From Peribacillus simplex (GTDB lineage Bacteria > Bacillota > Bacilli > Bacillales > DSM-1321): a stretch of DNA of 64,000 bases. The notes under the pieces are model-generated. The model was not told the DNA's origin and did not search any database. It saw only the letters and a program-made list of their open reading frames with translations. How positions within the stretch are numbered: position 1 is the first letter of the stretch; every line of letters starts with the position of its first letter. Below are positions 1 to 64,000 of the stretch, in pieces. Location of the stretch: contig NZ_LNNH01000002.1 in NCBI RefSeq assembly GCF_001542915.1, positions 1 to 64,000 of the forward strand, given 5' to 3'. A program made the position numbers and the translations under genes.

Positions 1-47
1 AAGAGCCCAAATCTCGTAACCTTTGGTCAAAATTTCAAAGGAATTTC

Positions 48-85
48 AAAAGGGGTTCGGAATTTTTTAATTCCGAACCCCTTTT
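48..85. terminator. Perfect 17-bp hairpin, terminator-like
   Basis: Arms 48-64 and 69-85 are perfectly complementary around a TTTT loop, with an A-run and a T-run at the ends, so it could act in either direction. It probably closes a gene lying left of the window. Confidence 0.7.
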
Positions 86-100
86 GTCTACAAACTGAGA

Positions 101-128
101 GGAGTGGCTTTAAGCCATTCCTTTTTTT
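101..128 (+). terminator. Second intrinsic terminator in tandem
   Basis: A 9-bp stem (GGAGTGGCT with AGCCATTCC, one G-T pair) is followed directly by seven or more T residues, a standard rho-independent terminator on the plus strand. Together with the hairpin just upstream it makes a double stop before the first gene. Confidence 0.75.
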
Positions 129-331
129 GACTGTAAGTAAACTCCCAGGAGTTTGCCCATTCTCGTAATGTCCGTTGCTTTCCACTCTAAGCAATGGCTT
201 TGGAAGACCTGCGCCTTCAATTCCATTCTTTTGTTTGTGAATAGGTTCTAAGGAAATTGATTGCGGCGTTCCCGTTAATATCTGGTAATATGAAATGGTC
301 AAATATTAAAGGTGGATGTGTTGGTGATTTT

Positions 332-814
332 ATGGGAACGGGGCTAGAGATAAGGCCTTTCAGGGAAAAAGATCTTGCAGCGCTGAACGATTATTGTTTG
401 CCTTTGGAACAAGCAATTTATACATCGCTGCCCTTGAAAGTCATTGAAGACTTCAGGCGGGATACGTATAATCTTCCGAAGATGATCTGGTTGAATGATG
501 ATTTGGTAGGGTGTTTTGCCCTATATACCGATAAGGCGGGAAATCAATATACAAGAAATGAGAACGCCATTCTCCTTAAATCATTCTCCTTGGATTCACG
601 CCACCAGAAAAAGGGGCTGGCATTCGTTGCTTTGAAAAAATTGCCGGAGTTAATAAAACGAGAGCATCCGGATAAAAATGAGATCATTCTCACGGTGCAC
701 CATACGAATGTTCCAGCAATAAACTTATACGTGAAAGCCGGTTTCGTTGATAAGGGCAACAGATTTACCGGGGAAGCCGGCGAGGAATGGGTTTTCCATT
801 ATGTTCTTGAATAA
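332..814 (+). CDS. GNAT family N-acetyltransferase
   Basis: A 160-aa protein with a GNAT fold pattern: an N-terminal LEIRPFREKDLAAL strand-helix, a central strand ending at LKSFSLDSRHQKKGLAFVALKKL (acetyl-CoA binding loop; the usual Q/RxxGxG/A is present only as QKKGLA), and a C-terminal NVPAINLYVKAGF motif typical of the family. It would acetylate an amine on an unknown small molecule or peptide in the cytoplasm. The frame is open back to 257, but the ATG at 332 is preferred because homologous GNATs begin just before the LxIRPF motif; the ribosome binding site (GGTG) is weak. The gene stands alone, convergent with the next gene across a long hairpin. Confidence 0.85.
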   Translation: MGTGLEIRPFREKDLAALNDYCLPLEQAIYTSLPLKVIEDFRRDTYNLPKMIWLNDDLVGCFALYTDKAGNQYTRNENAILLKSFSLDSRHQKKGLAFVALKKLPELIKREHPDKNEIILTVHHTNVPAINLYVKAGFVDKGNRFTGEAGEEWVFHYVLE

Positions 815-897
815 AGCAGCTTTCGTTCCTTTCCGTAATATATAGAGGATTGTCCTGAGTATCTTTCCTGTTCGAATCCTTACAATCCATCAAAAGA

Positions 898-939
898 ACT
901 GTGGACTAACCAGATTTCTAGCGAAGGTTTGTCCACAGT
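898..939. terminator. Bidirectional hairpin between convergent genes
   Basis: Arms 898-911 and 926-939 pair over nine plus four base pairs with one internal mismatch. It lies exactly between the convergent acetyltransferase and propeller genes. There is no long T-run, so its strength is uncertain. Confidence 0.55.
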
Positions 940-950
940 CAGTATTATAT

Positions 951-1805
951 TCAAATCACCAAAATCCCATAGATTTCTTCAGACGGTATATGGATAAACG
1001 AGGAAAGCTTCGAAGAGATATCATGAACATAAATCCCGCAGTCCAGTAATACGTTCGTATGTTTTGTTAATAAAATCGGTATATGTCTACTTTCACTTTG
1101 GCCGATAACCATCATTTGATTATTAACTGCTAAACCGCGAGTATACCCAAGACATTTAAAAATTTCTTCTTCATTCCTCTTTACCAGGAATTCACCTGAA
1201 ACACAATAATACAGATTATGATCATGATGTAAAACACTGTGAGGTTGAAATAATTTATCATGACATATTTTAACCACTTTTCTTTCCTCTAAAGAGTATT
1301 CCAGAATCACACCTCTGGGGATTGTTTTATGAGGGAAATAGCTTGCGAAGGAGGTCAATTTTTTCTTTGGAGGATTCGAGAACATGGATACATATAACGT
1401 TTCATTCACTATATACAAATCGTTGACGTGGGAAACATCGTCATTTTCCGGTGAAAATCTAATTTCATCGATTCTTTCCAAGTCATTTTTTAAACTATAA
1501 ATACCAATTGAGTTAGTTTTAGTTTCAACAATATAAGCTTTGTCGTTGTCTATGGCGATGCCATGTAAATCTAAGTCTGTAGATAAAGGTTTATTTTTTA
1601 TTACCTTTAAGTTTTCATCCAAAATAAAGATTCCATGCAAATTTGAGATTACGACAAAAGAGCTGCCGTATTTTGTAATACCTGTGCATCCAACGTCTAA
1701 CACCTTTTTCATTTCATATTGTTGATGTTTTATATCGACTAAATAAAGACCGCCTTTATGATTGCAGCATGAAATCAACAATTTACAATCGTCTATGGGT
1801 ATCAT
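951..1805 (-). CDS. DUF4915-like beta-propeller protein
   Basis: A 284-aa protein without signal peptide or membrane segments. It is built from repeated short strands with propeller-like repeats (LYLVDIKHQQYE, GIFILDENLKVI, AYIVETKTNSIGIY, LYVSMFSNPP, LYYCVSGEFLV), and the HSVLHHDHNLYYC stretch recalls the DUF4915 / TIGR03032 group. Such proteins are often found near glycosyltransferases, but none is next to it here, so the role is unknown. AAGGAGG lies about 11 nt before the ATG. The region is more AT-rich than its neighbours, which may point to acquisition. The fold is an inference from repeat spacing, not from a search. Confidence 0.6.
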   Translation of the reverse strand: MIPIDDCKLLISCCNHKGGLYLVDIKHQQYEMKKVLDVGCTGITKYGSSFVVISNLHGIFILDENLKVIKNKPLSTDLDLHGIAIDNDKAYIVETKTNSIGIYSLKNDLERIDEIRFSPENDDVSHVNDLYIVNETLYVSMFSNPPKKKLTSFASYFPHKTIPRGVILEYSLEERKVVKICHDKLFQPHSVLHHDHNLYYCVSGEFLVKRNEEEIFKCLGYTRGLAVNNQMMVIGQSESRHIPILLTKHTNVLLDCGIYVHDISSKLSSFIHIPSEEIYGILVI

Positions 1806-2220
1806 GTAAGGTTGCCCCTCCTTGATGGGATAATTCCTTTTTCATATAGTATGATTTTTTTTCGTTATGGTTTGGACTAGCTAGTAGGATAATAGTGGAT
1901 GTTGCTGCTGATTTATAAAATCTGTTCATTTTAAGAGGATTTTCCTTTTATTTCCCTGAATATCGATTCCGTTCCAATCAGCGGCAGGATAATTCTCTGA
2001 AGAAATAGAATATATGTAGAGTTGAATGATGCGGATCAAAAAAGCGCTGGTTGTGGATGGGCCCTAAACGGAGACTTTTAGAAGATGCTATATAAAACGG
2101 ATAAACACAACAGGGAATTGCATATGAATTGAAGCTTTATGGCGTGCGTCCCAGTTAAGTTCATTGCCATTCTACAGGAAGTATGGCTTTACTGGTTCAC
2201 CTAATATTAAGGGGGAAGAA
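1806..2220. other. Intergenic region with a decayed acetyltransferase tail
   Basis: No intact gene is seen in these 415 bases. Codons from 2155 read LSSLPFYRKYGFTGSP, which resembles the C-terminal YxxxGF segment of GNAT acetyltransferases, and run in frame into the following thioesterase. This looks like the remains of a lost gene rather than an N-terminal extension. Confidence 0.4.
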
Positions 2221-2709
2221 ATGATGGAGGAGACTGTGCAAAAAGCGATTCAAGATGAATATCCCGACGATTTTGCCTGGTGTTATGGATGTGGCCGATT
2301 AAATGAAAAAGGCCATCATTTTCGGACAGGCTGGCATGGCGAGCATACAAGGACGATATATCGGCCGCTTCCGGAGCATATGGCCATTCCCGGGTTTGTA
2401 TACGGTGGCGTGATTGCCTCGCTAATTGACTGTCATGGAACTGGTTCGGCTGCTTTGGCACTGCATCGAAAAAACGGCCATGATATAGGAGACGGGACCG
2501 AGCCTCCAAGGTTTGTGACAGCTTCACTGAATGTGGAGTTCGTAAGGCCAACCCCGAACGATGTCCGATTAATGGCCGTTGGCACCATTCATGAGATACA
2601 CCCGAAGAAGTGGAGAATCGAAACCGAAGTATTTGCACATGATACAATTTGCGCTCGCGGAGAGGTTGTGGCAGTCGTAATGCCAAGCACTTTTACAACT
2701 AAAGGGTAG
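2221..2709 (+). CDS. PaaI-like hotdog-fold thioesterase
   Basis: A 162-aa protein of the hotdog thioesterase superfamily. Visible features are an N-terminal CYGCGRLNEKGHH segment (a CxxCG-x-N-xxG motif common in this subfamily), the GFVYGGVIASLIDCHGT helix that carries the family active-site region, and the strand TASLNVEFVRPTPN. It probably hydrolyses an acyl-CoA thioester; the acyl group cannot be told from sequence. AAGGGGGAAGA stands just before the tandem ATGATG at 2221, which settles the start although the frame is open further upstream. No operon partner; a hairpin follows at 2766-2787. Confidence 0.85.
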   Translation: MMEETVQKAIQDEYPDDFAWCYGCGRLNEKGHHFRTGWHGEHTRTIYRPLPEHMAIPGFVYGGVIASLIDCHGTGSAALALHRKNGHDIGDGTEPPRFVTASLNVEFVRPTPNDVRLMAVGTIHEIHPKKWRIETEVFAHDTICARGEVVAVVMPSTFTTKG

Positions 2710-2765
2710 CGCAAGGGGAAGCCTTACGATTCACGCATGAAGGCTTATATATGGAAGGATAGGGG

Positions 2766-2787
2766 ACCGTCCAACTTTTTGGACGGT
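2766..2787 (+). terminator. Hairpin after thioesterase gene
   Basis: ACCGTCCAA and TTGGACGGT pair over nine bases around a 4-nt loop. The T-run after it is interrupted, so termination is probable rather than certain. Confidence 0.5.
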
Positions 2788-2915
2788 TATTTAGTGTATG
2801 TAAGTGCTCATTTCAAGCCGGTCAAGGTTCAAATGTTACCTGTTACCGGAAAATGGAAACTAACTTTTCGATTTCTCAATATACTTTAACTATAAGCTAA
2901 AGGGAGGCACCACAT

Positions 2916-3371
2916 ATGAAGATAAAGGTAGAGATAGATGAGGAGGTCAAGGCGATAGAAGTGCTTATCCGCAACAATGCTTGGAATGAGGAATTGGAGC
3001 AATTGATGGAGCGCTTAAAAGAAAGGAAAAGGCCGTATTTTGTTGGGAGGAAGGAAGACATGCAGCATGTATTCCGGACGGAGGAAATCATCTGCTTGTT
3101 CACGGAACAGGATTCGATTATGGTACGGACAAAACAAGGGACTTTCGAAATGAGAGAGAGATTATACGAGCTTGAAAGGGAACTTCCAAGTAACCAGTTT
3201 GTGAGGTTGTCCAAGTCAGTGATTGCCAACTTAGATGAGTTAAGCAGATTCGAGGCGTCCTTCAATGGAACATTATGTGTATATTTTCGGTCAGGGGAGA
3301 AGGAATATGTTTCACGGCACTACGTTCAAGGAATCAAGAAAGCATTTCAATGGAAAAGGAAGGGATTATGA
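2916..3371 (+). CDS. LytTR-domain DNA-binding regulator
   Basis: A 151-aa protein with a LytTR DNA-binding domain over roughly residues 45-150 (EEIICLFTEQDSIMVRT, then FVRLSKSVIANLDEL, then EYVSRHYVQGIKKAF). It lacks a receiver domain; the first 45 residues are a short charged helix. AAAGGGAGG precedes the ATG by about 8 nt. Its stop codon overlaps the start of a DUF3021-type membrane protein, so the two are translationally coupled. LytTR regulators coupled to small membrane inhibitors are known as LytTR regulatory systems (for example HdrRM and BrsRM of streptococci), and that is the likely arrangement here. Target genes are unknown. Confidence 0.85.
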   Translation: MKIKVEIDEEVKAIEVLIRNNAWNEELEQLMERLKERKRPYFVGRKEDMQHVFRTEEIICLFTEQDSIMVRTKQGTFEMRERLYELERELPSNQFVRLSKSVIANLDELSRFEASFNGTLCVYFRSGEKEYVSRHYVQGIKKAFQWKRKGL

Positions 3372-3787
3372 TGAAAACACTATTGATCCGGAGCTTTGTT
3401 GGGATTTGCTTTGGAGCGCTTGTGATGGTGCTGATATGTTTTGGCGTCATCGGCTTTGGAGGGGTCGATGCTTTGGACAGTGACCTCTTTGTGAAAAATG
3501 CGATAGGCTGTCTATTATGTGGCTGGTTTTTCAGCACGGCAACCATCATTTTCGAGGTCGAAAAATGGAGCTTATTATTTCAGACCATCCTGCACTTCTT
3601 CACTGTCACCGTACTTTATTTCCTGCTCTCCTTTTTTGTCGGATGGATTCCCTTCTCTTTTAAAGGATTAATGACTGGAATAGCGATTTTCCTGCCTTTC
3701 TATGGGATCATCTGGATTATTTTTTATCTTTATTTCCGCCATCAAGTGAAAATGCTGAATGATGGATTGGATGAGAGAGGGAAATGA
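3368..3787 (+). CDS. DUF3021 membrane protein, probable LytTR inhibitor
   Basis: A 139-aa protein with four hydrophobic segments (residues about 8-30, 45-62, 72-95 and 105-125) and a short charged C-terminus, matching the DUF3021 pattern. ATGATGA overlaps the stop of the upstream LytTR gene, and AAAAGGAAGGG inside that gene serves as ribosome binding site; the start is 3368 or 3371. By analogy with HdrM and BrsM it would hold its LytTR partner inactive at the membrane until a signal arrives. The signal and regulon cannot be deduced. A long hairpin follows the gene. Confidence 0.8.
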   Translation: MMKTLLIRSFVGICFGALVMVLICFGVIGFGGVDALDSDLFVKNAIGCLLCGWFFSTATIIFEVEKWSLLFQTILHFFTVTVLYFLLSFFVGWIPFSFKGLMTGIAIFLPFYGIIWIIFYLYFRHQVKMLNDGLDERGK

Positions 3788-3808
3788 AGGAGAGACCAAA
3801 ATTTAGAT

Positions 3809-3849
3809 AAACCAAGGTGAGCCACTTTTTCAGCGGCTCACCTTGGTTT
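3809..3849. terminator. Terminator-like hairpin after LytTR/DUF3021 pair
   Basis: Perfect 15-bp arms at 3809-3823 and 3835-3849 around an 11-nt loop. There is a TTT at the 3' arm but no longer T-run. Confidence 0.65.
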
Positions 3850-3914
3850 GAAATGTTTCACGGTACCTTTTCGTTCCATAGTCGGTGATAAATCGTAATA
3901 TTCTAAATATTTAA

Positions 3915-3928
3915 TGTCAACGCTTACA
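3915..3928. promoter_or_regulatory. CcpA-type cre site before the symporter
   Basis: TGTCAACGCTTACA matches the cre consensus TGWAANCGNTNWCA at all but one fixed position. It lies about 215 bp before the GPH symporter start, in the same intergenic region as the ROK-type palindrome, and suggests glucose repression. Confidence 0.6.
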
Positions 3929-3982
3929 AAACGTATTGACGGATGAAAAGTCAGGTGATATTCTAATTATAGAAATATTTGG

Positions 3983-3999
3983 TTAGTTTACTAAACTAA
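3983..3999. promoter_or_regulatory. ROK/XylR-type operator palindrome, copy 1
   Basis: TTAGTTTACTAAACTAA is a perfect 8-1-8 palindrome of the type bound by XylR/NagC-like ROK repressors. A related palindrome lies before uxaC, and the only ROK gene in the window sits between the two, so it is the likely ligand. A 13/14 cre-like site (TGTAAGGGCTTTCA) follows at 4022-4035. Confidence 0.7.
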
Positions 4000-4143
4000 T
4001 TAAAAAAAGGTTGCGTTTGATTGTAAGGGCTTTCAAAGAAGGGGATGGCAAGGTGCTTTATTAGGTTACACCATACATGATTATTTCTTCCAAGAAAAAA
4101 AACCTGATGAATCAGTAATTTCTATTGGTATGGGGGGATGGAG

Positions 4144-5556
4144 ATGGGTCAATTAGAAAGGTTGGAGTCCGTTGGCAAAGATGCTGCGATCGGGGAAGTC
4201 AGAAAATTCGGAATGCGTGATAAGGTCGGCTATTTATTCGGGGATTTTGGAAATGATTTTTTCTTTATCTTGGTAAGCTCCTTTTTAATGGTTTATTATA
4301 CTGATATTTTTCATATCAGTGCTGCAACGGTAGGAATCCTTTTTTTGATAGCGCGGCTATGGGATGCGGTTGCTGATGTTACCTGGGGCCGTTTCATTGA
4401 TACAAGAAAGCCAAGCAGGCATGGGAAATTCAAACCTTGGATTTTCCGGATGTCCTTCCCTTTAGTCGTATCCGGAGTATTGATGTTCGTGAAAATCCCA
4501 GGCATGTCAGATGGTTTTTATATGGCTTGGGCCTTTGTCACCTACATTGTGTGGGGAACTTTGTATAGCACGGTTAACATTCCATATGGCTCAATGGCTT
4601 CGGTCATTACAAGCGACCCTGTCGAGCGAACATCATTATCCACTTTCAGGACTATGGGCGCGATGCTCGCCAGTTTAATCATAAACGTAGCGGGACCATT
4701 GATTCTTTTCGTGGATAATAAGGCAGAACCCAACCGTTTTCTGCTTGGAGCCATCATTTTTGGCATTCTTTCCATCACTTGTTATATGGCCTGTTATAAA
4801 TTATCGACTGAACGGTTCAGTGCCCCCATTAATCAAGTGCAAAAAACTTCTTTAAAGAAGTCCGTAAAAGGAATAGTCAAAAACGGTCCTTTATTGTCCA
4901 TCCTTTGTGCATCTTTGATTTTCATGATCTGTACGATGCTGATAGGAGCGATTAACGTTTACTTATTTAAAGATTATTTCAGCAATGCTTGGGCCCTGAG
5001 CATTATCGGCTTCGTTCAAACCGCTGCCGTATTCCTGGCCATGCCGATAGCAAAACCATGCGTGGCAAAGTTCGGTAAAAAAGAAACGGCGTCCATGGGA
5101 ATGCTGCTTGCGGGAGTAGTATATGGTCTTTTGTACTTCTTGCCGAACCTATCCGCTATGCAATTCATCATCATATCTGCGATAGGGATGTTTGGCTTTG
5201 GATTCTTTAATATCGTGGTGTGGGCATTTGTAACGGATGTAATCGACTATCATGAATATTTGACGGGGCTTCGCGAAGATGGAACGGTCTATTCGATCTA
5301 TTCTTTCGCTCGTAAAGTAGGGCAGGCAATTGCAGGAGGAATTGGCGGTTTTGCAATAGCAATGGTCGGTTACGATGCAACACGCGAAGCACAAACACAG
5401 CAAGCACTTGATGGAATCCATGCATTGGCAACATTGGCTCCCTCGGTGATTTATATCGTCGTTTTCTTGATATTGGCCTTCCTTTATCCATTGAACAAAA
5501 AAAGGACCCTTCAATTGGCTGAAGACTTGGCTGAGAGAAGAAGCGGTATGGAATAA
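4144..5556 (+). CDS. GPH-family sugar:cation symporter, probable glucuronide transporter
   Basis: A 470-aa integral membrane protein with about 12 hydrophobic segments and features of the glycoside-pentoside-hexuronide symporters: KVGYLFGDFGNDFFF near the start, LWDAVADVTWGRFIDTR after helix 2, and VTDVIDYHEYLTGLREDGTVYS in the C-terminal half. Family members such as UidB, YicJ and XynB import glycosides with Na+ or H+. Neighbouring beta-glucuronidase and glucuronate isomerase genes make glucuronides the most likely substrate; this is inferred from context. The ATG at 4144 has GGGGGG six bases before it; an in-frame ATG at 4138 is too close to that site. A ROK-type operator and cre-like boxes lie upstream. 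Confidence 0.9.
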   Translation: MGQLERLESVGKDAAIGEVRKFGMRDKVGYLFGDFGNDFFFILVSSFLMVYYTDIFHISAATVGILFLIARLWDAVADVTWGRFIDTRKPSRHGKFKPWIFRMSFPLVVSGVLMFVKIPGMSDGFYMAWAFVTYIVWGTLYSTVNIPYGSMASVITSDPVERTSLSTFRTMGAMLASLIINVAGPLILFVDNKAEPNRFLLGAIIFGILSITCYMACYKLSTERFSAPINQVQKTSLKKSVKGIVKNGPLLSILCASLIFMICTMLIGAINVYLFKDYFSNAWALSIIGFVQTAAVFLAMPIAKPCVAKFGKKETASMGMLLAGVVYGLLYFLPNLSAMQFIIISAIGMFGFGFFNIVVWAFVTDVIDYHEYLTGLREDGTVYSIYSFARKVGQAIAGGIGGFAIAMVGYDATREAQTQQALDGIHALATLAPSVIYIVVFLILAFLYPLNKKRTLQLAEDLAERRSGME

Positions 5557-5558
5557 TG

Positions 5559-5598
5559 AAAAACTCCCCTTTCTGGCAACATCGAAAGGGGAGTTTTT
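5559..5598. terminator. Bidirectional terminator between symporter and ROK gene
   Basis: Arms 5559-5573 and 5584-5598 form a perfect 15-bp stem with an A-run on one side and a T-run on the other, placed between convergent genes. Confidence 0.85.
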
Positions 5599-5600
5599 TT

Positions 5601-6782
5601 TCAGGACTTATTCTGCTGACTGATTTCGTAAGATAGATTCAGGATCGGAACATCAAGGAATTTTTTAATCGCCAAGGCACATGCACCCATGACACAGGAT
5701 TTTTTACCCATTGCCGATAAAGTGATTTCACGGTAATGGCTAATGGAGGAGGTAAGATTATTGCTGATTTTGGTTATGGAATCAGGATATATTCGCAGCA
5801 GCTCGCTGTCCAATACGAGGACATCGGGATTATACATATTGATGAGGTTGTTAATGCCAATCGATATATAGTAAATGAAACGGTCCATAACCTTATGTAC
5901 CGCTGCATCGCCTTCATCAATCATCCTTTGAATATGCTCATATGTTAAGTTGGGTATTTTTTTTTCTTCAGATAAATATTCAAATATACTCGATTCCGAA
6001 GCATACTTCTCCCAGCAGCCTTTATTGCCGCAATTGCACGGTTTGCCGTCCGGAACAACGATCATATGGCCGATTTCCCCAGCGAATCCATCATGTCCGC
6101 GAAAAAAATCATCCTTCATCATCATTCCAAGGCCAATTCCGGAATGAAATGTTGTGCTGAGCAGATTGTTCGCTTCATGATGCACGAATATCCGCTCGGC
6201 AAAAGCACTTAAATTAGCATTGTTTTCTAGATGGACATCCATTTGACATTCCGTTTCAATCGCACTTTTCAAATCGATATCATGCCATTTGAAGCGCGGG
6301 ACATAGTGAATGATTTCATCTTTTCCTACAAGGCCGTGAATGGCAATGACGACCCCGACGATGCCATAGCGACTGTCAGCATAGGTCGCTTTGAGCTGCT
6401 TAATCGTTTCAATTACCACTTGGAGAACCTCCGAATAGTCCGTCGTCGATAATTCTTGGATGGAGGAGGTGATACAATTCCCCAGCAGATCGCTTAAAGT
6501 GAAGGAAATCCGCCCATAATCAATGTCGATCCCGAGAGCATATCCTGCTTGGCCGTTTAAGGAGAGCATGATGGGTTTTCGGCCGACGCCGGTATATTCC
6601 AGTTGTGTTTCCACGATTAAGTCTTCTTCCAATAAGTCTGCAACCTGTGCTGAGATGGTGGCCCTTGTTAAATCCGTAGCCTTGGACAAATCGGCCCTTG
6701 ATATCATGCCTTCCTTTATTATTTCCTTAATAATCAATGCGCGATTGATCTTTTTGATATATGCTGCATCACCGGTTATCAT
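5601..6782 (-). CDS. ROK-family transcriptional repressor (XylR/NagC type)
   Basis: A 393-aa protein with an N-terminal winged helix-turn-helix (ISRADLSKATDLTRATISAQVADLLEEDLI) and a ROK domain with the sugar-kinase-like fold. The zinc-site motif CNCGNKGCWE and the GEIGH motif just before it are intact. The frame extends to 6872, but the ATG at 6782 has GGGAGG at ideal spacing and matches the usual ROK start, so the longer version is rejected. It lies between the symporter and uxaC, each of which has a XylR-like palindrome upstream, so it probably represses both and is released by a uronate or glucuronide. The inducer is an inference. Confidence 0.9.
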   Translation of the reverse strand: MITGDAAYIKKINRALIIKEIIKEGMISRADLSKATDLTRATISAQVADLLEEDLIVETQLEYTGVGRKPIMLSLNGQAGYALGIDIDYGRISFTLSDLLGNCITSSIQELSTTDYSEVLQVVIETIKQLKATYADSRYGIVGVVIAIHGLVGKDEIIHYVPRFKWHDIDLKSAIETECQMDVHLENNANLSAFAERIFVHHEANNLLSTTFHSGIGLGMMMKDDFFRGHDGFAGEIGHMIVVPDGKPCNCGNKGCWEKYASESSIFEYLSEEKKIPNLTYEHIQRMIDEGDAAVHKVMDRFIYYISIGINNLINMYNPDVLVLDSELLRIYPDSITKISNNLTSSISHYREITLSAMGKKSCVMGACALAIKKFLDVPILNLSYEISQQNKS

Positions 6783-6921
6783 AAAAATCCTCCCATTTTG
6801 GCAACAACTTTTTGGATATATGACCATTATAACAGTTTCGGGATCGTCATTTAGGATTTGATTTTTGCACACAGAAAGAGTTAATTGACGGAAAAGTGAA
6901 AAAATGATAAATTATTCATAT

Positions 6922-6950
6922 ATTTAATTAGTTTAGTAAACGAATTAAAT
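6922..6950. promoter_or_regulatory. ROK/XylR-type operator palindrome, copy 2
   Basis: A 29-bp palindrome with a single mismatched pair, with core TTAGTTTAGTAAACGAA, closely related to the site at 3983. It lies between the divergent ROK repressor and uxaC, so it could control both. Confidence 0.7.
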
Positions 6951-6979
6951 GAGTTGCGTGAAGTTCCTGAGTTGCTAAA

Positions 6980-6993
6980 TGAAAGGGCTTACA
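6980..6993. promoter_or_regulatory. cre-like site before uxaC
   Basis: TGAAAGGGCTTACA fits the cre consensus except that the central CG reads GG. The same GG variant occurs at 4022-4035 behind the other palindrome. Confidence 0.45.
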
Positions 6994-7040
6994 GATTGAA
7001 TGGTACTTAAACTTTTATGAATGGATCAGGAGGGAAATAT

Positions 7041-8444
7041 ATGAAAGCCTTTTTGGATGAACATTTCTTGTTAAATACGGACACTGCCATTGAATTGTAC
7101 AAAAATGCCGGTGTGGATTTGCCAATTTTTGATTTTCACTGTCACCTGTCCCCACAAGAGGTGTGGGAAAATAAACCGTATGAAAGCATTACGCAATTGT
7201 GGCTGGGTGGCGACCATTATAAATGGCGGGCGATGCGCATGCAAGGCATTGGCGAGCGATATATTACTGGTGATTGCAGCGATTGGGAGAAGTTTGCCGC
7301 ATGGGCGGAAACGATGCCTCACTTAATAGGCAATCCTCTGTATCATTGGGCGCATATGGAGTTGAGAATGTTTTTTGGCATCGAAAAAATCCTGAGTCCA
7401 AAAACTGCACGTGAAATTTATGATGAGTGTAATGACAAGCTTTCCAGGCAAGAGTTCAGGCCCAGATCATTTATCGAAAAATCGAACGTTACATTTATCG
7501 GGACGACGGATGATCCTGTCTCGGAGCTTGAATTTCATCAGTCGTTGAATGAGGATGATTCCTTTCATATAACCATTGCTCCAACTTTCCGTCCTGATGG
7601 AGCGCTATTCGTGGAACGTCCTGATTTTAATAGCTGGATTAAAAAACTGGAAAAAGTAACGAGCATTGAAGTGAATTCAATAGAAAAGCTAATAAATGCG
7701 CTTAAGCATCGGGTCAACTATTTTCATGAAAACGGTGGGAGGGGATCGGATCATGATATTCAGAAAATGGTATATGTAGATTCCACTAAAGAAGAAGCGG
7801 ATATCATCCTGAAGAAGCGGTTGAATGGCCAGCAGCTATCAACGGAAGAGCTGGATGCTTACCGATCCTTCTTAATGAAGGAGCTCGGGAAAATGTATGC
7901 CCAAAAGCAGTGGGTCATGCAGCTGCATATGGGGGCGATGAGGAATAACAACACGAAGATGAAAGAACGGGTTGGCACCGACAGCGGGTTCGACTCGATC
8001 GGCGAGGCCAATTTGGCGGAAGGATTATCCCGTTTTCTTGATGCACTTGATCAAGAGGAGGCACTGCCAAGAACCGTATTATTCAACTTAAACCCAAAAG
8101 ATAATCCGATTCTTGCAGGAATGGTCGGGAACTTCTGTGAAGAAGGGATTGCCGGAAAGGTACAATTTGGGTCAGGCTGGTGGTTTAATGACCACATAGA
8201 TGGAATGGAGAAACAAATGAAGGAACTGGCGAATGTCGGACTCCTGAGCCATTTTATTGGTATGCTGACTGATTCCCGAAGCTTCCTTTCTTATGCCCGC
8301 CATGATTATTTCCGTAGGATTCTTTGCAACATCCTAGGAGATTGGACGGAGCAAGGACTGATGCCGGATGATAAAGAGCTGCGTGAACAAATGGTCAGGA
8401 ATATCGGTTATTACAATGCCGAAAACTATTTTACGAAACGGTAA
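7041..8444 (+). CDS. uxaC: Glucuronate isomerase (uronate isomerase)
   Basis: A 467-aa member of the UxaC family, which converts D-glucuronate to D-fructuronate (and galacturonate to tagaturonate) in the cytoplasm. Visible are the metal-ligand motif FDFHCHLSP around residues 31-37, the WLGGDHYKWRAMR segment, FIGTTDDPVSEL, the WVMQLHMGAMRNNN strand and LTDSRSFLSYARHDYFRR near the C-terminus, all hallmarks of the family, at full normal length. CAGGAGGG lies seven bases before the ATG at 7041; an upstream in-frame ATG at 7017 has no such site. It leads a short operon with beta-glucuronidase and would process the glucuronate released by it. A ROK-type operator and a cre-like box lie upstream. Confidence 0.95.
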   Translation: MKAFLDEHFLLNTDTAIELYKNAGVDLPIFDFHCHLSPQEVWENKPYESITQLWLGGDHYKWRAMRMQGIGERYITGDCSDWEKFAAWAETMPHLIGNPLYHWAHMELRMFFGIEKILSPKTAREIYDECNDKLSRQEFRPRSFIEKSNVTFIGTTDDPVSELEFHQSLNEDDSFHITIAPTFRPDGALFVERPDFNSWIKKLEKVTSIEVNSIEKLINALKHRVNYFHENGGRGSDHDIQKMVYVDSTKEEADIILKKRLNGQQLSTEELDAYRSFLMKELGKMYAQKQWVMQLHMGAMRNNNTKMKERVGTDSGFDSIGEANLAEGLSRFLDALDQEEALPRTVLFNLNPKDNPILAGMVGNFCEEGIAGKVQFGSGWWFNDHIDGMEKQMKELANVGLLSHFIGMLTDSRSFLSYARHDYFRRILCNILGDWTEQGLMPDDKELREQMVRNIGYYNAENYFTKR

Positions 8445-8535
8445 AAACATAGCGATGTTTTTCCTCTTTGTTGGATTATTTAATTGATCGCGGGAGTTTA
8501 AGAATACTGTTTTTTATGATAAAGGAGTGTTGGAA

Positions 8536-10320
8536 ATGTTATACCCAATCGTAACCGAGACGAGAAACCTCATCGACCTTAATGGAGTTTGGAACTTTAA
8601 ATTGGATCCGGGCTTCCATGAAGATTGGAAAGACGAAAAATTATTGGGTACAATGACGATGGCCGTCCCTGCTTCCTTCAATGATGTAGGAGTTACAAGT
8701 GAAATCCGTAATCACGTTGGCTGGGTCTGGTATGAACGTGAATTTACCTTACCGGTCTCCCTTGCGTCGGAGCGTATTATAGTAAGATTCGGTTCGGCAA
8801 CACATGTTGCAAAGGTATATGTAAATGGAGAGCTGGCAATTGAACATAAAGGCGGATTCCTCCCGTTTGAAGCAGAAATCAATCCCTTTTTAACCCCTGG
8901 GAAAAACCGGCTGACGGTCGCCGTAAACAATGTTGTCGACCATACCACATTGCCGGTCGGAACTTATTCGGAAAAAGAAGTTGCTGGCATTGGAAAAGTA
9001 ATCCGCAATATGCCTAATTTCGACTTTTTCAACTACGCTGGGCTGCAACGTCCGGTAAAGATCTATACAACACCTCGCACGTACATTAAAGATGTAACGA
9101 TAGTGACAGAATTGAGTGGAGAAATAAGCTATACAGTAAAGACAGCAGGGAAATCGGAGATTAATGTCAGCGTGATGGATGAGTCAGGTGAAGTTGTTGG
9201 CACGGCAGCTGGTGCCTCAAATGCAATCATGGTCAAGGATGCGAAGCTTTGGGAGCCGTTGAATGCCTATTTATATACGTTGAATATAGAACTATCCGAA
9301 GATGGAGAAATGGTCGATCAATATGAACAGCCCTTTGGGATCAGGACAGTTGAGGTGCAAAATGGGAAATTCCTCATCAACGACAAGCCCTTTTATTTTA
9401 AAGGCTTTGGTAAGCATGAAGATACACCGATCCATGGCAGGGGGTTCAATGAAGCAGGAAATGTAATGGATTTCAAGCTAATGAAATGGTTGGGCGCCAA
9501 TTCATTCCGGACCTCCCATTATCCTTATTCTGAAGAATTGATGCGTCTTGCCGACCGTGAAGGCATCGTTGTCATTGATGAATCGACGGCCGTTGGTGTC
9601 CATTTGAACTTTATGGCAGTACTGAACGGACAAACAAATAAGAAGAGCACATGGCAGGCAATCAAAACGTTTGAGCATCATCAAGACGTTATGAGAGAGC
9701 TGATAGAACGCGATAAGAATCATCCTTCAGTCGTGATGTGGAGTATCGCGAATGAACCTGCTTCAGAGGAAGAGGGGGCATATGAATATTTTAAACCGTT
9801 AGTCGACTTAACGAAGGAGTTGGACCCGCAAAGAAGGCCAGTTACAATCGTTACTCATCTAGGTGCAACGCCAAAAACCGACAAAGTTGCTGACTTGATT
9901 GATGTCCTTGCATTGAATCGCTATTACGGCTGGTATATTGACGGCGGGGACCTTGATTCGGCAAAAGCGAAGCTGCGTGAGGAATTTGAAGGCTGGAATG
10001 AAAGATGTCCCGAAAAGCCAATTATGATGACGGAGTATGGAGCGGATACAGTGGCCGGTTTCCATGATGTAGATCCGGTCATGTTCACCGAAGAATACCA
10101 AGTGGAATATTTAAAAGCCAATCATGAAGTTTTTGATGAATTCAATAATTTTATCGGCGAACAAGTTTGGAACTTCGCGGACTTCGCAACGAGTCAAGGG
10201 ATCATGCGTGTCCAAGGCAATAAAAAAGGAGTCTTTACCCGAGAGCGAAAACCGAAGCATGCTGCTCATGAGTTACGCAGGCGCTGGACGGAAATTCCTG
10301 ATTTCCACTATAAGAAATAA
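8536..10320 (+). CDS. uidA: Beta-glucuronidase, glycoside hydrolase family 2
   Basis: A 594-aa GH2 enzyme with the usual three parts: a jelly-roll sugar-binding domain (to about residue 180), an immunoglobulin-like domain, and a TIM barrel from about residue 275. The acid/base is Glu407 in SIANEPAS and the nucleophile Glu500 in [18 protein letters not shown] and [13 protein letters not shown] are typical of glucuronidases rather than galactosidases. There is no signal peptide, so it acts on imported glucuronides. AAAGGAG precedes the ATG at 8536 by eight bases. About 90 bp separate it from uxaC, consistent with one transcript, and a terminator lies downstream. Confidence 0.95.
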
Positions 10321-10395
10321 GGTGGGTGCACTTCCGGAGTTGTCTGGGAAATAAGGGCGAAACAAGTGTTGAAGCAGGCTTTAAAAGTGAATTCG

Positions 10396-10423
10396 AAAGC
10401 ATCAGGATATTCCCTGGTGCTTT
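10396..10423 (+). terminator. Terminator after beta-glucuronidase
   Basis: AAAGCATCAGG pairs with CCTGGTGCTTT (one wobble pair) around a 6-nt loop and ends in TTTT. Confidence 0.7.
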
Positions 10424-10594
10424 TGTGCAAGAATGATAGCATTTGCCTGATAATATTTTGCAAAAAGCAATATCAGTCAAAAATAAAGAATTATTCAGCC
10501 TTTTAGGAGAATGCTTTTTTAATAGGGCTCCGATAAAATAAACGTAAGGAAAATAATGAATTGATAGCGCTTACTTTACGAGGTGTTTAGTGTA

Positions 10595-11509
10595 ATGAAT
10601 GATCATCTACCATCTTTTTATCCAGGCCAGCCTATGGGGGATTGGATCAATTCCTTTTACCGAGTGCATGGGGTGGAGGCACACCCATTCAACTTTCACT
10701 CACATCATGAGTATGAGATTTACTTTTTTCATTCAGGGGATTGCCGGTATTTAATCAACAACCGGATCTATGATTTACAGCCGGGGGATATCATTCTTTT
10801 GGATGGCATGACCTTGCATAAACCTAATCCGCAGCCAGGAAGTACTTACATAAGAAGCATGATTCACTTTTCACCAATTTGGCTGCAGGAGTTGTTGGTT
10901 ATCCTGGGAACCCCAAATTTGCTTGATCCCTTTCAGAAGCTTAACAATTGCTTGCTGCGGACAGGTTATGATGAAGCCGGGATTTGTGTGGACGAAGGAT
11001 TAAAGAGGATCAGCGGCCTTATTGCTAATCAAGAGGCAGAACTGCAGCAAAAAGGGAAAAAAAGTAACACGAGTGAAGCGGAAATAAAACTGGAACTTGT
11101 TCAATTACTGGTGAAAATCTATAAAATGAGCCATAAAGAATTAGCTCAGCATTCCAACAAAAGGACCGAAAAGGAGCATCATGCTGAGGGAATTGCCTCT
11201 TGGATCAATGATCACTATACCGAAAAAGTAAGTTTGGATCGACTGGCCAATGAAATGAATCTTAGTAAGTATTACGCATCCCACGTTTTCAAGGAAGTAA
11301 CTGGGTTTACCGTCATGGAATATGTGATGGGCTGCCGGTTTAACCAGGTGAAGTATTTGCTGGAAATGGAACCTGACCAAACGCTTGGGGAGATCTCCCA
11401 GGCAACGGGTTTTGAAAGTATTGCTCACTTCAGCAGGTTTTTTAAGGGAAAATCTGGCGTGACGCCATCTCAATATCGTAAAAATAGACTGAACATTGGG
11501 ATATCTTAA
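10595..11509 (+). CDS. AraC-family transcriptional regulator with cupin sensor
   Basis: A 304-aa regulator. The N-terminal cupin carries HSHHEYEIYFFHSGDCRYLI and YDLQPGDIILLDGMTLHKP, the sugar-sensing pattern of AraC/MelR-type proteins. The C-terminal 100 residues hold the double helix-turn-helix, with LANEMNLSKYYASHVFKEVTG as first HTH and ISQATGFESIAHFSRFFKGKSGVTPSQYR as the family signature. The start at 10595 uses GAGGTG nine bases upstream; a GTG at 10583 overlaps that site. It is the first gene of a six-gene run and only 19 bp precede the next gene, so it probably controls its own operon. A poor cre match (TGATAGCGCTTACT) lies at 10562. Confidence 0.9.
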   Translation: MNDHLPSFYPGQPMGDWINSFYRVHGVEAHPFNFHSHHEYEIYFFHSGDCRYLINNRIYDLQPGDIILLDGMTLHKPNPQPGSTYIRSMIHFSPIWLQELLVILGTPNLLDPFQKLNNCLLRTGYDEAGICVDEGLKRISGLIANQEAELQQKGKKSNTSEAEIKLELVQLLVKIYKMSHKELAQHSNKRTEKEHHAEGIASWINDHYTEKVSLDRLANEMNLSKYYASHVFKEVTGFTVMEYVMGCRFNQVKYLLEMEPDQTLGEISQATGFESIAHFSRFFKGKSGVTPSQYRKNRLNIGIS

Positions 11510-11528
11510 GGGGGAGGGGGAAATCTAA

Positions 11529-12428
11529 ATGAATCCAAATCTATTGATATCAGGATTTTCCGATGAAATTTCATCGGATTTTGATATACAGCTTGAAACG
11601 GTTGCAAAGCTTGGAATGAAGTATATTTCTTTACGTGGCATTGACGGGAGAAACATAGGGGATTTTTCAATCGAAGACATAAGAAGCACGGTACTTCCTA
11701 GACTCCAAAAAGCAGGCATAGGTGTATCTTCCATCGGATCGCCAATCGGAAAGATCTTTATAAATGATGAAGCCGGTTTTTTGGAACATAGGCGGATGCT
11801 GGAGGTTATTTGTCAAATAAGCACCCTGCTAGACTGCAAATATATCCGCGTTTTCAGTTTTTATATTCCAAACGGGGAGGAGCCTGACCGATTTGGAGAA
11901 GATGTGGTAAGGAAATTGAAAGAATTCACGGCCATAGCCGAAAAATACGATGTTATTTTATTGCATGAAAATGAGAAGGATATCTACGGAGATATCGGCC
12001 GAAGATGCGCGGAAATATTGGAAAAGGTAGATTCGGAAAATTTTAAGGCGATTTTTGATTTTGCCAACTTTGTCCAGTGTGGTGAAAACACCCAGGATTG
12101 CTACAACTTGCTGAAGGATGATGTGATGTATATCCATATCAAGGATGCCGTCACAAAAAGGAATCAAAATGTTTTGTGCGGAATGGGAGATGGAAGAATA
12201 CCGGAAATCCTTTCTCAATTGATAGATGAAGGCTACAAAGGTTTCTTGACCCTTGAGCCGCATCTTGCTCGGTTTGATTCATTAAAGGATCTGGAGCTGG
12301 AAGACGCTATGTGGTTTATCGAGAATAAAGGGCTTGATGGAAAAAGCGGCTATAAGCTTCAATACGAGGCACTCTTAAAGATTCTAGGGAAAATTGATAA
12401 TGAGGAGAGATTGGCATGGAAAAAGTGA
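11529..12428 (+). CDS. AP2Ec/IolE-like TIM-barrel sugar isomerase, epimerase or eliminase
   Basis: A 299-aa TIM-barrel protein of the AP-endonuclease-2 / xylose-isomerase-like superfamily. Candidate metal ligands are Glu in LLHENEKDIYGD, Asp in IFDFANFVQ, His in YIHIKDAV and Glu in FLTLEPHLARF, the standard E-D-H-E set, so the active site appears intact. Members act as isomerases, epimerases or, in newly described 3-keto-glycoside pathways, as eliminases. GGGGGAGGGGG lies before the ATG. The end overlaps the next gene by 13 bp, a sign of translational coupling with a Gfo/Idh dehydrogenase. Substrate unknown; glycoside or uronate chemistry is suggested by the neighbourhood. Confidence 0.85.
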   Translation: MNPNLLISGFSDEISSDFDIQLETVAKLGMKYISLRGIDGRNIGDFSIEDIRSTVLPRLQKAGIGVSSIGSPIGKIFINDEAGFLEHRRMLEVICQISTLLDCKYIRVFSFYIPNGEEPDRFGEDVVRKLKEFTAIAEKYDVILLHENEKDIYGDIGRRCAEILEKVDSENFKAIFDFANFVQCGENTQDCYNLLKDDVMYIHIKDAVTKRNQNVLCGMGDGRIPEILSQLIDEGYKGFLTLEPHLARFDSLKDLELEDAMWFIENKGLDGKSGYKLQYEALLKILGKIDNEERLAWKK

Positions 12429-13576
12429 GATTGGGGATAGTTGGGCTAGGTGCGCAAGGCGGGCTATATGCAGGATTTCTGGCTGATGGAAAAGTGGAAA
12501 ACATGGTGATCGGGGCGATTTGTGATATTGACCCTGCTAAGAAGGAATTGGCCGCAGAAAAATATCCAGACGTCCCTTTTTATGAGGATTACAGGGATAT
12601 GCTCGATAGCGGAGATATGGATGCGGTCGTTACTTGTGTGCCACATTATCTGCATCCGGAAATAGGTGTGGAAGCATTGAAGAGGGAGATTCATGCTTTG
12701 GTCGAAAAGCCCGCTGGCGTATATACAAAGCAGGTAAGGGAGCTCAATGATTATGCAGCCCAAAAACCGCATTTAACATTCGGTATCGTGTTCAATCAAC
12801 GGATGAATCCACTGTATCAAAAGGTGAAGGAAATCATCGATAATGGGGAGATTGGCCAAATACGCCGAACAAATTGGATGATCACGACCTGGTGGAGGCC
12901 ACAGGGATACTACGATTCAAGTGCATGGAGGGCAACGTGGGGTGAAGAGGGCGGCGGTGTTCTCGTGAATCAGGCACCACATCAGCTTGACTTGCTTCAA
13001 TGGATATGCGGAATACCCAAAAAGGTATACTCCAATGTGAAATATGGATATCAGCGGAATATTGCAGTCGAGGATGAAGTCACGGCTCTTCTTGATTACG
13101 GGAATGGGGCCACGGGTGTGTTCATTACCTGCACCCATGATGTGATTGGCACAGATCGGTTTGAAATAGTAGGAGATAAAGGAAAAATCGTTGTCGATGA
13201 CAGCAAGAAAGTGACGATCAAAAGACTTTCGAAGCCAGAATCGGAATTGAGTGACAGCATGAGCATGCAGGATGTCATGAAAATATTCATGGGCGGCAAT
13301 CAATCTGATATTTACAGTGAGGAAGTGCTGGAATTCGAAAGTGTATGGGGGGCACAGCATATAGCCGTATTGGAAAACTTCGCTGCAGCGGTATTGGAAG
13401 GGACCCCGATACTTGCTCCTGGCAGTGACGGTATTCATGGAGTTACCTTAGCGAATGCGATTCATCTATCAAGCTGGTTGGATAAAGAAATCGAAATCCC
13501 ATTCGATGAAGAACTATTCTTGCTGGAATTGAAAAAGCGAATTGAGGAAGAAAAGAATGCGCCTGTCACATCGTAA
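12416..13576 (+). CDS. Gfo/Idh/MocA-family sugar dehydrogenase (first copy)
   Basis: A 386-aa NAD(P)-dependent oxidoreductase. The Rossmann motif GIVGLGAQGGLYAG begins at residue 5, the EKPAGVY motif with the conserved lysine lies near residue 100, and GGGVLVNQAPHQLDLLQWICG near residue 180 carries the catalytic His/Asp region. At 386 aa it is longer than the usual 330-350. It overlaps the upstream TIM-barrel gene by 13 bp. Such enzymes oxidise sugar hydroxyls, often at C3 of glycosides or on inositols; pairing with an AP2Ec protein favours an oxidise-then-rearrange step. The exact sugar is not visible from sequence. Confidence 0.9.
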   Translation: MEKVRLGIVGLGAQGGLYAGFLADGKVENMVIGAICDIDPAKKELAAEKYPDVPFYEDYRDMLDSGDMDAVVTCVPHYLHPEIGVEALKREIHALVEKPAGVYTKQVRELNDYAAQKPHLTFGIVFNQRMNPLYQKVKEIIDNGEIGQIRRTNWMITTWWRPQGYYDSSAWRATWGEEGGGVLVNQAPHQLDLLQWICGIPKKVYSNVKYGYQRNIAVEDEVTALLDYGNGATGVFITCTHDVIGTDRFEIVGDKGKIVVDDSKKVTIKRLSKPESELSDSMSMQDVMKIFMGGNQSDIYSEEVLEFESVWGAQHIAVLENFAAAVLEGTPILAPGSDGIHGVTLANAIHLSSWLDKEIEIPFDEELFLLELKKRIEEEKNAPVTS

Positions 13577-13636
13577 TGTGATTAAATCCAGAAATATTCA
13601 CTGGTAAAGAAATCTGTTAGAGGGGGAGATTGGAGT

Positions 13637-14659
13637 ATGTTGAAAACGGCAGTTATCGGGCTCGGAGATATTTCTCCCATACACATTCTTGCCATACAAG
13701 CAAACCCAATGGTTGAGCTGTGCGCTGTTTGCGATATCGATGAAGCCTTAAGGGATTCTGTACCTGGTGCTAAATTTTATGAATATTACCAAGAGATGAT
13801 TGAAACGGAGGCAATCGATTGTGTCCACCTTTGTCTGCCTCACCATCTTCATTATCCTGTGGCGAAATATTGTATGGAACAAGGGGTGCATGTATTTCAG
13901 GAAAAACCTTTGGGCTTGAACACCGAAGAAGGACTAACACTTGTGAAGCTAGAGGAAAAACATAAGAATGTAAGGTTGTGTGTATGTTTACAGAACCGCT
14001 TCAATGAATCTTTTAAAAAGCTTCAAAAATTGCTGGACAGCGGCATCTACGGCAAGGTGCTTGGCGTGAAGGGAATAGTAACCTGGAGCAGGCCGCCATC
14101 CTATTATGAGGTGAAGCCATGGCGCGGAAAACTGGACCAAGCCGGAGGAGGGGTCATGATCAATCAAGCCCTTCATACACTGGATTTGATGCAGCTGATT
14201 GGTGGGAAAATGGTTTCAATAAAAGGGGAGGTTTCCAGACTGCTGGATTATGAGATTGAAGTGGAAGATACAGCCATAGCAAATATTACGTTCGACAGCG
14301 GGGCGCGGGGGCTGTTTTTCGCTACGATCGCGAATGCGGACAATGATAGTGTGGAGTTACAGGTGCTTTTGGAGAAGGGAAAACTCACCATTAAAGACAG
14401 TATTCTCTTTAGTGTGGATGAAATGGGAAATAAGGAAAGATTGGCGGAAGACGCGAAGCTTCCCGGATCGAAGTTCTATTATGGTGCCAGCCATGCCAAA
14501 TTAATTGATGCCTTCTATGAAAGCATTTTATCTGACACGCAAGCTTACGTTCATGCCTGGGAAGCCGTTCCATCGCTCAAAATGATTGAAGCGATTCGAA
14601 AATCATCGCAAATGAAAAAAGCGATATTCATGGAGGGACAATATAATGGGAAAAGCTAA
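13637..14659 (+). CDS. Gfo/Idh/MocA-family sugar dehydrogenase (second copy)
   Basis: A 340-aa NAD(P)-dependent oxidoreductase, related to but clearly distinct from its neighbour. It starts with the variant Rossmann motif VIGLGDISPIHILAI, where two of the usual glycines are replaced, has the EKPLGLN motif near residue 95, and GGGVMINQALHTLDLMQLIGG near residue 175. AGAGGGGGAGA precedes the ATG at 13637. The end overlaps the following TIM-barrel gene by 14 bp, so the operon holds two dehydrogenase/TIM-barrel pairs. Having two differing copies suggests oxidation of one intermediate and reduction of another, or two substrates. Confidence 0.9.
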   Translation: MLKTAVIGLGDISPIHILAIQANPMVELCAVCDIDEALRDSVPGAKFYEYYQEMIETEAIDCVHLCLPHHLHYPVAKYCMEQGVHVFQEKPLGLNTEEGLTLVKLEEKHKNVRLCVCLQNRFNESFKKLQKLLDSGIYGKVLGVKGIVTWSRPPSYYEVKPWRGKLDQAGGGVMINQALHTLDLMQLIGGKMVSIKGEVSRLLDYEIEVEDTAIANITFDSGARGLFFATIANADNDSVELQVLLEKGKLTIKDSILFSVDEMGNKERLAEDAKLPGSKFYYGASHAKLIDAFYESILSDTQAYVHAWEAVPSLKMIEAIRKSSQMKKAIFMEGQYNGKS

Positions 14660-15509
14660 AATCGGTGTGCAAATGATGATGCTTAAAGGGAAGGTCGAGG
14701 AATTGGGCGTCTATGAAACGATGAGAAAAATCAAGGAGCTCGATTTTCATGCTGTTGAAGTTTCACAAATTCCGATGACTGCTGAAAATGTTGCCGAGTT
14801 AAAAAGGGCCAGCCAAGATTTCGATATAGAAATTGCCGCTCTATCAGCCGCGTTAGAGCCGATGCTGCCAGGAATGGCAGGGGAAACACTAACGGATGAT
14901 TTCGAGAAAATCGTAAGCGATTGCAAAACGTTGGATTGCAGTTTTTTACGAATTGGCATGCTTCCTTTTACGACTATAGGCGATAAAGATAAAATCCTTA
15001 GTTTCGTAAAAAAAGCGGACGAAGCAGCGGAAAGATTGGCCGAGCATAAGATAGAGCTGTATTATCATAATCACCATATAGAATTCCAAAAATACGATGG
15101 TGAATATTTATTGGATATCATCAAGGATAATACGCGCAGGATAGGCTTTGAATTGGACGTCCACTGGATTCAAAGGGGCGGACTGGATCCGGTTGCGGTA
15201 ATCAATAAATTCGAGGGAAGAATCGCTTTAATTCATTTAAAGGACTATCGCATCGGTCAATTGGATATGAGCGGTTTTAAAAACGATTTTGACCAAGACA
15301 AGTTTTTTCAAGCCTTCAACAACGTAATTCAATTCGCAGAGCTTGGTGAAGGAAGTCTTGATCTCAAAGCGATCATCGAAGCCGGCTTGAACAGCGGTTC
15401 ACAGTACTTTCTCATTGAGCAAGATGACTTATACGGCCGAGATCCATTCGATTGCCTCAAAACCTCTGCAGATCACTTAAGGAGCCTAGGTTATTCTGAC
15501 TGGTTTTGA
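14646..15509 (+). CDS. AP2Ec/IolE-like TIM-barrel protein (second copy)
   Basis: A 287-aa TIM-barrel protein of the sugar phosphate isomerase/epimerase superfamily. Candidate active-site residues are in YYHNHHIEFQKYDG, GFELDVHWIQRGG, LIHLKDYRIGQ and YFLIEQDDLYGRDPF, giving the usual carboxylate and histidine ligand set. It shares only general fold features with the first copy in the operon and is closer in motif style to IolE/YcjR-like proteins. The ATG overlaps the end of the second dehydrogenase gene, with GGAGGGAC eight bases upstream, so the two are coupled. Substrate is unknown. Confidence 0.85.
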   Translation: MGKAKIGVQMMMLKGKVEELGVYETMRKIKELDFHAVEVSQIPMTAENVAELKRASQDFDIEIAALSAALEPMLPGMAGETLTDDFEKIVSDCKTLDCSFLRIGMLPFTTIGDKDKILSFVKKADEAAERLAEHKIELYYHNHHIEFQKYDGEYLLDIIKDNTRRIGFELDVHWIQRGGLDPVAVINKFEGRIALIHLKDYRIGQLDMSGFKNDFDQDKFFQAFNNVIQFAELGEGSLDLKAIIEAGLNSGSQYFLIEQDDLYGRDPFDCLKTSADHLRSLGYSDWF

Positions 15510-15637
15510 TCCGATAAGAAAAGCGATTGGCACTGGCCGTAGATTATCAATGGAATCAAGGATTACGGGTAAATTAATCAAGGTATCGAGAGTTGATTTG
15601 CTCCCCAATGATTTCCTTGCAGGATAGGAGAAGCGGA

Positions 15638-16408
15638 ATGACAAATTTATTCGATTTAACTGGAAAAACCGCCGTTGCGATTGGCGGAAATAGCGTATTG
15701 GGTTCTGCCATTTCTCAAGGACTTGCTGCACAGGGTGCTAAGGTAGCGATAGTCGGACGAAATCTTGACAAAGCAAAAGAAGTTGTTAAGGAAATTGAAA
15801 ACGGCGGCGGAAGCGCAAAGGCTTTTCAGGCTGATGTATGCTCCCGTGAATCTTTATTGGAAGCGGCAGATCAAATTCAACGGTGGTCCGGCGGCTGGGA
15901 TATCCTTCTGAATGCGCCTGGGAAAAATAGTTCAACACCGTTCTTTGAACTGGAAATGGATGAATGGGACGATATTATGGATGTCAACTTGAAGGGTATC
16001 GTGTTAACCTGCCAGATCTTTGCGAAGAAAATGATCGATCAGGAAAGACGAGGCAGTATCATCAATATTTCTTCCGTTTCTTCCACGACGCCCTTATCAA
16101 AGGTATTTACATATTCCGTTTCAAAGGCAGGGCTTAACAGCGTGACACAGTTTTTGTCGCGGGAATTCGCCCCGAACGGCATCCGTGTCAATGCAATCAT
16201 CCCCGGTTTCTTTCCTGCAGAACAAAATAGAAAAATCTTGAGCGCTGAAAGGATTGAGTCGATCATGGAGCATACGCCAATGAATCGTTTTGGCACTCCG
16301 GAGGAATTGCAAGGTGCTGCCGTGTGGCTCGCCTCTGAAAAAGCATCGAGCTTTGTCACTGGGACACTTATTCGAGTGGACGGTGGATTTGGCAGTATGA
16401 CAATTTGA
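15638..16408 (+). CDS. SDR oxidoreductase, probable D-mannonate oxidoreductase (YjmF/UxuB-like)
   Basis: A 256-aa classical short-chain dehydrogenase. The cofactor loop reads GGNSVLGSAIS near residue 12, the catalytic tyrosine is Tyr159 in YSVSK with Lys163, and the C-terminal region has NAIIPGFFPAEQNR, HTPMNRFGTPEELQGAAVWLAS and SSFVTGTLIRVDGGF. This tail closely resembles D-mannonate oxidoreductases of the SDR type, which interconvert fructuronate and mannonate, the step after UxaC. That assignment is from memory of motifs and is not proven. The ATG at 15638 has ATAGGAGA before it; an earlier in-frame ATG at 15593 lacks a site. Last gene of the AraC-led operon; a terminator follows. Confidence 0.8.
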   Translation: MTNLFDLTGKTAVAIGGNSVLGSAISQGLAAQGAKVAIVGRNLDKAKEVVKEIENGGGSAKAFQADVCSRESLLEAADQIQRWSGGWDILLNAPGKNSSTPFFELEMDEWDDIMDVNLKGIVLTCQIFAKKMIDQERRGSIINISSVSSTTPLSKVFTYSVSKAGLNSVTQFLSREFAPNGIRVNAIIPGFFPAEQNRKILSAERIESIMEHTPMNRFGTPEELQGAAVWLASEKASSFVTGTLIRVDGGFGSMTI

Positions 16409-16427
16409 GAGATATAACAAGAACGAC

Positions 16428-16458
16428 AAGAGGTAAAGCGACCAGGGCTTTACCTCTT
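16428..16458 (+). terminator. Terminator ending the AraC-led operon
   Basis: AAGAGGTAAAGC and GCTTTACCTCTT pair over 12 bp around a 7-nt loop, ending in TTTA. Confidence 0.8.
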
Positions 16459-16654
16459 TATTATGCGTACGTACCACTCCAATGATTTTGACCTTTTCTT
16501 TCTCTCCATCCGATAATCCTCTTTCATTCGCTTATAGATAATCATTTCCTCAGTGGTGACCTTCAGATGTTTACCATAGTTCTATTTGTGTTTGTGAGTT
16601 CCAGGATGTTTTGTATAAAATACCCTTTTGTGAAGAAACATAGAAAAAAGGAGT

Positions 16655-18265
16655 TTGAGCGACCTGCAAAAAATGGGGGTAACCAGCTTGATTCGTAATG
16701 TGGGCAAATTATTGGATAAAAGAAAACAAAAAAAACCGGATATACGACAACCTGATCAAGATTCGAAGCCTGCGGATCGGTTAGATGCGAATTTCAGCCG
16801 AAACGTAGAGACATTTCGTTCCATTTATGATAATTGTTCGGATGTCATGTTCCGCCAGTTCCTACTTTTTGGTAAGACACAGGCCATGCTTATCTACATT
16901 GAGGGACTTTCGGATATTGGGGGAATTGAAGAAAATGTACTTTCCCCGCTCATGCAGGAAACGAACGTTGCTACACAGCCATTACATGAATTCCTTGAAC
17001 ATAAAATGCCCGTTTCCAAATTGAAAAGAGTGAATACGCTAGCGGATTGCATTGAATCGATTTCGACTGAAAATCCGCTCCTTTTATATGATGGTGAAGG
17101 TTACGGATTTTCGATAGGATTGTCCAAATGGGAAAAGAGGGCAATTGAGGAACCCGTCGCGGAAGGTGGAATCAGGGGTTCGCGGGAGGGGTTCAATGAA
17201 TCGCTCGGCATCAATACGTCACAGCTAAGAAGGATCATAAAAAGCCCTGCACTTAAAATACGGTCCATGAAAATAGGCGATTACACCAAAACGACGGTCG
17301 CGATTGCTTATGTCGATGGATTGGTGGATCAATCCTTGATCACTGAAATTACAGCTCGTTTGGAACGAATCAAGATGGATGGCATCTTAGAGAGCGGGTA
17401 CATCGAGGAAATGATTGAGGACAATCCATTTTCCCCTTTTCCGCAAATCATGTCGACAGAACGTCCGGATGTCGCCAGTTCATCCCTGTTGGAGGGCCGT
17501 GCCCTCATTCTTGTCGATGGGACTCCGTTCACGTTGATTGCCCCGGTATCCTTCTTTTCATTGATTCAATCCCAGGAGGATTATTATCAACGATTCATGG
17601 TAGGAACTGTCATTAGATGGCTACGCTATGTGTTCATGGTTTTATCTCTTTTACTGCCTTCCTTGTACGTCGCAATACTGACTTTCCATGCAGAAGCGGT
17701 GCCGACAGCATTATTGCTAAGCATGGCAGCATCAAGGGAAGCGGTTCCGTTTCCTGCCATAGTGGAAGCGCTCATTATGGAAATAACGTTTGAGGCATTA
17801 AGGGAGGCAGGTGTCCGTTTGCCCAAGCAGATAGGGTCAGCTGTAAGTATCGTTGGAGCTCTTGTCATTGGACAAGCTTCCGTTCAAGCGGGGTTGGTAT
17901 CAGCACCAATGGTCATTGTCGTGGCCATTACGGGAATCTCTTCTTTCATGATGCCGCGCTATATTGCGGGAATCGCCATCAGGATGCTGCGGTTTCCAAT
18001 GATGCTGCTTGCAGGAACGTTAGGGCTGCTTGGTATCATGATGGGAATCATTGCCATTGCCATTCATCTATGCAATCTCCGTTCTTTCGGGGTTCCTTAC
18101 TTATCCCCGCTAGCCCCGATGAAAAGCCGGGAGCTGAAAGATGTGCTGTGGAGGGCTCCTTGGTGGATGATGGATTCACGGCCGCGGCTAACGGGTGAAG
18201 CCAACTCTTACCGCCAGTCTCCTGAACAGGGACCAAAACCAAACAGGGGAAGTGAAGAAAAGTGA
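16655..18265 (+). CDS. GerA-family germinant receptor subunit A
   Basis: A protein of about 536 aa with the GerA layout: a cytoplasmic N-terminal region of about 300 residues containing GIRGSREGFNESLGINTSQLRR and STERPDVASSSLLEGRALILVDG, then about five membrane segments and a cytoplasmic tail with PYLSPLAPMKSRELKD. Subunit A pairs with B and C in the spore inner membrane to sense germinants. The start is uncertain: AAAAAAGGAG at 16644-16653 is only 1 nt from the TTG at 16655, ten from an in-frame CTG at 16664 and 19 from the ATG at 16673. First gene of a four-gene operon with overlapping ends. Confidence 0.9.
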   Translation: MSDLQKMGVTSLIRNVGKLLDKRKQKKPDIRQPDQDSKPADRLDANFSRNVETFRSIYDNCSDVMFRQFLLFGKTQAMLIYIEGLSDIGGIEENVLSPLMQETNVATQPLHEFLEHKMPVSKLKRVNTLADCIESISTENPLLLYDGEGYGFSIGLSKWEKRAIEEPVAEGGIRGSREGFNESLGINTSQLRRIIKSPALKIRSMKIGDYTKTTVAIAYVDGLVDQSLITEITARLERIKMDGILESGYIEEMIEDNPFSPFPQIMSTERPDVASSSLLEGRALILVDGTPFTLIAPVSFFSLIQSQEDYYQRFMVGTVIRWLRYVFMVLSLLLPSLYVAILTFHAEAVPTALLLSMAASREAVPFPAIVEALIMEITFEALREAGVRLPKQIGSAVSIVGALVIGQASVQAGLVSAPMVIVVAITGISSFMMPRYIAGIAIRMLRFPMMLLAGTLGLLGIMMGIIAIAIHLCNLRSFGVPYLSPLAPMKSRELKDVLWRAPWWMMDSRPRLTGEANSYRQSPEQGPKPNRGSEEK

Positions 18266-19497
18266 AAAAGGAGAGGGGACGAATTACGGTAAGAGAGAAA
18301 GCGAAAAGACGTAAATCCATAAGTATCCATCTTCTCTTCATGATGGCGATCCCTTTGATGACCGGCTGTTGGGATCGAGTTGAAATCAATGATTTGGCGA
18401 TTGTCACTGCCGCCTCCATCGATAAAAAGGATGATGATTCCATTGAGCTGTCAATCCAGGTTTTCATCCCTAAATCCATAAGTAGCGGAGGAGGAGAAGG
18501 AGGACCAAGTCAAGGCGGTGGCCGGGCAACTACCTTGGTGAAATCTGATGTAGGATCCAATCTGTCGGAAGCCTTGTCCAAGCTTCAAGGAAAGATACCC
18601 AGAAAGGTATTCTGGGGACATTGTAAAGTTTTTGTATTCGGGGAACGGTTGGCGAAGGAGGGAATTCAGGAGCAACTGGATTTTTTACTGCGCCATCCTC
18701 AGCCGCGTGAACGAGCGAATGTGTTTGTCAGCAAGGGGAGAGGGAAGTCCATCTTGGAATCGCTGCCGCCTTTGGAAAATTATTCGGGAGAAGTGATCAA
18801 GGAATTATCGGATTTACATTTGGGCTTGCGTGTCACACTGCATAAGCTGGATGAGATGTTAACAAGCAAATCTCAAGCGGTTGCCCTCCCTTTCATAAAA
18901 ATTTTACCGCCAGCGAAAGGGGAAGCGAAATTACAGGGCATTCCATATATCTTTGGTACAGCGTTGTTTAAAAAAGATAAAATGACTGGGACGATGACCG
19001 CTAAGGACACAACGGGATTATTGTGGTTAAAGGATGAAATGAAATCATATACAGTGACTTTAAGCCCTGAAGGCATAAAAGGGCAGATATCCATTAATCC
19101 GATATCTGCCCAGGTAAGCGTCATTCCGCAAATAGTAAACGGCAATTGGAAGACGTCCGTGAAGATCGATACAGAAGGGACGGTTATACAAAATGGGACA
19201 AAACTAAACCTTTCCGTTCCGGAATCACTGAAGGTCGTTGAACGAGCTTATCAGAAAGATATTGAAAAGCGGATCAGGCTAGCTTTTCTGCACCTCCAGG
19301 GTAATGGGGATGACGTCATAGGGTTAGCGAAGGAATTTTATCGGAAATACCCAAAGCAATTTAGTGAAGCTGAACGTAACTGGAAAGAAATTTTTAAAGA
19401 AATGAAAGTGGAAGTCGATGTTACTGCCCATATCCGCAGACAGGGTTATATTAACAAACCGGCTGGATTGGCAGAGAGTGAGGTGAAGGATAGGTGA
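18262..19497 (+). CDS. Ger(x)C family germination lipoprotein, subunit C
   Basis: A 411-aa lipoprotein with a basic N-terminus, a hydrophobic segment and the lipobox LMTGC near residue 36, followed by WDRVEINDLAIVTAASID, the hallmark of GerC proteins. The long C-terminal domain contains the ARVTLHKLDEML-like region and SIEKRIRLAFLHLQ. It would be anchored on the outer face of the spore inner membrane and work with the A and B subunits. It starts with GTG at 18262, which overlaps the stop of the A gene, and its own end overlaps the next small gene. The N-terminal extension of about 20 charged residues before the membrane segment is longer than usual. Confidence 0.9.
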   Translation: MKKERGRITVREKAKRRKSISIHLLFMMAIPLMTGCWDRVEINDLAIVTAASIDKKDDDSIELSIQVFIPKSISSGGGEGGPSQGGGRATTLVKSDVGSNLSEALSKLQGKIPRKVFWGHCKVFVFGERLAKEGIQEQLDFLLRHPQPRERANVFVSKGRGKSILESLPPLENYSGEVIKELSDLHLGLRVTLHKLDEMLTSKSQAVALPFIKILPPAKGEAKLQGIPYIFGTALFKKDKMTGTMTAKDTTGLLWLKDEMKSYTVTLSPEGIKGQISINPISAQVSVIPQIVNGNWKTSVKIDTEGTVIQNGTKLNLSVPESLKVVERAYQKDIEKRIRLAFLHLQGNGDDVIGLAKEFYRKYPKQFSEAERNWKEIFKEMKVEVDVTAHIRRQGYINKPAGLAESEVKDR

Positions 19498-19715
19498 AAT
19501 GGGCGGCTTTTTTAAGTACAGCTTTCATTATTATACTGATCATTTTATATGAATGGCCCAGAATGAAACAAAAACCTGTTAAAGAAAAGCTGGCATTAAT
19601 TTCCCTGCTGCTTATCGGCTTGCTCCTATCCATGTTCAACCTTCAGGAGATGGCTGGGCCGACTTCTTGGATTGAAGCTTTGTTCAGGCCGCTTGGAGAG
19701 TTCATGGAAAGGTAA
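19494..19715 (+). CDS. Small membrane protein of germinant receptor operon (D-type subunit)
   Basis: A 73-aa protein with two predicted membrane helices (residues about 4-20 and 33-50) joined by a basic loop. It begins with GTG overlapping the end of the C-subunit gene. Small two-helix D proteins of this size are known in several Bacillus germinant receptor operons, where they modulate receptor activity. The position between C and B, with coupling, supports it as a genuine gene. Confidence 0.75.
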   Translation: MKWAAFLSTAFIIILIILYEWPRMKQKPVKEKLALISLLLIGLLLSMFNLQEMAGPTSWIEALFRPLGEFMER

Positions 19716-19761
19716 GGGCTGGGATGATGGATTTGATTTCCTGAACGGAAAGGAGAGACCC

Positions 19762-20868
19762 ATGGAAAAAGGTAAAATATCTTCTCTTCAAATGGCTTTC
19801 ATGTTGTATCCAACCATTGTTGCAACGGCCATTCTAGGTATCCCGAGCGTAACAGCGAAATTTGCGAATACCGATTTTTGGATTTCTCCGATATTTGCAT
19901 CATTCATAGGATATTTGACTGTATATCTTGCCGTAAAGCTCCACATGCTTTATCCTGGACAAACGATTATCCAATACAGCGAGCAAATCATTGGACGGTG
20001 GATCGGGAAAATCGTCGGCTTTTTATTTCTGTCATTCTATATACAAGTTACGGGACTTATCGTCAGGGAGTACGCAGAATTTGTCGTGGACTCCTTTCTG
20101 ATCAATACACCGATCATCGTGGTCATGGCCTCGATGGTCCTGCTTTGTGCCTTTGTCGTGCATGGCGGTTTAGAAGGTTTGGGGAGGGCCGCTCTATTAT
20201 TTATCCCTGTATTCTTAATACCTCAAATGATCTTGTTCATTTTGGTGTTTCCAGATCTTGAGTTTGAAAATATTTTCCCTGTGCTGGCAAAAGGGGTGAT
20301 GCCGCCTCTCAAAGGTTCGATTGTCCCAGGCGGCTGGTATACTGAATTTTTCCTTATCTCCTTTCTCCTGCCCTTTTTGGTGGATAAGAAAAAAGGGATG
20401 AGATATGGCATGATGACCGTTTTTGCAGTAATGGCCACATTAGTGATCGTAAACCTTATTGTCCTTTTCGTTCTTGGAGCAACCACACCGTCCAAGGTAT
20501 ACCCATTGATGAACGTGGCTAGGTACATTAGCTTCGCTGATTTTTTCGAGCATATGGAGTCGTTCATCATGGCCATTTGGGTTGTCGGTGCATTCGTGAA
20601 AATATCCGTGTTTTTTTATGCTACGGCCCTAGGTACCGCTCAGTGGCTGAACCTTTCCGATTATCGACCCATTATCTGGCCATTGGGGATACTCATTGTG
20701 ATTACGGGCTTCTGGTCCATATCCAACTCAATGGACCTGGAGCGTTATAATGTCAATGCGTTCCCATTTTATGGAGCTTTGATTCAAACGCTCATACCGC
20801 TGCTATTATTGCTGATAGCTATCATCGGCAACAAAAATAAAAAAAGTAAGAAAAGCAATTCAAGCTAA
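19762..20868 (+). CDS. GerB-family germinant receptor permease, subunit B
   Basis: A 368-aa integral membrane protein with ten hydrophobic segments, of the spore-germination (APC-superfamily) permease family. Typical parts are ISSLQMAFMLYPTIVATAILGIPS at the N-terminus, QTIIQYSEQIIGRWIG, GLEGLGRAALLFIPVFL and YPLMNVARYISFADFFEHMESFIMAIWV. It likely binds the germinant in its membrane core. AAAGGAGAG stands before the ATG at 19762; the frame runs back to 19672 inside the small upstream gene, and that longer form is rejected. The operon order A-C-D-B differs from the classical A-B-C. Two terminators follow. Confidence 0.92.
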   Translation: MEKGKISSLQMAFMLYPTIVATAILGIPSVTAKFANTDFWISPIFASFIGYLTVYLAVKLHMLYPGQTIIQYSEQIIGRWIGKIVGFLFLSFYIQVTGLIVREYAEFVVDSFLINTPIIVVMASMVLLCAFVVHGGLEGLGRAALLFIPVFLIPQMILFILVFPDLEFENIFPVLAKGVMPPLKGSIVPGGWYTEFFLISFLLPFLVDKKKGMRYGMMTVFAVMATLVIVNLIVLFVLGATTPSKVYPLMNVARYISFADFFEHMESFIMAIWVVGAFVKISVFFYATALGTAQWLNLSDYRPIIWPLGILIVITGFWSISNSMDLERYNVNAFPFYGALIQTLIPLLLLLIAIIGNKNKKSKKSNSS

Positions 20869-20906
20869 CTTTCAGGAATGGATCCTTGAAACGATGGAGG
20901 TCCTAC

Positions 20907-20972
20907 ATGAAAGTGAATATTAACCAGTACCGGCTAATTGGCCAGGGTAAAAAGGTTGTATCTATAAGGTAA
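20907..20972 (+). CDS. Possible 21-aa peptide, unproven
   Basis: An ATG follows TGGAGG at seven bases and opens a 21-codon frame encoding a basic peptide starting MKVNINQYRLIG. It may be a real small gene or the surviving 5' end of a lost one. No family is recognised. Confidence 0.2.
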   Translation: MKVNINQYRLIGQGKKVVSIR

Positions 20973-21052
20973 AACAAAGCTGAACGGAGCGTATATGAGT
21001 CCCCCGCAGGCGTGCCTTTCGTTACAATCGATGGACAAATTGTACAAGCAAA

Positions 21053-21096
21053 AAAATGTAGACACACTCGATGAAAATCGAGTGTGTCTACATTTT
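21053..21096. terminator. Perfect 20-bp bidirectional terminator
   Basis: Arms 21053-21072 and 21077-21096 are fully complementary around a GAAA loop, with an A-run and T-run on the outer sides. It lies between the convergent gerB-type and GntR genes. Confidence 0.9.
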
Positions 21097-21097
21097 G

Positions 21098-21131
21098 AAA
21101 CGCCTGCGTATCCGTACGCAAGCGTTTTTTA
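21098..21131 (+). terminator. Second hairpin terminator in tandem
   Basis: AAACGC-C-TGCGTA pairs with TACGCA-A-GCGTTT around TCCG, with one mismatch, followed by TTTTTT. It backs up the hairpin directly upstream. Confidence 0.75.
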
Positions 21132-21165
21132 GATAGATTGACTATCCGTTGCGCATCAGTGAACT

Positions 21166-21810
21166 TTATTGCTTCTGCTCCATGCGATTTAAACAAAATT
21201 CCAAATCATTCTGCAAATGCTCTTTCATTAACTGCTCTGCTGCGTCTCCGTTATGATGAAGGATGGCCTGGTAGATTTCTTGGTGTTCCTCAATCAAAAA
21301 CGGGCGTTTGTGGTAGACAACCGTTTTCCGGAACAAATAGATAATGGACCTCATCCTGTCAATTATATCGATCATCATCGGATTGTTAGTAGCTCCTATA
21401 ATAATCTCATGAAATTGATTGTTCGCTGACATGACTACTTCCGGAGTCCCCGTGCTGCCAATATCCACACACTCTTTCAATTTCACAAGAGCTTCTTCGG
21501 TCATGTAACTGGCACAATGGCGCGCTGCGAATCCTTCCAGTAATATACGCACTTGAAATATGTGACGAAGGTCCATATCACTGGGGTTCACGACACGTTT
21601 TTGCTTAATGAGCCCTTCCTGTTCCAGCTTACGAATGGATTCACGCACCGGCGTCCGGCTAATCCCAATTTCTTCTGCCAGTCTTTCTTCGACGAGCTTC
21701 GTACCGCGTTCCAATTCTCCGTTCAAAATCCGGTCTCTTATATATTCATAAGCTTGTACATAGGCATGACCGTTTTCCTTTTTTACCAATTCAATCGTCT
21801 CCCGAATCAT
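21166..21810 (-). CDS. GntR-family regulator, FCD (FadR-type) subfamily
   Basis: A 214-aa regulator with an N-terminal winged helix (EYIRDRILNGELERGTKLVEERLAEEIGISRTPVRESIRKLEQEGLI) and an all-helical FCD ligand-binding domain that includes FHEIIIGATNNPMM, a metal-site region of the family. Ligands of this subfamily are often small carboxylates. It is transcribed away from garR, and three TTGTATACAA-like sites lie in the shared intergenic region. It most likely represses the garR, DUF1537 kinase and gntP operon and itself until an acid-sugar ligand binds. The ribosome binding site is weak (AAGATAAG). Confidence 0.9.
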   Translation of the reverse strand: MIRETIELVKKENGHAYVQAYEYIRDRILNGELERGTKLVEERLAEEIGISRTPVRESIRKLEQEGLIKQKRVVNPSDMDLRHIFQVRILLEGFAARHCASYMTEEALVKLKECVDIGSTGTPEVVMSANNQFHEIIIGATNNPMMIDIIDRMRSIIYLFRKTVVYHKRPFLIEEHQEIYQAILHHNGDAAEQLMKEHLQNDLEFCLNRMEQKQ

Positions 21811-21866
21811 GATTTATTCTTATCTTAAAGTATAAGTATAAGCATGATTATTTAAAAGTGTAATTT

Positions 21867-21919
21867 TTGTATACATTAAATTAAAAATTGTATACAAAAT
21901 ATTAAAAAGTGTGTACAAT
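21867..21919. promoter_or_regulatory. Three phased GntR operator copies
   Basis: TTGTATACA at 21867, TTGTATACAA at 21888 and GTGTGTACAA at 21909 share the same core. Their 5' ends are exactly 21 bp apart, two helical turns, so dimers would sit on one face of the DNA. The motif fits the FadR-type TNGTNNNACNA rule. They lie between gntR and garR. Confidence 0.7.
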
Positions 21920-22051
21920 CTAAAGTGAAGTTGTGAAAACGCTTTATAAATCAAAATTAGGACATGCACTCGAAAAAGGTCCTTTCATAGCAGTACAGGT
22001 TAATTTGGGCACGGTAACAATACCAGCTAAACGAAAGCGAATAAGGAGGAA

Positions 22052-22948
22052 ATGAAATTGGGTAAAAAAATTGGATTTATTGGATTAGGCATCATGGGAA
22101 AACCAATGTCATCCAACTTATTAAAAGCAGGTTATGAAGTAACGGTTAATGATCTTAATATACAAACAGTAGAAGAACTTGTTGAGGCAGGTGCGAAAGC
22201 AGGAACACCAATGGAAATGGGTGAAACATGTGACGTCATCATCACGATGCTGCCTGCGTCACAGCATGTGAAACAAGTCGTGCTTGGCGAGCATGGAATT
22301 TTGAAAACGGCTGCAAAAGGGACGGTAATCATAGATATGAGCTCCATCTCACCGGTCATATCGGTCGAAATTGCAAATGAAGCGGCTAAACAGGGTGTTG
22401 ACATGATGGATGCTCCGGTTAGCGGCGGTGAGCCGAAAGCGATTGATGGGACATTGGCCATTATGGTCGGAGGAAAAGAAAGCGTATTCGAATCAGTTAT
22501 TGATATTCTCCATTCCGTAGGTACGGATGTTACGTTGGTTGGCAAGAATGGCAGCGGTGTCACGGCGAAGCTGGCAAATCAAGTTATTGTCAACTTAAAC
22601 ATTGCGGCGATGTCCGAAGCACTTGTTCTTGCAGCAAAAGCGGGAATTGATGTGGAAAAAATGTATCAGGCCATTCGCGGCGGTCTCGCTGGAAGCGCTG
22701 TACTCGATGCAAAAGTGCCTCTAATCTTGGACAGAAACTTCGTAGCTGGAGGAAGGATCGATATTAATTTAAAGGACATCACGAATGTAATGGAAACAGC
22801 ACATGAAATCGGGGTTCCCCTTCCGCTGTCTAGCCAGCTGCTGGAAATCTTCCATGCACTTAAAGTGGATGGAAAAGCCGGGGATGATCACGGAGGCATC
22901 GTGCAGTATTATGAAAAACTGGCAAACGTCGAAGTTAGGAGGGTGTAA
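22052..22948 (+). CDS. garR: 2-hydroxy-3-oxopropionate (tartronate semialdehyde) reductase
   Basis: A 298-aa beta-hydroxyacid dehydrogenase. It has the Rossmann motif GFIGLGIMGKPMSSNLLKAG at the N-terminus, DMSSISP and DAPVSGGEPKAIDGTLAIMVGG with the substrate-binding serine-glycine region, the catalytic lysine in VTAKLANQVIV, and a C-terminal HALKVDGKAGDDH. These motifs match GarR much more closely than other family members. It would reduce tartronate semialdehyde to D-glycerate with NAD(P)H. AAGGAGG lies two bases from the ATG at 22052 and eight from an in-frame TTG at 22058, so the real start may be the TTG. First gene of an acid-sugar operon. Confidence 0.88.
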   Translation: MKLGKKIGFIGLGIMGKPMSSNLLKAGYEVTVNDLNIQTVEELVEAGAKAGTPMEMGETCDVIITMLPASQHVKQVVLGEHGILKTAAKGTVIIDMSSISPVISVEIANEAAKQGVDMMDAPVSGGEPKAIDGTLAIMVGGKESVFESVIDILHSVGTDVTLVGKNGSGVTAKLANQVIVNLNIAAMSEALVLAAKAGIDVEKMYQAIRGGLAGSAVLDAKVPLILDRNFVAGGRIDINLKDITNVMETAHEIGVPLPLSSQLLEIFHALKVDGKAGDDHGGIVQYYEKLANVEVRRV

Positions 22949-22949
22949 A

Positions 22950-24395
22950 TTGACTATCAATCATTCAAGCAATCTAACCGCAAAAGCTACATTTGCCAGC
23001 CTGCCGGCAGTTCCCGATGAACGGGCTGTTAATGAACTGCTCGCTGACGAATTGCTGGATTTCAATAAAAAAATTATCGTCCTGGATGATGATCCAACAG
23101 GTGTTCAAACGGTTCACGGTATATCCGTTTATACGGATTGGTCAGCTGAAAGTATTGAATTGGGATTCGCCGAGAGGAATTCGATGTTTTTCGTTTTGAC
23201 CAATTCAAGGGGGTTTACAGCAGCGGAAACCGAACGGGCACATAAGGAAATAGCGAAGGTCATCCAGGAAACAGCGGAGAAGCAGAACAAAGAATTCATC
23301 ATCATCAGTCGCGGGGATTCTACACTTCGTGGTCATTATCCTCTTGAAACGGAAGTATTGAAAAATACGGTTGAAGCACATTCAGACATGAAGTTTAATG
23401 GAGAAGTCATCATGCCCTTTTTCAAAGAAGGCGGCCGTTTCACGATCAATAACAATCATTACGTGCAGGATGAAGATGCGTTAGTGCCGGCTGGTGAAAC
23501 CGAATTCGCGAAGGATCGGACATTCGGTTTCAAAGCATCACATCTTGGTGACTGGGCAGAAGAAAAGTCGAACGGGATATTTAAAGCGGATGATGCTGTA
23601 TACCTGTCTCTAGAAAGTATCCGTGATCTTGATTTTGATGGATTGGTCAGTCAGTTAATGGCAGTTGAAGATTTCAATAAAGTCATTGTTAATGCGGTTG
23701 AATATGTGGATGCAAAAGTGGTTGTGATTGCATTGATCCGAGCTATAAAGGCAGGCAAACAGTTCTTGTTCCGGAGTGCAGCGGCGTTAACAAAAATCAT
23801 CGGGGGGATAGATGATAAACCCCTGCTAACGAAAGAAGAGCTAATGAAAGAAGATTCCGGTCACGGCGGTCTTATCATGATTGGCTCACATGTGAAAAAA
23901 ACAACGGAACAGTTTGAAGCTCTTCAAACCTGTGATTTCATCGAGTTCATTGAATTCGATGTCCACCTCGTCCTGCATCCAAATAAGTTTGAGGCGGAAA
24001 TTCAACGGGTCATTGAAGCGAGCGAGCAACTCATACGTAAAGGAAAAACGGTCACCGTATATACGAAGCGGGAGCGCCTCGACCTTGGGGAGAACAAAAA
24101 AGAAGAAGAATTGAAACTATCCGTGAAGATATCCGATGCAGTGACAAGCATAGTCAAGCAGCTTGAAGTACGTCCAAGCTTTATTATTGCCAAAGGCGGC
24201 ATCACGTCAAGTGATATAGGGACGAATGGCCTTGGCGTTAAGCGGGCGACGGTAGCTGGTCAGGTAAAGCCTGGAATTCCAGTATGGTTGACAGGAGGCG
24301 AAAGCAAGTTTCCGGGAATGGCTTATGTGATTTTTCCTGGGAATGTTGGATCAAAAGCAACCTTAAAAGAAGTGGCAGAACGGATGCATCAATGA
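22950..24395 (+). CDS. DUF1537 four-carbon acid sugar kinase
   Basis: A 481-aa kinase of the DUF1537 family. The N-terminal domain has IIVLDDDPTGVQTVHGI and IISRGDSTLRGHYPLET, which form the sugar-acid site, and the C-terminal nucleotide domain has FIIAKGGITSSDIG and PVWLTGGESKFPGMAYVIFPGNVG. Family members phosphorylate threonate, erythronate or their 3-oxo forms. No aldolase or decarboxylase partner of the known tetronate pathways is encoded here, so the substrate is open. The long frame from 22803 overlaps garR; TTG at 22950 with TAGGAGGG at good spacing is the likely start, one base after the garR stop. Confidence 0.88.
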   Translation: MTINHSSNLTAKATFASLPAVPDERAVNELLADELLDFNKKIIVLDDDPTGVQTVHGISVYTDWSAESIELGFAERNSMFFVLTNSRGFTAAETERAHKEIAKVIQETAEKQNKEFIIISRGDSTLRGHYPLETEVLKNTVEAHSDMKFNGEVIMPFFKEGGRFTINNNHYVQDEDALVPAGETEFAKDRTFGFKASHLGDWAEEKSNGIFKADDAVYLSLESIRDLDFDGLVSQLMAVEDFNKVIVNAVEYVDAKVVVIALIRAIKAGKQFLFRSAAALTKIIGGIDDKPLLTKEELMKEDSGHGGLIMIGSHVKKTTEQFEALQTCDFIEFIEFDVHLVLHPNKFEAEIQRVIEASEQLIRKGKTVTVYTKRERLDLGENKKEEELKLSVKISDAVTSIVKQLEVRPSFIIAKGGITSSDIGTNGLGVKRATVAGQVKPGIPVWLTGGESKFPGMAYVIFPGNVGSKATLKEVAERMHQ

Positions 24396-24514
24396 TCGGA
24401 GCGGCATTTTGCCGCTTCGGGGCTAGGTGTAAGCGAATACAATTGGATGGGGCAGAAAAGTTAGTGGACTGAGATTTCAAGCCAAGCCCACATTAAAAGA
24501 AAAGGTGGATGAAA

Positions 24515-25834
24515 ATGCCGATACTTTCTATATGTATAGGGGTTGCCCTATTGCTAATATTAATGATTGCTTTGAAATTAAACGCTTTCATATCCTTGCT
24601 TATCGTTTCCTTGGTAGTAGGGATTTTGGAAGGAATGACACCAATTGCTGCAATTGAATCCATCCAAACTGGTTTGGGTGGAACGCTTGGAAATCTCACG
24701 ATAATCATCGTGTTTGGGGCCATACTTGGTAAGTTGATGACTGATTCAGGCGGGGCCCAAAGAATTGCAATGACACTAATCAAAGCATTTGGCAAAAAGC
24801 GAGTACAACTAGCCGCTGTTCTGACGGCTTCCGTCGTAGGGATCGCCCTTTTCTTTGAAACGGGTGTCGTCGTTTTGATTCCATTGGTATTTACGATTGC
24901 TATGGCAGCAGGAGTACCAGTATTGTATATCGGCATGCCCGTCATAGCCGCCCTTATCACGATGCATGGATTTGTTCCTCCACATCCAGGGCCAACGGCA
25001 GTTGCCAGTGTGTTTGATGCAAATTTGGGCAAGACCTTAATATATGGGGTCATCATCGCGATCCCAGCCATAATCATTGGCGGGCCATTATTCACGAAGT
25101 TGTTTAAGAAAGAAGACTTGGAAGCGGACATTCCAAAAGAGTTATTTAATCCTAAGGAGTTTAAAGAGGAAGAAATGCCACGGTTTGCAACAAGTCTTCT
25201 TACTTCCCTCATGCCAGTGATATTGATAACGGTCAAAGTAGCTGTAGAAATTTTCATGCCTGAATCACCGATCATGCCGGTTGTTGATTTCATCGGCAAT
25301 CCGGCTGTGGCGCTTTTGATTTCTGTCATTATTGCCATTTTCACCTTTGGTCTTAATCGAGGGAAGAAAATGAATGAAATCATGAAATCCTTTTCCGAGT
25401 CCGTCAGCGGAATTGCAATGATTCTATTAATCATTGCAGGTGGCGGGGCGTTCAAACAAGTATTGATAGACAGTCATATTGATCAATATATTGCTGGCAT
25501 CATGGCCGAATCAACGCTTTCACCATTGATCCTTACTTGGCTGATAGCGGCTATCCTAAGGGTGGCCATAGGGTCTGCTACAGTGGCCGGCATGACGGCA
25601 GCCGGAATTGCGGCACCTCTTGTTGCGGCCACAGGGGTAAGTCCAGAACTTATGGTTTTGGCTGCAGGTGCCGGAAGCATAACATTCTCCCATGTAAATG
25701 ATGCAGGTTTTTGGATTTACAAGGAATATTTTAATCTATCAATAGGAAAGACCATTAAGACATGGTCCGTGATGGTCACCATCATTTCCCTGGTGGGACT
25801 TGTCGGAGTACTCATCATCAATTTGTTCATATAA
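24515..25834 (+). CDS. GntP-family gluconate/acid-sugar permease
   Basis: A 439-aa membrane protein with about 12 hydrophobic segments in two repeats. The GHG-type family motifs appear as MHGFVPPHPGPTAVASVFDANLGKTLIYG in the first half and GSATVAGMTAAGIAAPL followed by SITFSHVNDAGFWIYKEYF in the second, all characteristic of GntP transporters. It would import gluconate-like acid sugars by proton symport; with the kinase and garR, a C3-C4 sugar acid is likely. AAAGGTGG stands six bases before the ATG at 24515, and an ATG at 24509 is too close to it. Last gene of the operon, with a terminator after it. Confidence 0.93.
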   Translation: MPILSICIGVALLLILMIALKLNAFISLLIVSLVVGILEGMTPIAAIESIQTGLGGTLGNLTIIIVFGAILGKLMTDSGGAQRIAMTLIKAFGKKRVQLAAVLTASVVGIALFFETGVVVLIPLVFTIAMAAGVPVLYIGMPVIAALITMHGFVPPHPGPTAVASVFDANLGKTLIYGVIIAIPAIIIGGPLFTKLFKKEDLEADIPKELFNPKEFKEEEMPRFATSLLTSLMPVILITVKVAVEIFMPESPIMPVVDFIGNPAVALLISVIIAIFTFGLNRGKKMNEIMKSFSESVSGIAMILLIIAGGGAFKQVLIDSHIDQYIAGIMAESTLSPLILTWLIAAILRVAIGSATVAGMTAAGIAAPLVAATGVSPELMVLAAGAGSITFSHVNDAGFWIYKEYFNLSIGKTIKTWSVMVTIISLVGLVGVLIINLFI

Positions 25835-25836
25835 TG

Positions 25837-25883
25837 AAAAACCCTATCCTGTCTGTAACAATATGGACTGGATAGGGGTTTTT
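25837..25883. terminator. Terminator after gntP-type gene
   Basis: AAAAACCCTATCC pairs with GGATAGGGGTTTTT, with one bulged G, around a 20-nt loop, ending in a T-run. Confidence 0.75.
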
Positions 25884-25924
25884 CACTTTTCTTGTGCACG
25901 AATCATGCTGGCTTGAAGGAGAAC

Positions 25925-25987
25925 ATGGAAAAAAATTTATCATCAATAAATGTAAGCACATTCATGAACAAAATCGTCGGTAAATGA
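25925..25987 (+). CDS. Possible 20-aa peptide, unproven
   Basis: AAGGAG four bases before an ATG opens a 20-codon frame, beginning MEKNLSSINVSTFMN. The ribosome binding site is good but no family is recognised. The rest of 25884-26343 shows no other coding signal. Confidence 0.25.
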   Translation: MEKNLSSINVSTFMNKIVGK

Positions 25988-26343
25988 ATATAAGTAAAAA
26001 AATGAATGATTCAAATGGTTTGGAGGGGCTATCCAAATTCGTTGAAATATTTCTGGTTTTTCAAAAAGACATCATGTTTTACTTAACCTTTTACCCTGCT
26101 CCTGAATATCATTGATTAAAAAAGTATGGATAAAATACGAAATCAAAGATCACTGGGACAATTGCGTGTCGCAAAGCAACGGCATTAAAATCTTTTAGTA
26201 TTCTTAATGTATAGAAGAGTGGCCATGTGGGAATCATGGTGGATAAGGAAATAAAAAAAGAAGAAAGGATAACATTGAAATAAATATTAATAATCTCCAA
26301 GTTACTTAGTATAATAGAAAAAAGGTTAAGGAGTTGGTTTCGA

Positions 26344-26523
26344 ATGGAGAAGCAATTACCTGGAACATCACTGGAGCCTGAAGAGATAGCAGAAATGGTA
26401 TTAAAAAAGGCCTTAAGCGATTATAGGAAAGCACAAATCGAAAAAGCGATCGATGACTCATTGAAGAATCGGGATAAAGATGAGTTCATCCGTTTAACTG
26501 AACTACTGAAGAGCATTTCATGA
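26344..26523 (+). CDS. Small IDEAL-domain protein
   Basis: A 59-aa acidic/basic protein. Residues about 28-52 (RKAQIEKAIDDSLKNRDKDEF) match the IDEAL domain, a short helical module found in Bacillus proteins such as YpiB, where the name-giving residues appear here as IEKAIDDSL. Its role is unknown; the domain is thought to mediate protein contact. AAGGAG lies nine bases before the ATG. Confidence 0.75.
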   Translation: MEKQLPGTSLEPEEIAEMVLKKALSDYRKAQIEKAIDDSLKNRDKDEFIRLTELLKSIS

Positions 26524-26687
26524 AATTTCGCACACTGTGAAAAAGACAAGTAGTTATACTATGATAGAAAAGCTGCCGTGCATGGAAATCAGTGAAGCTT
26601 GTTAATATATGCATAATGAAAGCGAAACTTAATTAGATTAAATCAGTCTAAGGAAATAGCAATCTATAGAATTATCACATTTTACAT

Positions 26688-26701
26688 TGTAAGCGCTTTC
26701 T
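26688..26701. promoter_or_regulatory. cre-like site before the 42-aa peptide gene
   Basis: TGTAAGCGCTTTCT matches the cre consensus except for the last base. It lies about 60 bp before the start codon of the next small gene, so CcpA control is plausible. Confidence 0.6.
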
Positions 26702-26758
26702 TGTATGCTTGTCATACTAATTCATGAAAACGGTTGAAACCTAAAAGGGGGAGAAGAA

Positions 26759-26887
26759 ATGAAAAAGAATGGAGTGTCGTTGGCTGAATTTGTTCAGGAG
26801 GATCGGTTTGAACTCAACTCCTACATTACTTCTTTATTTAACAAACTGAATGACTATGTTCCCAAAAGTCTTAAAGATAAAAAATAA
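26759..26887 (+). CDS. Uncharacterised 42-aa peptide
   Basis: A 42-residue cytoplasmic peptide, rich in charged and polar residues (MKKNGVSLAEFVQED, then a helix ending NKLNDYVPKSLKDKK). AAGGGGGAG stands six bases before the ATG, a cre-like box lies upstream and a strong terminator ends just downstream, so this is a self-contained single-gene transcript. No family is recognised. Its compact architecture resembles that of small regulatory proteins such as those controlled by CcpA or Fur, but this is only an analogy. Confidence 0.65.
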   Translation: MKKNGVSLAEFVQEDRFELNSYITSLFNKLNDYVPKSLKDKK

Positions 26888-26893
26888 GCCATG

Positions 26894-26933
26894 AAATGAA
26901 TCAGAGAGTGCTGTATGGCTTTCTGATTCATTT
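26894..26933 (+). terminator. Terminator after 42-aa peptide gene
   Basis: AAATGAATCAGA pairs perfectly with TCTGATTCATTT over 12 bp and is followed by more T residues. Confidence 0.85.
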
Positions 26934-26953
26934 TTGTTTTGTTTCACGATAAT

Positions 26954-26974
26954 TGACAATGAGAATCGTTATCG
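26954..26974. promoter_or_regulatory. Fur box before hmoA
   Basis: The 19 bases from 26955 (GACAATGAGAATCGTTATC) match the classic Fur consensus at 15 positions. It lies about 45 bp before the HmoA-like gene. Confidence 0.65.
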
Positions 26975-27017
26975 ACTAAAATGAAACATATACGTATATC
27001 GATTGGAGTTGTTCATA

Positions 27018-27338
27018 GTGTTCGTTCAAATGAGAAAAACAGTGGTTAAAGAAGGTAATTCCGACCAAGTGGTAAAACGATTCGGTGCGGAAGGGGTCAT
27101 AGAAAAGCAGGAGGGGTTCATTGATTTAAGCGTATTGGTGAAAAAGGTAAGACGAGGCGATGAAGAGGTCATCATCATGATCAATTGGGAATCGGAAGAG
27201 CACTGGAAGCAGTGGGAAAAGAGTGAAGTCCATATCGCGGGCCACAAGGCCAATCTTGGAAAGCCTAAACCTGAATATATCGTCAGTTCAGAAGGGGCAT
27301 TATACGAAGTGAAAGCAGTTAAAAAGGCAGAGAAATGA
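27018..27338 (+). CDS. hmoA: Heme-degrading monooxygenase HmoA-like (ABM domain)
   Basis: A 106-aa antibiotic-biosynthesis-monooxygenase-fold protein. The motifs GVIEKQEGFIDLSVLVKK, INWESEEHWKQWEKSE and HIAGHKANLGKPKPEYI match Bacillus HmoA, which opens heme to release iron in the cytoplasm; the His in HIAGH is the candidate axial ligand. The start is taken as GTG at 27018, giving MFVQMRKT as in homologues, with TTGGAG nine bases upstream; TTG codons at 27003 and 27009 overlap that site. A Fur box upstream indicates iron repression, in line with the family. Confidence 0.85.
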   Translation: MFVQMRKTVVKEGNSDQVVKRFGAEGVIEKQEGFIDLSVLVKKVRRGDEEVIIMINWESEEHWKQWEKSEVHIAGHKANLGKPKPEYIVSSEGALYEVKAVKKAEK

Positions 27339-27469
27339 TTTCTTTACCTGCCCTTTTAATGTGAATGCCATCTAATTGGCCAAAGAACGGAATGTAAAAG
27401 TGTTTTTAAACTATTGGAAGCGGAATGGCCGCCTTTTACATACAATAGCACTACCTTCACTAAAATTCA

Positions 27470-27496
27470 GGCTCCCATTTATGGGTGCCCTTTTTT
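27470..27496 (+). terminator. Terminator after hmoA
   Basis: GGCTCCCA and TGGGTGCC pair with one mismatch around TTTA, followed by CTTTTTT. Confidence 0.75.
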
Positions 27497-27595
27497 GGTC
27501 ATTCAGATCAGACTTTAATGGAGATAATGAAACGAAAAATGAAGTTCATTAGCGGTATATGACTTCGCCTTGATGCTGGAAACCATGGTGGGTTC

Positions 27596-29005
27596 TTAGC
27601 ATGAAAAATATTTTTTGTATTTCTTTAATTTATAGCTGACTGTTGGCTGACTGATGCCCAAGTGATCTGCCAGTTCATAAGTGGTTTTACATTGCTTCAA
27701 TGCTTTAGCTAGCAGTTGGATTTCAATCTTTTCCAATGTCTTCTTTAAATCGAATTTCTCTTCCCATTTCTGATTCATTTCCAGCAATGAGGAATCTTCA
27801 GGCTGTTCGATTTGACCTGTGATGGATTGAGGCAAGTGTTCCGGAAAGATATTGGTTTCCTCAATGGTCAGGATCAGTCGTTCGATTAGATTTTCCAGTT
27901 CACGTATATTTCCGGGCCAATCGTAATGAGTCAGCACTTCATATGTCGATGGGTGTATTTTTTTGGATTTGTGGTATTTAGCATTGGTTTTCCGTAAGTA
28001 ATGCTGTATTAAAAGAGGGATATCCTCTTTACGTTCATGCAATGCCGGTATCTGGATGGGAATCACATTCAATCGATAAAACAAATCGAGCCTGAACCTG
28101 CCTTCACTTACCATCTTCTTTAAATCTTGATTTGTCGCGGCAACAAGACGGAAGTTAATATGATTTTCCTTTTTCCCTCCAAGACGCTTTAACTTTTTTT
28201 CCTGTAACACTTTCAGTAATTTAGCTTGCATGGCAAGCGGAAGTTCACCGATTTCATCCAAGAAAAGGGTTCCGCTGTCAGCTTGTTCAATCAGGCCCTG
28301 GCTCCCCTGCTTGCTTGCCCCTGTAAAAGCTCCCGGTTCATAGCCGAATATCTCCGATTCAAACAAACTAACAGGTATCGTGCTGCAATTGACTTCAATG
28401 AAAGGCTCTTGCTTACGGTCACTTTGCTCATGAATTGCACGGGCGAAAGTACTTTTCCCTACTCCTGAAGGTCCCAATAAGAGAATCGTGGCATCGGTCT
28501 TCGCAACATTATGAAGCGTTTTTACTATATGCTTCGTTTCGTTGCTCCTCGCGATCATATCATGGTGATCGAGTTCCTTTTCCCTTAAATCCTCGACTTC
28601 CGTCTGATAGCCTTTGACTTTACGTTGCAAGTGCTCAAATTGATCCTGCAATTGAAGGATCTCGGTTTGATCCTGACCATAGCTGATCACCCTTGCGAGG
28701 CTGCCTTCCTTATTGAATATAGGATAGCCTGTCGACATGACGACATGACCCGTTTTTGTTTGCTGCATGATCCGTTTCGCCTTCTTTTCCTTTAATACAA
28801 GCGCGTTGATGGAAGGTGTGAGCAGGCCCTCTTTTTCTAATTGATGAACGGAAGTTCCGATATAAGAGTCACTTTTCATGCCGTAAATCTCCCACAGCTT
28901 TGGGTTGGAATATAAAATGATTCCATCTTGATCGGTGATGAGGATATTATTATTCGAGGTTTCAATGATCTTTTGTAATTCTTCCTCCAGCATTTCGTCA
29001 TTCAT
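27596..29005 (-). CDS. Sigma-54 dependent activator (PAS, AAA+, TyrR-like HTH)
   Basis: A 469-aa enhancer-binding protein. Residues about 10-125 form a PAS domain (ILITDQDGIILYSNPKLWEIYG), followed by a coiled linker, then the AAA+ domain with Walker A GPSGVGKST, the sigma-54 contact motif GAFTGA and FLDEIGELP; the C-terminal HTH reads TTYELADHLGISQPTVSYKLKKY. AAAGGGAG stands nine bases before the ATG. It is divergent from a ureohydrolase operon that has a -24/-12 promoter and two palindromic sites, so it almost certainly drives that operon. The organisation parallels RocR, which controls arginine catabolism. Its signal, perhaps the guanidino substrate or a product, is unknown. Confidence 0.93.
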   Translation of the reverse strand: MNDEMLEEELQKIIETSNNNILITDQDGIILYSNPKLWEIYGMKSDSYIGTSVHQLEKEGLLTPSINALVLKEKKAKRIMQQTKTGHVVMSTGYPIFNKEGSLARVISYGQDQTEILQLQDQFEHLQRKVKGYQTEVEDLREKELDHHDMIARSNETKHIVKTLHNVAKTDATILLLGPSGVGKSTFARAIHEQSDRKQEPFIEVNCSTIPVSLFESEIFGYEPGAFTGASKQGSQGLIEQADSGTLFLDEIGELPLAMQAKLLKVLQEKKLKRLGGKKENHINFRLVAATNQDLKKMVSEGRFRLDLFYRLNVIPIQIPALHERKEDIPLLIQHYLRKTNAKYHKSKKIHPSTYEVLTHYDWPGNIRELENLIERLILTIEETNIFPEHLPQSITGQIEQPEDSSLLEMNQKWEEKFDLKKTLEKIEIQLLAKALKQCKTTYELADHLGISQPTVSYKLKKYKKYFSC

Positions 29006-29033
29006 GATATCGACTCCCTTTCGTATCCGAATC

Positions 29034-29117
29034 TTGATTAATTAAAATATAAATCAAAAAGTCTGAATAATCAAAACTTAAATCAAAAAAAGCGGTTTTG
29101 ATTAATCTTTTAATCAA
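29034..29117. promoter_or_regulatory. Upstream activating sites for the sigma-54 activator
   Basis: Two inverted repeats share the half-site TTGATT/AATCAA: a looser one at 29034-29057 and a perfect TTGATTAA-N4-TTAATCAA at 29098-29117. Additional single AATCAAA half-sites lie between. They sit 60-130 bp upstream of the -24 element, the right range for an enhancer-binding protein. Confidence 0.65.
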
Positions 29118-29165
29118 CAGATCTAAAAGGAAGTGTAAAAACGCCCATGAAAGGCTCCTGAAAAG

Positions 29166-29182
29166 TTGGCGCGAATCTTGCT
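29166..29182 (+). promoter_or_regulatory. Sigma-54 (-24/-12) promoter
   Basis: TTGGCGCGAATCTTGCT has the invariant GG and GC separated by exactly 10 bases, nearly the full SigL/RpoN consensus. It lies about 50 bp before the ureohydrolase start, and the divergent gene encodes a sigma-54 activator. Confidence 0.85.
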
Positions 29183-29232
29183 TAAGTAAAGGTAAGATGA
29201 AAAAAATAGCAGAAAACTTAGGAGGATGTTAC

Positions 29233-30231
29233 ATGATGAAATATCAACCGAAAGACTCTTTCCAATCACCCCGTTTTTGTGGAGTGCGTACGTTTATGCG
29301 GCTTCCATTCGTTGAGCAGGTGGATGAACATATGGACTTTGTCATTATGGGAATTCCATTTGATTCCGGCCAATCATTTAGGACGGGGGCGAGATTCGGG
29401 CCAGGAGCCATTCGTGATTTTTCCATTCTATTACGTCCGTATAATCCAGAACAGGCTATTAATATTTTTGATTATATATCAGGAATCGATTATGGGGACA
29501 TTCCCGTTGTTCCTGGCTATATATCTGAAACATATAAAAAAATAGAAGATGAGCTTACGCCAGTCATTGAAAAAGGAATCGTTCCGATATCGCTGGGAGG
29601 CGACCATTCCATTACGCTAGGGGAGCTGCGTGCAATCGTAAAAAAACATGGACCCGTTGCCTTGCTGCAATTCGATGCTCACTCCGATACGTGGGATAGT
29701 TATTTCGAACAAAAGTATAATCACGGAACCGTTTTTCGCCGCGCGATAGAAGAAGGTCTCATCGATGTATCCCGCTCCCTTCAAATTGGCATGAGGGGAG
29801 GTTTGTACGGTCCGGAGGATTTGCAGGATGCCCGGGACTTGGGCTTGGCCGTATATACAACAAACGATTATAAACGGAACGGCGTCGAAAAGATGCTGGA
29901 GATCATCCATGAGCGTGTAGCGGATGGTCCGGTCTTTTTATCATTCGATATTGATTTTTTAGATCCGGTATATGCACCTGGCACAGGGACGCCAGAGGTT
30001 TCAGGGGCAAGCATTGATGATGCATTGGCGTTTGTCAGGGGCTTGACGGATATAGAATTCGTAGGCTTCGATCTTGTCGAGGTTTTACCCTCGTACGATC
30101 ACGGACAAGTCACCGCAGCCGCAGCGGCCAACATTGTCTATGAATTCATCACGCTTATCGCACTCGCGAAAAAAGGAAAAAGAGATAAAATGGGGATGAT
30201 CCAAGATTTGGAGAAGCAGCTGAACAACTAA
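29233..30231 (+). CDS. Ureohydrolase-family enzyme (agmatinase/guanidinobutyrase-like)
   Basis: A 332-aa member of the arginase/agmatinase superfamily. The binuclear manganese ligands are all present: GGDHSIT, FDAHSDT and SFDIDFLDP. The N-terminal PRFCGVRTFMRLPF and GARFGPGAIRD segments are closer to agmatinase and guanidinobutyrase than to arginase. It hydrolyses a guanidino compound to urea and an amine in the cytoplasm; which one is not visible. GGAGG lies seven bases before the tandem ATGATG at 29233, and the frame open from 29098 includes the promoter and is rejected. It heads an operon with a sodium symporter and a class II aldolase-like protein, and is transcribed from a sigma-54 promoter. 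Confidence 0.9.
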   Translation: MMKYQPKDSFQSPRFCGVRTFMRLPFVEQVDEHMDFVIMGIPFDSGQSFRTGARFGPGAIRDFSILLRPYNPEQAINIFDYISGIDYGDIPVVPGYISETYKKIEDELTPVIEKGIVPISLGGDHSITLGELRAIVKKHGPVALLQFDAHSDTWDSYFEQKYNHGTVFRRAIEEGLIDVSRSLQIGMRGGLYGPEDLQDARDLGLAVYTTNDYKRNGVEKMLEIIHERVADGPVFLSFDIDFLDPVYAPGTGTPEVSGASIDDALAFVRGLTDIEFVGFDLVEVLPSYDHGQVTAAAAANIVYEFITLIALAKKGKRDKMGMIQDLEKQLNN

Positions 30232-30289
30232 TTAAAACGGGAAGAACCAAGCGATCTAAAACAAACCCACCCCAAAAGGAGATGTATAC

Positions 30290-31711
30290 ATGGATATTTT
30301 GGATATTTCAATCATGCTTCTATATTTTTCTGTTTTAATCATTGTAGGGGTAATCGGATCCAAACGAGCAAAAACCGCGGATGAATTCATTGTAGCAGGG
30401 CGTAATCTAGGTCATTTCATGTATTTATCCTGTTTAGCGGCTGTGATATTAGGAGGAGCTTCTACTTTAGGAACGGCAAAATTAGGATATCAGTTTGGGA
30501 TATCCGGCATTTGGCTGGTCGTGATGATCGGGCTCGGCATTATTGCCATCGGGCTGTTTTTAACGAATAAGATCTTTGATTTAAAAGTGCTGACAATCAG
30601 TGAAATGCTTGAGAAGCGTTACAATTCTCAAACACGCTTGCTCAGCGCCTTGGTCTCGGTCATCTATACCTTCATGCTGACCGTCACCCAAGTGATCGGG
30701 ATGGGGACGATATTACATGTTTTGGCGGGCTGGAATTTGACGGTTTCCATGATTGTCGGAGGCGGGATCGTTCTATTTTATACAATATTAGGCGGAATGT
30801 GGTCGGTAACCATGACGGATGTGATCCAATTCGTCATCATGACAATCGGTATCTTCCTTATCATGCTTCCGATGAGCATTTCCAAGGCAGGAGGGTGGGG
30901 CTCACTACAAGAGAATCTCCCGGCAGCACATTTTGAATTAGGAAACATCGGCGGCGCGACGATCTTTCAATATTTTTTATTATTTACGTTAGGGGTGGTC
31001 GTGGGACAAGATATTTGGCAGCGTCTTTTTACGGCTCGAACGAAGGCCATCTCCCGCAGCGGAACGGTCGGGGCTGGGATATACAGCATTTTTTATGCCA
31101 TTGCAATAAGTATCATTGGAATGTGCGCTTTTATTATCCTTCCTGATTTAGGAGACCCTCAAACTGCGTTTACAAGCATTGCGATGGAAACATTGCCTGC
31201 CGGGCTATTGGGAGTGGTCATTGCGAGTGTGGTTTCCGCCCTGATGTCCACGGCATCGGGAACATTGCTCGCTTCATCGACTTTGGTCGTCAATGACCTC
31301 ATAAAAAAATATATCGGTCCAGGAATGAGCGAACGTCAATTTTTAAAAACATCTCGAATCACCACGTTAACGATTGGTGTTATGGCCATCATCGTTTCTA
31401 TTTGGATTCAAGATATTTTAGTGGCATTGGATGTAGCCTACGCAATCTTATCGGGTGCCGTGTTCTTTCCGATCATTCTTGGCTTCTTTTGGAAGAGGGT
31501 CACGGCTAATGCTGCATTCTACTCCATTTTGGCCAGCATGATCGTCATCATCGTCGGATTGGTCATAACCGGGCCGTCCTCGACTGGACCGATCTTATAT
31601 GGACTTGCTGCCAGTTTGGTCGTCATCACTGCCCTTACGTTGCTCAGTCCCAAAAATGAAACCTTACCTAAAGGTGATATAAAGGGGAAAAACATAGATA
31701 TTGCCAATTGA
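30290..31711 (+). CDS. SSS-family sodium:solute symporter
   Basis: A 473-aa membrane protein with about 13 hydrophobic segments. It has the SSS markers ADEFIVAGRNLGHFMYL, ASTLGTAKLGYQFGISGIW, GQDIWQRLFTARTKAISR and the Na+-site region ASVVSALMSTASGTLLASSTLVVNDL. AAAAGGAG stands eight bases before the ATG. Placed between a ureohydrolase and an aldolase-like gene under one sigma-54 promoter, it probably imports the guanidino substrate; this is inference. The SSS family also covers proline, pantothenate and urea transporters, so substrate cannot be set by homology alone. Confidence 0.9.
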   Translation: MDILDISIMLLYFSVLIIVGVIGSKRAKTADEFIVAGRNLGHFMYLSCLAAVILGGASTLGTAKLGYQFGISGIWLVVMIGLGIIAIGLFLTNKIFDLKVLTISEMLEKRYNSQTRLLSALVSVIYTFMLTVTQVIGMGTILHVLAGWNLTVSMIVGGGIVLFYTILGGMWSVTMTDVIQFVIMTIGIFLIMLPMSISKAGGWGSLQENLPAAHFELGNIGGATIFQYFLLFTLGVVVGQDIWQRLFTARTKAISRSGTVGAGIYSIFYAIAISIIGMCAFIILPDLGDPQTAFTSIAMETLPAGLLGVVIASVVSALMSTASGTLLASSTLVVNDLIKKYIGPGMSERQFLKTSRITTLTIGVMAIIVSIWIQDILVALDVAYAILSGAVFFPIILGFFWKRVTANAAFYSILASMIVIIVGLVITGPSSTGPILYGLAASLVVITALTLLSPKNETLPKGDIKGKNIDIAN

Positions 31712-31747
31712 TGGACGGCCTTAAAAAAATGATGGGGAGGAAGGAAA

Positions 31748-32509
31748 ATGACAAAGACGATTACCCTGCAACCGGCTTCATTCAACACACTGGAGGAAGA
31801 GCGCCAACACCGGAAGGAACGGCTGGCAGCTTCCTTCCGCCTTTTTTCAAAATTTGGCTTCGATGAAGGGATAGCAGGACATATCACGGTACGCGATCCG
31901 AAATATACTGACCATTTTTGGGTCAATCCGTTTGGGATGCACTTTAGCCAAATTTCCGTTTCAGATCTTATCTTGGTGAATCACAAAGGGGATATTGTGG
32001 AGGGGGAACATACTGTGAATGGCGCAGCTTTCGCGATTCATTCGGAAATTCATAAAGCGAGGCCGGACGCGATTGCAGCGGCACATGCTCATTCCGTCTA
32101 TGGAAAGACTTGGTCATCACTAGGGAGATTGCTCGACCCGATCACCCAGGATTCCTGCCAATTTTATAGAGATCATGCGTTATTCGATGATTTTACCGGT
32201 GTAGTCTATGCAACTGAAGAAGGAAAACGGATCGCTCAGGCGCTAGGACAATATAAAGCGGTCATCCTTCGCAACCATGGGCTGTTAACGGTTGGTCAAT
32301 CTGTAGATTCAGCTGCTTGGTGGTTCATAACGATGGAGCGATCATGTCAAGCTCAAATCATGGCCGAAACGGCAGGAAAGCCCATTTTCATTGAAGAGGA
32401 GTACGCAAGATTGACAGCAGAACAAACGGGGACGGAATACGAGGGGTGGCTTAGTTTTCAGCCCCTTTGGGATAAAATCAGAAAAGAGCAGCCGGACTTA
32501 TTGGAATGA
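31748..32509 (+). CDS. Class II aldolase/adducin-family protein
   Basis: A 253-aa protein with the class II aldolase fold. Metal ligands are AHAHS (HxH) and the third histidine in RNHGLLTVG; the upstream IHSEIHKARPD contains the usual catalytic Glu. EGIAGHITVRDP and FWVNPFGMHFSQI match the adducin-type branch whose chemistry is mostly undefined. GGGAGGAAGG precedes the ATG, 36 bp after the symporter gene, so it shares the sigma-54 operon. An aldol or decarboxylation step on a ureohydrolase product has no obvious precedent, which makes the pairing unusual. Confidence 0.85.
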   Translation: MTKTITLQPASFNTLEEERQHRKERLAASFRLFSKFGFDEGIAGHITVRDPKYTDHFWVNPFGMHFSQISVSDLILVNHKGDIVEGEHTVNGAAFAIHSEIHKARPDAIAAAHAHSVYGKTWSSLGRLLDPITQDSCQFYRDHALFDDFTGVVYATEEGKRIAQALGQYKAVILRNHGLLTVGQSVDSAAWWFITMERSCQAQIMAETAGKPIFIEEEYARLTAEQTGTEYEGWLSFQPLWDKIRKEQPDLLE

Positions 32510-32800
32510 TCCAGTTGGGATGGATGATTAATAGATAATCAATGTCAAAAAGGATTCTGGGGAGGCTTTTCATGAGAAGAATGGCGCTCCTTCGCTTTTA
32601 AAGCTTACTCCATTAATCAACATGGAAGATACAAAACTATATCCATCTCATTTCGGTAAAACGCCTATCCCTTGTAATAACTTGGATAGGTGCAGTGTTT
32701 ATTAAAAAATTTATTTTGTTTAATCGCCGCCGCTTCATGTTTTTCTTGTATAGGACAATCTCCGATCAGGAAAAGCTTGATGTAAGGAGGCGATGTATGA

Positions 32801-32893
32801 ATGGGTACTTTCGAAGTTATTTCCCTGATGCTTAGCTTTGGCATGTTTGTAATTGCTATTCTTGATTTTAAAAATCATGACAAGAATCCTTGA
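32801..32893 (+). CDS. Putative holin-like toxin peptide (type I toxin family)
   Basis: A 30-aa peptide with one membrane helix: the pattern MGTFEVISLMLSFGMF then a hydrophobic stretch and a charged tail (DFKNHDKNP) matches the small holin-like toxins of Firmicutes. TAAGGAGG lies ten bases before the ATG. An in-frame stop directly precedes the ATG, so this start is fixed. Such peptides are usually silenced by an antisense RNA; a TTGACG sequence on the minus strand near 32894-32899 could be its -35 element, but this is weak. A hairpin terminator lies at 32964. Confidence 0.65.
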   Translation: MGTFEVISLMLSFGMFVIAILDFKNHDKNP

Positions 32894-32963
32894 CGTCAAT
32901 GAAAAACGTTCATGTAGGGCAGAAGGCTGTGCCGATATTTCCTTCATTCACTTACATGTAAAG

Positions 32964-32992
32964 AGGACACCAATATGAGGTGTTCTTTTTTT
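32964..32992 (+). terminator. Terminator after toxin-like peptide
   Basis: AGGACACC pairs with GGTGTTCT (one wobble) around a 7-nt loop, followed by seven T residues. Confidence 0.75.
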
Positions 32993-33026
32993 GTCGCCAT
33001 TCCAAGCGTTTCTCAAGCTTTCAGCT

Positions 33027-33060
33027 TTGACAAAACGGTGATATATCCGTATAGTCCTAT
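33027..33060 (+). promoter_or_regulatory. Promoter and possible operator of the TetR/LmrB-like operon
   Basis: TTGACA at 33027-33032 and TATAGT at 33050-33055 are 17 bp apart, a near-ideal sigma-A promoter. ATAGTCCTAT overlaps the -10 box and, with TATAGACCGG just after, resembles an autoregulatory TetR operator. Confidence 0.7.
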
Positions 33061-33097
33061 AGACCGGTTGATATAATTTTTTAGGAGTGATCCAGCT

Positions 33098-33670
33098 ATG
33101 GAAGGCAAAAGAAACTCAAAAGACATTCTTATTGAGGTTGCTTCACGACTTTTTCGAATACGCGGATATTATGGTGTTGGACTTAAAGACATCATAGAGG
33201 AAAGTGGGATTCCTAAAGGTTCTCTTTATCATTATTTCCCGAAAGGCAAGGAGCAATTGGCGATTGAAGCGGTCAATCATACAAAAGAAATCGTCATAGA
33301 TGAAATTGAACGTGGATTTGGGGAGTTTAAAGACCCGATTGAAGCGATCCAGGCTCATATCCTTCATTTATCCGGTCTTTTTGGCGAAACGGAAAATCTA
33401 TTGGGACTGCCGATCGGGACGATAGCGGCGGAAACATTTACGACAAGCGAGCCGATAAGAACAGCCTGCCAAGAGGCGATGGAGGATTGGCAAGCCATTT
33501 ATGTGCAGAAATTACTTGAGGCGAACTACAGTGAGAAACGATCAAAGGAATTGAGTATCGTCATTAATGCCTTAATTGAAGGGGGCATCCTTCTTTCTTT
33601 AACGGCGAAAAATGGGGAACCGCTAAAAGCGATAGCCGAACAAATCCCATTATTGTTGGTAACTAAATAA
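33098..33670 (+). CDS. TetR-family regulator, LmrA/YxaF-like
   Basis: A 190-aa repressor with an N-terminal HTH (YYGVGLKDIIEESGIPKGSLYHYFPKGKEQLA) and a helical ligand-binding domain with LLGLPIGTIAAETF, the pattern of LmrA/YxaF proteins. TTTAGGAG stands before the ATG. It is followed 58 bp later by a drug exporter resembling LmrB, the same arrangement as lmrAB of B. subtilis, where LmrA represses the operon. It likely responds to a hydrophobic drug. The promoter upstream has operator-like sequence over its -10 box. Confidence 0.88.
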   Translation: MEGKRNSKDILIEVASRLFRIRGYYGVGLKDIIEESGIPKGSLYHYFPKGKEQLAIEAVNHTKEIVIDEIERGFGEFKDPIEAIQAHILHLSGLFGETENLLGLPIGTIAAETFTTSEPIRTACQEAMEDWQAIYVQKLLEANYSEKRSKELSIVINALIEGGILLSLTAKNGEPLKAIAEQIPLLLVTK

Positions 33671-33728
33671 GTCATAAGAAAAATAATCAGCTTAGGTAAT
33701 ACTGTCAACAATCGGAGGAATTCATTTT

Positions 33729-35177
33729 ATGTCCACAAATGCAACACAGCAGCAGCGTCCCGCCATAAGGACGACCCCCATTTTAATTTCCTTTTTGATT
33801 GCAGGATTCATCGGGTTATTCAGTGAGACCGCCTTGAATATGGCGCTCGGGGACTTAATACAGGAATTCACCATCAGCCCTTCCACCGTGCAATGGCTGA
33901 CAACGGGTTACTTATTGACCTTGGGGATATTGGTTCCGGTTTCCGGGCTCTTGATTCAATGGTTCAGTACACGGCAGTTATTCATTGCAGCCATGGTGTT
34001 TTCCATCATCGGGACGCTCATTGCAGCGTTAGCACCTGGCTTCGGGATCCTGATGCTTGCACGTGTCATTCAAGCGATCGGGACCGGCCTTTTATTGCCG
34101 CTCATGTTCAATACCATTTTGGTGATATTCCCAATTCATAAACGGGGAGCAACGATGGGATTGATGGGGCTAGTGATCATGTTTGCACCAGCCATCGGTC
34201 CGACGGTTTCAGGCTTGATCATCGAAAATTTGAAATGGAACTATATATTTTGGGTATCTTTACCGTTTTTTGTGATAGCATTGCTCTTTGGTCTCAAGTA
34301 TATGCAAAACGTTTCCACCATCACCAAGCCGAAAATCGATGTTCCTTCGATAATCTTATCGACAATCGGTTTTGGGGGGATCGTTTATGGTTTTAGTATT
34401 GTAGGAGATCAAGGCTGGAGGGATGTTATCGTCCTTTCCTCGCTCATTGCAGGTCTTATAGCCTTAGTTTTGTTTGCCGTAAGACAGTTCAACATGGATA
34501 AACCGATGATCGACTTGCGCGTGTTTAAGTATCCCATGTTCACATTAGGGGTATTGACCGTTTTCATTACATTCATGATCATCATGTCTTCGATGATCCT
34601 TCTACCGCTATATCTGCAAACCGGGCTGGCGTTAGCCGCATTTGCCGCCGGGCTTGTACTTTTACCGGGCGGTGTGCTTAATGGTATCATGTCACCGATA
34701 ACAGGCCGGATTTTTGATAAATTCGGCCCAAGAGGCTTAGTGATTCCAGGCTTCATTATCATGATCGCCATGTTATGGGCCTTGACGAACGTAACGACTG
34801 AAACGTCCATCATCTGGGTAGTCGCCATGCATACCTTCCTCATGATTGGTGTTTCGATGGTCATGATGCCTGCCCAGACTAACGGGCTGAATCAACTGCC
34901 GAAAAATCTATATCCCGACGGCACGGCGCTCATGAATACGTTGCAGCAAGTATCGGGCGCCATTGGTACGACGGTTGCCATTACCATCATGTCAGCCTCC
35001 CAAAAAAACTATATCGCCAATGTGAAAGATCCATTGGATCCTTCAGCCATTAGCGGTTCTTTGACGGCAGGAGTTCAGGATGCCTTCATTTTCGGTCTTG
35101 CCCTTGCCATCGCCGGTTTGATACTTTCGTTCTTTATCAAAACGGCACGCGAAGAAGAAGAACAAGCACGAATCTAA
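33729..35177 (+). CDS. MFS multidrug exporter, LmrB-like (DHA2, 14 helices)
   Basis: A 482-aa drug:H+ antiporter with 14 hydrophobic segments. FIGLFSETALNMALGDLI, VQWLTTGYLLTLGILVPVSG (motif D1), RVIQAIGTGLLLPLMFNTI and LMGLVIMFAPAIGPTVSG (motif C) follow LmrB closely. LmrB exports lincomycin and related drugs; the substrate here is inferred. ATCGGAGGAATT precedes the ATG. Cotranscribed with the TetR gene and closed by a terminator. Confidence 0.9.
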   Translation: MSTNATQQQRPAIRTTPILISFLIAGFIGLFSETALNMALGDLIQEFTISPSTVQWLTTGYLLTLGILVPVSGLLIQWFSTRQLFIAAMVFSIIGTLIAALAPGFGILMLARVIQAIGTGLLLPLMFNTILVIFPIHKRGATMGLMGLVIMFAPAIGPTVSGLIIENLKWNYIFWVSLPFFVIALLFGLKYMQNVSTITKPKIDVPSIILSTIGFGGIVYGFSIVGDQGWRDVIVLSSLIAGLIALVLFAVRQFNMDKPMIDLRVFKYPMFTLGVLTVFITFMIIMSSMILLPLYLQTGLALAAFAAGLVLLPGGVLNGIMSPITGRIFDKFGPRGLVIPGFIIMIAMLWALTNVTTETSIIWVVAMHTFLMIGVSMVMMPAQTNGLNQLPKNLYPDGTALMNTLQQVSGAIGTTVAITIMSASQKNYIANVKDPLDPSAISGSLTAGVQDAFIFGLALAIAGLILSFFIKTAREEEEQARI

Positions 35178-35212
35178 GGATGTTTCATAGGAAAGCTAGG
35201 CAACTTGAAGGA

Positions 35213-35250
35213 GATGCTGTCTGTATGTTGCAGGCGGCATCTTTTTTTGT
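35213..35250 (+). terminator. Terminator after LmrB-like exporter
   Basis: GATGCTGTCTG pairs with CAGGCGGCATC (two wobble pairs) around a 7-nt loop, followed by seven or more T residues. Confidence 0.85.
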
Positions 35251-35382
35251 TATATGGCCTTAGCCATGGTAAATGAGCTGCCCTTTCTGCAATGCGGGTC
35301 TTCCGCGGAAACAAGGTCCAGGGGGAGATCCCTGATAAGTGAGCTCCCGCTTTATGGACTCAAAATAATCTGGGACTTTGAA

Positions 35383-36225
35383 TCATTTCATTCTCCTAAA
35401 GTCCGATATCATGGCGATAAACCTATCATTTTCTTCGAGATAAGGAAAGTGGTTGCTTTCTTCAAAAATATAAAGTTTCGAATTCTTCAATCGGGCATCG
35501 ATGTCTTCCGAGAAAATGGGAGGGCATTGTGCATCATGCCGGCCACAATAAACGATAGCAGGAATACCAACCCCAGTTAGTTCGTCTTGTATATCAAAAT
35601 GAGGCAAGTCATTAAAGGAAAAGTAATCTAACCTCCTTTGAACTATCTTTCCGCTGGAAGGTTTTTGGAAATATCGTTCTCGGTTCCCTTTATTGTATAG
35701 TGACATATCCGTCCATTCTCTTCTGGCGGTTCTTTTTTTATCGATCGTTTGTGCGGAAGATGCCAAAATAGAGAATATCTCTTTCCACCTCTCATTAAGC
35801 GGACTGCTTGGGCTGTACATACTTCCTTCATGCTCCATATATTTGTTTGTAGCGGTCGCTCCTCCGACCATTACCTTGGAGAGGGAATCAGGAAATCTGG
35901 TTGCATAGACCAAACCGAGCATGCCCCCAGTTGAATGCCCAGCAAAACCCCATTGCTCCAAATCCAATGCTTCCCTAATTGCTTCTAAATCCCTTACAGA
36001 TTCTTTCATGCTCATTTCTGTTTCCATCGCCGGTTTGGTAGAGCTTCCTGCCCCCTTCAAATTCACAAGATACACTTCGGAATCATCTACAAATGCATCA
36101 GCAAAATAGTAACCAAGATCATTGAATTCGCTATATAAATGAGTGATGCAAACTGGTTCACCTTCGCCTTGAACAAATACCTCGAACTTACCGCGTGCCG
36201 TTTCAATCATTCGACGCTTCCACAT
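35383..36225 (-). CDS. Alpha/beta hydrolase
   Basis: A 280-aa alpha/beta-hydrolase fold protein. The nucleophile serine is in GFAGHSTGGMLGLVYA, the acid is likely Asp in VYCGRHDAQCP and the base His in FEESNHFPYLEE, so the triad is complete. The oxyanion region before it (VCITHLYSEFNDLGYYF) is of the proline-iminopeptidase/haloalkane-dehalogenase type. No signal peptide. AAGGAGGG before the ATG. Stands alone, so the substrate, an ester or peptide, is unknown. Confidence 0.85.
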   Translation of the reverse strand: MWKRRMIETARGKFEVFVQGEGEPVCITHLYSEFNDLGYYFADAFVDDSEVYLVNLKGAGSSTKPAMETEMSMKESVRDLEAIREALDLEQWGFAGHSTGGMLGLVYATRFPDSLSKVMVGGATATNKYMEHEGSMYSPSSPLNERWKEIFSILASSAQTIDKKRTARREWTDMSLYNKGNRERYFQKPSSGKIVQRRLDYFSFNDLPHFDIQDELTGVGIPAIVYCGRHDAQCPPIFSEDIDARLKNSKLYIFEESNHFPYLEENDRFIAMISDFRRMK

Positions 36226-36465
36226 TTAATACCCTCCTTATGAAATTTCAAATTTCATGATTTGGACAATATCAACGATGACAAACATCTCTTGCTTATG
36301 CCGGAATAAATGTATTTCATTGATCCTTACTCCCATATTTTATCAAATGTGCGGAAATCAGAGTGAATTATTTGAATATTAAGCCCTTTTCGGATAATCT
36401 TACACAATGAAAGGTACTTGCATCAGCTATTATTAAAAACAAAGCGCTTAACAGGAGGAATTCAA

Positions 36466-37524
36466 ATGAATCAATTACTGACCAAAATTTTTGAGCCTGT
36501 AACGATTGGTGCTTGGAATTTAAGAACAAGAACAGCGATGGCTCCCATGACACGGTCGTTTGCCGAAAACGAAACGGGTGTTGTGAATGACCTAATCGTA
36601 GAATATTACAGAAAGCGCGCCCAAGATGGCATTGGGCTCATCATTACAGAAGGTGTAGTGATATCACCAAGGGCAAAGGGAAATCCTGGTGTTCCTGGGC
36701 TGTATACGCAAGAGCAAATCGATGGATGGAAAAAGGTGACGGAAGCTGTGCACGCTGAAGGCGGAACGATCATTGCGCAAATTTGGCATGTCGGCCGTGC
36801 AAGCCACCATGAAATTGCTGGAGGGCTTCCTCCGCAGGCCCCATCGCCCATCGCTGCCGAAGGAAAAGTTTCACGATTCGGAAAGCCATTCGATGTACCT
36901 GAGGAAATGACTGAAAATGATATTGCACAAGTAGTGAACCAATACAAACAAGCGGCAAGAAATGCAATCGAAGCTGGCTTTGACGGCGTTGAGATCCATG
37001 GTGCGCATGGCTATTTAATCGACCAGTTTAATTCCGACACGTCCAATAAAAGAACCGACCGGTATGGCGGTGATTTAAAAGAGCGCCTGACTTTCATGAA
37101 GGAAGTGCTGAATGCAATCATCGATGAAGTAGGAGCGGACCGGACCCTTATCCGTTTTTCCGCTTTTAAAATAGATCAGCCAACATATATGTGGGAAGAT
37201 CCAGAGGAAGCAATAAAAATATTTATTGAAGCATTTAAAGAAACGGGAGTCAAAATGATTCATCCGTCCACGATGGAATTCACCAAACCGATTGCCAAAG
37301 GAGCGACTTTGCATGAATTGGTGCGCAGACACTGGGATGGAGTGATAGTGGGTGTCGGTGGATTTGATCCTAAAACAGCGGAAGCCGCTTTGGAAAGAGG
37401 AATCATCGATGTTGCGGCAATAGGCCGTCCGCTCATCGCCAACCCTGATTACCTGAAAAAAATCAAGCAGGATGAAGAACTTGTTGAGTACGAAGCAAAG
37501 CAACATTTAGCTCAATTGGTCTAA
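36466..37524 (+). CDS. Old yellow enzyme family NADH:flavin oxidoreductase
   Basis: A 352-aa FMN enzyme of the OYE family. FEPVTIGAWNLRTRTAMAPMTRS begins the barrel, TEGVVISPRAKGNPGVPGLYT and AQIWHVGRASHHE line the FMN pocket, and IEIHGAHGYLIDQF with RTDRYGG near residue 180 carries the His/Asn-type substrate ligand pair and catalytic tyrosine. It reduces activated double bonds, such as those in enones or nitro esters, and often protects against electrophiles. ACAGGAGG is six bases before the ATG; the frame extends to 36418 without a site. Monocistronic with a terminator downstream. Confidence 0.92.
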   Translation: MNQLLTKIFEPVTIGAWNLRTRTAMAPMTRSFAENETGVVNDLIVEYYRKRAQDGIGLIITEGVVISPRAKGNPGVPGLYTQEQIDGWKKVTEAVHAEGGTIIAQIWHVGRASHHEIAGGLPPQAPSPIAAEGKVSRFGKPFDVPEEMTENDIAQVVNQYKQAARNAIEAGFDGVEIHGAHGYLIDQFNSDTSNKRTDRYGGDLKERLTFMKEVLNAIIDEVGADRTLIRFSAFKIDQPTYMWEDPEEAIKIFIEAFKETGVKMIHPSTMEFTKPIAKGATLHELVRRHWDGVIVGVGGFDPKTAEAALERGIIDVAAIGRPLIANPDYLKKIKQDEELVEYEAKQHLAQLV

Positions 37525-37560
37525 ACGGAGCAGGCGTTTCATAAGTGCCCCTTTCCATTT

Positions 37561-37590
37561 GCGATTCTCCATTTCAGGGGAATCGCCTTT
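37561..37590 (+). terminator. Terminator after OYE gene
   Basis: GCGATTCTCC pairs with GGGGAATCGC (one wobble) around ATTTCA, followed by CTTTT. Confidence 0.75.
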
Positions 37591-37661
37591 TCTGATGTGA
37601 CTGAAGGGTAAGCAATATTGCTTATCCCGCTAATGATTTCAACATGCAAGGGAGGCAGGCA

Positions 37662-38192
37662 ATGGAACGGATCATGATAATGGGTGTATCCGCGGGTGTC
37701 GGTAAATCCACTTTTGCAAGAAGGCTTGGGGACATGTTGGATATGGATGTCCATCATTTGGATACATTTTACTGGAGACCTGATTGGGTCGAGGCTCCGC
37801 TAGAGGCTTTCTTAGCTGCCCAGCAGGAAGTATTGACTCAAGATCAGTGGATCATGGAAGGCAACTATAGTCATTCCATCGATTTACGCTTGAAGCATGC
37901 CGACACGATTTTTTATTTAGAACTCCCCCTACACGTGTGCCTGTATCGTGTTTTAAAGCGCCGCTTGATCAATAGTGGAAAAACAAGACCTGATATGTGT
38001 GAAGGGTGTGAAGAAAAACTGGACTGGCCGTTCCTTAAATTCATCATTACCACCTACCATTCTCGCAAGAAAAGCATGAAAAACAGATTTGCTGAGATTC
38101 GAAGGAATAAGCCTGACAAGGTCATCGTCATCTTGGACAGCAAGCAAAAAATTGAAGGATATTTTTCAAATGGAAGGAATGAGCAAACATGA
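37662..38192 (+). CDS. P-loop NTPase, FlaR-like (topology modulation protein family)
   Basis: A 176-aa kinase-like protein with Walker A GVSAGVGKSTFARRL near the start, HHLDTFYWRPDWVE after it, and WIMEGNYSHSIDLRLKHADTIFYLELP in the middle, the signature of the so-called DNA topology modulation FlaR proteins. This group is related to shikimate/adenylate kinases and probably phosphorylates a small molecule; the topology label is historical. AGGGAGG stands before the ATG at 37662. The next gene follows after 33 bp and may be cotranscribed. Confidence 0.82.
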   Translation: MERIMIMGVSAGVGKSTFARRLGDMLDMDVHHLDTFYWRPDWVEAPLEAFLAAQQEVLTQDQWIMEGNYSHSIDLRLKHADTIFYLELPLHVCLYRVLKRRLINSGKTRPDMCEGCEEKLDWPFLKFIITTYHSRKKSMKNRFAEIRRNKPDKVIVILDSKQKIEGYFSNGRNEQT

Positions 38193-38225
38193 TAGGGAAA
38201 TAGGTATAGAAAGGAGGAATGGACA

Positions 38226-38531
38226 TTGGTTACATGCTATCTGAAATACGTGATCGACCCATACAAAGCAACTGAGTTCGAAGAGTACGGGAAGATGTGG
38301 ATCCGCTTGGTGAATAAACTAGGCGGTTCACATCAAGGTTATTTCCTTCCGCATGAGGGTGCCAATAATATTGCCTATGCATTATTCACTTTCCCGAGTC
38401 TAGCGGCCTATGAAGAGTACCGGGTAAAAATGGGCTTGGATGAAGAATGTCAAGCGGCATATAAATACGCAGAGGAAACGAAGTGCATCATTAGCTATGA
38501 GAGAAGCTTCATGCGCCCTGTATTCGAATGA
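38226..38531 (+). CDS. NIPSNAP-family protein
   Basis: A 101-aa dimeric alpha-beta barrel protein; CYLKYVIDPYKATEFEEYGKMW and FTFPSLAAYEEYRVKMGLDEE mark the NIPSNAP family. The function of bacterial members is not settled. It starts with TTG at 38226, eight bases after AAAGGAGG; the ATG at 38219 is in another frame. A short gap from the P-loop gene suggests one transcript, and a terminator follows. Confidence 0.8.
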   Translation: MVTCYLKYVIDPYKATEFEEYGKMWIRLVNKLGGSHQGYFLPHEGANNIAYALFTFPSLAAYEEYRVKMGLDEECQAAYKYAEETKCIISYERSFMRPVFE

Positions 38532-38562
38532 GCCATGAATAAGTTTTCACTTCAATAACGGG

Positions 38563-38585
38563 GGCTGCCGCCGCAGCCTTTTTTT
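38563..38585 (+). terminator. Terminator after NIPSNAP gene
   Basis: GGCTGC and GCAGCC pair around CGCC, followed by seven T residues. Confidence 0.9.
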
Positions 38586-38682
38586 GCTGATTTATCGTTC
38601 GATCTTTATATATTCGTTCAAGTTGGATAGCTCATTCGGAATATGGTTTGGAAGCCGTTCCAAAAAATTTTACAAGTGAAAC

Positions 38683-38720
38683 TTGATTCCATCAAATTTT
38701 TCCACTACAATTTGTAGTGG
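38683..38720 (+). promoter_or_regulatory. Promoter with BlaI-type operator, copy 1
   Basis: TTGATT (38683) and TACAAT (38706) are 17 bp apart. The -10 box lies inside a perfect 19-bp palindrome at 38702-38720 with half-sites CACTAC/GTAGTG five bases apart. The palindrome's 3' end touches the ribosome binding site of the repressor gene, so binding would block transcription. Confidence 0.8.
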
Positions 38721-38730
38721 AGGTTGAAAG

Positions 38731-39147
38731 ATGGATATAAAAAATTTTAAATATGATGAAGTTGGCCTGAATCGTTTTTTCGGACCATTGGAAGCGAGTA
38801 TAATGGAATGTTTATGGCAGAAGAATGAGCTTAGTATTAAAGCGGTCCAGCAGTGCTTGGAGAAAGACAAGCCCCTCAATTTCAATACTGTGATGACAGT
38901 CATGAACCGGCTGGTTGAAAAAGGCGTTCTTGAAAAGAGGTCTGAAGGAAGGCTTTCATTATTTCATCCTGTGCAGTCGAAGGAAGAGTTTTTAGAAGAG
39001 CAGTCAAAGAAGCTGACCGAAAATTTACTTGATGAATTTGGAGGGGCGGTCATAAGCCATATGCTTGATGCCATGGAAGACGCCGATCCAAGTCTAATTG
39101 AAAAATTGGAACGGAAGATTCAATCTTTAAAAAAGGGTAAATTATGA
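38731..39147 (+). CDS. BlaI/MecI-family transcriptional repressor
   Basis: A 138-aa winged-helix repressor. GLNRFFGPLEASIMECLWQKNELSIKAVQQCL and NFNTVMTVMNRLVEKGVLEKR give the BlaI DNA-binding domain, and a helical dimerisation tail follows. Proteins of this family are inactivated by site-specific proteolysis triggered by an M56 sensor. GGAGG stands eight bases before the ATG. Its stop overlaps the start of an M56 peptidase gene (ATGA), and the operator in its own promoter recurs before the downstream DoxX gene. It therefore likely represses itself, the peptidase and doxX. Confidence 0.9.
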   Translation: MDIKNFKYDEVGLNRFFGPLEASIMECLWQKNELSIKAVQQCLEKDKPLNFNTVMTVMNRLVEKGVLEKRSEGRLSLFHPVQSKEEFLEEQSKKLTENLLDEFGGAVISHMLDAMEDADPSLIEKLERKIQSLKKGKL

Positions 39148-39998
39148 TGTGGAAGAAAAAGTCTTACTTCGTCGTAAGCCTGAGCCTTTTAATCGCCTGT
39201 GCAGTTTGGAGCCAAATGGGCGCGTTTTTGGTGCATATCCTTTTTGGGGTGAATATTAAAGCAAACTTCTTTAAATTTTGCTTTAGTCTATTCAAGGAAG
39301 GGACAGTATACTATTTTGCTGTCATCACCTTGCTCAATATTGTAATTGTCCACAGTGTTTTGAACACGATATTCAAAATTGCAGAGCAGTTTCTCCTATC
39401 GAGGAAGCTTATACAAAAGCTATCCGTCGCCAAAAACGATGAAAAGACAACGTTGATGAATGAGAAATTCAAACACGTCAACAACAAAATCCTAGTGGTG
39501 AACACTGATGAACCTCTTGCCTTTACGGTTGGATTCAGGCACCCGTTCATTGTTTTCAGTACCGGTTTATTGGAATTATTGGACGTTGACGAGCTAGAAG
39601 CGGTGGTGGAACACGAATCCTTTCACCAAAAATATTATCACCCATTAGTAATCTTTATCCTGCAGTTGATTTCTCAAGCATTATGGTTCGTCCCACTGAC
39701 AAAATGGTGTTATAAGAATTACAAAATAATGAGTGAATTATTAGCTGATGAACATGCGATAAATAAAATGGGGACAGAATTAAGCATAAGTGCAGCATTG
39801 TTGAAGTTAATCAAATATTGCTGCGCTGATAATACCGCTCCTGTCCGTGTTCACTTTTCCAATGAAGCAGTCAATTATCGGCTCATGCAACTAGTCGATC
39901 CGCATGAAACCATTCCATTGAGGGCTGATTTCACCACGATTATTGTATCTATATATGCATTGCTTATACTGTTGGGTATGACGATAGTGATTGTCTGA
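39144..39998 (+). CDS. M56-family membrane metallopeptidase, short BlaR1-like
   Basis: A 284-aa membrane protein with helices near residues 8-30, 45-70, 170-195 and 262-283. The zinc motif HESFH (HExxH) lies in EAVVEHESFHQKYYHP, and ELLADEHAIN supplies the third ligand. It matches the BlaR1 N-terminal peptidase part but ends right after the fourth helix, with no penicillin-binding sensor domain. It would cleave or signal to the BlaI-like repressor encoded just upstream, with which it overlaps by four bases. What activates it is unknown. Confidence 0.88.
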   Translation: MMWKKKSYFVVSLSLLIACAVWSQMGAFLVHILFGVNIKANFFKFCFSLFKEGTVYYFAVITLLNIVIVHSVLNTIFKIAEQFLLSRKLIQKLSVAKNDEKTTLMNEKFKHVNNKILVVNTDEPLAFTVGFRHPFIVFSTGLLELLDVDELEAVVEHESFHQKYYHPLVIFILQLISQALWFVPLTKWCYKNYKIMSELLADEHAINKMGTELSISAALLKLIKYCCADNTAPVRVHFSNEAVNYRLMQLVDPHETIPLRADFTTIIVSIYALLILLGMTIVIV

Positions 39999-40008
39999 TG
40001 ACTTTCAC

Positions 40009-40048
40009 TTGATTTTTTTGGATTATTACACTACAAAGCGTAGTGTAA
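40009..40048 (+). promoter_or_regulatory. Promoter with BlaI-type operator, copy 2 (doxX)
   Basis: TTGATT (40009) and TACAAA (40032) are 17 bp apart, as before the repressor gene. The -10 box lies in a 23-bp imperfect palindrome at 40026-40048 whose CACTAC/GTAGTG half-sites have the same 5-bp spacing as copy 1. Confidence 0.78.
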
Positions 40049-40070
40049 AATGAGATAAAGGAGCTGTCAC

Positions 40071-40499
40071 ATGAATAAACAAGAAATTGGTACTTTTTTA
40101 TTAAGAATAATGCTGGGTGCTACTTTTTTTATGCATGGTCTGTCAAAATTCCAAGGTGGATTGGATAACATCTCAGGATGGTTCCAAAGTATCGGCATTC
40201 CGGGATTTATGGCTTATGTAGTTGCTACAATTGAATTGGCTGGGGGGTTAGCTTTAATTGCAGGGCTTGGCACAAGAGTAATCTCTGTTCTCCTTGTTTT
40301 CATCATGGCGGGTGCAATTATTTATGTGAAACTTCCGGCAGGTTTCATGGGGAATGAGGAAGGGACAGGATTCGAAATGGACCTTGTCCTCATGGTGATT
40401 GCCCTTCACTTGGTCTTGAATGGAAGCCGATTGATGTCATTGGATTCTAAATTACCTACCAATAAAAAAGGACAAGATTCTAAATCCATTGCTAGTTAA
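40071..40499 (+). CDS. DoxX-family membrane protein
   Basis: A 142-aa protein with four membrane helices. LLRIMLGATFFMHGLSKFQGGLDN, FMAYVVATIELAGGLALIAGLGTR and FEMDLVLMVIALHLVLNGS are typical of the DoxX family, which includes subunits that bind thiosulfate or support redox stress complexes, but most members have no defined role. AAAGGAG stands eight bases before the ATG. It has its own promoter carrying the same operator as the upstream BlaI-like gene, so it is the apparent target of that system. Confidence 0.9.
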   Translation: MNKQEIGTFLLRIMLGATFFMHGLSKFQGGLDNISGWFQSIGIPGFMAYVVATIELAGGLALIAGLGTRVISVLLVFIMAGAIIYVKLPAGFMGNEEGTGFEMDLVLMVIALHLVLNGSRLMSLDSKLPTNKKGQDSKSIAS

Positions 40500-40621
40500 A
40501 GATATGCCATAGGAAGAGAACATGGAGTGTATTTAGAGAAGCAGGAGTTGTGCATTCGAATCATAATTCAGAGAGGATGATGATCATATGCACACCTCTT
40601 TTTTTATGGGAGCAAAAAATA

Positions 40622-40846
40622 TCAATTCCATTGCTTTTTTTTAAGATATTTCGGCGCCTTCTTGATTCCTTCCGTTCCGATGAAACTGCCAATGCTCGCG
40701 ATCAATACGCTGGATGAAATGAACTTGACTGTAAAATAAATTCCGGTCCCAACAATCAGGTCCAGTAGGAAAAACCTTTTTATTGTTGAGCCAGTTATTA
40801 CATAAAAGACGATTTGACTATCCTTCCCCATATCCAGCAATGTCAC
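40622..40846 (-). CDS. Small hypothetical membrane protein
   Basis: A 74-aa protein with two likely membrane helices (residues about 25-42 and 43-58) and a basic C-terminus ending APKYLKKKQ. It may start at GTG 40846 or at ATG 40831; the ribosome binding site is weak for either. No family is recognised. It is convergent with the DoxX gene. Confidence 0.5.
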   Translation of the reverse strand: MTLLDMGKDSQIVFYVITGSTIKRFFLLDLIVGTGIYFTVKFISSSVLIASIGSFIGTEGIKKAPKYLKKKQWN

Positions 40847-41005
40847 ATCCTACTCTTTTTCTAAAAGGTATGACAAAGAGAGTTTGTCCTATTCACCTGC
40901 CTTCCTGATGTTTTAGTGAATTGCAATTTTATTTTTATGCAGGTTTTATCGATGGTAAATCGAATGATTAAAAGGGATGGATTAAACAAAAAATGAGGTG
41001 TAAGC

Positions 41006-41524
41006 TTGCAGCTATTATTAATTAGACATGGTGAGTCAGAAGACGATTTCCTTGAAGAAGATCATCAAGGAACGACAGATTTACCCTTAACCTCCAATGG
41101 AATTGAACAAGTGAAAAAAATGTGCAGACGCGTATCTGTTGAGTTTCCACCCGATTTCGTATGGTCAAGTACCTTGCTTCGTGCTAGTGAGACTGCAGAA
41201 ATGTTATCCGATACCATTAAATGTCCGGTGTCATTCCTGGACGATTTAAGAGAAAGGCAAGAGGCGGAGAGTGAAGTTGATTTCAAAATGCGGGCTCAAC
41301 GTGTCTTATCCGTTATTAAAGAGAACCGTGCAAACTATAAAAGGATTGCTGTCATTTCCCACGGAGGAATGATAACAAACTTGATTGCAAGGTTTCTGCA
41401 AGTACCACACGAAATGAATGATATATGGTTCGTTTCCAATAATACAGGCATACATCTTCTTGAATATACGGAACATCCATATAAGCTTATAAGGTTTATA
41501 AACAGTACCAGTCATCTGGATTAA
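41006..41524 (+). CDS. Histidine phosphatase family protein
   Basis: A 172-aa phosphoglycerate-mutase-like phosphatase. The catalytic RHGES motif is at residues about 7-11, SSTLLRASETAEML follows, and the second histidine is in AVISHGGMITNLIARFL. Substrates range from phosphosugars to alpha-ribazole phosphate, and sequence alone does not choose. It starts with TTG at 41006 after GAGGTG. Confidence 0.85.
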   Translation: MQLLLIRHGESEDDFLEEDHQGTTDLPLTSNGIEQVKKMCRRVSVEFPPDFVWSSTLLRASETAEMLSDTIKCPVSFLDDLRERQEAESEVDFKMRAQRVLSVIKENRANYKRIAVISHGGMITNLIARFLQVPHEMNDIWFVSNNTGIHLLEYTEHPYKLIRFINSTSHLD

Positions 41525-41591
41525 TGGAACCGCCAGTTGAGATGCATGGGGGTACCTTTAGTGATTGATTAATAATTGGCGGTGATGACGG

Positions 41592-42209
41592 ATGGAACCG
41601 AAATGGCTTGAATGGGCGAAACAGCTTCAATCGATTGCCCAGGCGGGATTAGCGTATTCAAAAGATGTTTATGATTTGGAGAGATTCGAAGCATTAAGAA
41701 ATATAAGCATTGAAATATTGTCGCAGCAAACGGAATTGGATATGGCCGTAATAAAGGGTCTGTTCGCAAACGAAACGGGTTATGCAACTCCAAAAGTGGA
41801 CATCAGGGCTGCGGTCTTCAAGGATAATGAAATATTAATGGTAAGGGAAAAAACCGATGATCGTTGGGCATTACCAGGTGGTTGGGCTGATATCGGGTAT
41901 ACTCCGGGTGAAGTCGCAGTTAAGGAAGTGAAAGAAGAATCAGGATTTGATGTAAAAGCCGTTAGGCTGCTGGGGGTCCTTGATAAGAAGTGCCATCCGC
42001 ATCCGCCCTCTCCTTATCACGTTTATAAAATATTCATTCAATGTGAAGTGATTGGCGGTCAGCCACGGGAGGGTGTGGAAACAAGCGCAGTCGGTTTTTT
42101 TGCTGAAAATGCACTGCCGGTGTTATCCATAGAGCGGAATACACAAGCACAAATCGAGATGGCTTTTAAGAGTGTAAGGAAACCAGAGCGTCCCAGCTTC
42201 TTTGATTAA
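41592..42209 (+). CDS. Nudix hydrolase with N-terminal Nudix_N-type domain
   Basis: A 205-aa protein. Residues 1-60 form the small helical domain seen in a Bacillus group of Nudix enzymes (WLEWAKQLQSIAQAGLAYSKDVYDLERFE), and residues about 68-200 the Nudix fold. The Nudix box reads GYTPGEVAVKEVKEESGF, with lysine instead of the usual arginine in REUxEE; the metal-binding glutamates are kept. Likely substrates are ADP-ribose-like or CDP-alcohol compounds. The ribosome binding site is weak. Confidence 0.85.
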   Translation: MEPKWLEWAKQLQSIAQAGLAYSKDVYDLERFEALRNISIEILSQQTELDMAVIKGLFANETGYATPKVDIRAAVFKDNEILMVREKTDDRWALPGGWADIGYTPGEVAVKEVKEESGFDVKAVRLLGVLDKKCHPHPPSPYHVYKIFIQCEVIGGQPREGVETSAVGFFAENALPVLSIERNTQAQIEMAFKSVRKPERPSFFD

Positions 42210-43154
42210 ACCGCATTGTATTTGTTTTTAAGAAAGGAATCATTTTGGCGTAATCGGGTAGTGAAGGGTTAATGGGGAAACACGTCGGGAGTGGCAGCAA
42301 CGAAACCAAATATAGCGGCGGAGAAGGAAGAAATACTTTTTACTATGCAGAAAAGGGGTTTAGAGGATCGATATGTCGCGGGCCTTTCAAAACAGCATTG
42401 TTTGAACGTTCGAACTTGAACTGGAAAAATTTTGTTAATCATACTTTCTGACGTAAATCCCCTGAAAATGATAGTAGAATCATGATTGACAAGGTGAGGC
42501 CGCAGAAAAGTGGCTACTATACATGAGCGCAGTTGATGATGAAGAAGCGGCAGAGCTTATAAAAAAGGCTCCAATATGTTCCGTTTACAAGAGGTGAAAT
42601 TTAGCCCTTTGGTGGAATATGGAACGACGGTGTATCCCTGGATATATCACACGGACAACCTCAATTTCATAGCACATTGGATAGGATGTCACAAAAGGAT
42701 TGGAAATTGGTTTGCTGTGTTAGTATTAATAAAGGGCCGCCAGATGGTGGCCTTTTGAATGTGCGATTGTATCCGTTTTCTTAAATAAAAATGTTATAAT
42801 AGTAATCAGATTCATGGATTTATGAATCGAACACGTATGTTGATACAAAGAAAGCTCGCGTAACGGGTACAAATCAAGCGAAGGAAACTCGAGGAGCAAC
42901 TGAAATGTATCAGGATTTGGCTAGATCGGTTCCATCGAGAAAGTTTAAAATTGGTGCATAATGGTAATATATATTAAGGTAAGGAAACCGATTGAAAGAA
43001 AATGCATTTCAATAAGATCTTTCACGGACTGGCGGCGCTTGAGTTTTAGGGAGTGCGGCAATGTGTAAGGCAGTTTTTTCTTGCTTAAATTCATTACCTC
43101 ATCAAACTAAATTTTAGCAATATAGTAATAGTAGTTATTTTATTCTATTAACAA
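42210..43154. other. Gene-poor region with an unassigned transcript signal
   Basis: No convincing gene is visible. A terminator-like stem is at 42732-42757 (GGCCGCC with GGTGGCC, then TTTT). An extended -10 promoter TGTTATAAT follows at 42791-42799. From about 42806 to 42961 a frame stays open without a normal start, encoding a polar stretch that includes TKKARVTGTNQAKETRG; it could be a gene remnant or part of an RNA. The rest shows nothing I can name. Confidence 0.4.
42732..42757 (+). terminator. Terminator-like stem in gene-poor region
   Basis: Seven GC-rich pairs (one wobble) extended by A-T pairs around AGAT-type loop bases, followed by TTTT. Confidence 0.6.
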
Positions 43155-43182
43155 TTGTATTACACTATTATAGGGGTATAAT
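43155..43182 (+). promoter_or_regulatory. Promoter of mqo
   Basis: TTGTAT at 43155 and TATAAT at 43177 are 16 bp apart. The transcript would have a leader of about 100 nt containing a small hairpin (GTGTGAC with GTCACGC) near 43198-43214. Confidence 0.65.
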
Positions 43183-43287
43183 TGAGACAGAAAAGGTGTG
43201 TGACTAAGTCACGCCTTGACTTGGTGTGACGCCTATGCAGGAGCGCCTACATCCTTTCTGCAAAAATAGGGAGTGAGGAAGGTTAAA

Positions 43288-44793
43288 ATGAGCAACAGAG
43301 AAACTAAAACAGACGTCATCTTAATTGGCGCCGGAATCATGAGTGCCACTTTGGGGACACTTCTGAAAGAATTAGTACCGGCATGGGATATCAAAGTGTT
43401 TGAGAAGCTTGAAAGCGCGGGAGAGGAAAGCTCTAACGAGTGGAACAATGCGGGAACGGGGCACGCAGCCCTGTGTGAGCTAAACTACACAACTGAAAGA
43501 CCGGACGGATCTATAGATATTAGCAAAGCCATTAAAATCAATGAACAATTTCAGCTTTCAACCCAGTTTTGGTCGTATCTTGTTAACCGGAAGCTGATAA
43601 AAAATCCAGAGGACTTTATCATGCCATTGCCACATATGAGTATGGTACAAGGAGATAAAGATATAACGTTCTTAAAGAAACGTTTTGAAGCATTATCAAA
43701 CAATCCATTGTTCAAAGGAATGGAATTTTCCGATGACCCAGCAAAGCTGATGGAATGGATTCCGCTTATCATGCAAGATCGTCAATCGAAAGAAGCGATA
43801 GCGGCAACGAAGATCGACACTGGAACGGATGTCAACTTTGGCGCTTTGACGAATATGCTGTTCGATCACTTAAAGACGAAAAACGTCGATATCAAATATA
43901 AACATAGTGTGGATAATATGAAACGGACTGACGATGGCTCATGGGAATTAAAAGTGCGTAATGTCGATAACGGCAACGTCGAACACCATACGGCCAAGTT
44001 CGTCTTTATCGGCGGCGGGGGCGGAAGCCTGCATTTACTGCAAAAATCCGGCATTCCTGAAGGAAAACACATCGGCGGATTCCCGGTAAGCGGCATTTTC
44101 ATGGTTTGCAATAATCCAGAAGTTGTTGCACAGCATAATGCAAAAGTTTACGGAAAAGCCAAGGTCGGTGCTCCGCCAATGTCTGTTCCGCATCTGGATA
44201 CACGCTTTATCGACAATAAAAAATCGTTGCTATTTGGACCATTTGCCGGCTTCTCTCCGAAGTTCCTAAAAACAGGTTCCATGCTCGATTTAGTCACATC
44301 GGTTAAACCAAATAATCTTTTAACCATGCTGGCAGCAGGCGCAAAAGAAATGTCATTGACGAAATACCTGATCCAGCAAGTCATGTTATCGAAAGAACAG
44401 CGCATGGAAGAGTTAAAAGAATTCATTCCGAATGCCAAAAGCGAGGATTGGGATTTAGTGGTCGCTGGACAACGTGTGCAGGTCATCAAAGACACCGCTG
44501 AAGGCGGCAAAGGGACGCTTCAATTCGGTACGGAGGTCGTTAGTGCCGCTGATGGATCGATTGCAGCATTATTGGGAGCTTCTCCAGGTGCTTCCACTGC
44601 CGTGCACGTCATGCTTGAGGTATTCAAAAAATGCTTCCCGCAACATATCGAAGAGTGGGAGCCAAAACTAAAAGAAATGATTCCTTCTTATGGAATGTCA
44701 CTTATGGATAATCCAGAGCTTTTGAATGAGGTTCATTCTTCAACAGCCGAGGCGCTTGGACTAAGCAAAAAAAAAGAATTAGCTTATAGTTAA
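43288..44793 (+). CDS. mqo: Malate:quinone oxidoreductase
   Basis: A 501-aa FAD enzyme that oxidises malate to oxaloacetate and passes electrons to menaquinone at the membrane. The FAD motif [21 protein letters not shown] starts near residue 9, [18 protein letters not shown] follows, and [32 protein letters not shown] and [17 protein letters not shown] match the Mqo family over its whole length. GAGGAAGG lies six bases before the ATG at 43288; the frame from 43273 contains that site and is rejected. A clear promoter precedes it and a terminator follows, so it is a single-gene unit. Confidence 0.95.
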
Positions 44794-44812
44794 TTTTTGG
44801 AAATAAATACCG

Positions 44813-44850
44813 GAACCTTCAATCGTAAGTGGATTGAAGGTTCTTTTTTT
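44813..44850 (+). terminator. Terminator after mqo
   Basis: GAACCTTCAATC and GATTGAAGGTTC pair perfectly around a 7-nt loop, followed by TTTTTTT. Confidence 0.92.
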
Positions 44851-44994
44851 GCATTAACGTCATTTCCAGAAATAGTTGATTATTAGTAAAAGCCTTACAT
44901 GGATGATGAATTGACTTGAGTAAACAAGGCAGGAATATACAAGCGAATTGGTTGAAATATTTTATTATACGGTTGATTATCTCTCTAAATAGAC

Positions 44995-45009
44995 ATATCA
45001 TATTGATAT
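44995..45009. promoter_or_regulatory. Palindrome before the PadR gene, possible operator
   Basis: ATATCA-TAT-TGATAT is a perfect palindrome with the ATAT-type half-sites that PadR repressors favour. It lies about 35 bp before the regulator start. Confidence 0.45.
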
Positions 45010-45041
45010 ATCATGGTTATATGTGGAAAGGGTGGGTTGAG

Positions 45042-45644
45042 TTGTCAATTGAGCAATCGATTCTTGCTGTATTAAGCTTTTGGCCCAGCACAGGATACAA
45101 TATTAAAGCAGAATTTGAGCATAAAGCTGCCGGCCTATACTGGGGAATGAGTTATGGGAGTATTTATCCGAAATTAAAGAAGTTAGAAGAAGAAGGGCTT
45201 GTTCATCCCATTGAACAAGAAGAAGGGGGACGAAAAAAGAAACTTTATGAACTTACCGCAAAAGGGTGGCAGGAGTTTGAAAACTGGCTGCAGCTCCCGC
45301 CTGCCTATCCCATTATAAGAGATGAATTGTTAATGAAGATGTCCACTTGGCATGAAGATATGGAAAGTTCAATATTAATCAGTCATCTCCTAAAAAGAAA
45401 AGAGAAGACCGAAGATTTGCTTGGATTTGTAAAAGCTTGGCCCACTAATGGTATTTCTTACATCAGTGATGTTGGCATGTTGTCCATTCGCTATGCTGAA
45501 TTACGGCTTGAGGCTGAGTTAAAGTGGATAGAAGAATCCATACATGCATTGGAAAATAATCACCTTCCAAAAGGTCAGGATCCAAATGGAAACACTGAAA
45601 AACTGCTAGCAAGACGAAGAGGCCAAAGCGTAAAGGGGAAGTAA
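45042..45644 (+). CDS. PadR-family transcriptional regulator
   Basis: A 200-aa regulator with a winged helix (SIEQSILAVLSFWPSTGYNIKAEFEHKAAGLYWGMSYGSIYPKLKKLEEEGLV) and a long C-terminal helix for dimerisation (LRLEAELKWIEESIHALE). PadR proteins repress detoxification or efflux genes until a ligand binds. The TTG at 45042 fits AAAGGGTGGG at normal spacing and gives the usual short N-terminus; the frame is open to 44916. An exporter gene starts four bases after its stop, so the pair forms an operon. Confidence 0.85.
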   Translation: MSIEQSILAVLSFWPSTGYNIKAEFEHKAAGLYWGMSYGSIYPKLKKLEEEGLVHPIEQEEGGRKKKLYELTAKGWQEFENWLQLPPAYPIIRDELLMKMSTWHEDMESSILISHLLKRKEKTEDLLGFVKAWPTNGISYISDVGMLSIRYAELRLEAELKWIEESIHALENNHLPKGQDPNGNTEKLLARRRGQSVKGK

Positions 45645-45647
45645 CAT

Positions 45648-46913
45648 ATGAAAGCTGGGGTATTTGAGCCTTTGAAATTTCGTCCATTTCGATCATTATT
45701 CGGAGCTCAGCTATTTTCGGATCTGGGTAACTGGCTTGATTTTATTGCTTTACAAGTCATTGTTGCTTATCATTGGGGGCTGGATGAAACAGCCATCGCC
45801 GCAGTGATCATTACATTGGGGCTTCCTTGGGTCATAATAGGTCCCTTTGCAAGTGTATTTGTCGATCGCCTACCCAAAAAGCAAATGATGATCATTTGTT
45901 TGTTTTTAAGAATCACGTTTGTCGGAGGGATGTTTCTTGCCCCTAACCTTTCTATGCTTTTAATATTTGTATTCTTGAAAGGAACGGTCTCGGCCATTTA
46001 CGATCCTGCGAGACAAAGTGTGATTAGGTTTACGGTACCTGACGACTTTCTTCCTGAGGCGGTAACACTTAGCCAGCTTTCCGTTAATTCGATGAAAATC
46101 ATTGGTCCTGCATTAGGGGGAGGCCTCATATTTTTGTTTGGAACAAAAAGTCCATTTTTATTTGAAGCTGCAGGTTTTTTCATCGCCATTTTGTTTTTAT
46201 TAACTCTTCCCAACATGGATGAAAAAGAACATCTTGCTGAAAATAAAAAAAGGGATGACGGACATTATTGGAAAGAACTATTGGAGGGCATTAAGCACAT
46301 TTCACATACCCCAATATTAAAAAGCTCAGTTATCCTCTCCTCTGTAGCATTTTTTATCATTTTCCTGTACGACGGACTGTTTGTATTTATTGCGCAAAAT
46401 CTAGGTTTCACGAAAGGGAATTTTGGATTGCTGATCAGTGCTGTAGGTTTAGGAAGTGTGGCAGGCTCTTTATTAATGGGCAGCTGGACTCATTGGAAAA
46501 GAAAACCGATTCATTTGATGTCAATTGCATTTCTTTTTAGCGGATCATTAATCATCATAATGGGCCTTGGCGGTATGGAAATTGTACAGCTTCCCGTTTT
46601 AGCCTGGGTGATTGGCGCATTCTTCCTTGGTTTCATGGGTTCAGGTGAGTCTGTCCCCTATGGATTTATTTTACAATCGGAGACACCTAAGCAAATGATG
46701 GGAAGAGTCTCAGCTGCGTCCACCTCAGTACAAACCTTCTCCATGCTTATTGCCCCTGCTTTGGGATCACTTCTCGCCAAGTGGCTCGGAGTTTCTTTTG
46801 TCTTGATGGGAGCAGGAGGGGCAACCTGCTTATTGGGAGCTTTTGTCCTCATCTTTATCGTGAGAAGAATCAGCGATCAAAAAGAAATTCGCGAAGAACG
46901 ATTCCAGGCTTAA
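45648..46913 (+). CDS. MFS transporter, DHA3-type exporter
   Basis: A 421-aa membrane protein with 12 hydrophobic segments. FRSLFGAQLFSDLGNWLDFIALQVIV at the N-terminus, VDRLPKKQMM between helices 2 and 3, and YDPARQSVIRFTVPDDFLPEAVTLSQL after helix 4 are hallmarks of the MefA/tetV-like DHA3 group. Such proteins export macrolides or other drugs. AAGGGGAAG precedes the ATG. It is paired with the PadR gene directly upstream, which likely controls it. Substrate unknown. Confidence 0.88.
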   Translation: MKAGVFEPLKFRPFRSLFGAQLFSDLGNWLDFIALQVIVAYHWGLDETAIAAVIITLGLPWVIIGPFASVFVDRLPKKQMMIICLFLRITFVGGMFLAPNLSMLLIFVFLKGTVSAIYDPARQSVIRFTVPDDFLPEAVTLSQLSVNSMKIIGPALGGGLIFLFGTKSPFLFEAAGFFIAILFLLTLPNMDEKEHLAENKKRDDGHYWKELLEGIKHISHTPILKSSVILSSVAFFIIFLYDGLFVFIAQNLGFTKGNFGLLISAVGLGSVAGSLLMGSWTHWKRKPIHLMSIAFLFSGSLIIIMGLGGMEIVQLPVLAWVIGAFFLGFMGSGESVPYGFILQSETPKQMMGRVSAASTSVQTFSMLIAPALGSLLAKWLGVSFVLMGAGGATCLLGAFVLIFIVRRISDQKEIREERFQA

Positions 46914-47042
46914 AACGTTTTTTTATGGTGCAATCAGTTTGGGAGTCCCGCCGATTCATAAAAAAGGCGAATTCCCTGTCATTGGTTCATTGCGATATTT
47001 GTTCATAAGTGTTAAAATTTAATTAACTATAAATGGAAAGGG

Positions 47043-47087
47043 ATGATGGGTGGACGATGGATAACTAATCTTATTTTTAGATTTTGA
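47043..47087 (+). CDS. Candidate leader peptide of vmlR
   Basis: A 14-codon frame (ATGATG start; MMGGRWITNLIFRF) with GGAAAGGG just upstream, placed at the 5' end of the vmlR leader. Its start region can pair with 47137-47144, so its translation could alter leader folding. The coordinates fit a sensor for ribosome stalling by antibiotics. Confidence 0.5.
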   Translation: MMGGRWITNLIFRF

Positions 47088-47115
47088 AATGTTATATTTC
47101 GAATGATAATAATAT

Positions 47116-47235
47116 AGGATTAGTCTGCCCATTTTTCCATCATCTCTTGAGCTATTTAGAGCTGTAAAGCGAGATAGCTTATTTCAGTGCGGTAAATGAG
47201 ACTAATCCTTCCAAAATAATTGGGAGGATTTTTTT
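47116..47235 (+). promoter_or_regulatory. vmlR: Transcription attenuator of vmlR
   Basis: A terminator (arms 47204-47214 and 47220-47230, then TTTTT) ends 30 nt before the gene. AGGATTAGTCT at 47116-47126 is perfectly complementary to AGACTAATCCT at 47199-47209, which covers the terminator's left arm, giving a classic antiterminator. CCATCATC at 47137-47144 also pairs with GATGATGG at 47042-47049 over the leader-peptide start. Attenuation of vmlR is known in B. subtilis, so this looks like the same kind of control. Confidence 0.8.
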
Positions 47236-47263
47236 ATTCTCCCTACAAAAAGGGTGGATTCGA

Positions 47264-48895
47264 ATGAAAGAATTAATGCAATTACAAAATATATGTTTTG
47301 AAATAAGGGATCATACGATTTTTGAAAAGGTGAATGTGACGGTGCAGCAAGGTGATATCATTGGCATCATCGGAAAAAATGGTGCTGGAAAAACCACCTT
47401 GCTGCGGTTGCTGAACAATGACGATTCACCGACTGAAGGCCAAATTAAACAAATCGTGAACGATCTTAAAGTCACCATGGTTGAACAAGAAACCGAGTCG
47501 CATTCCTTTGACGCCGTCATTCCTAAGGAAGGGGAATTATTGGAAAAGTGGCATGTTCCACATGTTGACTTCAAAACGTTAAGCGGCGGAGAAAAATTGA
47601 AAGCGCGACTTGCAAGAGGATTCGCACAAGATGCAGACCTATTATTATTGGATGAACCGACAAATCATCTTGATGAACAGAGCTTAGATCTCCTCACAAA
47701 ACAGTTAAAAGCTTTAAAAGGTACGGTTATTCTTGTATCACATGATCGTTATTTTTTGGATGCTGTTGCAACAAAAATCTGGTCCATCGAAAATAAAACG
47801 CTCATCAGTCACAAAGGGAATTATTCCAGTTATATGAAATTCCGTGAACAGAAAAGGCAAACACAGCAACGAGAATATGACAAACAGCAAAAAATGGTTG
47901 AGCGCATTGAAGGTCAAATGAATGAGCTCACAAATTGGTCTAAAAAAGCGCACGCACAATCGACAAAAAAGGAATTCCCCAAAGAATTCTATCGTGTAAA
48001 GGCCAAGCGGATGGATGCACAAGTAAAGTCGAAACAAAAAAGGCTTGAAAAAGAACTTGAAAAGATTAAAATCGAACCCCTTGAATCAGAATATACCGTT
48101 CGCTTCTCAATGACTGCAAATAAAAAAGTGGGAAAACGCTTTTTGGAAGTGAAAAATTTAACGAAATCATTTGACGGGCGAACTCTTTTTAAAGCCTTTA
48201 ACTTTACGATCCAGCATGGAGATAAGGTTTCGATTTCTGGTGCGAATGGCAGCGGCAAAACGACTTTTTTGAAATTGATCGTTGGGCAGGAAAAGGCAGC
48301 GGGGGACATATGGATTTCACCATCAGCAAACATTGGTTATTTAACACAAGAGGTTTTCGACTTGCCGCTTGCTCAAACACCTGAACAATTATTTCATAAA
48401 GAAACATTTGAAGAGAGGGGACACGTTCAAAATTTAATGAAGCATTTAGGATTCATGGCTTCTCAATGGACAGAGCCCATTATGAATATGAGCATGGGGG
48501 AACGTGTGAAGTGTAAGCTAATGAAATATATTCTGGAAGAGAAGGATGTCCTTATCTTGGATGAACCAACGAATCATCTTGACTTAGCTTCACGTGAACA
48601 GCTTGAAGAAACGTTAGCACAATACAATGGTACGCTATTGGTCGTATCGCATGATCGCTATTTCCTGGAAAAAACCACAACTTCAAAAATCATCATTGAA
48701 AATAATGAAATGCACAAACAATTGAATGAAGTGGCGCCGCAACAAGATAATAAGGAAGAAATGCGCCTGCAGCTTGAAACGGAAAGGCAGGAAGTTTTAG
48801 GGAAGCTAAGTTTCATGACACCAAACAATAAAGACTATGCCGAACTTGACCTCCGGTTCAAAGAGCTTACGAAACAAATAAAAGAGCTATCGTAA
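47264..48895 (+). CDS. vmlR: ABC-F ribosomal protection protein VmlR
   Basis: A 543-aa soluble ABC-F ATPase with two nucleotide-binding domains: Walker A GKNGAGKTT and GANGSGKTT, signatures LSGGEKLKAR and MSMGERVKCK, Walker B LLLLDEPTNHLD and VLILDEPTNHLD. The interdomain linker (about residues 190-290), with QSTKKEFPKEFYRVKAKRMD, is the antibiotic-resistance domain that reaches into the peptidyl transferase centre. Sequence follows B. subtilis VmlR throughout. It displaces lincosamides, streptogramin A and pleuromutilins from the ribosome. AAAGGGTGG lies before the ATG. An attenuator leader precedes it and a strong terminator follows. Confidence 0.93.
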   Translation: MKELMQLQNICFEIRDHTIFEKVNVTVQQGDIIGIIGKNGAGKTTLLRLLNNDDSPTEGQIKQIVNDLKVTMVEQETESHSFDAVIPKEGELLEKWHVPHVDFKTLSGGEKLKARLARGFAQDADLLLLDEPTNHLDEQSLDLLTKQLKALKGTVILVSHDRYFLDAVATKIWSIENKTLISHKGNYSSYMKFREQKRQTQQREYDKQQKMVERIEGQMNELTNWSKKAHAQSTKKEFPKEFYRVKAKRMDAQVKSKQKRLEKELEKIKIEPLESEYTVRFSMTANKKVGKRFLEVKNLTKSFDGRTLFKAFNFTIQHGDKVSISGANGSGKTTFLKLIVGQEKAAGDIWISPSANIGYLTQEVFDLPLAQTPEQLFHKETFEERGHVQNLMKHLGFMASQWTEPIMNMSMGERVKCKLMKYILEEKDVLILDEPTNHLDLASREQLEETLAQYNGTLLVVSHDRYFLEKTTTSKIIIENNEMHKQLNEVAPQQDNKEEMRLQLETERQEVLGKLSFMTPNNKDYAELDLRFKELTKQIKELS

Positions 48896-48908
48896 CGAAA
48901 ACAAAAAT

Positions 48909-48943
48909 AAAGAAGGAATTCTTTTAATAAGAATTCCTTCTTT
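48909..48943. terminator. Bidirectional terminator after vmlR
   Basis: Arms 48909-48923 and 48929-48943 are fully complementary over 15 bp. It lies between vmlR and the convergent binding-protein gene. Confidence 0.88.
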
Positions 48944-48948
48944 GCATA

Positions 48949-49863
48949 TTAGCTGTTAAGAAAAGATTTTTCGAAAAACTCTAGCAGGTGATCTAAAGTG
49001 ATTGGATCACTGTAGGTCGAAGCTTTACTATTGATTTCAAAGATATGACCGTTTTTGACTGCAGGTATGTTTTTCCATGTTTCGGTGCCCACAAATGAAT
49101 TTTCAACATCAGGGTTTTTACTGAAAATGATATAATCTCCGGTATACTCAGGAAGCACCTCGGATGACAGGGTATAAACGCCTGGTTTAAGTGCTTTTTC
49201 TTTTACTTTTTCAGGCATTTTCAAATTCATTGCTTGATACAATATTTCCGTTCCGCGTGCAAAATTATTTCCAAACACATAGAATTCCTTAGCATCGTTT
49301 TCAATGACAGATACGGTTGCATCTTCACCGATTTTTGCGCGGATCTTTTCTCCGGCAGAATTTGCACGCTCTTTGAAATCATTAACCCAATCTTTGGCTT
49401 CCTTTTCTTTGTTTAAGAGTTTTCCGATTTCGACTTGCTGTGATAAATAATCCAATTTTCCCCACGTGAATACGACAGTAGGGGCAATTTCATTAAGTTT
49501 TTTGATGTTTTTCATTTCCGATCCAGCTATGATAAGGTCTGGTTCAAGTTCAATGATCTTCTCCAGGTTATCCTCTGATACGACTTCGACTCCCTTTAGC
49601 TTATCTTTAAAAAGGGGGTTCATATTCGTCCATTGATCAATCCCGACGATATTTCCATCTAAAGCCAGAACATTAGGGCCATTGGAAAGAGCGATTATTC
49701 TTTTTGGATTAGCAGGAATCTTGACAGGGCCTGTCTCTGATTGATATGTAACCGTTTCCGATTTAGACTTGTCTTCTTTATTTTCGTTCGCTTTCTCGTT
49801 GTTCCCACAAGCGCTGAGAATAAGTACGAACAACAGTAAGAATGGGATGAAAAGCTTTTTCAT
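48949..49863 (-). CDS. Iron-siderophore ABC transporter substrate-binding lipoprotein
   Basis: A 304-aa lipoprotein with signal peptide and lipobox LSACG (Cys19), then a charged linker and a class III periplasmic-binding fold: VKIPANPKRIIALSNGPNVLALDG, LEKIIELEPDLIIAG, and a C-terminal YSDPITLDHLLEFFEKSF. It resembles YxeB/FpuA/YfiY-type ferric siderophore receptors. No permease or ATPase gene is near, so it must work with a transporter encoded elsewhere. Two Fur boxes lie upstream of the start, so it should be made under iron limitation. The siderophore cannot be chosen from sequence. Confidence 0.9.
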   Translation of the reverse strand: MKKLFIPFLLLFVLILSACGNNEKANENKEDKSKSETVTYQSETGPVKIPANPKRIIALSNGPNVLALDGNIVGIDQWTNMNPLFKDKLKGVEVVSEDNLEKIIELEPDLIIAGSEMKNIKKLNEIAPTVVFTWGKLDYLSQQVEIGKLLNKEKEAKDWVNDFKERANSAGEKIRAKIGEDATVSVIENDAKEFYVFGNNFARGTEILYQAMNLKMPEKVKEKALKPGVYTLSSEVLPEYTGDYIIFSKNPDVENSFVGTETWKNIPAVKNGHIFEINSKASTYSDPITLDHLLEFFEKSFLNS

Positions 49864-49920
49864 ATTGATTTTCTCCTTGCTGGTTTTAGTATAGGTAAAA
49901 ACTTACAAATAATTGTGAAA

Positions 49921-49980
49921 AATAATGATAGTCATTTTCAAAGACTACTTCAAATATTAATAGGAATGATAATCATTGTC
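49921..49980. promoter_or_regulatory. Two Fur boxes before the siderophore-binding protein gene
   Basis: AATAATGATAGTCATTTTC at 49921 matches the 19-bp Fur consensus at 15 positions, and AGGAATGATAATCATTGTC at 49962 at 14. They are 41 bp apart, upstream of the minus-strand gene. Confidence 0.75.
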
Positions 49981-50555
49981 AATAACAATTATTAGATTGC
50001 TAAACTATTTGAAGTAAGGGCTCTTAAGCAGGTTCATCCGTAGCTTCATGAAGGGCAGGTTATTGCTTGGATTAGCTATTAACCTAGAAAGGAGTGTACC
50101 TTCAGAAAGTCCATCTTACGAAAAAATGAAAGTTACTAACAGGTGCTGCTTTCTTCAATGATGGACTTGCTGGGGCAGTTTTTAATTTATGAAGAGTGTG
50201 TCTTCATTAAAAAGGCATAGTGTAATAAAGTATTCCTTGTTACTCGTTTGATCATTTGTTCATTCTCTATTTTTTTAAAAAATCCTTTATAGTTACTTGG
50301 CATTTTTTTATTTTGTTTTCTTTTAAGGAATTCATGATGCCGATCTTTTGTACGGTCAAGTAAAGCTGCATTCAATTTCTTCAAAATGAGAAATTGGATA
50401 TAGCAGCTAAGCCAATGAACCAAGTGATGTCTGCTCCATCAAAGATCTTGGCTATCGGCCCTACATAGAACGATTAAGGGATGTAAGGAAAGCGATGAGG
50501 CAGTGCAGTTTGTCTTGCCATCTTTCCCGTTTATATCGATATTTTGCAGCATGGA
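49981..50555. other. Intergenic region without a clear gene
   Basis: No recognised gene in 575 bases. A 78-codon minus-strand frame (50187-50423) is rich in Lys and Asn, lacks a ribosome binding site and shows no family features. AAGTCCATC near 50107 and GATGGACTT near 50160 form an inverted repeat with a long loop. It may be old gene debris. Confidence 0.35.
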
Positions 50556-51428
50556 TTATGAAATGGTTTGCAAGTCAATCCCGTCTATGAATTCAACGAA
50601 CGCTTTTACAATATTCAACTCCAAAGATTGTTCATGGTAATACATCCAGGTCTTTCGGATGATCTTTTCCCCAGTTTTTGTTTTGATGTCAATTTTGTGG
50701 ATATCATCCAGATCATTCAATATCATGGTAGGCATGATTGCGTATCCTAGCCCATTCGCAACCATTTTTTTGCATGTATCAGCTTTGTCGACGTTGATGC
50801 TGACTAGCGGAGGTTGGGAATAGTTTTCTGCCCACCAATTATCCACATCATTCTTAAGCAATGGATCAGTCTGGTAATCGATTCTTGGCAAGGTGGGAAG
50901 GAGGCGGATATCAATTGCTTCTTTAGAAGCGATGCAAATACTTTCTTCAAAGAGCAATTTCTTTTGGTCATTCCATCTGTGATCTCCTTTTACAAAGGCG
51001 ATATGAACCTCTTGATTATGCATCAAGTGGGTAATTCGGCTGCTCAATCCCGTTGTTACCTTGAATTCGATATCAGGATACTGAGCTTTAAAAAGCTTTA
51101 ATAGCCCTGGAAGTTTATAATCCGTAAAGAAAGTCGAAACGCCTAATCTCAATACTCCCGAAACCTGATCCTCCATATTCAAAACCGTTTCTTTTATCCT
51201 TTGGATATGCCATAACATCTCCTGAGCGCTTTTTACCAAATACTCTCCCTGCGGCGTAAATTGAATGCCGCGGCGGCCTCTGTTGACGATCCGAACTCCA
51301 AAATGCTTTTCCATCGCTTTCAATCGATTCGTTAAAGCAGGCTGTGAAAGATATAATACTCTAGCTGCGTTTGTTATATTTTTCTCATTATAAAGAGTTT
51401 GGAGAACGATCCAGTCCCTTTCATCCAT
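50556..51428 (-). CDS. LysR-family regulator (first of two paralogues)
   Basis: A 290-aa LysR-type regulator with the HTH NITNAARVLYLSQPALTNRLKAMEKHFG and an effector-binding domain (VLRLGVSTFFTDYKLPGLLKLF, then VNADTCKKMVANGLGYAIMP). The ATG at 51428 has GGGGGAG six bases upstream, better than the ATG at 51443. It is divergent from an AbrB-type membrane protein gene. Two ATAA-N7-TTAT boxes lie between them. It is clearly related to the LysR gene at 54.9-55.8 kb, sharing the MDExDW start and the DxxxTCKxMVxNxLG segment. The effector is unknown; di- or tricarboxylates are plausible from the neighbourhood. Confidence 0.9.
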   Translation of the reverse strand: MDERDWIVLQTLYNEKNITNAARVLYLSQPALTNRLKAMEKHFGVRIVNRGRRGIQFTPQGEYLVKSAQEMLWHIQRIKETVLNMEDQVSGVLRLGVSTFFTDYKLPGLLKLFKAQYPDIEFKVTTGLSSRITHLMHNQEVHIAFVKGDHRWNDQKKLLFEESICIASKEAIDIRLLPTLPRIDYQTDPLLKNDVDNWWAENYSQPPLVSINVDKADTCKKMVANGLGYAIMPTMILNDLDDIHKIDIKTKTGEKIIRKTWMYYHEQSLELNIVKAFVEFIDGIDLQTIS

Positions 51429-51453
51429 AAAATTCTCCCCCAATGAATTAGAA

Positions 51454-51494
51454 ATAACTTTTGGTTATGGTTAAATATAATAATTCAATATTAT
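51454..51494. promoter_or_regulatory. Two LysR-type ATAA-N7-TTAT boxes
   Basis: ATAACTTTTGGTTAT at 51454 and ATAATTCAATATTAT at 51480 both fit the ATAA-N7-TTAT pattern known for the citrate-responsive LysR protein CcpC. They are 26 bp apart between the divergent LysR and AbrB-type genes. Confidence 0.6.
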
Positions 51495-51580
51495 ATTTAT
51501 TTCTACGATTATACTATATTTGTAATGTGAATTGGATTTAGCGGTGTAATCTTTATTAGGGATGAAAGAAGGCTGTTTAT

Positions 51581-52708
51581 ATGAAATGGAATACTTTTGT
51601 TTTAAATGCTTGGTTTATAGCCTTAAGTAGCATGGGGGGATTTTTGCTCTCGTTGACAGGCCTCTCCATTGGCTGGATGATTGGTACGTTTCTGGCGGCA
51701 GCCTTATTATCATTTTTAAGGCCATCATTATTGAATCATGCTGAAAAGAAAAGGGGAGTTCCTAAATACTGGCTGTTAATAGGGCAGTGCATTTTAGGAA
51801 TTGAACTTGGCCAGAAAATAAATTTGTCGTTTTTACATATTTTCAGGGAGCATTGGATGACCATTATCCTCATGCTTCTTATATCTATCATTTTTTCTTT
51901 ACTTTCTGGTTTTATCCTATGGAAATATAGCAAAACGGATATGCTGACTAGTTTTTTTGGAACGGCTCCAGGCGGATTGTCCGCCATGCCAGGCATTGCG
52001 GAAGAAGTAGGGGCAAATACTGCCGTCGTCAGCATCATTCAAACCATGCGTGTTTTCTTGGTTATCCTCATTATTCCGCTCATTGTCTCTTCATGGCCCG
52101 GCAGTCATGCCGATCAGGTCGTCTATCCCACCCAGACTGCCGCACCTTTTGAAATGGGAAAGCTGCTTTGGACAATGCTATTAATAGTGGTTGCATGCAG
52201 TGGGCATCAATTGGCCAAGTATCTTAAATTTCCTGCCCCCTGGTTAATCGGGAGCATGGTCGGAGTAGCCATCTTTCAATCATCGGCGTCATTTTATATG
52301 GGGCATGATATCGTTTCATGGTGGCCGCATGCAGTGATGATCGTACCACAAGTGTTCATTGCATCCAGTATTGGCGGACGATTCCAAAGAGACATGTTCA
52401 TAGGGTTGAAGCGGACGATAATCGTGGCTTTATTAAGTACGATAGGTCTTATTTTTTCGATGATCATGTGTGCTTTTATCGTTTCAAAAGTAACGGGAAT
52501 CGCTCTTATTACCACTGTTCTTGCATTCGCTCCTGGCGGCATTGCTGAAATGACAACCACATCGATCCTGATGGGTGCAGATTCTACATTCATCATCGCG
52601 GTGCAAGTACTCCGAATTATAATCGTCTGCATTATATTGCCGCCATTCTTCCGGCTATTGAATCATTGGGGTCAGGCAAAAAATATATACTCCCAAACAT
52701 CTGCTTAA
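51581..52708 (+). CDS. AbrB-type membrane protein (AbrB duplication family)
   Basis: A 375-aa integral membrane protein with about 10-11 helices in two similar halves; FGTAPGGLSAMPGIAEEVGANTAVVSIIQTMRVFLVILIIP and the later FAPGGIAEMTTTSILMGADSTFIIAVQVLRIIIVCIILPP are the two AbrB repeats, each with an APGG motif. Members are often mislabelled ammonia monooxygenase; they are likely transporters or regulators of unknown substrate. AAAGAAGG precedes the ATG. It is divergent from a LysR gene that probably controls it. Confidence 0.85.
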   Translation: MKWNTFVLNAWFIALSSMGGFLLSLTGLSIGWMIGTFLAAALLSFLRPSLLNHAEKKRGVPKYWLLIGQCILGIELGQKINLSFLHIFREHWMTIILMLLISIIFSLLSGFILWKYSKTDMLTSFFGTAPGGLSAMPGIAEEVGANTAVVSIIQTMRVFLVILIIPLIVSSWPGSHADQVVYPTQTAAPFEMGKLLWTMLLIVVACSGHQLAKYLKFPAPWLIGSMVGVAIFQSSASFYMGHDIVSWWPHAVMIVPQVFIASSIGGRFQRDMFIGLKRTIIVALLSTIGLIFSMIMCAFIVSKVTGIALITTVLAFAPGGIAEMTTTSILMGADSTFIIAVQVLRIIIVCIILPPFFRLLNHWGQAKNIYSQTSA

Positions 52709-52777
52709 TTCTGCATACATTTGCTTTCATTTATCCGTATAATTGTAGAGAATCACGATAAAAAGGAGCAGAGGTCT

Positions 52778-53293
52778 GTGGAACTTCACAATGGAAAATT
52801 AGATAGATTGGCATTAAATATGAAAGAGATAATTCGGAATTCCGGTTATCCATACGAGAATATCATCTTTCTCTGCATAGGTTCCGACCGTTCCATAGGA
52901 GATTCTTTAGGCCCATTAGTAGGAACGATGCTTAAAGAACATCAAGTGCCGTATCGTGTTTATGGCACTTTGGAAAAACCTGTACATGCATTTAATTTGG
53001 AGGAAACATTAAAAGAAATCAATAAAAAATTCAAAAAGCCACTTATTTTTAGTGTGGATGCCTGTTTAGGCGAGCAAAACCAAGTGGGGGATGTTTTCCT
53101 GAAAGAGGGACCGCTTGTACCTGGAAAAGCCTTGAAAAAGATTTTGCCGGAAGTGGGCGATTTTCATATCGTGGGGATGGTCAATTATATCGATCCGTTG
53201 CCAACGATGCAATTTTTAAATGATACCCGTCTATACACGGTCATGAATTTGGCGAAAAGAATCGTGAACATAATCATTGAAGCATCTAATTAG
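52778..53293 (+). CDS. yyaC: Spore protein YyaC, GPR-like putative protease
   Basis: A 171-aa protein of the YyaC/GPR-like family. IIFLCIGSDRSIGDSLGPLVGTML near the start, IFSVDACLGEQNQVGDVFLKEGPLVPG in the middle and VGMVNYIDPLPTMQFLNDTRLYTVMNLAKRI at the end follow B. subtilis YyaC, made in sporulation. The fold is that of hydrogenase-maturation/GPR proteases; activity is unproven. AAAGGAG is eight bases before the GTG at 52778, and the longer frame from 52721 is rejected. Confidence 0.87.
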   Translation: MELHNGKLDRLALNMKEIIRNSGYPYENIIFLCIGSDRSIGDSLGPLVGTMLKEHQVPYRVYGTLEKPVHAFNLEETLKEINKKFKKPLIFSVDACLGEQNQVGDVFLKEGPLVPGKALKKILPEVGDFHIVGMVNYIDPLPTMQFLNDTRLYTVMNLAKRIVNIIIEASN

Positions 53294-53309
53294 GATCCTA
53301 TAATGTAGA

Positions 53310-53362
53310 CGGGGCTGTCGCATGAACCTTTTCAAATGGGTTTTATGCGGCAGTCCCGTTTT
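53310..53362. terminator. Bidirectional hairpin after yyaC
   Basis: A 14-pair stem, with two wobble pairs, spans 53310-53323 and 53345-53358, followed by TTTT. It lies between convergent genes. Confidence 0.75.
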
Positions 53363-53379
53363 CCTAGAAAATTGGATGA

Positions 53380-54690
53380 TTATGTGATAGCTCCCGTCAA
53401 AATAGCAACAATGATGAGAATTAATGAACAAATAAGGGCCCATTTAAATGCAAACCGCTGCAGTTCACCGATATCCGTTTTTACCATACCTACTATTAGA
53501 AGCGTCGAAGCAACGAGCGGACTTAAAAAATGTATCGGCTGGCCCAGTACGGAAGCCCGGGCAACTTCCAATGGATTCACTCCATATGCAGCACCTGCTT
53601 CAGCAAGGATGGGGAGAACCCCAAAGTAATAAGCATCATTGGATAAGACGAATGTAAAGGGCATGCTGGTCAAGGCAACGACCAAAGGGAAAAATGAGCC
53701 TAAAGAATCTGGAATGATGGCGACTAGTGAATTTGCGATCGCATTAACCATTTTAGTGCCTGAAAATATCCCCGTGAAAATCCCAGCCGCAAAGACCAAT
53801 GTTACTACCGTTATGGCGTTGCCAGCATGGGCCATGACCCGTTCCCTTTGCTGCTCCAAATTAGGATAATTGATGATTGAAGCAAGAACAAAACCAATCA
53901 GGAATAAAACAGGTACCGGTATTAATCCCATTACCAGGACGACCATGACCGCAAGCGTTAAGATAAGGTTGATCCAAATTAATTTTGGCCGCTTTACATC
54001 ATCAGGCATGACGGAAGTGACCGCTGCCTCATCAAGAGCTACTTTCATTCCTGGAGCGTAATGGATTTGAACGATGCCAAGCTTCTTACGCTCCTGTTTT
54101 CCAAGTACATAGGCAGTAAAAAGAATGGCAGCCATACCGGCCAGCATGGTTGGGATGATCGGAATGAAGAACTCATTTGCATGTAAACCTAAAGAGGCGA
54201 TCGCTCTTGTGGCAGGGCCTCCCCAAGGCGTCATTCCACTCATGATACTTACGGAAAGCATGGATATCGTAGCAAGAATGAGGGGATTCATGCCAAGCCT
54301 CAAGTAAAGCGGCAGCATGGCAGAAACCGTAATCATATGCGTCGTGGTTCCATCACCGTCCAAAGCCACGGTCATGGCTATCACGGCAGTTCCTATTGCT
54401 ATCTTCACTGGATCTCCCTTCACGATTTTCAACATCGATTTGATAAGCGGATCGAATAGGCCTGCATCAATAAGGATTCCGAAAAACAAGATGGCGAACA
54501 ATAGTAAGGCAGCTGAAGGAGCAACAACTTTTAACCCTTCAAGCATCATATCCCCAAGTTTGGAACCAAAACCGCCAATGAGGGCAAAAATGATAGGGAC
54601 AATCGTCAAGGCTGTAACCGGAGACAAACGTTTGGACATAATTAAGTAAGTGAAGATGACGACCATTGAAACACCAAGAAAAGTAAGTAT
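53380..54690 (-). CDS. yraO: CitMHS-family citrate/metal symporter, YraO-like
   Basis: A membrane protein of 428-436 aa with about 12 helices. YLIMSKRLSPVTALTIVPIIFALIGG, VALDGDGTTTHMITVSAMLPLY and FVLSNDAYYFGVLPILAEAG are hallmarks of CitM/CitH citrate-metal transporters; beside a LysR and a PrpF gene it matches the yraMNO cluster. The first ATG (54666) cuts into helix 1 and lacks a good site, while AGGAGGGG fits codons ATC 54693 or ATA 54690, giving a CitM-like N-terminus (ILTFLGVSMVV). A non-canonical start is therefore proposed; see findings. A cre-like site lies at 54709-54722. It likely imports citrate, isocitrate or aconitate. Confidence 0.88.
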   Translation of the reverse strand: MLTFLGVSMVVIFTYLIMSKRLSPVTALTIVPIIFALIGGFGSKLGDMMLEGLKVVAPSAALLLFAILFFGILIDAGLFDPLIKSMLKIVKGDPVKIAIGTAVIAMTVALDGDGTTTHMITVSAMLPLYLRLGMNPLILATISMLSVSIMSGMTPWGGPATRAIASLGLHANEFFIPIIPTMLAGMAAILFTAYVLGKQERKKLGIVQIHYAPGMKVALDEAAVTSVMPDDVKRPKLIWINLILTLAVMVVLVMGLIPVPVLFLIGFVLASIINYPNLEQQRERVMAHAGNAITVVTLVFAAGIFTGIFSGTKMVNAIANSLVAIIPDSLGSFFPLVVALTSMPFTFVLSNDAYYFGVLPILAEAGAAYGVNPLEVARASVLGQPIHFLSPLVASTLLIVGMVKTDIGELQRFAFKWALICSLILIIVAILTGAIT

Positions 54691-54708
54691 GATATTCCCC
54701 TCCTATAA

Positions 54709-54722
54709 AGAAATCGCTTACA
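54709..54722. promoter_or_regulatory. cre-like site before yraO-like gene
   Basis: AGAAATCGCTTACA fits the cre consensus except for the first base. It lies close to the ribosome binding site, where bound CcpA would block transcription. Confidence 0.5.
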
Positions 54723-54802
54723 AAATGAATCAGCTACAAAAGGTAAACCAGTCTTATAGTTTCCAACTCTCATTCTTTTTTTAGAATATTACAAAATTTT
54801 AA

Positions 54803-54856
54803 ATAAGTAAAATACATGATTTTTATTGTTTTTATAAAAAAAAACTTATAATCCAA
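54803..54856. promoter_or_regulatory. Shared YraN-type sites before yraO-like gene
   Basis: The minus strand reads ATGTATTTTACTTAT across 54803-54817, identical to a 15-mer at 55832-55846 before the prpF-type gene. On the plus strand ACTTATAATCCAA at 54844 also recurs with one change at 55841. These are probable LysR binding sites. Confidence 0.55.
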
Positions 54857-54872
54857 AATCAAAAAATAAAAA

Positions 54873-54906
54873 GCACAATGAAAATGGGGAACCATTTTCA
54901 TTGTGC
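54873..54906. terminator. Terminator after the second LysR gene
   Basis: Perfect 15-bp arms 54873-54887 and 54892-54906 around GGAA; on the minus strand it is followed by a T-run. It separates the LysR transcript from the downstream CitMHS gene. Confidence 0.85.
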
Positions 54907-54913
54907 CATATGT

Positions 54914-55777
54914 TCAGAGAGTGGCGCTTTTATTTAAAAAATCAATGAAGTTTTTAACGGAAGATAGCTTTAATGCTTCTTGGTTATACATTAACCATGT
55001 ATTTCTTAATACAGGTTCTCCATTTTTATAGGATAATCCGTACGTATGCAAGCTATCGGCTGGCTGCATACATATTTCCGGCAATATGGAAACGCCAAGA
55101 TCGTTTTTAACCATCTCTTTGCACGTTTCCTGCCGATCCGTCTCCATGGTAACGAGCGGAGGTTCCGAGAATCTGTCGTGCCACCAGCCGTTAATTAAGT
55201 TTTTTAGCGAACTATCAGTTTTGTAATTGATGAACGGAAGTTCCGGAAGATTATCCAAATCGACCTGTTTTTTAGAAATTAAGCAAAGTCTTTCTTTATG
55301 CAGCAACGTTTTAATCCCATACCATTCATAATTCCCCCGTAAAATGCCCAATTGGACACTCGAAGAATCAAGAAGGTGCATAATTTCCGTACTCCATCCT
55401 GTATTGACATTAAATTGGACATGAGGAAATTGGGTAGAAAAACTTTTCAATAATTTTGGAAGCTTATATTGGGCGAAATTACTGGAAACCCCCAGCCGTA
55501 ACGTGCCTCTTACCTCATTTTGCATATTCAACATATAATCTTTGGTTTGCTGCAGTTTTTTGACCATTTCCTCTGCATAACCAGCTAAATGTATCCCTTC
55601 GGAAGTGAATTCGATACCACCCTTGATTTTAAAGAAAATACTTGTTCCAAACTCTTTCTCCAAGTTTTTAAGTCGGTAGGTTAATGCAGGCTGAGAAATA
55701 TATAAACGCTCTGCGGCACGAGTGATGCTTTTTTCTTCATAAAGCACCCTTATCGCTGTCCAATCTTTTTCGTCCAT
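54914..55777 (-). CDS. yraN: LysR-family regulator, YraN-like (second paralogue)
   Basis: A 287-aa LysR-type regulator with HTH SITRAAERLYISQPALTYRLKNLEKEFG and effector domain segments LRLGVSSNFAQYKLPKLLKSF and RQETCKEMVKNDLGVSILPE. The ATG at 55777 is preferred; AAAGAGG is eight bases upstream, while the GTG at 55786 overlaps that site. It sits between the CitMHS gene, which has its own promoter, and a divergent PrpF-type gene, as yraN does in B. subtilis. Identical 15-bp sequences before both neighbours suggest it controls both. Confidence 0.9.
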   Translation of the reverse strand: MDEKDWTAIRVLYEEKSITRAAERLYISQPALTYRLKNLEKEFGTSIFFKIKGGIEFTSEGIHLAGYAEEMVKKLQQTKDYMLNMQNEVRGTLRLGVSSNFAQYKLPKLLKSFSTQFPHVQFNVNTGWSTEIMHLLDSSSVQLGILRGNYEWYGIKTLLHKERLCLISKKQVDLDNLPELPFINYKTDSSLKNLINGWWHDRFSEPPLVTMETDRQETCKEMVKNDLGVSILPEICMQPADSLHTYGLSYKNGEPVLRNTWLMYNQEALKLSSVKNFIDFLNKSATL

Positions 55778-55831
55778 ACTAAACACCTCTTTACTGATTA
55801 TAAGATTTTTTTTTGTTTTTTTAAAAAAAAT

Positions 55832-55853
55832 ATGTATTTTACTTATAATTCAA
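55832..55853. promoter_or_regulatory. Shared YraN-type sites before prpF-type gene
   Basis: ATGTATTTTACTTAT at 55832, followed by the overlapping ACTTATAATTCAA at 55841, repeats sequence found before the CitMHS gene. It lies in the divergent yraN-yraM intergenic region. Confidence 0.55.
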
Positions 55854-55919
55854 TTTATCATACTATACTTTCAAAGGAACTGGTAGTGCTGGAATACTAT
55901 TTTAAAGGTGGTTAATGTA

Positions 55920-57047
55920 ATGAAAATACCAGTAGTATTGATGCGTGGCGGTACAAGTAAAGGGGTCTTTTTCAATTATGAACATATGCCTTCCGATCCG
56001 TTACAGTGGGAAGCGTTTTTACTGGATGTAATGGGTAGTCCCGATCATAGACAGATTGATGGTCTTGGTGGAGCTAATTCATTGACTAGTAAAGCAGCGA
56101 TCATCAAGAAGTCTGATTCATTGGATTATGATGTGGAGTACACATTCGCCCAGATAAGCATAGATAATCAGATGGTGGATTTTAAAGGGAATTGTGGGAA
56201 TATATCATCCGGGGTAGGACCATACGCCATTGAGCAAGGATTAGTTCCGGCCATCGAACCTGTTACAACGGTAAGGATTTTTAATAAAAATACACAAAAA
56301 TTGATTACAGCAGAAGTGGAAGTTGAAAATGGACAAGTGAAAACAGAGGGAGCCTGCTCCATTCCAGGCGTTCCTGGGACTGGGTCACCTGTATACCTGT
56401 CTTTTAATCGTGCAGAAGGGGCTGTAACCGGGAAGATTTTCCCTACAGGAAACCCAATTGACATGATCAAAACTAAAGACCGGTTGATCCCAGTTTCGAT
56501 TATTGACGTCGCAAATCCCCTTGTTTTTGTAAGAGCTCATGATATCGGCTTGGTCGGAAGTGAATTGCCTGCGGACTTTTCACAGGAAAAACTAAATGAA
56601 CTGGAAGAAATCCGCGCCATTGCAGCGGAAATGTGTCAATTTTCCGATAGAAAAACTGCAACGATTAAATCTCCTGCTGTGCCCAAAATGACCATCATTG
56701 CCCCTCCTATGAATTATATAGATGTAACAGGAACGGAAAGGAAAGCGGACGACATGGATTTGGTGATCAGGATGATGTCCATGCAAAAGCCTCATCAAGC
56801 GCTTGCCATTACAGGGGCTATCTGCACAACTGCCGGAGCGTACTTACAGGAAACGATCTTATCTGAAATGGTGAAAATTAGAAACGAGATTCTCCGATTG
56901 GCCCACCCCGCAGGTATAATGGAAACAAAGGTTGACTTCCTTGCAGGACATATCCGCGCCATTAAAGTTGTCCGCACAGCGAGGATCATCTTAGAAGGAT
57001 ACGTGTACACGAAAAGAAATTACGAACTTATTCACCAATTGGCATGA
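55920..57047 (+). CDS. yraM: PrpF-family isomerase, YraM-like
   Basis: A 375-aa protein of the PrpF/AcnD-accessory family (two diaminopimelate-epimerase-like domains). VVLMRGGTSKGVFFNYEHMP at the start, DGLGGANSLTSKAAII, and FKGNCGNISSGVGPYAIEQGLV with its catalytic-site Cys are typical, as is PTGNPIDMI. PrpF isomerises trans- and cis-2-methylaconitate; related enzymes act on aconitate or citraconate-type acids. Next to a CitMHS transporter and LysR gene it likely feeds an imported tricarboxylate into the citric acid cycle. AAAGGTGG precedes the ATG at 55920. No acnD or prpBCD gene is present. Confidence 0.9.
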   Translation: MKIPVVLMRGGTSKGVFFNYEHMPSDPLQWEAFLLDVMGSPDHRQIDGLGGANSLTSKAAIIKKSDSLDYDVEYTFAQISIDNQMVDFKGNCGNISSGVGPYAIEQGLVPAIEPVTTVRIFNKNTQKLITAEVEVENGQVKTEGACSIPGVPGTGSPVYLSFNRAEGAVTGKIFPTGNPIDMIKTKDRLIPVSIIDVANPLVFVRAHDIGLVGSELPADFSQEKLNELEEIRAIAAEMCQFSDRKTATIKSPAVPKMTIIAPPMNYIDVTGTERKADDMDLVIRMMSMQKPHQALAITGAICTTAGAYLQETILSEMVKIRNEILRLAHPAGIMETKVDFLAGHIRAIKVVRTARIILEGYVYTKRNYELIHQLA

Positions 57048-57539
57048 ATCGTTAACTCAATAAACCGAAAACACACTTGCTAAGACGACGCATCGAGTGT
57101 CCATCGATCTGTTATGCTCGCAGGTTCTAACCAATCCGTACCCGCTAGTGTCATCACTAGCTTCTCCAATTTCGCTACGCCAAATTTTATGACCGTTAAC
57201 CAAACATGGATTTATGCATGATAATCAGCTGATCATTCCCGTTATCTATCGATTCATACACCCTCTGAAAAACGTTTCGGTACAGCTTCAGGTATAGGAT
57301 GGGTACTGTGTGGATCGGTTTTAAGTGGGCTGTATTTTTTCGGCACCGCCGAAGATAAGGAACGATCAGCTTGGTTGGTGACTTAAATGGCAGAAGGTAC
57401 TGACCATAGGGAAGCATTTTTTTCAAGGAATTTATAAAATTTGAAGGAAATGTACAATCGATCGACTACGTCAAATGGGCTGTACACATACTGGAGAATG
57501 ATTGTGCATCACAGTCATGAATGATTGTAGCTTCTTTTT
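57048..57539. other. Intergenic region with possible gene debris
   Basis: No gene is seen in these 492 bases. A plus-strand frame near 57265-57388 encodes a hydrophobic stretch, VLSGLYFFGTAEDKERSAW, without start or ribosome binding site. It may be a fragment of a lost membrane protein. Confidence 0.35.
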
Positions 57540-57791
57540 GTGAACAAGATAGTATTTTTGAAGTTGAAGATTATTTTTCAAAGATCTATAAGAGAATTAG
57601 GTTTGCAGGAACCTTTACCCGAAGAATGTACAAATGATTATATGGAGATATTATTAACGAAAATTTCAAATGGTGAAGGAGATGTTCTTGAAATCGCTGA
57701 TGAGATATATACCGTCGTCCGTGAACATTTCCCTAATGAAAGTTTATCAGTCTGGTATGATATTAGTGAAAAAATTCATGTCCTTCAATAG
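57540..57791 (+). CDS. Small hypothetical protein (possibly DUF1871-like)
   Basis: An 83-aa acidic helical protein: KIIFQRSIRELGLQEPLPEECTNDY, then LEIADEIYTVVREHFPNESLSVWYDISEKI. The size and the final helix recall DUF1871 proteins of Bacillus, but the match is weak. It would start at GTG 57540 without a clear ribosome binding site, so the 5' end is uncertain. Function unknown. Confidence 0.45.
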   Translation: MNKIVFLKLKIIFQRSIRELGLQEPLPEECTNDYMEILLTKISNGEGDVLEIADEIYTVVREHFPNESLSVWYDISEKIHVLQ

Positions 57792-57828
57792 GGTGATAAT
57801 ATTGAAAGTTTAACTAAGGGTGCATTAA

Positions 57829-58053
57829 TTACAACGATCGTGGAAGAAGCCAAAACACAATTAAAAAGCTATTGTAAATGAACGTTACCAGTTGTACCAA
57901 ACGATACCTCCTAAAATGAATGGGGATGCAAGCCATGAATATTCCATAAAAAGATAATTCAAATTCTTCGGGATTTCCACTAAAGGATCTAAGACCTGTT
58001 CTATCCATTGAAGGTCTTTTTAGGCTGTTTTTTTCCTCTTCTTTTTTGCTCAT
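57829..58053 (-). CDS. Small hypothetical protein
   Basis: A 74-aa protein with a charged start (MSKKEEEKNSLKRPSMDR), the segment FELSFYGIFMACIPIHFRRYRLVQL and a hydrophobic C-terminal helix. GGGAGAGGG stands before the ATG at 58053, which supports translation; the frame runs upstream to 58113 but lacks another site. It may be a membrane-associated protein of unknown role. Confidence 0.55.
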   Translation of the reverse strand: MSKKEEEKNSLKRPSMDRTGLRSFSGNPEEFELSFYGIFMACIPIHFRRYRLVQLVTFIYNSFLIVFWLLPRSL

Positions 58054-58283
58054 GAATCCCTCTCCCTTCCGACTAATATATTCCATTTTACAATTTACTA
58101 CGAAAAAAATCACCTAATTCCTACATTCTCTGCTTGATGGTGCTTTGTTCATAAATAAATACATATTGATGCGATATTGCGCGTTTGTGTATAATTTGAA
58201 GTGGTGAAGCATGAGTTCATTGAAATTGTGGTAGAATAAAGGCTGTTTTTGGCTACTTTGATGGGATTCAACAAGCAATGCAA

Positions 58284-58393
58284 TGTGATTGATTTCGCCT
58301 CCAATGGACAGCTTTACAGAGGGCGGGCGGTGAGCTTCCTCGTCGTGAACGCCTGTTCAGTCTCACTGGTCCAGCTGCTCCCGCAGGAGTTTC
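58284..58393. repeat. Degenerate dispersed Bacillus intergenic repeat
   Basis: On the minus strand this reads ACTCCTGCGGGAGCAGC, then GTGAGACTGAACAGGCG, AGGAAGCTCACCGCCCGCC and TGTAAAGC, which follows the order of the abundant intergenic repeat seen many times in Bacillus/Peribacillus genomes. Several positions are changed, so it is an old copy. It explains the spurious 67-aa frame here. Confidence 0.7.
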
Positions 58394-58476
58394 AAAAAAC
58401 TGCTTCAATCAACCTGGAATTGCTTCGTTTTAAAACCAACAAAAGAACCTAATTTAAAGAAAGTTTGGTGACTTCA

Positions 58477-59022
58477 ATGTCCACGGTGGATAGAAGAATA
58501 CTCAAATCCCAACAAGCGATTAAAAAAGCTTTCATCGAACTGATGTCTGAAAAAAATTTCGACCAGATTACGATACAAGATATATCCGACAGGGCAAATG
58601 TAGGCAGAAGGACAATATATCATCATTATCTCGATAAGTTTGATTTACTGGATAAGCTCATTGAAGAACATATTAACGAACTAAGAAAACTGTGCCGATC
58701 AGCATCGGAAATGGATTTCATAGATGCGAATCTGATTTGGTTCGAATACTTTGAAAGAAATTTCTTATTCTTTTCGACGATGCTAAAGAGCAAGGGGGCT
58801 TCCGCTTTTCGGAGTCAGTTCCTGGAATTTGTCATGGAGGAATTAAGCGTTGATGTGAATATAAACGAAGGGGGAAATCAAGGATTAAGCAAAGAAGTCG
58901 TTCTTAGGTTCTTCGGATCCGCTGTAGTAGGCGTAGTCGAATCATATTTCACGAAAGATATACCTGATCCGCCTCAAGTCGTCGCAGAACAATTGGGACT
59001 TTTATTGGACAGGAACCTATAA
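58477..59022 (+). CDS. TetR-family transcriptional regulator
   Basis: A 181-aa regulator with an N-terminal HTH (SEKNFDQITIQDISDRANVGRRTIYHHYLDKFDLLDKLIEEH) and a helical ligand domain resembling the DhaS/TetR_C_7-type group (WFEYFERNFLFFSTMLKSKGASAFR). The ATG at 58477 follows a weak GGTG site. No clear partner gene is adjacent; the downstream gene is a fragment, so its target may have been lost or lie elsewhere. Confidence 0.85.
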   Translation: MSTVDRRILKSQQAIKKAFIELMSEKNFDQITIQDISDRANVGRRTIYHHYLDKFDLLDKLIEEHINELRKLCRSASEMDFIDANLIWFEYFERNFLFFSTMLKSKGASAFRSQFLEFVMEELSVDVNINEGGNQGLSKEVVLRFFGSAVVGVVESYFTKDIPDPPQVVAEQLGLLLDRNL

Positions 59023-59062
59023 TTGTCTCCATCATGAATGGGTCCCCATTGAGTGGGGAGTA

Positions 59063-59197
59063 ATGGAAGCGAAAATTCAAAGGCTGTTGGCCGATCTGGA
59101 ATCAACGAACAGGGAAGTCCGATATGAAGACTATACGAAGTTTGTCACGGCAAGACATACTTTGCAGTTCTATTGCCTGGACAACTGGATATGTTAA
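59063..59197 (+). pseudogene. Truncated HEAT-repeat-like gene fragment
   Basis: A 44-codon frame begins with IQRLLADLESTNREVRYEDYTKF, which resembles the first repeat of small HEAT-like proteins in Bacillus, then breaks off. No ribosome binding site of quality and no downstream continuation are seen. It is most likely a decayed gene. Confidence 0.4.
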
Positions 59198-59287
59198 TCT
59201 TACTTTTCGCTTTACCCAATGCGTTGATTTTATATCCAATAAGCCTGGATCAGGGGAGGGCTCACTCTGTTAGGAAGCTATAGAATG

Positions 59288-59316
59288 AAAAGGGATCCAA
59301 AGCGGATCCCTTTTTA
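59288..59316. terminator. Terminator between fragment and poxB-type gene
   Basis: AAAAGGGATCC pairs perfectly with GGATCCCTTTT around AAAGC, with A- and T-runs on both sides. It serves the minus-strand pyruvate oxidase gene. Confidence 0.85.
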
Positions 59317-59326
59317 ATTCACCTGA

Positions 59327-61051
59327 CTAGCGCAGGAGATTTGTTTTGGCAAGTTCGATTAATTTATTGCCATCACCATTGAGCACTGCCTTGACCATCC
59401 ATAATGTAAAACCATGTGCTTGGTCAAATTCTATTCTTGGCGGAAGGGATATTTCCTGGCGATTCACGAGTACATCCAATAATACGGGTCCATCATGTTC
59501 AAAAGCCCGCTTCAGTGAATCCTGGAGGTCTGCTGGATCTTCTACACGTATCCCCATAATTCCCATTGCTTCGGCAACGGCTGCCAGGTTCGGGTTTTTA
59601 AGCTCTGTACCGGTTTCCAAATAGCCTGCTGCCTTCATCTCCAATTCGACAAAGCTAAGCGCACTGTTGTTGAATACGATGATCTTTACGGGCAGATTAT
59701 GCTGTCGCAGGGTCAGCATATCTCCCATTAACATGGAAAGGCCCCCATCGCCTGAAAGGGCAATGACCTGCCTGCCTGAATCGATGCACTGCGCCCCGAT
59801 TGCTTGCGGCAAGGCATTTGCCATCGAACCGTGATTGAAGGATCCCAATAATCTCCTTTTTCCATTCATTTCAAGGTACCTGGCTGCCCACAAGGTAGGT
59901 GTCCCTACGTCACAGGTGAAGATCGCATCCTCGCTGGCAAGGTCACTGACCATTTTCGTTAAGTATTGAGGGTGGATGGGTGTATGGCCTGGTTTGCCTA
60001 CTACTAGTTCATCAAGCCCTTCGCGGACATTTTTATAATGATCGACAAATTTATTCAAGTGTCGCTGGCCATGCTTTTCTGTTAGATAAGGAAGCAATGC
60101 TTCAATCGTATTCTTGACATCACCGCATAGGCCCAATGTTAAATTTGCCCGCCGCCCAAGGTGCTCAGCCCTGAGGTCAACCTGAAGGATTTGGGCTTTC
60201 TTGGGGAAGAATTGTCGGTATGGGAAGTCGGTTCCGAGCATCAGCAATACATCACAATCCATCATGGCGTGATATCCTGAAGAGTAGCCAATCAGACCTG
60301 TAAGACCTACAGAGTATGGATTATCATATTCAAGATGCTCCTTCCCACGTAGGGCGATGACCATCGGTGACTTCAACCGGTCACAGAGTTCCATCAGCTG
60401 GGGATGGGCGCCTTCACAGCCTGCACCGCATAATAATGTAATTCGCTTGCCATCATTTAAATATTCCGCCAGCCTTTGCAATTCGGCATCGGATGGGCGG
60501 ACAACGGGTTCCGTCACATGGACGACCTTCTCAGGGACGGCTTCACTGTCAGGCATTGCAGCTACATCACCCGGAAGAACCAAAACGGCGACGCCTTTTC
60601 TTGAAACCGCATGCTGCATGGCGATTGTGACCATACGAGGCATATGCTCAGGTTTCGACACCAGTTCACTGAAGTGGCTGCATTCCTTGAAAAGCTGTTC
60701 AGGGTGGGTCTGTTGGAAATACTCGCCGCCAATTTCATTGCTCGGAATATGGGCCGCGATAGCCAAGACGGGAATCCGGCTGCGATGGCAATCATACAAG
60801 CCATTGATAAGATGAAGGTTCCCAGGGCCGCTGCTGCCTGCGCAAACGGCGATGCTGCCGCTCAACAGGGAATCCGAGCCTGCGGCAAATGCTGCGACTT
60901 CTTCGTGACGGACCCCGATCCACTCGATCTTGCCAGAGCGTCTGATGGAATCGAGGACAGCATTCAAGGAGTCTCCAACAATTCCATAAATCCTTTTCAC
61001 ACCTGCTTGCAATAATGAGTCAATTAATAGGTCTGCGATTGTTTGCTTCAT
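59327..61051 (-). CDS. Pyruvate oxidase, PoxB/YdaP-type (TPP and FAD)
   Basis: A 574-aa thiamine-diphosphate enzyme with the three-domain layout: N-terminal pyrimidine-binding domain (GVRHEEVAAFAAGSDSLLSG with the catalytic Glu), FAD-type central domain (LLCGAGCEGAH, LMLGTDFPYRQFFP) and C-terminal diphosphate domain with GDGGLSMLMGDMLTLRQHNLPV. It ends in KLIELAKTNLLR, close to the membrane-contact end of E. coli PoxB. It would oxidise pyruvate to acetate and CO2, passing electrons to quinone. AAGGAGG lies before the ATG. It lies 60 bp downstream of an OFA-type transporter gene on the same strand. Confidence 0.9.
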   Translation of the reverse strand: MKQTIADLLIDSLLQAGVKRIYGIVGDSLNAVLDSIRRSGKIEWIGVRHEEVAAFAAGSDSLLSGSIAVCAGSSGPGNLHLINGLYDCHRSRIPVLAIAAHIPSNEIGGEYFQQTHPEQLFKECSHFSELVSKPEHMPRMVTIAMQHAVSRKGVAVLVLPGDVAAMPDSEAVPEKVVHVTEPVVRPSDAELQRLAEYLNDGKRITLLCGAGCEGAHPQLMELCDRLKSPMVIALRGKEHLEYDNPYSVGLTGLIGYSSGYHAMMDCDVLLMLGTDFPYRQFFPKKAQILQVDLRAEHLGRRANLTLGLCGDVKNTIEALLPYLTEKHGQRHLNKFVDHYKNVREGLDELVVGKPGHTPIHPQYLTKMVSDLASEDAIFTCDVGTPTLWAARYLEMNGKRRLLGSFNHGSMANALPQAIGAQCIDSGRQVIALSGDGGLSMLMGDMLTLRQHNLPVKIIVFNNSALSFVELEMKAAGYLETGTELKNPNLAAVAEAMGIMGIRVEDPADLQDSLKRAFEHDGPVLLDVLVNRQEISLPPRIEFDQAHGFTLWMVKAVLNGDGNKLIELAKTNLLR

Positions 61052-61111
61052 TCTTTTCCTCCTTGATCTTCATGATGATAATAGATGCTTCCTAATTGGG
61101 AGATGCAATGG

Positions 61112-62269
61112 TCATAAAGGATTTCCCCTGCGAGCTTTTGGGGGCTTCACTCTTAGAGCAATGATGAAGGACACGACGCATAATACGGCTATGATCATGA
61201 AGGTCGGCCTGAATCCATTGATGATGGCAGCAATGAACGATCCGGAAAGGGCACCAAGGCCGAAGCCTTGATAGACGATACTATAATTTTTGCTGTGGTT
61301 TTTTAAACCGAAAAAATCACCAACGATTGCGGGAAAGACGGTAATATTACCTCCAAAGCAAAAGGCGATGCCCGCCACACACGCAAAAAAGAGACCGAAG
61401 CTAATATTCCCCAGGGTCAAAACAAGAACTGCTGCAGCGGTGACGAGGAAGCTGAAGGCAATCACCTTCATCCGGCTGATTTTATCCGAAAGGGCTCCCA
61501 GGATCAGACGTCCGATCGTGTTGAAGATGGCAATCATGGCTACGGCATTCGCGGCAGTGACCGCATCCAATCCAGCCAATTGGACACCTGCATCCTTGGC
61601 GATGCTGATTAAGTAAAGCCCGCTCATGCAAGCGGTAAAAAACATGACGAACAATAGATATACCTCTTTCGTCCTCATCATTTCCTTGACTGTATAATTG
61701 TTCGAGTCTGTAAGAGCGGATGCATCACCAGCCGCTTCCGGTGCCTCCCGTATAAAACGCGATCCAATAAGCACCATGGCCATTACAATGATTCCCCAAT
61801 ACATAAATGTTTGTGAAGGACCGACATTATTTATTAACCATGTGTTGATGAATTTGAATAGCAGGCTCCCCATCCCGTAAGCGGAAACGGAAATTCCTGA
61901 AATCAGCCCCTTGCGGTCCGGAAACCATTTTATAAGATTGGACAAAGTGGTAATGTAGGCCAGGCCATCCGCGAATCCGACAACCACCCCTGCGGTGATG
62001 TATAAAACCAATAATTTTGAAACGAATGAACTTGCGATCAATCCAGCTCCAAGAACGATCCCGGCTAAAGCGATCAGCCGACGGAGGCCCCATTTTTCCT
62101 GCAATCTCCCGGCAAAGAGCGTCGCAACTGCCAAAGCGAAGCTCGTTATGGAAAAGGTGATGGCGACGGAACTCAGTTTCCAGCCGAATTTGTCTGCCAA
62201 GGGCTGATTGAATAAGCTCCACGTGTAAATCGTGCCCAAACCTACCTGAATGATGATCGTACCAAACAC
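61112..62269 (-). CDS. OFA-family MFS transporter (oxalate/formate antiporter-like)
   Basis: A 385-aa membrane protein with 12 helices. GLGTIYTWSLFNQPLADKFGW in helix 1 and SNLIKWFPDRKGLISGISVSAYGMGSLLF after helix 4 are characteristic of the OFA group, which includes OxlT and the pyruvate-induced YhjX. The GTG at 62269 has AAAGGA six bases upstream, but it leaves no residues before helix 1. A stronger AAAGGAGG lies further out, with only ATT or AAT codons at its spacing. The start is thus uncertain. It is probably cotranscribed with the pyruvate oxidase gene, suggesting pyruvate or a related acid as substrate. Confidence 0.88.
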   Translation of the reverse strand: MFGTIIIQVGLGTIYTWSLFNQPLADKFGWKLSSVAITFSITSFALAVATLFAGRLQEKWGLRRLIALAGIVLGAGLIASSFVSKLLVLYITAGVVVGFADGLAYITTLSNLIKWFPDRKGLISGISVSAYGMGSLLFKFINTWLINNVGPSQTFMYWGIIVMAMVLIGSRFIREAPEAAGDASALTDSNNYTVKEMMRTKEVYLLFVMFFTACMSGLYLISIAKDAGVQLAGLDAVTAANAVAMIAIFNTIGRLILGALSDKISRMKVIAFSFLVTAAAVLVLTLGNISFGLFFACVAGIAFCFGGNITVFPAIVGDFFGLKNHSKNYSIVYQGFGLGALSGSFIAAIINGFRPTFMIIAVLCVVSFIIALRVKPPKARRGNPL

Positions 62270-62539
62270 AATCGATCCTTTATTAACTCTAGGAATATTT
62301 TTTTCCTCCTTTCATTGATACCATTTGGGTATGCGTCTAGATTGCTTTTATTATGACCATCATGATTGCAGTACTATTCGTAATTATCGAGGAACCGTGT
62401 AAAGGGGAGGAAAGAAGCTTTAGGATATATGATATATGAACCCATCGTCCCTTCAGGGGATATTTGGAATTCTCTCAAAATAGGACATTGGTCGGAAGGG
62501 GAATATAAGGGTTGAGGGGAAATAGTCAAGGTGGTTAAG

Positions 62540-63052
62540 ATGCATAAAAAAGAGGGAGATGGTTTTTTGAAGAGATTACTCACCAGCTTGGTAGTATTGA
62601 CAATGGGCCTAGGGATAACTTTTTCCACCGCTTTCGCATCCGCCGGAGGATTTCACCATCCTGATAGCTGGGATAAAAATTCTATTTTGCGTAAGGACAC
62701 CCTTGGGGTGGAAGTCAGAAATATGCAGTATATCCTGAATGTAATGGGATTTTATACCGATTCAGCGGTTGTTGACGTCGATGGGATATTCGGACCGAAA
62801 ACGGAAGCGGGTGTAAGGAAATATCAAAAAGAAAACAACCTGAAAGTGGATGGTGTGGTTGGTCCCAGGACGTGGGACAGCTTTTCGCAATATATTAAGA
62901 AAAGCGGCAAGAACACCTTTGGAGCAGGTGGAAATATGGGGCTCAGAATCAAATGGCAGTACGATGATTCCTCCTACACATCCGGATCTAAAGCCTATAT
63001 TTATGGTAATGGAGATACTTTAAGCGATCAATACCGCTTGTATGCCAATTAA
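62540..63052 (+). CDS. Secreted peptidoglycan-binding domain protein
   Basis: A 170-aa exported protein. The signal peptide (KRLLTSLVVLTMGLGITFSTAFASA) ends at an AxA site near residue 35, followed by a peptidoglycan-binding_1 domain: RKDTLGVEVRNMQYILNVMGFY, VDGIFGPKTEAGVRKYQKENNLKVDGVVGPRTWDSF. The C-terminal 50 residues are Gly/Tyr rich without a catalytic domain. It probably binds cell wall or cortex. The start is ATG 62540 (after CAAGGTGG) or TTG 62567 (after AGGGAG), which would give a shorter signal peptide. Confidence 0.85.
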   Translation: MHKKEGDGFLKRLLTSLVVLTMGLGITFSTAFASAGGFHHPDSWDKNSILRKDTLGVEVRNMQYILNVMGFYTDSAVVDVDGIFGPKTEAGVRKYQKENNLKVDGVVGPRTWDSFSQYIKKSGKNTFGAGGNMGLRIKWQYDDSSYTSGSKAYIYGNGDTLSDQYRLYAN

Positions 63053-63086
63053 AATAATATAGAAGTAAAGGTATTTCCTTCATACG

Positions 63087-63118
63087 AAAAACGTGACCGC
63101 TTAGGCACGTTTTTTCTT
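63087..63118 (+). terminator. Terminator after peptidoglycan-binding protein gene
   Basis: AAAAACGTG pairs with CACGTTTTT, with two more pairs inside beyond a bulge, ending in a T-run. Confidence 0.75.
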
Positions 63119-63238
63119 TATGCAACGAACGTGGCATGTTAGTTGAACAATCTTTAGTCGATCACAATAACTGAAAATATATTCTTGCTTTTATGAACAT
63201 ACTAAAAGCATAAAATATTTTAGGTGGTAGGTTGAACA

Positions 63239-64000
63239 ATGTCCTATACTTTGCAGGAGGATTTAGAGAATAATATTAACAATATAAAAATGAACTTTAA
63301 CAATACTTTTGATTTAAGTATTAGAGAAATCAAATTTGGGATCAATAAAAAAATGAAGTTGAATGTTGTTTTTTTAGGTGGTTTGGTTGATACGGACTAC
63401 CTTCAGAATTCAGTGATACTTCGAATCATGGATACCTTAAACATAGATAAACCTTTAATCAATAAGGAGTTTATAAATAACGTAGCAAATAGTATACTTT
63501 CCGCAGCAAGTATTAAAATCACCAATTCATATCAAGATGTACTTGATGCAATAATTCAAGGTAAAACCGTTTTGGTATTTGATGGGTTTTTAGAAGTCAT
63601 CATTGCAGATACTGCCAAATGGAAAGAGAGGGCACTGGAAGAGTCTTCTGGAGAAAGAACTCCAAATGGTATGGTTTTTGGCTTTTCGGAAAATGCTCAA
63701 ACCAATATAAACGTGTTAAGGGGAATGGTTAAATCAGAACAATTTTACGTACAAAAGATGAATTTCGGGTCTGTAGCTAAAACGGATGTATATCTCCTGT
63801 TCCTCCATGATACTGTTGACAATGGTATATTAAAAGAAGTGAGAAAACGATTGGAAAAAGTCGATGTTAAATATATCATGCAAGGAAGAGTGGTCCAAGA
63901 AATAGTGGATGGGAAACAAACACTCTTTCCTTTAACCTTGAATTCAGAACGACCTGATGTAATAGCTTCCGGCATTTTGGAAGGACGTGTAATATTGATG
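63239..64000 (+). CDS. Divergent GerA-family germination protein A, 5' part
   Basis: The first 254 codons of a gene cut by the window end. The N-terminal region matches GerA A-subunits in order: VVFLGGLVDTDYLQNSVI, then GKTVLVFDGFLEVIIADTAKW, then RALEESSGERTPNGMVFGFSEN with NINVLR, VYLLFLHDTVDNGILKEVRKRLEKV and NSERPDVIASGILEGRV. It is AT-rich and poorly matched to the A subunit at 16.7-18.3 kb, so it belongs to another receptor type. AGGTGG is about ten bases before the ATG at 63239. B and C subunits would be expected beyond the window. Confidence 0.8.
   Translation, partial: MSYTLQEDLENNINNIKMNFNNTFDLSIREIKFGINKKMKLNVVFLGGLVDTDYLQNSVILRIMDTLNIDKPLINKEFINNVANSILSAASIKITNSYQDVLDAIIQGKTVLVFDGFLEVIIADTAKWKERALEESSGERTPNGMVFGFSENAQTNINVLRGMVKSEQFYVQKMNFGSVAKTDVYLLFLHDTVDNGILKEVRKRLEKVDVKYIMQGRVVQEIVDGKQTLFPLTLNSERPDVIASGILEGRVILM

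Follow-up and report, generated by a model that had tools for sequence, protein, structure and literature searches.

The window analysed here, a stretch of 64,000 nucleotides from Peribacillus simplex, contains a compact locus of three genes, all on the forward strand. The first, blaI (38731–39147), encodes a BlaI-family repressor of 138 aa with a Penicillinase_R domain (PF03965, 4e-26, 92 bits against a curated cut-off of 22.6), and its profile matches MecI and BlaI structures. The second gene, whose start overlaps the end of blaI by ATGA, encodes a short M56 membrane zinc protease of 284 aa (39144–39998; PF05569, 2e-12, 47.6 bits, cut-off 31), and the third, doxX (40071–40499), encodes a DoxX-family membrane protein of 142 aa (PF07681, 2e-22, 80.3 bits, cut-off 23.6) and is the putative direct target of the repressor. 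In the M56 protein, HESFH (39612–39626, forward strand) represents the HExxH zinc motif, and E198 lies beyond it together with A201-D202; H157, E158, H161, and E198 are invariant alignment columns. The codon of C46, a candidate sensor residue in the loop between helices 2–34 and 55–96, is located at 39279–39281 (forward strand). In BlaI, the BlaR1-type cut N101-F102 is predicted to correspond, via the MecI alignment and to within one residue, to S109-H110 (codons 39055–39060, forward strand), and H110-M111, which adjoins this predicted scissile position, is invariant in alignment A1.

M56-BlaI pairs are usually interpreted as regulators of beta-lactam resistance, and as the protein families are those of BlaR1 and BlaI, the locus could be a response to beta-lactams or cell-wall damage that has lost its sensor domain and retained the antibiotic defence. 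The preliminary description had stated that the M56 protein lacks the penicillin-binding sensor and that no beta-lactamase gene is near, and we find the same: PF00905 was not found in the 284-aa protein, a domain scan of the eight neighbouring proteins gave no beta-lactamase, and contig C2, which holds the window, has no match to Beta-lactamase2 (PF13354) or Transpeptidase (PF00905), the only families searched there. The absence of a beta-lactamase rests on these contig searches rather than on the Pfam scan of 54 of the 56 window ORFs, which lists 25 of 95 families. The genome possesses a separate canonical BlaI–BlaR1 pair, in which BlaI is paired with a BlaR1 of 602 aa that has a Transpeptidase domain, the boxes are of the TACA-N2-TGTA type, and Transpeptidase proteins lie near. 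With this second pair, with the contig free of matches, and with targets that are mostly redox proteins (see below), we regard a beta-lactam response as very improbable and have rejected it.

Both promoters of the locus can be read directly in the sequence. The blaI promoter (38683–38711, forward strand) consists of TTGATT (38683–38688), a 17-bp spacer, and TACAAT (38706–38711), and the doxX promoter (40009–40037, forward strand) consists of TTGATT (40009–40014), again a 17-bp spacer, and TACAAA (40032–40037). Over each −10 box lies a palindrome, to which no strand is assigned: the putative autoregulatory operator CCACTACAA-T-TTGTAGTGG at blaI (38702–38720), and the putative doxX operator TTACACTAC-AAAGC-GTAGTGTAA (40026–40048). 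The shared −35 box and spacer length, and the TACAA-type −10 box inside a CACTAC/GTAGTG palindrome, had been described before and are all present. The promoter listing includes the blaI promoter but demands a T at position 6 of the −10 box, so that TACAAA of doxX is not listed; promoter-like sites are no more frequent in this region than in shuffled sequences. Both blaI promoter boxes are almost constant across 18 loci of the genus, and the −35 box of doxX is identical in 19 of 19 aligned doxX loci (L005–L023). Among blaI promoters in general, 55 of 65 sites have at least four of six matches to TTGACA at 16–18 bp, compared with 7 of 65 at a control offset, whereas target promoters have this −35 geometry in 36 of 114 sites, compared with 16 of 114 at the control offset. 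The shared geometry therefore holds for close relatives and is frequent among blaI promoters, but a single promoter geometry for the targets beyond close relatives is not upheld.

The palindromes themselves are rare. In the window, exact CACTACN5GTAGTG is confined to the blaI and doxX promoters and has no further copies in the genome, and even the shorter ACTACN5GTAGT has just these two copies genome-wide, whereas the reversed control pattern has 30 matches; with three mismatches, the longer pattern has nine matches in the window, which is chance level. Our genus sample comprised 36 genomes, 23 with a full-length M56 orthologue and 13 others. Exactly two CACTACN5GTAGTG sites were found in 21 of the 23, three and one in the remaining two, and three altogether in the 13 others, while 10 of the 36 genomes have a single copy of the reversed pattern. 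The third site of genome G010 is inside a 467-aa ORF (L249) and was taken as chance. Both palindromes are retained in 22 of the 23 loci of the genus, and the downstream palindrome is exact in all of them; 20 of these are doxX loci, with the operator preceding doxX each time. On a broader scale, 142 annotated stretches yielded 122 loci with distinct BlaI and M56, of which 103 have the exact downstream operator and 19 do not, and the exact upstream operator is absent in 60. The half-sites are constant and the centres variable (23 distinct centres in 65 upstream sites, 52 in 114 downstream sites), and the downstream operator keeps its position regardless of which gene follows. This conservation bears on the option that the neighbourhood arose by chance, with the palindromes serving blaI only and doxX being a bystander. 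The regulation of doxX is indeed read from sequence alone, which speaks for that option, but a downstream palindrome that is exact throughout the genus and in most loci overall, irrespective of the gene behind it, led us to reject it as extremely improbable. In our assessment, doxX is very probably a direct target of BlaI.

The trio of BlaI, short M56, and DoxX, which the preliminary description had proposed to look for in other genomes, recurs as part of a larger and apparently undescribed module. Within 1.6 kb downstream, DoxX, BdbD/BdbC (DsbA/DsbB), or DUF3105 is found in 117 of the 122 distinct loci, and none of them is found in 38 outgroup short-M56 stretches, as judged by profiles that were built from first-round matches in the same loci. 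In relatives, the operator precedes bdbD-bdbC, DUF3105, yceI, or ccdA-resA, and BdbD without BdbC is also among the targets. Pfam assigns the BdbD/BdbC neighbours to Thioredoxin_4 and DsbB, and all 61 BdbD rows carry a C[PVEI]xC motif. The samples differ in how they were chosen: 80 loci were taken from 399 confirmed relatives as the top 80 by BlaI similarity, with no regard to neighbours, and overlap the other sampled genomes, and 40 phylum stretches are a selection of better-scoring places with open frames of up to 376 aa, for which 59 of 63 downstream proteins were compared and four (of L210, L212, L213, L242) were dropped as likely spurious. Fifteen further loci (17 minus two duplicates, eight sharing one genus code) comprise 12 with DoxX or BdbDC, two with CcdA-ResA, and one with an interrupted weak redoxin match; among these, L262 and L268 have DsbD-type and ResA-type genes, in L262 with an exact operator in front. 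In the four best-scoring outgroup loci (L209–L212), DsbD_TM (CcdA) adjoins BlaI-M56, in two of them along with a thioredoxin-type protein, and all four stretches have exact operators, that of L212 lying just inside the called start of the ccdA ORF; overall, ACTAC-N5-GTAGT is present in 11 of the 38 outgroup stretches. A tree of 90 representatives, from which M56 more than 93% alike and those below 800 bases had been dropped and in which L127 and L131 were manually assigned the YceI state, implies at least 16 switches between target types, which indicates repeated exchange within one gene set. The targets appear to form a small interchangeable set that is dominated by extracytoplasmic thiol-redox genes. 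The earlier view of doxX as the apparent target agrees with its operator in every doxX locus of the genus, but doxX is one member of this set and not the sole target.

The window DoxX protein lacks cysteines, and only 23 of 94 DoxX rows have any, so that DoxX is not itself a dithiol enzyme. Its link to thiols comes by analogy from M. tuberculosis DoxX, a different protein, which is part of a DoxX-SseA-SodA thiol-oxidoreductase complex; together with the HOCl-induced DoxX operon of H. influenzae, this would place DoxX proteins in envelope oxidative or thiol stress, as far as the available parts of the sources go (PMC6930017, PMC7907618). These DoxX proteins are distant, the H. influenzae operon is under an ECF sigma factor, and BlaI-M56 is not mentioned in those parts. 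For DUF3105, the open-access literature searched reports no function, and the model (pLDDT 76) gave no significant fold match, the best PDB match being thioredoxin-related (E 0.13). Several thioredoxin-fold rows follow lower in that list, below significance. The BdbD-BdbC (DsbA-DsbB) pair of Bacillus is a direct neighbour and apparent target of the same switch in relatives, and we found no BlaI-M56 control of bdbDC in the open-access literature.

DsbB is linked to quinone and YceI to isoprenoid, and the module might instead respond to the state of quinones or the respiratory chain, with DoxX, the quinone-reoxidised BdbC, and YceI all quinone-linked and with M56 sensing through its membrane helices instead of C46. 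The YceI-BlaI-M56 operons with two operators (L127, L131) are in line with this, and so are, in the available parts of the texts, the gene table of a Streptomyces quinone antibiotic cluster that includes DoxX, M56, and BlaI genes (PMC10697411), the DoxX protein SaeQ, which is like MhqP and CatD and belongs to a system responsive to respiratory status (PMC7189620), and a mycobacterial BlaI that acts on an ATP-synthase-linked gene (PMC12565901). A quinone signal would, however, leave BdbD without BdbC, CcdA-ResA, and thioredoxin as targets unexplained, as well as the strongly conserved extracytoplasmic cysteine, and we consider it unlikely. Clearly less probable still is a copper-stress switch, in which copper would be the signal and oxidise thiols of the envelope. 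The copper repressor CopY carries a CxC metal-binding motif, but CxC is found in 2 of 142 BlaI rows and is absent from the window BlaI, and as just 3 of the 142 module stretches have CopA matches and 1 has a CsoR match, copper was discarded as a general signal. What points to copper are the CsoR-like and CopA-like genes (named by eye) that adjoin the module in L066, the CsoR/CopA matches beside the outgroup loci L213 and L215, and the name of the repressor family, BlaI/MecI/CopY, given in the accessible part of the literature, in which CopY is described as a copper repressor (PMC7253601).

The M56 protein itself appears to resemble the BlaR1 core. Its profile matches BlaR1 (E 2e-9), and its model aligns with BlaR1 8exs with a Z of 12.5 over 200 residues (model 1–244 on BlaR1 31–289), bearing in mind that a Z below ~13 may reflect a common arrangement in helical proteins. 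C46 aligns at about BlaR1 residue 87, where S. aureus BlaR1 has I87, within the EL1 loop (56–96), which the available part of the BlaR1 structure paper ties to signalling (PMC9834060). Of 121 further module M56 proteins, 120 retain the cysteine; in 50 diverse module M56s it is present in all 50, and every other column has at most 10 cysteines. None of the six long BlaR1-like proteins of the genus has an equivalent, although these closely related proteins of one genus amount to few independent cases. A cysteine at this column also occurs in 36 of 38 outgroup short M56 proteins (the alignment being loose in the loop for distant rows), and many of their genes adjoin FtrD-like or MacB/FtsX genes, so that C46 may be structural or serve another signal. 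A 22-row alignment had hinted that C46 tracks the DoxX/Bdb neighbourhood, as L093 has BlaI-M56 without C46 and without DoxX/Bdb/DUF3105 genes, but this was weakened by the outgroup proteins and by the outgroup locus L211, where thioredoxin, CcdA, and operators accompany an M56 without a cysteine at this column. From the alignments, C46 seems to mark the short M56 proteins as a class, not a target type; that it is the sensing residue is a hypothesis to which we give slightly less than an even chance.

With BlaR1-BlaI (MecR1-MecI) of staphylococci and Bacillus, the module shares the M56 zinc protease adjoining BlaI, the profile and fold match, the putative autoregulatory palindrome, HExxH, and the E/D motif. 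Unlike BlaR1, the module M56 has no penicillin-binding sensor, the first BlaR1 helix (residues 1–30) is outside the match, and the EL1-equivalent loop has a conserved cysteine, which none of the six long BlaR1-like proteins from the genus shares; moreover, the operator is ACTAC-N5-GTAGT and not the TACA-N2-TGTA boxes of the same genome's canonical pair, and the targets are redox genes. A short M56 partner is presumably also present in mycobacteria, where we take Rv1845c to be that of the BlaI Rv1846c. This BlaI likewise has a non-beta-lactam, ATP-synthase-linked target, but its targets are others, and the available text mentions neither DoxX, M56, and Rv1845c nor a DoxX/Bdb link (PMC12565901). 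BlaI_0696 and BlaI_1845 of C. thermocellum, studied by DAP-seq, have small regulons that include themselves, and the inverted half-sites of BlaI_0696, 5 nt apart, are a precedent for the N5 operator; their half-site is GTCTAT, however, with two motif copies per target promoter and other targets, and the source, in its available part, interprets them as beta-lactam systems (PMC8457756).

In conclusion, a protease–repressor switch of the BlaR1/BlaI type has probably been repurposed for extracytoplasmic thiol-disulfide (redox) homeostasis in soil Bacillus relatives. In the resting state, both palindromes would be covered by BlaI dimers, which would keep RNA polymerase from using the −10 boxes. 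Once the membrane exterior turns oxidising, or disulfide exchange is perturbed, C46, which lies in the short M56 loop outside the membrane, would change its state, either by a C46–C46′ disulfide in a dimer or by a mixed disulfide with a DsbA-like protein. Via the transmembrane helices, the signal would reach the cytosolic side, where the zinc site of M56 would cut BlaI near S109-H110, and doxX (or bdbDC and the like) would be derepressed together with blaI-M56 until the redox balance is restored. We are confident, short of certainty, that M56 inactivates BlaI, and equally so that envelope thiol redox is the physiological theme; as the inducer, oxidising stress is somewhat favoured over reducing stress. 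The circuit had initially been described as a response to membrane stress or redox rather than to beta-lactams, and the sequence evidence and the redox targets agree with the redox theme and with a function outside beta-lactam response, whereas membrane stress has no separate support.

To our knowledge, the control of envelope disulfide formation in Bacillota is little understood. Our data suggest a widespread lineage of BlaI-M56 pairs without a drug sensor, whose targets mostly concern extracytoplasmic disulfide chemistry and whose regulon in the genus consists of two promoters. DoxX, DUF3105, and DsbA/DsbB would thereby be joined into one physiological unit in Bacillota, and one named residue, C46, is a concrete candidate answer to what a sensor-less M56 may sense. 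As a more tentative proposal, which we hold to be somewhat less probable than its opposite, the sensor-less M56 proteins across Bacillota could constitute a large, hitherto undescribed class of receptors for extracytoplasmic thiol redox, in which one conserved cysteine in a shortened EL1 replaces the penicillin-binding domain and triggers cytosolic BlaI cleavage. BlaR1 would then be a specialised branch, with a drug-binding domain acquired and the cysteine lost, and ACTAC-N5-GTAGT would mark redox regulons (DoxX, DsbA/DsbB, CcdA/ResA, DUF3105, YceI). If this is true, DUF3105 would receive its first functional assignment.

The three genes and both promoters named in the preliminary description were confirmed by the window sequence and by Pfam, in which BlaI (38731-39147; Penicillinase_R), the M56 protein (39144-39998; Peptidase_M56), whose gene overlaps blaI by four bases (ATGA), and DoxX (40071-40499; DoxX) all scored above the cut-offs. 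The palindromes, CCACTACAA-T-TTGTAGTGG at blaI (38702-38720) and TTACACTAC-AAAGC-GTAGTGTAA at doxX (40026-40048), each lie over a −10 box 17 bp after TTGATT. The sensor and linked resistance genes, which the description had reported as missing, were looked for and neither was found, the Pfam scan of the window's M56 protein yielding no penicillin-binding domain; for this reason the module, although the same manner of working is ascribed to it, is, unlike BlaR1–BlaI, not a beta-lactam receptor system. Both protein families were already known, and the accessible parts of earlier reports give a mycobacterial BlaI as a precedent for a non-beta-lactam target (PMC12565901) and half-sites likewise five nucleotides apart for Clostridium thermocellum BlaI (PMC8457756). 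No paper describing BlaI–M56 control of doxX, bdbDC or DUF3105 was found in the open-access literature; the one paper found to name BlaI, M56 and DoxX together has them as separate entries in a naphthocyclinone gene table (PMC10697411).

Exact CACTACN5GTAGTG occurs in the window only at the blaI and doxX sites, and nine matches at three mismatches were no more than chance. The shorter ACTACN5GTAGT is confined to these two sites in the whole 5.11-Mb genome, compared with 30 matches of the reversed pattern, and came up three times in 20 Mb simulated by a Markov model of the window's dinucleotides. Of the 36 genus genomes, 25 gave an M56 match at E 1e-3, and 23 of these are full-length orthologues, the window's included. 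Neither palindrome has a mismatch in 22 of the 23 loci (in L008 the upstream one is one base off). The half-sites stay constant and the five bases between them differ from locus to locus, as would be expected of a dimer site. Behind the second palindrome, doxX is found in 20 loci and bdbD-bdbC in the other three (L024-L026). Genome-wide, exactly two CACTACN5GTAGTG sites are present in 21 of the 23 orthologue genomes (three in G010, one in G030), which suggests that the regulon in the genus most likely comprises two promoters; the other 13 genus genomes have three sites altogether. A single bdbD lies elsewhere in the window's genome, on contig C27, where the genome-wide pattern search gave no exact operator. 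Directly upstream of the module lies a NIPSNAP-family protein (38226-38531), a gene found in the upstream stretch of only 3 of the 23 loci, and also close upstream is an Old-Yellow-Enzyme-type flavin oxidoreductase (36418-37524). One genome with the full module carries, on a separate contig, a 42-residue piece that shares 81% identity with the N-terminus of M56 (L030, G023:C1:833069-833194).

The window's genome also encodes a canonical pair on contig C3 (L250, 4823-7019), consisting of BlaI and a 602-aa BlaR1 with a Transpeptidase domain, with two further Transpeptidase (PBP-type) proteins nearby. Its three upstream TACA-N2-TGTA boxes differ from the module operator, so the two BlaI systems appear to be kept apart by operator sequence.

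An order-wide search at E 1e-25 recovered the M56 protein from 40 of the 397 genomes, and outside the genus DoxX, BdbD and/or BdbC followed within 1.6 kb downstream in 34 of 35. Scanning named genomes with the alignment of BlaI yielded 399 relatives, the best 80 of which were kept and span Peribacillus, Paenibacillus, Neobacillus, Metabacillus, Cohnella, Psychrobacillus, Priestia, Parageobacillus and others; DoxX, BdbD, BdbC or DUF3105 (PF11303) lies downstream in 75 of these best 80. Among the remaining five, doxX is divergent in L121, the stretches of L165 and L172 stop at contig ends, and L127 and L131, from two Paenibacillus species, have a YceI-BlaI-M56 operon (3223-3909), with the YceI gene ahead of blaI, behind two exact operators. 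When distinct loci were pooled, 117 of 122 had one of these four genes downstream, and an exact operator stood 3' of M56 in 103, 5' of blaI in 62 and at both places in 54. When the class was searched with another M56 as query, 17 more stretches were obtained, 15 of them new in sequence, of which eight share one genus code and are not independent; these 15 contain DoxX in 11 and BdbD-BdbC in one, DsbD-type and ResA-type genes in L262 (behind an exact operator) and L268, and in L255 a lipoprotein gene that is interrupted and whose redoxin match is weak, falling short of the cut-off. One or more exact operators were present in 14 of the 15, and a cysteine in the N-terminal M56 loop in all.

DUF3105, a membrane-anchored protein in which many His/Asp/Glu residues are invariant and for which no naming paper was found in the open-access literature, is the apparent target in L115-L117, L119, L120, L122, L123, L126, L128, L133-L135, L137, L138, L150 and L155, mostly Paenibacillus and Cohnella by title. 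In L066, a prolipoprotein diacylglyceryl transferase family gene follows the module beyond bdbD, as do genes identified by eye as CsoR- and CopA-like, and an Lgt-like gene (below the Pfam cut-off) follows ccdA-resA in L262. The M56 gene of L175 (1770-2620, Parageobacillus caldoxylosilyticus) is broken into two reading frames, and HExxH was not found in the aligned piece; BlaI, doxX, bdbDC and an operator are present.

Across the phylum, the M56-family profile matched short and long proteins in 131 of 299 genomes, and 40 stretches around better-scoring short matches served as control. None of DoxX, BdbD, BdbC and DUF3105 was found in 38 of these; the other two, L229 and L230, are module members with DoxX. 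In the four top-scoring outgroup stretches (L209-L212), DsbD_TM (CcdA) genes adjoin the BlaI–M56 pair, joined in L209 and L211 by a thioredoxin-type protein, and exact operators occur in all four, and in 13 of the 40 overall. FtrD-like (15) and MacB/FtsX (15) proteins are the commonest of the 59 outgroup downstream proteins, which indicates, at the level of gene neighbourhood, that some short M56 proteins serve other than classical thiol genes. In L216-L248 (Bacillota), short M56–BlaI pairs adjoin FtrD-like and MacB/FtsX-type ABC genes, with ACTACN5GTAGT in some stretches.

The AlphaFold2 model of M56 (50 sequences, pLDDT 82) has a helix at 2-34, a short helix at 42-49, a long helix at 55-96 and the protease core. 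It matched Staphylococcus aureus BlaR1 in Foldseek (E 1.9e-4, probability 1.00) and VIA-align (Z 12.5, rmsd 3.5, 200 residues, model 1-244 on BlaR1 31-289), and the sequence profile matched at E 2e-9, so that BlaR1's first helix and sensor seem to be absent from the short protein. Loop 35-54 is, in this model, the counterpart of EL1 (56-96), an outward-facing loop of BlaR1 that the accessible text ties to signalling (PMC9834060). In the profile alignment C46 pairs roughly with the isoleucine at residue 87 of BlaR1; C46 is conserved without exception across 50 diverse module proteins, being the sole cysteine in five, and other columns hold at most 10 cysteines each. Apart from the window's own protein, 120 of 121 module proteins were found to have a cysteine at this position, as were 38 of the 40 phylum proteins (36 of 38 when L229 and L230 are left out; the exceptions are L211 and L246, the latter truncated). 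The six long BlaR1-like proteins, which all come from this genus, lack it. L093 has BlaI–M56 without C46 and without DoxX/Bdb genes, followed by a His- and Met-rich lipoprotein-like gene. BlaR1 cuts BlaI at N101-F102, according to the same accessible text (PMC9834060), a position that maps by MecI alignment to S109-H110 of the window's BlaI, to within about one residue, beside the invariant H110-M111.

From the observed gene order, conserved operators, target set, BlaR1-like core and conserved cysteine, a mechanism can be proposed in which BlaI would act as the repressor and M56 would cleave it upon a signal, probably the redox state of extracytoplasmic thiols, with C46 as its putative reader. 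The main rival explanation is that the signal would be the quinone or respiratory state rather than thiol redox. L211, with redox neighbours and no cysteine, counts against a strict link between C46 and redox. DoxX itself is mostly cysteine-free (any cysteine in 23 of 94 rows) and may be a membrane partner by analogy with Mycobacterium tuberculosis DoxX, which forms a complex with SseA and SodA (accessible parts of PMC6930017 and PMC7907618). Across a tree built from 90 representatives, at least 16 shifts in target type were counted, which argues that the BlaI–M56 switch has repeatedly exchanged its targets within a narrow set.
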